Of a stretch of DNA of 15,259 nucleotides, positions 1-15,259 are shown in pieces. The notes beneath the pieces are model-generated. The model worked only from the letters and a program-made list of their open reading frames with translations. It had not been told where the DNA came from and ran no database searches. The DNA comes from Patescibacteria group bacterium (GTDB taxonomy: Bacteria > Patescibacteriota > Minisyncoccia > Sungbacterales > GWA2-42-14): assembly GCA_018971745.1 (NCBI GenBank), contig JAGXAD010000004.1:1-15259 (forward strand). The letters run 5' to 3'. The position numbers and the translations under genes are program-made. The stretch's first letter is position 1; each line of letters starts with the position of its first letter.

Positions 1-11
1 ATTTTTAAAAC

Positions 12-47
12 AAGGCAGAAAAAATTTTCTGCCTTTTTTGTTTTTTT
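12..47. terminator. Hairpin terminator between mfd and the left flank
   Basis: AAGGCAGAA at 12-20 pairs perfectly with TTCTGCCTT at 27-35. On the plus strand the stem is followed by a long T-rich tail (36-47), so it best serves a plus-strand gene lying left of the window. Read on the minus strand it sits directly behind the mfd stop and has a shorter GTTTT tail, so it may stop transcripts from both sides. Confidence 0.75.
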
Positions 48-48
48 G

Positions 49-1983
49 TCAGCGATGCCCGAATTGTTCAACCGCATCGGCAAGAATTTGCGAGTACAAA
101 TTCAAACCGACTTTGTTGATGGCGCCGGATTGTTCCCTGCCAAGCACATTGCCGGACCCGCGGATTTCAAGATCGCGAAGCGCAATGCCGTATCCGGAGC
201 CGAGTTCTTCAAACTCCTGGAGTGCCGTGAGGCGCTGCAATGCGGATTCGGTAAGATGTTGCGAACGGTAGAAAAAATATGCGTATGCTTGTTCATTGCC
301 TCGGCCGATTCTGCCGCGGATTTGATACGCCTGCGCGAGCCCAAGCCGCGCGGCATTGTCTACGATGAGCGTATTTGCGTTTGAAAAATCAAGGCCGTTT
401 TCAATGATGGTTGTGGCAAGCAAAATGTTGCATTCGCGATTGCGGAATTTTTCAAGAGAGCGCATCATTTCCTGCTCCGGCATTCTGCCGTGGATGATTT
501 CAATATGGGCATGCGGAATGTGTTTCAACAGCCGTATCAGTTTTTCGCGCGCCAGAGCAATGGTTTCAACGCGGTTATGCAAAAAATAAATTTGTCCGTT
601 CCTCGCAAGTTCATTTTCAATTGCGCGTCGTATGGTTTTTGCGGAATAAGGAAGCACAAAATTTTTAACGGCGACTCTTCCTTCGGGCGGAGTTTCAATC
701 ACCGAGATGTCGCGCAGGCGCGCCAACGCCAAATGCAAAGTTCGCGGAATTGGAGTTGCGGAAAGCGACAGAATGTCAATTTCGCTTCGCATGCTTTTAA
801 ATTTTTCTTTTTGCTTCACGCCGAACCGCTGTTCCTCATCAACAACAATCAACCCAATGTTTTTAAACGCGACATCTCGGCTTAACAAGCGGTGCGTGCC
901 GATGACAATGTCAATCTCTCCGTTTTTTAATTTTCCAAGCATTGATTTTGCTTCGCGCGGTTTGGTAAGCCGTGAGAGCGAAGCAATTTTGACTGGAAAA
1001 TGCGCGAATCGGTTTTGAAACGTGCGCAGATGTTCTTCGGCAAGAATGGCGGTTGGCGCAATGAGGGCAACTTGTTTATTGTTGAGTACCGCGCGAAACG
1101 CGGCTCGCATGGCAATTTCGGTTTTGCCGAATCCAACGTCTCCGCAAAGGATTCTGTCCATGGGGCGCGGCCGCTCAAGATCATGAAAAATTTCTTTGAG
1201 CGCCCGCAACTGGTCGGGCGTTTCCGCATATTCAAACAAACCGGCAAATTCTTTTTCCATATCATCTTCGGCGTACGGCATGCGCTCTGCGCATTCCCGT
1301 TTTGCATAGAGCGCGACCAATTCCTGCGCCAATTTTTCGGCGGATTCTTTTGCTTTCTTTTTTACGGTAAGCCATGTTGTTCCGCCGAGGCGGTGAATCG
1401 TCGGCGTTTCAAATCCGACATAAGGCGATAATCGTTTTTTTTGTTCCAGCGGCACTTTAAGGAGATCGGATTCCGCGCCGATTCGCGGCGGCGCATATTC
1501 TACAACAAAATAATTGTCGCGGATTTCTTTAAATATGCCGATGCCGTGATCAAGGTGCACCACATAGTTGCCCGCGCTAAATTCTTTTGAAGTTTGATGC
1601 CGTTTGAAATTTTTGCGTTCAGGCAGCGCCGCATCTTTTTCAAGCGCGATAATGTTTTCTATTTTGTTTCCGAAAAATTCTATGCGAAATAATTTTTCTT
1701 CGTTGATCGGCCAGATGTCAATGATGTTGCCCCGCTGGGCAAATTCGCCTTTGCCGAAAATTATTCGTGCGCGCTCATATCCGAAATCGCCGATAATCCG
1801 CAAAAGCTCTGACGGTTTTATGACGCGGTCTTTTTCAAGAACCAAAATATTTTGTTTCCAAAAGGGCTGGGTTTTTACCGCGGCTTTTACTTTTTCTTTG
1901 TTTTCTTTAAACCACAAAACGCCCCGCTCCAAAAATTGGGGGATGATTGCCGCTACCACAAATTCATGCCGTTCCTTTTGCAT
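49..1983 (-). CDS. mfd: Compact transcription-repair coupling factor Mfd (TRCF helicase)
   Basis: Mfd is a dsDNA translocase that removes stalled RNA polymerase and recruits UvrA. With the ATG at 1983 the protein is 644 aa, against about 1100-1180 aa for the usual family. Visible parts in order: a remnant of the UvrB-like domain (GEFAQRGNIIDIWP, about residues 77-90, then RIEFFG); the CarD-like RNA polymerase interaction domain (YVVHLDHGIGIF, from about 133); Walker A GDVGFGKTE at 281-289; DEEQRFG at 382-388; SATPIPRTL; and helicase domain 2 with the TTIIENGLDF and QIRGRIGR motifs. It stops soon after LGREQSGAINKVG, so the C-terminal autoinhibitory domain is missing, as is most of the UvrA-binding N-terminus. 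The ATG at 1983 is preceded by GGAAAAAG. An in-frame TTG at 2025 lies inside the -35 box of a good promoter and is rejected as the start. The reading frame is intact, so this looks like lineage reduction rather than decay (inference). Confidence 0.93.
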   Translation of the reverse strand: MQKERHEFVVAAIIPQFLERGVLWFKENKEKVKAAVKTQPFWKQNILVLEKDRVIKPSELLRIIGDFGYERARIIFGKGEFAQRGNIIDIWPINEEKLFRIEFFGNKIENIIALEKDAALPERKNFKRHQTSKEFSAGNYVVHLDHGIGIFKEIRDNYFVVEYAPPRIGAESDLLKVPLEQKKRLSPYVGFETPTIHRLGGTTWLTVKKKAKESAEKLAQELVALYAKRECAERMPYAEDDMEKEFAGLFEYAETPDQLRALKEIFHDLERPRPMDRILCGDVGFGKTEIAMRAAFRAVLNNKQVALIAPTAILAEEHLRTFQNRFAHFPVKIASLSRLTKPREAKSMLGKLKNGEIDIVIGTHRLLSRDVAFKNIGLIVVDEEQRFGVKQKEKFKSMRSEIDILSLSATPIPRTLHLALARLRDISVIETPPEGRVAVKNFVLPYSAKTIRRAIENELARNGQIYFLHNRVETIALAREKLIRLLKHIPHAHIEIIHGRMPEQEMMRSLEKFRNRECNILLATTIIENGLDFSNANTLIVDNAARLGLAQAYQIRGRIGRGNEQAYAYFFYRSQHLTESALQRLTALQEFEELGSGYGIALRDLEIRGSGNVLGREQSGAINKVGLNLYSQILADAVEQFGHR

Positions 1984-1996
1984 CTTTTTCCGATTT

Positions 1997-2025
1997 ATGA
2001 TAGTATGTTTTCGGATATTTGTCAA
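1997..2025 (-). promoter_or_regulatory. Sigma70-type promoter of mfd
   Basis: On the minus strand TTGACA (2025-2020), a 17-base spacer and TATCAT (2002-1997) form a near-consensus promoter. Transcription would start near 1990, leaving a leader of about 7 bases before the ATG at 1983. A plus-strand TATGAT (1996-2001) overlaps the -10 box, but I found no convincing -35 for it. Confidence 0.75.
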
Positions 2026-2044
2026 AAGAATACGGAGGTTTGCC

Positions 2045-2182
2045 GTGTTTGAGCTTGCGGTAGCACAAATTTGTTTTACCGGCGTGGCGATTATTTACGG
2101 CGGAATCTTAGTGCGCGTTGCGGCGCTTGAATGCGCCAAGTATGTTACTCGACGACAAGCTGAATGCCATGAAAAAAAATAA
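2045..2182 (+). CDS. 45-aa single-span membrane protein, unknown
   Basis: GTG start at 2045 with a strong SD (GGAGG, 2034-2038, six-base spacing). The product is 45 aa: a hydrophobic segment over about residues 2-27 (FELAVAQICFTGVAII then YGGILV), followed by a charged tail ending RRQAECHEKK. I do not recognise a family. The gene is divergent from mfd, and its 3' end overlaps the next small membrane gene by 14 bases in another frame, which suggests translational coupling. The main support is the SD and the hydrophobic pattern. Homologues in related genomes would be needed to be sure. Confidence 0.55.
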   Translation: MFELAVAQICFTGVAIIYGGILVRVAALECAKYVTRRQAECHEKK

Positions 2183-2405
2183 CGCGGAAAAGAATATTGT
2201 TTTTATTTGGTTCGCCGCCGTCTGTTGTGCCGTTATTGTTTTTGCCCTTCCCTTTTATTGGCTCGGCGCAAGCGCGGGAACCGCTTTCCTCATTTCCATA
2301 ATGTGGCTTGCGTTAAGCGTTCCGTTTGGCTGTATTGTTGGCGCGTATCTGTGGTGGCGAAATAATTCCAATCCGCCAGTTTATCGCATTGCGCATAAAA
2401 AATGA
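2169..2405 (+). CDS. 78-aa two-span membrane protein, unknown
   Basis: The ATG at 2169 gives a 78-aa product with a basic start (MKKNNAEKN) and two hydrophobic helices (about residues 10-32 and 36-60). It ends in a polar tail, WWRNNSNPPVYRIAHKK. The start lies inside the preceding 45-aa gene, has no clear SD and is probably reached by coupling. In-frame ATG 2142 and TTG 2118 upstream also lack an SD and would add a poorly hydrophobic extension. The gene is followed 4 bases later by a good terminator, which supports a real two-gene unit. The topology suggests a small inner-membrane component; no function can be assigned. Confidence 0.6.
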   Translation: MKKNNAEKNIVFIWFAAVCCAVIVFALPFYWLGASAGTAFLISIMWLALSVPFGCIVGAYLWWRNNSNPPVYRIAHKK

Positions 2406-2408
2406 AAT

Positions 2409-2440
2409 AGCCGGTTTTCATAACCGGTTTTTGTTTTTTC
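2409..2440 (+). terminator. Rho-independent terminator of the small membrane-protein pair
   Basis: CCGGTT (2411-2416), loop TTCAT and AACCGG (2422-2427), extended by two flanking pairs (one G-T), followed by TTTTTGTTTTTT. It begins four bases after the stop at 2405. Confidence 0.85.
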
Positions 2441-2448
2441 AATTATGT

Positions 2449-2480
2449 TTATCGGCTAATTCGTGCGAATTAGCCGATAA
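2449..2480. repeat. Perfect inverted repeat between convergent genes
   Basis: Arms TTATCGGCTAATTCG (2449-2463) and CGAATTAGCCGATAA (2466-2480) are perfect 15-base complements around a two-base centre. There is no T-tract on either side, so it is not a typical terminator. It lies between the terminator at 2409-2440 and the 3' end of pth. It could be an RNA-stabilising hairpin for the pth transcript, a protein-binding palindrome or a cruciform site. Confidence 0.8.
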
Positions 2481-2508
2481 GGAATTACGAGTTTTTGATA
2501 GAAAAAAG

Positions 2509-3063
2509 TTAGTTTTGATTCAGAAAATTCATTGCGATGTCCGGGTTTTCTTTTATAACCGTATCCAATCCTTCAAAAATTTTTTTCTGCGTTTTTTTGA
2601 GTGTGGCTTCTTCGGCAGGAGAAAATTTTTGCAAAACAAGTTTCATTGCATCCATTCGTTTTTTCTTTTGAATGCCGATGCGAAGCCGCCAGAATTTCCA
2701 GGTTTTCAAGGCGCGCTTTATTGATTCCACGCCTTTGTGCCCTGCGGCATGGCGGTTAAACGAGAGTTTGGTTCTACCAAGTTCTAAATCCGCATCATCG
2801 TGTAGAACGATAATGTTGTTCGGTTTGACTTTGAAAAATCTTGCCGCAATGCCAGCGGCATTTCCGGATTTATTCATAAAGGTTTCAGGTAAAACAAGGA
2901 TAAACTTTTTTTCTTTCAGCACCAGCGCCTTTAATTTTTTGTTAAACTCAAAATCGGGCAAATCATTTTTTTCTGCCCAGCGCATTAATGTTTCCCTGCC
3001 GACATTATGCCGCGTATGTTCGTATTGTCTGCCCGGATTTCCCAGGCCGATAAATAAAATCAT
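2509..3063 (-). CDS. pth: Peptidyl-tRNA hydrolase
   Basis: Pth releases tRNA from peptidyl-tRNA that has dropped off ribosomes, in the cytoplasm. The 184-aa length is typical of the bacterial Pth1 family. It opens with the family signature FIGLGNPGRQYEHTRHNVG, giving the conserved Asn9 and catalytic His19. FMNKSG and LHDDADLELG (with the Asp that activates His) follow, then GHKGVESI. The ATG at 3063 has an SD (AGAAGGA, eight-base spacing) that lies inside the end of the upstream gene. The stop of that gene is only four bases away, so the two are probably one operon. Confidence 0.96.
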   Translation of the reverse strand: MILFIGLGNPGRQYEHTRHNVGRETLMRWAEKNDLPDFEFNKKLKALVLKEKKFILVLPETFMNKSGNAAGIAARFFKVKPNNIIVLHDDADLELGRTKLSFNRHAAGHKGVESIKRALKTWKFWRLRIGIQKKKRMDAMKLVLQKFSPAEEATLKKTQKKIFEGLDTVIKENPDIAMNFLNQN

Positions 3064-3067
3064 AAGT

Positions 3068-3343
3068 TTATTCCTTCTCTATTTCATCCGAAATTTGTTT
3101 CATTTCTTCCAGTTCTTTTCCAAGTTGTTGTTTTACTTTTTCTTTGTCTTTCCAGTCCCGTTTTTGAAATAAATGAAACAGCAATTTCCATTTTAATGAT
3201 TCAGCTTTTTCTTCCCTTGTTTTTGGTAAAGAAAGTAAAAGAATCAAGAAAATAAAAATTGAATACCAATAGCCTAAAAAGGATAAAATAATCAAACTGA
3301 CACCGAATATGGCGACTATTATTTCTTTTGTCTCTTTTTTCAT
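3068..3343 (-). CDS. 91-aa membrane protein with charged C-terminus, unknown
   Basis: Starts MKKETKEIIVAIFGVSL. Two closely spaced hydrophobic helices (about residues 7-24 and 25-40) form a hairpin in the membrane. They are followed by a long Lys/Glu-rich, probably helical, cytoplasmic tail (LGKELEEMKQISDEIEKE at the end) that could form a coiled coil. I do not recognise a family. It is the first gene of a likely operon with pth. A purine-rich AAAAGAAG precedes the ATG. Confidence 0.75.
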   Translation of the reverse strand: MKKETKEIIVAIFGVSLIILSFLGYWYSIFIFLILLLSLPKTREEKAESLKWKLLFHLFQKRDWKDKEKVKQQLGKELEEMKQISDEIEKE

Positions 3344-3352
3344 ACTTCTTTT

Positions 3353-3381
3353 AGTTTAACCTTTTCTCATAGAAAAAACAA
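3353..3381 (-). promoter_or_regulatory. Probable promoter of the 91-aa gene and pth
   Basis: On the minus strand TTGTTT (3381-3376), a 17-base spacer and TAAACT (3358-3353). The predicted start of transcription falls within about five bases of the ATG at 3343, so the message would be nearly leaderless, as for mfd. Confidence 0.5.
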
Positions 3382-3422
3382 TTTTGATTAGATTTTTCAG
3401 TAGAGGTGTTATCGTAGTGGAA

Positions 3423-3565
3423 GAAAACGGCTTTTGAAAACACTTGAAATTGCTTTTGGCACGGTGTTGTCATAGGGAGCGAAGCGACCTTGACAACCAA
3501 AAGCAATTTCGCGTGAGTTTCAAAACCTCGCAGGGGTTTTGAAACGATTTTCAAAAGCCGTTTTC
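3423..3565 (+). repeat. Branched hairpin element, copy 1
   Basis: Three nested or adjacent stems. The outer arms 3423-3440 and 3548-3565 are perfect 18-base complements (GAAAACGGCTTTTGAAAA and its reverse complement). Inside is hairpin 1, GAAATTGCTTTTGG (3446-3459) with CCAAAAGCAATTTC (3497-3510), plus an inner TTGTCA/TGACAA pair. Next to it is hairpin 2, GTTTCAAAACC (3517-3527) with GGTTTTGAAAC (3535-3545). The fold is a three-way junction. A second copy lies inverted at 6654-6767. No credible gene lies here. The element separates the divergent 91-aa gene and lepB. Confidence 0.85.
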
Positions 3566-3575
3566 CGAAGCGCCC

Positions 3576-3604
3576 TTGCAATGGCAAAAAATTTCATATA
3601 TACT
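3576..3604 (+). promoter_or_regulatory. Promoter of lepB
   Basis: TTGCAA (3576-3581), a 17-base spacer and TATACT (3599-3604). Transcription should start around 3611, at or just before the ATG at 3612. Confidence 0.65.
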
Positions 3605-3611
3605 TATTAAA

Positions 3612-4223
3612 ATGGAGGAAAACAATTTGAAACAAGATACAATTCCCGCGCAAGACCACGATTCAAAATCAGGATTTCTCGTTGAGGCATGGGAAATTTT
3701 GAAAATCGTTTTGGTCGCGGCAATGATTGCGATACCCATTCGCTATTTTATTGCGCAGCCGTTTATCGTGAAGGGCGCGTCCATGGAGCCGAATTTTGAG
3801 GACACGCAATATCTGATTATTGACGAGACCTCGTATTATTTCAGGAGCCCGGAGCGCGGCGAGGTGGTGGTGTTCCGCTATCCGCTGAATCCGAGCGAAT
3901 TTTTCATCAAGCGCGTGATTGGCTTGCCCGGGGAGCGCGTTGAAATTAAAAACGGCAAAGTAATGATTTACAACGCATCGCATCCGGACGGATTTGTTTT
4001 GCAGGAGCCGTATTTGCCGCAGGGTTTGCTTACGAGCGGCGATAAAATAATCCGGCTTTCGGAGCAGCAGTATTTCGTGCTTGGCGACAACCGCGAGCGG
4101 AGTTCCGATTCGCGCGTGTGGGGACCGGTGGACCGCAGGTTCATTACCGGCAGAGTTTTGCTTCGCGCATGGCCTATTTCGGAAATCGGATTGATCAGAG
4201 AACCGAGCCATATGAATCCGTAA
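3612..4223 (+). CDS. lepB: Type I signal peptidase
   Basis: Membrane-anchored serine protease that cleaves signal peptides from Sec-exported proteins. From the ATG at 3612 it is 203 aa. A single N-terminal membrane helix (about 29-50) precedes the S26 family boxes: the box around Ser57 (GASMEPNF, nucleophile), box D FFIKRVIGLPGE with general-base Lys100, and box E VLGDNRERSSDSRVWGPV. The start is ambiguous. The ATG sits right at the predicted transcription start and has no SD, whereas an in-frame TTG at 3627 has GGAGG eight bases upstream and would remove only five residues. It appears to be a single-gene unit, followed by an AT-rich palindromic spacer. It is the natural processor for the exported protein at 10863. 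Confidence 0.95.
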   Translation: MEENNLKQDTIPAQDHDSKSGFLVEAWEILKIVLVAAMIAIPIRYFIAQPFIVKGASMEPNFEDTQYLIIDETSYYFRSPERGEVVVFRYPLNPSEFFIKRVIGLPGERVEIKNGKVMIYNASHPDGFVLQEPYLPQGLLTSGDKIIRLSEQQYFVLGDNRERSSDSRVWGPVDRRFITGRVLLRAWPISEIGLIREPSHMNP

Positions 4224-4242
4224 TGTAAGACACAAAATAGTA

Positions 4243-4393
4243 AAAAGATAATTTTCAATTTTTAATTCTCAATTTTCAATAAATTTTCAATGACCTAATT
4301 TTCAAATAGCGATATTTACAAGAGTTTTGAAAATTAAACATTCAATGAAAATTGTAAATTGGCAACTGAAAATTAATTTGAGCGTCAGCGAAT
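4243..4393. repeat. AT-rich imperfect inverted-repeat spacer before hisS
   Basis: Many words of the TTTTCAA / TTGAAAA type face each other. The clearest perfect pair is TAATTTTCAAA (4296-4306) with TTTGAAAATTA (4326-4336). The spacer ends in TTTGAGCGTCAGCGAAT directly joined to the hisS ATG. It looks like a diverged relative of the spacers at 5825, 6297 and 8088. No SD is present. Confidence 0.6.
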
Positions 4394-5824
4394 ATGCCTA
4401 ACAAAAAACAAAAACTGAAAATATTTCAGACGCCGCGCGGAACGCACGACATTTTGCCGCAGGACCAAAAATATTGGGATCGCATCCGTACGGTTTCGCA
4501 GACGCTTGCGTCGTATTACGGTTTTGAGCGGATTGACACGCCGCACCTTGAATCAACCGATTTGTTTTTGCACACGGTTGGGCCGACTTCCGATATTGTC
4601 GAAAAACAAATGTATTCGTTTAAGACGCGCGGCGGGGACGCTTTGACGCTTCGTCCCGAAGGCACGGCGCCCATTGCGCGATCCTACATTGAAAACGGAT
4701 TTCTGAATTTGCCTCAGCCCGTGAAGCTGTATTACCGCGGCTCGTTTTTTCGGCACGAATCGCCACAGCGCGGCAGATACCGCGAGTTTCACCAATGGGG
4801 GCTTGAATTGCTGGGAGAAGAATCCGCAATCGCGGACGCGGAAATTTTTCAGGTCTGCTCTTTATTTCTGTCCGAGTTGGGGCTGAAAGATATTTTGTTT
4901 TACGTAAACAGCGTGGGGTGCCGCGAATGCCGGCCGAAGTATCGCTCGGCCCTTTCCGGGTATTACCGCTCGCGCGTGCGCGGGCTTTGCAAGGATTGCA
5001 AACGGCGTTATAAAGACAATCCCTTGCGACTTTTGGATTGCAAAGAGGAAAAATGCGTTACGGTAAAAAAATCAGCTCCGCAGATTTTAGACCACTTATG
5101 CGAGGCGTGCAAAAATCATTTTACGGTACTGCTTGAATTTTTGGACGAGATTGGCGTTGCGTACATGTTGAACCCCTACCTCGTGCGCGGTCTTGATTAT
5201 TATTCGCGCACCGTGTTTGAAATTGCAAGCACTTATGTTGCCGCGTCGGAGCCGGAAGTTGCCCGTGAGGCGCTTCCTTCGATCAATGCCGAAAACCGCA
5301 ATGCCGGAGACGAGAAAAAAGAAGAAGATGAGGAAGAAAATGTTGTGACCGAGGTTCCGATTAAAGAAGAAAAAGCCGGCAAAGAGCCGCTTGCGTTAGG
5401 AGGCGGAGGCAGGTATGATTATTTGGTTGAATTGTTGGGCGGCAGGCCTACGCCCGGAGTCGGCATGGCGCTTGGCATGGAGCGGCTTGCGTATGCAATG
5501 AAGCAGCAGCAGGTAAAAATTCCGGCATCGTCGCGGCAAAAATTGTTTTTTGTGCACTTGGGCGAGCTCGCAAAGAAAAAAAGTTTTAAAATTATTGAGA
5601 TGTTGCGGCGCGCGAATATCGCAATCGCGGAATCGCTCGGCAAAGACAGCATTAAGTCGCAGTTAAAGCTTGCGGACAGGGCCGCAAGCGAGTATGCTCT
5701 GATTCTCGGCCAAAAAGAGGCGATTGACGGAACCGTAATTATCCGCGAAATGTCATCCGGCACGCAGGAAACTGTCTTGCAGGAAAAATTGATTGAGATT
5801 TTGAAGCAGAAATTAAGACGATAA
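4394..5824 (+). CDS. hisS: Histidyl-tRNA synthetase with acidic insertion
   Basis: Class II synthetase that charges tRNA-His with histidine. The product is 476 aa, somewhat longer than the usual 420-430. Visible motifs: the start IFQTPRGTHDILP; TLRPEGTAPIAR; motif 2 (FFRHESPQRGRYREFHQ); the insertion domain with cysteine pairs (CRECRP, CKDCKRR, DCKEEKC, CEACKNHF) found in many bacterial HisRS; the HisA motif VRGLDYYSRTVFE (about 263-275); then LGGGGRYDYL, and GVGMALGMERL as motif 3. A C-terminal anticodon-binding domain follows. Between VFEIAS and LGGGGRYDYL lies an extra, strongly acidic/lysine-rich stretch (about residues 280-334, including EKKEEDEEENVV) where most homologues have a short loop. 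It probably forms a disordered surface loop. There is no SD; the ATG follows a GAGCGTCAGCGAAT leader. Confidence 0.97.
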   Translation: MPNKKQKLKIFQTPRGTHDILPQDQKYWDRIRTVSQTLASYYGFERIDTPHLESTDLFLHTVGPTSDIVEKQMYSFKTRGGDALTLRPEGTAPIARSYIENGFLNLPQPVKLYYRGSFFRHESPQRGRYREFHQWGLELLGEESAIADAEIFQVCSLFLSELGLKDILFYVNSVGCRECRPKYRSALSGYYRSRVRGLCKDCKRRYKDNPLRLLDCKEEKCVTVKKSAPQILDHLCEACKNHFTVLLEFLDEIGVAYMLNPYLVRGLDYYSRTVFEIASTYVAASEPEVAREALPSINAENRNAGDEKKEEDEEENVVTEVPIKEEKAGKEPLALGGGGRYDYLVELLGGRPTPGVGMALGMERLAYAMKQQQVKIPASSRQKLFFVHLGELAKKKSFKIIEMLRRANIAIAESLGKDSIKSQLKLADRAASEYALILGQKEAIDGTVIIREMSSGTQETVLQEKLIEILKQKLRR

Positions 5825-5944
5825 ATTCAAAATTCAAATTTCAAAAATCAAAATATAAGGAAAAAAAATTTTTCTTCGGAAAAATTTTTCATCCCAAAAT
5901 TTTACATTTTGACTTTTGCATTTTACATTTGAGCGTCAGCGATT
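5825..5944. repeat. AT-rich palindromic spacer element before the HIT gene
   Basis: Central stem AAAAATTTTTC (5864-5874), TTCG loop, GAAAAATTTTT (5879-5889): an 11-bp stem closed by a C(TTCG)G tetraloop. Outer imperfect arms are TCAAAAATCAAAATATAA on the left and the complementary CATTTTGACTTTTGCATTTT on the right. It ends GAGCGTCAGCGATT followed by the ATG. Same family as 6297-6400 and 8088-8195. Confidence 0.75.
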
Positions 5945-6292
5945 ATGGATTGTATTTTTTGCGCAATTGCGGCAGGGGGAATCGCGTCCGAAACCGTCTA
6001 CGAGGACGCTGATATCAAGGCATTTAAAGACGCCAGTCCTTCGGCGCCGGTGCACATTCTCGTGATTCCGAAAGCGCATATTGAATCCATTGCGCATTTG
6101 AAAGCAAATCACAGCGACATCATTGTTCAATTGATATATCGCGCGAAACAAATCGCCGCGGATAAGGGATTGCGCGGATACAAATTGGTGTTTAACGTCG
6201 GCAGGGAAGGCGGGCAGGTGATTGACCATTTGCATTTGCATTTGCTCGGCGGATGGGGAAACAAGGAGAATCCGGATAAATTTAGAGTTTAA
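5945..6292 (+). CDS. HIT family protein (HINT-like nucleotide hydrolase)
   Basis: A 115-aa histidine-triad protein. HINT-type members hydrolyse nucleoside phosphoramidates or other nucleotide conjugates as cytoplasmic dimers. It starts MDCIFCAIAAGG, with the Cys3/Cys6 pair that often binds zinc in this family. It continues with HILVIPKAHIESI and ends with the HIT motif HLHLHLLGG (His95, His97, His99), followed by a tryptophan. Length and motif order match family expectations. The natural substrate cannot be told from the sequence. It lies between two palindromic spacers and has no SD; the start follows GAGCGTCAGCGATT. Confidence 0.95.
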   Translation: MDCIFCAIAAGGIASETVYEDADIKAFKDASPSAPVHILVIPKAHIESIAHLKANHSDIIVQLIYRAKQIAADKGLRGYKLVFNVGREGGQVIDHLHLHLLGGWGNKENPDKFRV

Positions 6293-6296
6293 CGAT

Positions 6297-6400
6297 AAGT
6301 CAAAATTCAAAAATCAAAAGTCAAAACTATGGTTGGAAAATTTTTCCAAAGAAAAATTTTCTTTCGTTCATTTTGACTTTTGCATTTTGAGTTTTGACTT
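6297..6400. repeat. AT-rich palindromic spacer element before rpsU
   Basis: The left arm at 6297-6328 (AAGTCAAAATTCAAAAATCA then AAAGTCAAAA) pairs with 6370-6400 with few mismatches over about 30 bases. The centre is GAAAATTTTTC (6336-6346), loop CAAA, GAAAAATTTTC (6351-6361), an 11-bp perfect stem. The right arm runs into TTTGAGCAAAGCGAAT and the rpsU ATG. Confidence 0.8.
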
Positions 6401-6414
6401 TGAGCAAAGCGAAT

Positions 6415-6654
6415 ATGGTTTACGTCAAACGAAAAGAACGGGAAACAATCGGTTCAATGCTCCGCCGTTTTACGCGGCGCATTCAGCAGTCGGGCGTGTT
6501 AATCAAGTCCCGCAAGGGACGCTATTTTATCAAGCCGCCGACCAGGCGCGCCAAAAAAGCGCGTGCGCTGAAACGGCTCGTGCTGTTGAAAGAAAAGGAA
6601 AAGCTTGCCAAGCTCGGCAAATTGCCCGAGAAAAAATCGTTCAAGAAAAGATAA
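6415..6654 (+). CDS. rpsU: Small ribosomal subunit protein bS21
   Basis: A 79-aa, very basic protein of the 30S platform near the anti-SD region. It opens MVYVKRKERETIGSMLRRFT, then RRIQQSGVL and a Lys/Arg-rich helical tail, KKARALKRLVLLKEKEKLAK. This is the characteristic bS21 pattern, including the conserved region around LRRFTRRIQQSG. The ATG at 6415 is chosen over the TTG at 6394, which lies in the repeat arm. No SD is present, only the shared GAGC-AAAGCGA leader. The last base of the stop codon is also the first base of the branched hairpin element. The link between bS21 and SD use is noteworthy because many genes here lack an SD (inference). Confidence 0.93.
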   Translation: MVYVKRKERETIGSMLRRFTRRIQQSGVLIKSRKGRYFIKPPTRRAKKARALKRLVLLKEKEKLAKLGKLPEKKSFKKR

Positions 6655-6767
6655 TTTTAAAAAACATCGCCCCGACCCAGCAGTCGGGGCGACTCACCAA
6701 AATTGCTTTTGGTTCTGACCTCGGGTCGGAACACCATGCCAAAAGCAATTTTGAGTGTTTTTAAAAT
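6654..6767 (-). repeat. Branched hairpin element, copy 2 (inverted relative to copy 1)
   Basis: Outer arms are ATTTTAAAAAACA (6654-6666) and TGTTTTTAAAAT (6756-6767). Hairpin 2 is TCGCCCCGAC (6667-6676) with GTCGGGGCGA (6683-6692). Hairpin 1 is AAAATTGCTTTTGG (6699-6712) with CCAAAAGCAATTTT (6739-6752), and inside it GGTTCTGAC pairs with GTCGGAAC (6724-6731). Read on the minus strand it aligns with copy 1: AAAACACT, then AAATTGCTTTTGGCA, GGTGTT, AACCAAAAGCAATTT, GTGAGT. The outer stem and hairpin 2 have different sequences but keep their pairing. The GC-rich hairpin 2 could act as a transcription stop after rpsU, but no T-tract follows. Confidence 0.85.
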
Positions 6768-6795
6768 CATTTTTTCTTTCACTTGGCGTGAAACA

Positions 6796-7263
6796 ATGAA
6801 TCTCAAAGAAAAAATAGCGAGCGACATGAAAGTGGCGATGAAAAACCGTGATGAATTGAAATTGTCCGTGTTGCGGATGCTGCAATCAGCGGTACACAAT
6901 AAGGAAATTGAGAAAAAAGGAAAAACTGGGGGCGGGTCGGGTGAATTGAGCGAAGAAGAAATAATTCTTGTGTTTCGTTCGGAAATAAAAAAGCGCCGCG
7001 ACGCGGCGGCGGGCTTCGCGCAGGGCGGCAGGAAAGAGTCCGCGGAAAAAGAAACGCATGAGGCGGAAATTTTGCAATCATACTTGCCGCAGGAATTATC
7101 GGATGCGGAATTGGAAAAAATCGCGCAAGAAGTCGTTTCCGGAATGGGCGAGGTAAGCATAAAAGATTTTGGCCGCGTGATGGGTGAAGTAATGAAGCGC
7201 GTGAAAGGGCAGGCAAGTGGGGATCGGGTAAGTAGGGCGGTAAAAATAATTCTTGAAAAGTAA
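6796..7263 (+). CDS. GatB/YqeY domain protein
   Basis: A 155-aa YqeY-like protein, related to the helical tail domain of the amidotransferase subunit GatB. It starts MNLKEKIASDMKVAMKNRDE, with the family features KLSVLRMLQSAVHNKEIEK, an EIKKRRDAAAGFAQGGR segment, EAEILQSYLPQELSDAELE and KDFGRVMGEVMKRVKG near the end. These are recognisable YqeY blocks at normal length. The biochemical role is unproven; tRNA-linked amidation is suggested only by homology. The ATG at 6796 is chosen over an upstream TTG at 6703 because the upstream frame runs through the hairpin element. No clear SD is present. The gene ends at a shared bidirectional terminator. Confidence 0.9.
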   Translation: MNLKEKIASDMKVAMKNRDELKLSVLRMLQSAVHNKEIEKKGKTGGGSGELSEEEIILVFRSEIKKRRDAAAGFAQGGRKESAEKETHEAEILQSYLPQELSDAELEKIAQEVVSGMGEVSIKDFGRVMGEVMKRVKGQASGDRVSRAVKIILEK

Positions 7264-7299
7264 AAACGCAGGATGCGATTGTTGCACGCCTGCGTTTTT
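7262..7299. terminator. Bidirectional terminator between convergent genes
   Basis: AAAAACGCAGG (7262-7272) pairs with CCTGCGTTTTT (7289-7299). The terminal A and T runs give a T-tract on both strands. It serves the YqeY-like gene (+) and the 109-aa membrane gene (-). Confidence 0.85.
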
Positions 7300-7319
7300 A
7301 GTCAATGACGCGGATTAAA

Positions 7320-7649
7320 TTACCCTACGCCGAGAAGTTTTGCAATGCCTCCAAAAAAGAGCCAAAAACACCACTCCATTGCATGAAAGCACCACATTAT
7401 TAAAAGTATACAAAATTGGAATGGCCAGAAAAGCGCAAAGAGTATTTGGTCATGGTATAGCGGTACCGGTGTGTTATTCCCGGGTAAGTTTGATACGACA
7501 CCTTTCGCAGACCATACTTGTTGCCAAAATGTTTGTGGCTCGTGCCCAAAAATATAGTTGTGATAATATGTTCCGATAGCCCATCCGACATTGAGATAGA
7601 TCGCACCAGCAACGAGTATCATCGCAAATCGCGTTACCCGATTATTCAT
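7320..7649 (-). CDS. 109-aa membrane protein, unknown
   Basis: Starts MNNRVTRFAMILVAGAIYL, giving a first helix over about residues 7-28. A polar loop (about 29-66, with PQTFWQQVWSAKGVV) precedes a long hydrophobic region (about 68-104) rich in Trp, Phe and Cys (FQFCILLIMWCFHAMEWCFW), probably one or two more helices. No family is recognised. The start is well supported by AAGGAG seven bases before the ATG. It is a single minus-strand gene inside an otherwise plus-strand block, convergent with the YqeY-like gene and divergent from ybeY. A possible short leader reading frame precedes it (7651-7698). Confidence 0.75.
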   Translation of the reverse strand: MNNRVTRFAMILVAGAIYLNVGWAIGTYYHNYIFGHEPQTFWQQVWSAKGVVSNLPGNNTPVPLYHDQILFALFWPFQFCILLIMWCFHAMEWCFWLFFGGIAKLLGVG

Positions 7650-7650
7650 T

Positions 7651-7698
7651 TCAGCTCCTTTTTGGCAGTTTTTCTGCCAGTTTATAAATTAAAGTCAA
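7651..7698 (-). other. Possible 15-codon leader ORF before the 109-aa gene
   Basis: On the minus strand AGGAGG (7711-7706) lies seven bases before a TTG at 7698. That frame encodes 15 residues (starting MTLIYKLAEKLPKRS) and stops one base before the ATG at 7649. A GGCAG/CTGCC hairpin with a five-T loop (7664-7678) falls inside it. The layout resembles a coupled leader peptide, but there is no coding-bias evidence, and the SD-like bases also abut the ybeY start on the other strand. Confidence 0.3.
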
Positions 7699-7711
7699 AG
7701 ACCAACCTCCT

Positions 7712-8122
7712 ATGTTTAGTTTAGCACAATATAAAAAACTTGTCAAGTACTTTCCGCGATACATTAAAAAACGGCTGCCAAAAGAGGTGGCCGTTATTAA
7801 CATTTCCGCAAAAGAATCAAGGCGTCTGAACCGGCTCTACCGTAAAAAAAATAAGCCAACTAATGTGCTTTCCTTCCGCTACGGCAAGGATTACGGTGAA
7901 ATTTTACTATGCTCCGAAGTTATCAAAAAAGAGGCAAAACAAGCAGGCAATTCACAAAATAAGCAGATGACATGGATGCTTATTCATGCTATGCTCCACT
8001 TGGGAGGAGTGCATCACGAGAACGGCGCGCGTCAGGAAAAGAGGTTTGCAAAATTAGAGGGATTGATTTTGAAATGCGTTTTGGCGGAAAATTCAAAATT
8101 CAAAATTCAAAAATCAAAATGA
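7712..8122 (+). CDS. ybeY: Endoribonuclease / rRNA maturation factor YbeY
   Basis: Zinc-dependent endoribonuclease involved in 16S rRNA 3' maturation and ribosome quality control. The 136-aa product shows KPTNVLSFRY, GEILLCSEVI and the metal motif HAMLHLGGVHH (His at positions 1, 5 and 11, as in the H-x3-H-x5-H family pattern). It is short compared with the usual 150-160 aa. The last residues (ENSKFKIQKSK) are encoded by the left arm of the AT-rich spacer element before ftsA, so the C-terminus appears to have been supplied by the repeat. There is no SD; the bases before the ATG read CCTCCT, the opposite of an SD. Confidence 0.93.
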   Translation: MFSLAQYKKLVKYFPRYIKKRLPKEVAVINISAKESRRLNRLYRKKNKPTNVLSFRYGKDYGEILLCSEVIKKEAKQAGNSQNKQMTWMLIHAMLHLGGVHHENGARQEKRFAKLEGLILKCVLAENSKFKIQKSK

Positions 8123-8195
8123 ACGAAAGAAAATTTTTCTGCAAGAAAAATTTTCAATCAAAAATTTTGCATTTTGACTTTTGCATTTTGCATGT
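8088..8195. repeat. AT-rich palindromic spacer element overlapping ybeY and abutting ftsA
   Basis: The left arm has repeated TTCAAAA words and AATCAAAAT (8088-8120). The centre is GAAAATTTTTCT (8129-8140), loop GCA, AGAAAAATTTTC (8144-8155), a 12-bp perfect stem. The right arm ATTTTGCATTTTGACTTTTG continues to the ftsA ATG at 8196. The element carries the ybeY stop codon. Confidence 0.8.
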
Positions 8196-9434
8196 ATGGC
8201 GCGTAACACCATTGCCGCAATTGACATCGGCACGACCGCAATTACCACGGTGGTTGCCGGTACCGCGAACAAGGACCAAAAAATCCGGATTTTAGGCATG
8301 GGTAGAAGCCCGACCTACGGCATGCGCCGGGGTTCGGTTGTTGACATTGATGAAGTTACCGCGTCTATAAAAAAATCCGTGCAGGCCGCGGCAAAAGCCG
8401 CGAACGTAAAAATTTCAAGCGCGATTATCGCGGCATCAGGCACGCATGTCAATTCATTCGTATCTAGAGGCGTGATTGCGGTTGGCAGGGCGGACGGGGA
8501 AATTTCCGAAGGCGACGTGAAACGCGTGCTCTCGGCCGCGGAAGGAGCGATTCCGCGAAATCCCAATCGCGAAGTGATTCACGTCATTCCCAAGGCGTAT
8601 AAAATTGACGGCGAATCCGGCATTGCGGATCCCATCGGCATGGTAGGCATTCGTTTGGAGGTTGAGGCGATTATCATTGACGGCGCAAAATCAGCGATGC
8701 AGAGTTTGATGAAATGCATGGAAGGCGCGGGCGTTGAGGTTGAGGATTTTGTGTTTTCTCCTCTGGCATCGGCCGAAGCCGTGCTCTCGCGCAGGCAAAA
8801 GGAACTTGGCGTGATGCTCCTGGACATCGGCGGAGGCACTTCGGATTTTTCTGTGTTTGAAGAGGGCCGTTTGATTCACGCGGGCGTATTTCCCGTCGGC
8901 GGAAATCACATCACAAGCGACATCGCCATCGTGTTTCAAACCGATGTTGATGTTGCGGAAAAAATAAAATTGAGTTTTGGGCATTCCCTGCCGGATGAAA
9001 TCGCAAAGCGCGAACAAATCAAGCTTGCGGAATTTGTGCCGGATGCCAAAGAAACTTATTCGCATCGCGCGCTTGCCGAAATCATTGAGGCGCGCCTGAA
9101 AGACATTTTTGAACTCGCGCATAAAGAATTGAAAAAAATAAACCGGGCCGGGCTTCTGCCCGCCGGGGTTGTTTTAATCGGCAGAGCTTCGTCAATCCCC
9201 GGCATTGTGGAATTGGCAAAGCGCGAGCTTGAACTGCCGGTGGAACTTGCGTCCGCAACGCAGTCGCCGCATCACGGAAAGCCGGATGAAAAATTATTTG
9301 ATTTACCCGTGGCATCCGGTTTGATTCACTGGCAGATGAACCGCGTGTCCGGGCGAGACCCGTTTTTCTACAATTCAACCGTGGCGCAAGTGGCAAGCAG
9401 CGTGAAAAATTGGCTCCGCATCTTTTTGCCGTAG
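8196..9434 (+). CDS. ftsA: Cell division protein FtsA
   Basis: Actin-like ATPase that anchors FtsZ filaments to the membrane. From the ATG at 8196 it is 412 aa, a normal length. Motifs: phosphate-1 loop AAIDIGTTAITTVVAG near the start; the 1C/SHS2 region (ASGTHVNSFVSRGVIAVGRA, then the EISEGDVKRVLSAA segment); phosphate-2 LLDIGGGTSDFSVFEEG; the adenosine region VVLIGRASSIPGIVELAKR; and a short amphipathic C-terminal helix SVKNWLRIFLP that serves as the membrane-targeting sequence. The in-frame TTG at 8181 belongs to the spacer repeat. No SD is present. It lies upstream of ftsZ, separated by a terminator, so the two may be transcribed separately. Confidence 0.96.
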   Translation: MARNTIAAIDIGTTAITTVVAGTANKDQKIRILGMGRSPTYGMRRGSVVDIDEVTASIKKSVQAAAKAANVKISSAIIAASGTHVNSFVSRGVIAVGRADGEISEGDVKRVLSAAEGAIPRNPNREVIHVIPKAYKIDGESGIADPIGMVGIRLEVEAIIIDGAKSAMQSLMKCMEGAGVEVEDFVFSPLASAEAVLSRRQKELGVMLLDIGGGTSDFSVFEEGRLIHAGVFPVGGNHITSDIAIVFQTDVDVAEKIKLSFGHSLPDEIAKREQIKLAEFVPDAKETYSHRALAEIIEARLKDIFELAHKELKKINRAGLLPAGVVLIGRASSIPGIVELAKRELELPVELASATQSPHHGKPDEKLFDLPVASGLIHWQMNRVSGRDPFFYNSTVAQVASSVKNWLRIFLP

Positions 9435-9448
9435 TGTTGTTGAAGCGT

Positions 9449-9474
9449 ATATCACGCCATAGCGTGATATTTTT
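9449..9474 (+). terminator. Terminator between ftsA and ftsZ
   Basis: ATATCACGC (9449-9457), loop CATA, GCGTGATAT (9462-9470), then TTTT. The nine-bp perfect stem starts 14 bases after the ftsA stop. Confidence 0.8.
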
Positions 9475-9480
9475 GTAAAC

Positions 9481-9508
9481 TTGCAAAGAGGAACGAAAGA
9501 GATAAATT
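9481..9508 (+). promoter_or_regulatory. Possible promoter of ftsZ
   Basis: TTGCAA (9481-9486), a 16-base spacer and TAAATT (9503-9508) directly behind the ftsA terminator. The leader would be about 55 bases and consists of AT-rich words such as AAATTCTAAATTCCAGATTT, with no SD before the ATG at 9568. Confidence 0.45.
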
Positions 9509-9567
9509 AAAAATGCGGAATATTTTTAAATTCTAAATTCCAGATTTTAGATTCTAACTTCTACGCA

Positions 9568-10689
9568 ATGCCAAACGTTAAACCGGACATAGAAACATAT
9601 GCGCGGATTAAAGTCATCGGGGTCGGAGGATCCGGCGGATCCGCCATTACCCGCATGATGGATGCCAAAATTCACGGCATTGATTTTATCGCGATTAACA
9701 CCGACGCGCAGGCGCTGCATCACAACAAGTCAACTTCCAAAATCCACATCGGGAAAAATCTGACTAAGGGCTTGGGCGCGGGAATGAATCCGGAACTCGG
9801 GCGGCAGGCAGCCGAGGAAAACCGCGATGAAATTCACGAAGCAATTAAGGGTTCGGACATGGTGTTTGTAACTTGCGGACTTGGCGGAGGAACCGGAACG
9901 GGTGCGGCTCCGATTGTGGCTGAAGTTGCGCGCGACGCGGGCGTGCTTACGGTCGGCGTGGTAACGAGGCCGTTTATGTTTGAGGGAACCCAGCGCTCGC
10001 GCATCGCCGATGCCGGCTGGGTAAAGTTGAAAGACAATGTGGACGCCCTGATTACGATTCCGAACGACCGGATTTTGGGCATGATTGAGCGGAATACGCC
10101 GATTCTAAGCGCGTTTCAGATTTGCGATGATGTGTTGAAAAACGCGGTGCAGGGAATTTCGGATTTAATCACGATGCCCGGCCTGGTAAATGTTGATTTT
10201 GCCGATGTGCGCACCATTATGGAAAATCAAGGGTCCGCTTTGATGGGCGTTGGCGTATCTGCCGGAGAAAATCGCGCAGTGCAGGCGGCGCAGGCCGCAA
10301 TCAGCTCGCCGCTTTTAGACATATCTATCAACGGCGCTAAAGGCGTGTTGTTCAATGTTTCCGGCGGGCACGATTTGTCTATGTGGGAAATAAACGAGGC
10401 CGCAAAAGTGATTACCGAATCAATTGACAGAGACGCAAAATTGATTTTTGGCGCGGTGCATGATGAGCGCCTGAAAAAAGGAGAAATTAAAATTACCGTG
10501 ATTGCGACCGGATTTAACGGAGACGGAGGAGAAGTAAAGCGGACCATTCCGGTGCAAACAACTCAGCAAGCAAAAAACGGAAACGGAAACGGAGGCGCGG
10601 CCGCGGCGCCAAGCAAGCCGCAGGAAAAAGAAAAAGAGGAGGAATCCGAATGGGACGCGGTGCCCGCGTTTTTGCGCAGAAAAAAATAA
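9568..10689 (+). CDS. ftsZ: Cell division protein FtsZ
   Basis: Tubulin-like GTPase that forms the division ring. The 373-aa product has IKVIGVGGSGGSAITRM near the start, the tubulin signature GGGTGTGAAP (about residues 106-115), TRPFMFEGTQR, and the T7 catalytic loop NVDFADVRTIM (about 208-218). The polymerising core ends near VIATGFNG. A variable linker with Gly/Asn/Ala and Glu/Lys runs (about 325-358) leads to the conserved C-terminal peptide EWDAVPAFLRRKK, which in other bacteria binds FtsA. This fits the FtsA encoded just upstream. No frameshift or missing catalytic residue was seen. Confidence 0.98.
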   Translation: MPNVKPDIETYARIKVIGVGGSGGSAITRMMDAKIHGIDFIAINTDAQALHHNKSTSKIHIGKNLTKGLGAGMNPELGRQAAEENRDEIHEAIKGSDMVFVTCGLGGGTGTGAAPIVAEVARDAGVLTVGVVTRPFMFEGTQRSRIADAGWVKLKDNVDALITIPNDRILGMIERNTPILSAFQICDDVLKNAVQGISDLITMPGLVNVDFADVRTIMENQGSALMGVGVSAGENRAVQAAQAAISSPLLDISINGAKGVLFNVSGGHDLSMWEINEAAKVITESIDRDAKLIFGAVHDERLKKGEIKITVIATGFNGDGGEVKRTIPVQTTQQAKNGNGNGGAAAAPSKPQEKEKEEESEWDAVPAFLRRKK

Positions 10690-10745
10690 TGCGCTCGGCA
10701 GTGGTTTTGAAAATCGCCGCAAAACCCGCTCTGTGCATAAAAATT

Positions 10746-10774
10746 TTGTTTAGTTGAGCTAAAAAATATATCAT
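10746..10774 (+). promoter_or_regulatory. Probable promoter of the exported sulfatase gene
   Basis: TTGTTT (10746-10751), a 17-base spacer and TATCAT (10769-10774), the same -10 as mfd. A small dyad (TTTAG TTGAG CTAAA, 10749-10763) overlaps the -35 end and spacer. Transcription starting near 10781 would leave a leader of about 80 bases containing ACCTCCTC (10821-10828), which is complementary to an SD. Confidence 0.5.
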
Positions 10775-10862
10775 AACAATATACTCTTAATTAACCTTAT
10801 TTTCTCCGTTTGCATGTTTGACCTCCTCAAATTGCGCCGGGAAATAAAGGCATTGTTTTCAT

Positions 10863-13800
10863 ATGAAAAAATTTATCGCATCAATATCAATGGCGGCAAT
10901 GCTTGCGGCGCCGGTTTTTGCGTTTGCCGACCAAAATTTTGACTTTATTCAGCAACTGCAGGCAAAACTTGAAGCGATACAAGCGCAACTTAACGGATAT
11001 TTGCAACAGCAGCAACAATTACAGCAGCAACAATTACAACAGCAACAATCACAGCAACAGCAACAATCACAGCAGCAACAAACGTTTCAGCAGCAGGCAT
11101 CTTCCGTTTCAGGTTCTTCCGAGTTTCAAAACGGCGATGCCGTTCGTACCGCCGTAACTCTCAATATTCGCTCTTCCGCAGGTTTGTCCGGAACTGTTTT
11201 AGCTAAAGCGCCGACAGGTTCAACCGGCGTTATCCGATGCAATCTTGTTTCCGGAAGCGAATGTCCTGCGTCAGCCAACGGCATGATTTGGTGGTACATT
11301 GATTGGGACAATTCGTCTTTGCCTACCGGCTGGTCTGCGGAAGGAACGTCTGAGGCGACATTTTTGGAAAAAATTGCTTCTTTTGGCGGCACACAGCAGC
11401 AGTCTTCAACTCAGTCGACGCAAACAAACCAATCGACTCAGCAACAGTCCTCAACCCAATCGACCTGGCAGCAGTCCTCATCAAATCAAACCCAATCAAC
11501 CCAACAGCAGTCCGGCGGGCAGTGCACTTTCGGGAAATTATACGCAAGCCAATACACCGACGCCGCTTCAACCATTGCAAGCACTCAAGACGGTGGGTAT
11601 ATCCTAGGTGGCTCGACGAATTTCCGGGATACGCGGGGGGGCTACGCCGATCTCCTGGTCCAAAAAATCGACGCAAACGGCAAAATCAATTGGCAAAAAA
11701 TATTTAATCGCGGGTATTCCGGCACGGGTATTGGTCACGATTTTGGCACGCATGCGTTTCGCGCCGTTGCCTCTCCCGACGGCGGCTCTCTTGCGGCAAC
11801 GAATATTTCCAACACCACTTACGACAGCCAAGGATTAATCGTCAAAGGAATGGGTCTTGACCTCCTGCTCGTGAAGCTTGATTCATCGGGCGCCGTGCAA
11901 TGGCAGAAATCATACGGGAGACAAGACGGCGCACAGAATTATCAATACCCGCTTTTCTTGCAGAAGGTCTCCGGTGGCTACGTCGTTGCGGGGCAAACAT
12001 GGAAGAGCAACATGTATAATGTGAGAGATTCATTTTACAGCACCTTTGTCCTCAAAGTTGACGACCAGGGGAATATCGTCTGGCAGAAGCGCCTTGGAAC
12101 CGAGGAAGGGGCGAGATTCACTTCGTTTGCCCAGGCCCCGGACGGAGGATATCTCTTGACGGTGGGCACGCTCGTGTATATTAATGGCTTGAGCTATCAG
12201 GTAGAGGGAACGGTAATTGCGAAGCTTGATGCTTCGGGAAACATCCAATGGACAAAAGCGTATGCAACTAAAACCGATTGGGCCAGTTCTCCAACGGCTG
12301 ATGGCGGAGCGATAGTCGTGGGACGCGCCCCTTACTTCGTTTTTGGTTCAAATCCAACATATCTCGCGGCAATTGACGTGTACAAGCTGGATTCTTCCGG
12401 CGCCATCCAGTGGAGCAAGGAGTATTCGTCGAATGCCCCAAGCGCGTTCGACAAGCCCGATGCCGTCAAGCAGACGAAGGACGGAGGATACGCGGTGCTC
12501 GGCGACACCCGCGACGATATCCTCCTTCTCAAACTGAACGAAGGAGGAGACATCGTGTGGCAGAAGGCCTATTCCAGCGGTCCGGTCTGGGACTCGATTG
12601 GGTATGAAGACCCGGCCGATTTCATTCCGACTCAAGACGGAGGGTATGCCATTGTGGGCCAGACCAATCGTTCCGCAAAACGCGGCAACCCTTGGGCAGG
12701 AAATACCGAAGACATCCTTGCTTTCAAAGTGGACGCTTCCGGAAACATCAGCTTCTCCGCGAGCGGTTGGAGCGCCAAAGACACCGACCTTACGGCATCC
12801 GCTCCGCTGGTTCCTCCGGTTTCCCCGAAGAGCGGAGGAGTCTTGGTAGATGATTCCTTTGACCTTTCGCCCTCCTCCTTCTCCGCGAATGTCAGCGATG
12901 CGACTCTGAGCGAAAAGGACTTGAGCCAGGGTACCTGCGGCACGGGACAACAGTCATCGCAGACTTCAACGCAAACTGCTCAGCAGGCGCAGTCGTCTGC
13001 CGTGCAATCAACATCCGCGACATTGCCCGTATTTTCCATCTCTCCAGCCATCGTTCAAAAAGGCAGTGGCGCGTCCGTTACCGCCCTGCTTACCAACGCA
13101 CCTCCGAATGCAACCGTTAAAATTTATTGCCGAGACCCGCTCGGGCAGGTTTGCGACGATGCCGCGTCATACAGCGCTGATTCAAGCGGCAGGTTCTCCA
13201 TCACCTATTCCCCGACAATCATAAACGGTTTGATGACGGGCACCTACGCCAGCTGGATGACAGTCAACGGCGCGCAGTCCAATACCGCTTCGCTGACTGT
13301 TATTGCGCTTTCGTCTTCGCTTCCCGACCTTATCATTTCAGCAGGACCCTCACTTAATTCCGGAACACTTGTCGCGGGGCAAACCCTTACTTTCAAGGCA
13401 ACCGTCAAGAACCAAGGAAGCGCAACTGCATCCGGCACCTTCAACAATCGTTTCCGCATTGATTTGACTAATAACGGCATTGACGAGAATGACCCGGATC
13501 TTCCGGCGCTGAACAGCGCTTCTAATCTTGCGCCCGGAGCTACTCAACAGGTTGTTTCTCCGGGCTGGACCGCAACTGCCGGCACGCATCGGCTTTACGC
13601 CTGCGCCGATCGCCCAGGCAATCTCATTGCTGAATCCGACGACACCAACAATTGCGCTTTTGGCGATACTTTTACAGTAAACGATACCGTCTCCGCCAAA
13701 CCTAATATTGTTGTCATTATGACGGACGACCAAGAGGATGCTCGGGCGGGGGATGAAGCATCATTGGCGGTGATGCCGAAGACCAAAAATTTACTTGTTG

Positions 13801-15259
13801 ATCGCGGCACTCGGTTTCTTAACAGTTTTACCGATTATTCGCTTTGTTGCCCGAGCCGGTCCACTTTTATGACCGGCCAGTTTTCTCACAATCATGGCGT
13901 TTATTCAAATATGTTTCCCGACGGCGGTTATGAAAAATTTAAACCGTCAGAAGGAAATTCTCTTCCGGTTTGGCTTAAAAACGGTGGTTACGATACGGCG
14001 TTAATTGGGAAGTATCTTAATCAATATTGGCCGCGGCCTGACGGGAAACCAATTCCCCCGCCGGGCTGGGATCGCTGGCTTCCTTTTCAGGAAAATTGCT
14101 ATTTCAACTGCAGTTACGGCGATAACGGTTCGGTGGTGAATTTCGGATCCTCCGATTATTCTACTGATGTTATAGCTAATAAATCCGTTGAATTTATAAC
14201 AACTCGCTCCAATTCTTCGAAGCCGTTCTTTATGTGGGTTACTCCGATTGCTCCTCACGGCAGTCTCGGTTACGGCCGTCCAGAAGCCGCACCGCGCCAC
14301 AGCGGTCTTTTTTCCTCCCTTCTTCTTCCCGAGCCCCCTTCGTTCAATGAAACTGATGTTTCTGATAAACCGTTCAACATACGCAACCGTTCCTCTTTTG
14401 ATCAGGCAACCATTGACAGGATTGCTAAGACATTCAGGGCAAGGCAAGAAACATATCTTGCGGTTGATGATCTCGTGGAAAAAATAGTGTCCGCGCTTAA
14501 GACCGCCGGGAAATTAGAAAATACGGTGATCATATTTACTTCCGATAACGGATGGATGTCGGGCGAACATCGCATTGAGTTTGGGAAACGAATTATGTAC
14601 GAAGAATCGGCTCGCGTGCCTTTGGTAATGGAAGGGCCTGGTATTCCCGCCGGCCAGACGCGTACGCAATTGGTCAGTAACGTCGATCTTCCCGCAACTA
14701 TTTTGGATTTCGCAGGGGTGGCATCAGGAAGAGTGCCTGACGGAAAGTCCCTTATTCCACTCCTTAATAATTCCGCAATGCCATGGCGAAGCGCTTTGCT
14801 CATGCAAGGAGTTTACGGCGGCGAAGTGCTGAAACCGGGCCGCTACACGGCGGTGCGCACGAATAAATTTCTTTATGCGGAACACACATATTCTGACGGG
14901 TCTGCTTCTGAAAAAGAACTTTACGATCTTGCCGCAGATCCTTACGAACTTGCGAGCAAACACGGTGATTCTTTGTACGCGCCAGTACAGGCGGCTTTGC
15001 AAAATATTCTTTCAAGGTTGAAAGCATGTGCGGGTTTAAGTTGTTGGGCTACTGATCAGGAGCCGTCCCAACCCGCGCTTCCTGACCTTATCATCTCCGT
15101 TCCTCCGTCCGTCAATTCCGGAACCTTGGTCGCGGGGCAAACCATTACCTTCAAAGCCACGGTTAAAAACCAAGGCAATGCCACCGCATCCGGCACCTTC
15201 AACAATCGTTTCCGCATTGACATTAACAACAACGGCGGCATTGATGATGGAGATCCGGA
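10863..15259 (+). CDS. Giant exported multidomain sulfatase (propeller, CARDB), 3' end beyond window
   Basis: The frame from the ATG at 10863 has no stop to the window end (1465 codons). Order: signal peptide MKKFIASISMAAMLAAPVFA (1-20, cleavage near FAFA-DQ); Gln-rich, possibly coiled segment (about 30-80); SH3b-like domain (about 88-165); Ser/Thr/Gln linker (176-220); seven DGGY-type propeller blades (marks at residues 243, 306, 370, 427, 480, 540, 592), each followed by a K(L/V/I)DxxGxIxW-like strand; second linker (about 695-718); Ig-like domain (about 720-815); CARDB (820-940); sulfatase (946-1385); second CARDB from 1406. The sulfatase has PNIVVIMTDDQ (Asp955, Asp956), LCCPSRSTFMTG with Cys995 as the formylglycine site, KYLNQYW, and SDNGWMSGEH (Asp1228, Asn1229). 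It most resembles N-acetylglucosamine-6-sulfatase/arylsulfatase types by eye; the substrate is unknown. It is probably surface-bound or secreted and cleaves sulfate esters on glycans. Confidence 0.88.
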   Translation, partial: MKKFIASISMAAMLAAPVFAFADQNFDFIQQLQAKLEAIQAQLNGYLQQQQQLQQQQLQQQQSQQQQQSQQQQTFQQQASSVSGSSEFQNGDAVRTAVTLNIRSSAGLSGTVLAKAPTGSTGVIRCNLVSGSECPASANGMIWWYIDWDNSSLPTGWSAEGTSEATFLEKIASFGGTQQQSSTQSTQTNQSTQQQSSTQSTWQQSSSNQTQSTQQQSGGQCTFGKLYASQYTDAASTIASTQDGGYILGGSTNFRDTRGGYADLLVQKIDANGKINWQKIFNRGYSGTGIGHDFGTHAFRAVASPDGGSLAATNISNTTYDSQGLIVKGMGLDLLLVKLDSSGAVQWQKSYGRQDGAQNYQYPLFLQKVSGGYVVAGQTWKSNMYNVRDSFYSTFVLKVDDQGNIVWQKRLGTEEGARFTSFAQAPDGGYLLTVGTLVYINGLSYQVEGTVIAKLDASGNIQWTKAYATKTDWASSPTADGGAIVVGRAPYFVFGSNPTYLAAIDVYKLDSSGAIQWSKEYSSNAPSAFDKPDAVKQTKDGGYAVLGDTRDDILLLKLNEGGDIVWQKAYSSGPVWDSIGYEDPADFIPTQDGGYAIVGQTNRSAKRGNPWAGNTEDILAFKVDASGNISFSASGWSAKDTDLTASAPLVPPVSPKSGGVLVDDSFDLSPSSFSANVSDATLSEKDLSQGTCGTGQQSSQTSTQTAQQAQSSAVQSTSATLPVFSISPAIVQKGSGASVTALLTNAPPNATVKIYCRDPLGQVCDDAASYSADSSGRFSITYSPTIINGLMTGTYASWMTVNGAQSNTASLTVIALSSSLPDLIISAGPSLNSGTLVAGQTLTFKATVKNQGSATASGTFNNRFRIDLTNNGIDENDPDLPALNSASNLAPGATQQVVSPGWTATAGTHRLYACADRPGNLIAESDDTNNCAFGDTFTVNDTVSAKPNIVVIMTDDQEDARAGDEASLAVMPKTKNLLVDRGTRFLNSFTDYSLCCPSRSTFMTGQFSHNHGVYSNMFPDGGYEKFKPSEGNSLPVWLKNGGYDTALIGKYLNQYWPRPDGKPIPPPGWDRWLPFQENCYFNCSYGDNGSVVNFGSSDYSTDVIANKSVEFITTRSNSSKPFFMWVTPIAPHGSLGYGRPEAAPRHSGLFSSLLLPEPPSFNETDVSDKPFNIRNRSSFDQATIDRIAKTFRARQETYLAVDDLVEKIVSALKTAGKLENTVIIFTSDNGWMSGEHRIEFGKRIMYEESARVPLVMEGPGIPAGQTRTQLVSNVDLPATILDFAGVASGRVPDGKSLIPLLNNSAMPWRSALLMQGVYGGEVLKPGRYTAVRTNKFLYAEHTYSDGSASEKELYDLAADPYELASKHGDSLYAPVQAALQNILSRLKACAGLSCWATDQEPSQPALPDLIISVPPSVNSGTLVAGQTITFKATVKNQGNATASGTFNNRFRIDINNNGGIDDGDP
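11004..11098 (+). repeat. CAG/CAA glutamine-codon repeat tract
   Basis: Near-tandem 12-18-base units of CAG and CAA codons broken by TTA or TCA encode runs such as LQQQQQLQQQQLQQQQSQQ. All units are multiples of three, so slippage would change tract length without breaking the frame. Confidence 0.8.
13320..13498 (+). repeat. CARDB-encoding repeat, copy 1
   Basis: Encodes LPDLIIS, then NSGTLVAGQTLTFKATVKNQ and ASGTFNNRFRID, the start of a CARDB-type adhesion/Ig fold. It matches 15078-15259 at DNA level, including a 35-base identical block (13428-13462 against 15186-15220). The offset is 1758 bases, in frame. Confidence 0.85.
15078..15259 (+). repeat. CARDB-encoding repeat, copy 2 (cut by window end)
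   Basis: Second copy, starting at residue 1406 directly after the sulfatase domain. Protein and DNA are close to copy 1, with one extra Gly codon in the NNGGIDDGD loop. It continues past the window edge. Confidence 0.85.

What the first reader, a model, noticed from the sequence alone, without database searches (positions are those of the whole stretch)
10863..15259. Giant exported sulfatase fused to a propeller and adhesion-type domains in a CPR-like genome
Seen: one open frame with signal peptide, SH3b, seven-bladed propeller, Ig-like, CARDB, full sulfatase and a second CARDB. Known: S1 sulfatases with the C-x-P-S-R motif cleave sulfate esters; CARDB and propellers mediate binding. Inferred: a cell-surface or secreted machine that binds a sulfated polymer or host surface and desulfates it. 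CPR cells are thought to live on other cells, so a sulfated-glycan enzyme of this size would be a candidate attachment or scavenging system. I am not aware of this architecture being described.
Basis: partly seen in the sequence, partly recalled or inferred. Interest (0 to 1): 0.82.

Follow-up and report, generated by a model that had tools for sequence, protein, structure and literature searches.

The report
Multi-domain surface sulfatase lacking known maturase
A small-genome bacterium carries a very large exported protein that combines a sulfate-removing enzyme with binding-type domains, yet no known enzyme for switching such sulfatases on was found in its genome, a mismatch that can be tested in the laboratory.

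The parts
10863..15257 (+). Open frame of the multi-domain sulfatase, 1465 aa, no stop before the contig ends
10863..10928 (+). Signal peptide (residues 1-22, ending AFA)
   Evidence: read by eye from the translation; residues 1-55 are 58% identical to a second frame of the same bin, G000:C5
10929..11132 (+). Coil and glutamine-rich stretch (residues 23-90)
   Evidence: sequence
11139..11372 (+). SH3b-like domain (residues 93-170), weak
   Evidence: SH3_3 E 0.067 here and 0.00033-0.027 in three homologous segments, all under the cut-off; residues 76-200 are 47% identical to a segment of G005:C42
11517..12755 (+). Seven-bladed beta-propeller (residues 219-631)
13080..13304 (+). Ig-like stretch (residues 740-813 as scanned), weak
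   Evidence: Big_6 E 0.076; residues 757-940 are 61% identical to an exported 1151-aa protein of the same bin, G000:C127
13323..13655 (+). First CARDB domain (residues 821-931)
   Evidence: Pfam PF07705
13701..15023 (+). S1 sulfatase domain with SGSH_C C-terminal part (residues 947-1387)
13845..13859 (+). C-C-P-S-R motif; residue 995 is the predicted nucleophile Cys
   Evidence: column C181 of alignment A2 is invariant in 16 rows; residue number checked
15075..15257 (+). Start of a second CARDB domain (residues 1405-1465), cut by the contig end
   Evidence: Pfam reports two CARDB stretches; DNA identical to the first copy at 128 of 161 aligned positions

Best explanation
The gene encodes an exported, probably cell-wall- or surface-associated S1-family sulfatase. 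The signal peptide sends it through Sec (inferred). The coil and SH3b-like region may hold it at the wall (inferred). The propeller, Ig-like and CARDB modules most likely bind a glycan or protein ligand and present the sulfatase to it (inferred from the domain types). The sulfatase domain, nearest among solved sequences to a bacterial N-acetylglucosamine-6-sulfatase, removes sulfate esters from an extracellular glycan. The anatomy and intact catalytic residues are shown; activity, substrate and attachment are not. Because no FGE or anSME match was found in this genome or in five related genomes with the same enzyme, Cys995 would act either unmodified at reduced rate or after conversion by an unidentified system (the second rival below is one of these two branches, so the confidences overlap).
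Against: No biochemical data. No FGE or anSME match was found, so the enzyme may be poorly active or inactive. NCBIfam sulfatase equivalogs are far below their cut-offs, so no substrate can be named. The CARDB part of the model is unreliable (block pLDDT 23-40) and the propeller model is weak. Binding is only inferred. The 3' end is missing. On the upstream side no glycan-utilisation gene was recognised, only ftsA, ftsZ and other housekeeping genes; the downstream side is not seen.
Confidence: 0.62

Rival explanations
1. The protein is mainly an adhesin. The sulfatase domain stays unmodified and serves as a binding module for sulfated glycans, with little or no turnover.
For: No FGE or anSME match was found in the six genomes with intact Cys-type enzymes; two thirds of the visible protein is not sulfatase.
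Against: Catalytic and metal-binding residues are kept in CPR sequences only 34-49% identical to this one, which suggests selection for catalysis. An unmodified Cys sulfatase can still turn over repeatedly (PMC6189696, abstract and discussion read).
Confidence: 0.2
2. An unrecognised maturase in these genomes converts C995 to formylglycine, a third route beside FGE and anSME.
For: 0 of 6 CPR genomes against 21 of 23 other genomes have a PF03781 match; Fisher p 6e-5, 9e-5 with only the 21 controls whose motif was seen (19 match), 0.007 with only the ten controls of at most 2.1 Mb (8 match). The C-x-P-x-R motif is intact in the closest enzyme of each CPR genome. E. coli converts such motifs to different degrees with machinery not yet identified (PMC6189696, discussion).
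Against: No shared neighbour gene was found around the CPR sulfatases within the stretches fetched. PF03781 includes non-FGE relatives and most controls are larger, so the contrast is inflated. Radical SAM proteins exist in four of the six genomes and were not all identified. In M. tuberculosis residual activity without FGE was put down to other sulfatase types (PMC3141025, passage).
Confidence: 0.25
3. The contig is chimeric or mis-binned and the sulfatase belongs to another organism that has FGE.
For: It is a bin of 190 contigs with 3.9% contamination. The sulfatase domain's codon usage fits the core genes less well (correlation 0.73, against 0.90 for the N-terminal half). None of ten relatives examined has such a frame within 1.5 kb after ftsZ.
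Against: The N-terminus matches G000:C5, the Ig/CARDB part G000:C127 and the SH3b part same-family G005 and G002. Three frames on C5 of the same bin have correlations of 0.64-0.82 and pth of this contig 0.70, while homologues from Lentzea, a Solirubrobacteraceae bin and a Methyloceanibacter bin give 0.39-0.55; the L114 homologue, however, gives 0.73 too.
Confidence: 0.07

Closest known systems
BT4656 (5g2v) and BT3177 (7p24), sulfatases of Bacteroides
   Different: compared here as chains of about 500 residues; this one sits inside a protein of at least 1465 aa; the 5g2v chain as solved reads S-G-P-S-R where this reads C-C-P-S-R; substrate here unknown
Sulfatase module of the rhamnosidase/sulfatase FA22250 of Formosa agariphila (6hr5, S1_25)
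   Different: partner there is named a GH78 rhamnosidase, not a propeller with CARDB; the G002 relative, with a GH5-like stretch after the sulfatase, is closer in plan
Actinomycete sulfatases (L104-L109, L111-L113: Lentzea, Rhodococcus, Nonomuraea, Kibdelosporangium and others)
   Same: 42-45% identical over the sulfatase domain, with L-C-C-P-S-R
   Different: frames of 501-717 aa; FGE-family matches in all nine genomes
CylK, Friedel-Crafts alkylating enzyme (7roo)
   Different: no evidence of such chemistry here; the model is of low confidence
Giant surface proteins of Vampirococcus lugosii
   Same: very large membrane proteins with adhesion-type domains in a CPR bacterium (PMC8080830, passages seen)
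   Different: the passages seen mention no sulfatase

Membership tests
S1 sulfatases | Sulfatase domain over the curated cut-off | tested here: met
   PF00884 170 bits against cut-off 25; E 5e-49
S1 sulfatases | [CS]-x-P-x-R motif | tested here: met
   C-C-P-S-R at 995-999; motif definition from PMC5066984 (passages)
S1 sulfatases | Metal-binding and catalytic Asp, Asn, Lys, His residues | tested here: met
   all in invariant or at least 90% conserved columns of A2; their roles are recalled
S1 sulfatases | Sulfatase fold | tested here: met
S1 sulfatases | Formylglycine at the active site | not testable with these tools
   needs protein; no FGE or anSME match found in the genome
SulfAtlas subfamily S1_11 | phylogenetic placement with S1_11 members | not tested
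   closest solved sequence is 5g2v but no tree with the reference subfamilies was built; S1_25 6hr5 ranks first by fold
CARDB domain proteins | CARDB domain over cut-off | tested here: met
   76.6 bits against 22.7, two stretches
Bacterial SH3 (SH3_3) proteins | SH3_3 over cut-off | tested here: inconclusive
   13.8 bits against cut-off 27 here; 15.1-21.2 bits in three homologous segments
CPR / Patescibacteria genome | placement in a small-genome CPR class | tested here: inconclusive

The most novel reading that the evidence does not exclude
A lineage of small-genome, presumably host-attached bacteria uses exported Cys-type S1 sulfatases, mounted on interchangeable binding and glycosidase modules, without either known formylglycine-forming enzyme, through an undiscovered maturase or through native cysteine catalysis.
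Probability: 0.35. Interest if true: 0.78.

Novelty: new variant of a known kind. Interest (0 to 1): 0.52.

Why it matters
If real, these are natural Cys-type sulfatases kept by selection in genomes with no known activating enzyme. That would give small, defined genomes in which to look for the unidentified formylglycine-forming activity noted in E. coli (PMC6189696), or would show that unmodified cysteine sulfatases are used in nature. It also gives CPR bacteria a concrete, testable surface enzyme acting on sulfated glycans, perhaps of a host or of an algal matrix.

Tried and rejected
Chimera at 10.7 kb: tested by shared N-terminus and CARDB, ftsZ neighbourhoods (own locus and ten of 25 relatives looked at, 1.5 kb after ftsZ; none has such a frame, so synteny gives no support) and codon usage. 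Judged unlikely, not excluded.

Mobile or viral origin: no stretch of viral contigs matched the six peptide patterns of P0001. Plasmid relatives: 549 records, all under 60% identity. Not pursued.

A shared neighbour gene as candidate maturase: all-against-all comparison of frames in the stretches fetched around the CPR sulfatases gave, apart from the sulfatases, a few pairs of exported or repeat-type modular proteins and one weak pair (G002, G316) that looks methyltransferase-like by eye.

A DPANN case: the genome of locus L114 (Diapherotrites bin) has no FGE match, but its contig carries a YgbB gene (IspF), of a pathway that I recall as bacterial. I treat the contig as probably mis-binned and do not claim it. 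One of the two Fisher values counted it with the CPR side; the quoted ones count it as a control without FGE.

Most PF00884 matches in this class are not Cys-type sulfatases. The weak ones look like phosphoglycerate mutase (judged from the match position 200-300 and frame length, recalled, not tested). Others are Thr- or Ser-type relatives, two of the loci with glycosyltransferase-like frames close by (by eye).

The CPR sulfatases as one clade: with 8 CPR rows of 29 the tree needs 3 changes; without L165, L118 and L121 (7 of 26) it needs 2, and one clade is not rejected (p-AU 0.26). The Methyloceanibacter bin sequence (L110) falls beside the window's sequence with modest support in both.

Taxonomic name: not obtained. 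Radical SAM: PF04055 has no match in G000 and one in G002, a B12-binding type; 12 matches in G174, G206, G316 and G328 were not classified, apart from looking at the first residues of some.

Full report
What is there. The window is the entire contig C132 of a bin of 842 kb in 190 contigs (89% complete, 3.9% contamination). Its genes include mfd, pth, a signal peptidase, hisS, a HIT protein, yqeY, ybeY, ftsA and ftsZ. After 173 bases following ftsZ, an ATG at 10863 opens a frame that has no stop before the contig ends (1465 aa).

Does it belong here? Residues 1-55 match a frame of the same bin on C5 (58%), residues 757-940 another on C127 (61%), and the SH3b part occurs in same-family genomes. 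Codon usage correlates with six core genes of the contig at 0.90 for the N-terminal half and 0.73 for the sulfatase; other genes of the bin give 0.64-0.95 (core genes are part of the reference); homologues from Lentzea, a Solirubrobacteraceae bin and a Methyloceanibacter bin give 0.39-0.55, the L114 homologue 0.73. None of ten relatives has such a frame within 1.5 kb after ftsZ, so synteny does not help.

Relatives. Among 142 genomes searched with the whole protein, G002 (same family, listed 100% complete) has the only close sulfatase, 50% identical, in a 1715-aa frame cut at its 5' end; six others have 31-36% identical pieces. In G002 it lies between a PD40/TolB-type propeller and a GH5-like stretch (Cellulase E 1.6e-4, below cut-off). 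In a wider draw of 383 genomes of the class, PF00884 exceeds 60 bits in 24 (counted; weaker matches were not examined for the motif). Six of the 24 have an intact Cys-type S1 enzyme: G000, G002, G174, G206, G316, G328. In G206 the main copy reads C-C-P-D-R, a second copy C-A-A-S-R; G316 reads C-C-P-T-R. A seventh, G140, has a Cys-type enzyme (C-R-P-S-L) split over two frames and is left out of the counts; it too lacks FGE and anSME matches. Of the other 17, the query found 12: ten show Thr or Ser without the motif's Arg, G083 shows Cys without Arg, and G264 has gaps there. Five (G248, G219, G375, G353, G085) were not found by the query and were not examined further. G206 (2405 aa: CARDB, PG_binding, sulfatase, He_PIG) and G174 (LamG, sulfatase, PG_binding) repeat the theme; G316 and G328 have short versions. 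A fused sulfatase with binding-type modules therefore recurs in this class, in four of the six genomes.

The maturation gap. S1 sulfatases carry formylglycine made from the motif Cys or Ser (PMC5066984, passages). PF03781 (FGE family) has no match in G000. In the class draw 20 of 383 genomes match it, six of them at E 1e-44 or better, and none of the 20 is among the six Cys-type genomes. TIGR03942 (anSME) has no match at E 1e-3 in the six or in G140. G000 has no radical SAM match at all and G002 one, of B12-binding type; G174, G206, G316 and G328 hold 12 radical SAM matches, not classified. As a control, 21 of 23 non-CPR genomes whose loci brought in match PF03781 (three propeller-only loci were left out). 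Fisher p is 6e-5; with the 21 controls whose motif was seen (19 match) 9e-5; with the ten controls of at most 2.1 Mb (8 match) 0.007. Loss through incompleteness in all six at once would be about 3e-8 if each had one copy, taking G002 as 99% complete and the six as independent. Limits: PF03781 includes non-FGE relatives, six genomes are few and related, two controls lack FGE as well, and a diverged FGE could be missed.

How it may work. Two routes remain. A choline sulfatase made wholly without formylglycine still turned over repeatedly, at low rate, and E. coli converts such motifs to different degrees with unidentified machinery (PMC6189696, abstract and discussion read). Either could apply here. 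A binding-only role is possible but is argued against by conservation of the catalytic residues in copies 34-49% identical.

Known or new. A paper reports more than ten sulfatase genes per bin in bins that include Ca. Nealsonbacteria, a Patescibacteria lineage (PMC7887784, passages), so CPR sulfatases are not new. Very large adhesion-type proteins in CPR are also known (PMC8080830, passages), and large surface proteins were proposed for another putative symbiont (PMC6792436, one passage). In the held library two papers hold sulfatase, formylglycine and 'candidate phyla radiation' together; from title and the start of the abstract they concern conflict systems. Twenty-five hold Patescibacteria and sulfatase; 20 were listed and one of them opened. 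The other searches listed none that by title or start of abstract describes FGE-less sulfatases in CPR. Subscription papers and preprints were not searched, so this is weak evidence of absence.

Verdict. A real, intact, multi-domain exported sulfatase; architecture unusual but not singular; its lack of a detectable maturase is the point worth testing.

Noticed in passing
L071:3125-4765 (G000:C5); L072:1070-3337 and 3347-5185 (G005:C42); L176:1479-3419, 3412-5880, 5907-9107 (G174): Modular proteins share a similar N-terminus, a short stretch with LxKE-like and VG[KR] motifs followed by one hydrophobic segment, in different families of the class; it looks like a common surface-anchoring module. 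Seen by eye, not searched.
   Followed up: no
L071:4895-6565 and 6605-8443 (G000:C5): A GH26-like enzyme appears split over two frames, the first with a signal peptide and coil like the window's protein plus PG_binding_1.
   Followed up: no
L069:2-5149 (G002:C33): One polypeptide with PD40/TolB-type propeller, sulfatase, repeated stretches and a GH5-like stretch.
   Followed up: partly
L073:6696-9453 (G015), L074:6911-8209 (G105): Thr-type relatives of sulfatases lie near frames that look like glycosyltransferases by eye; possibly enzymes acting on surface glycans.
   Followed up: no
L062, L153, L154, L155, L063, L156: Six class genomes carry strong FGE-family matches; five have no PF00884 match at E 0.001 in the same draw and the sixth (G375) has one not examined for its motif: the reverse of the window's genome.
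   Followed up: no
L114 (4639 bp): Contig binned as a Diapherotrites archaeon carries a YgbB (IspF) gene beside the sulfatase, so it is probably mis-binned.
   Followed up: partly
L110:2843-5029: A Methyloceanibacter bin encodes a sulfatase that groups with the window's enzyme among CPR sequences; transfer or mis-binning.
   Followed up: partly
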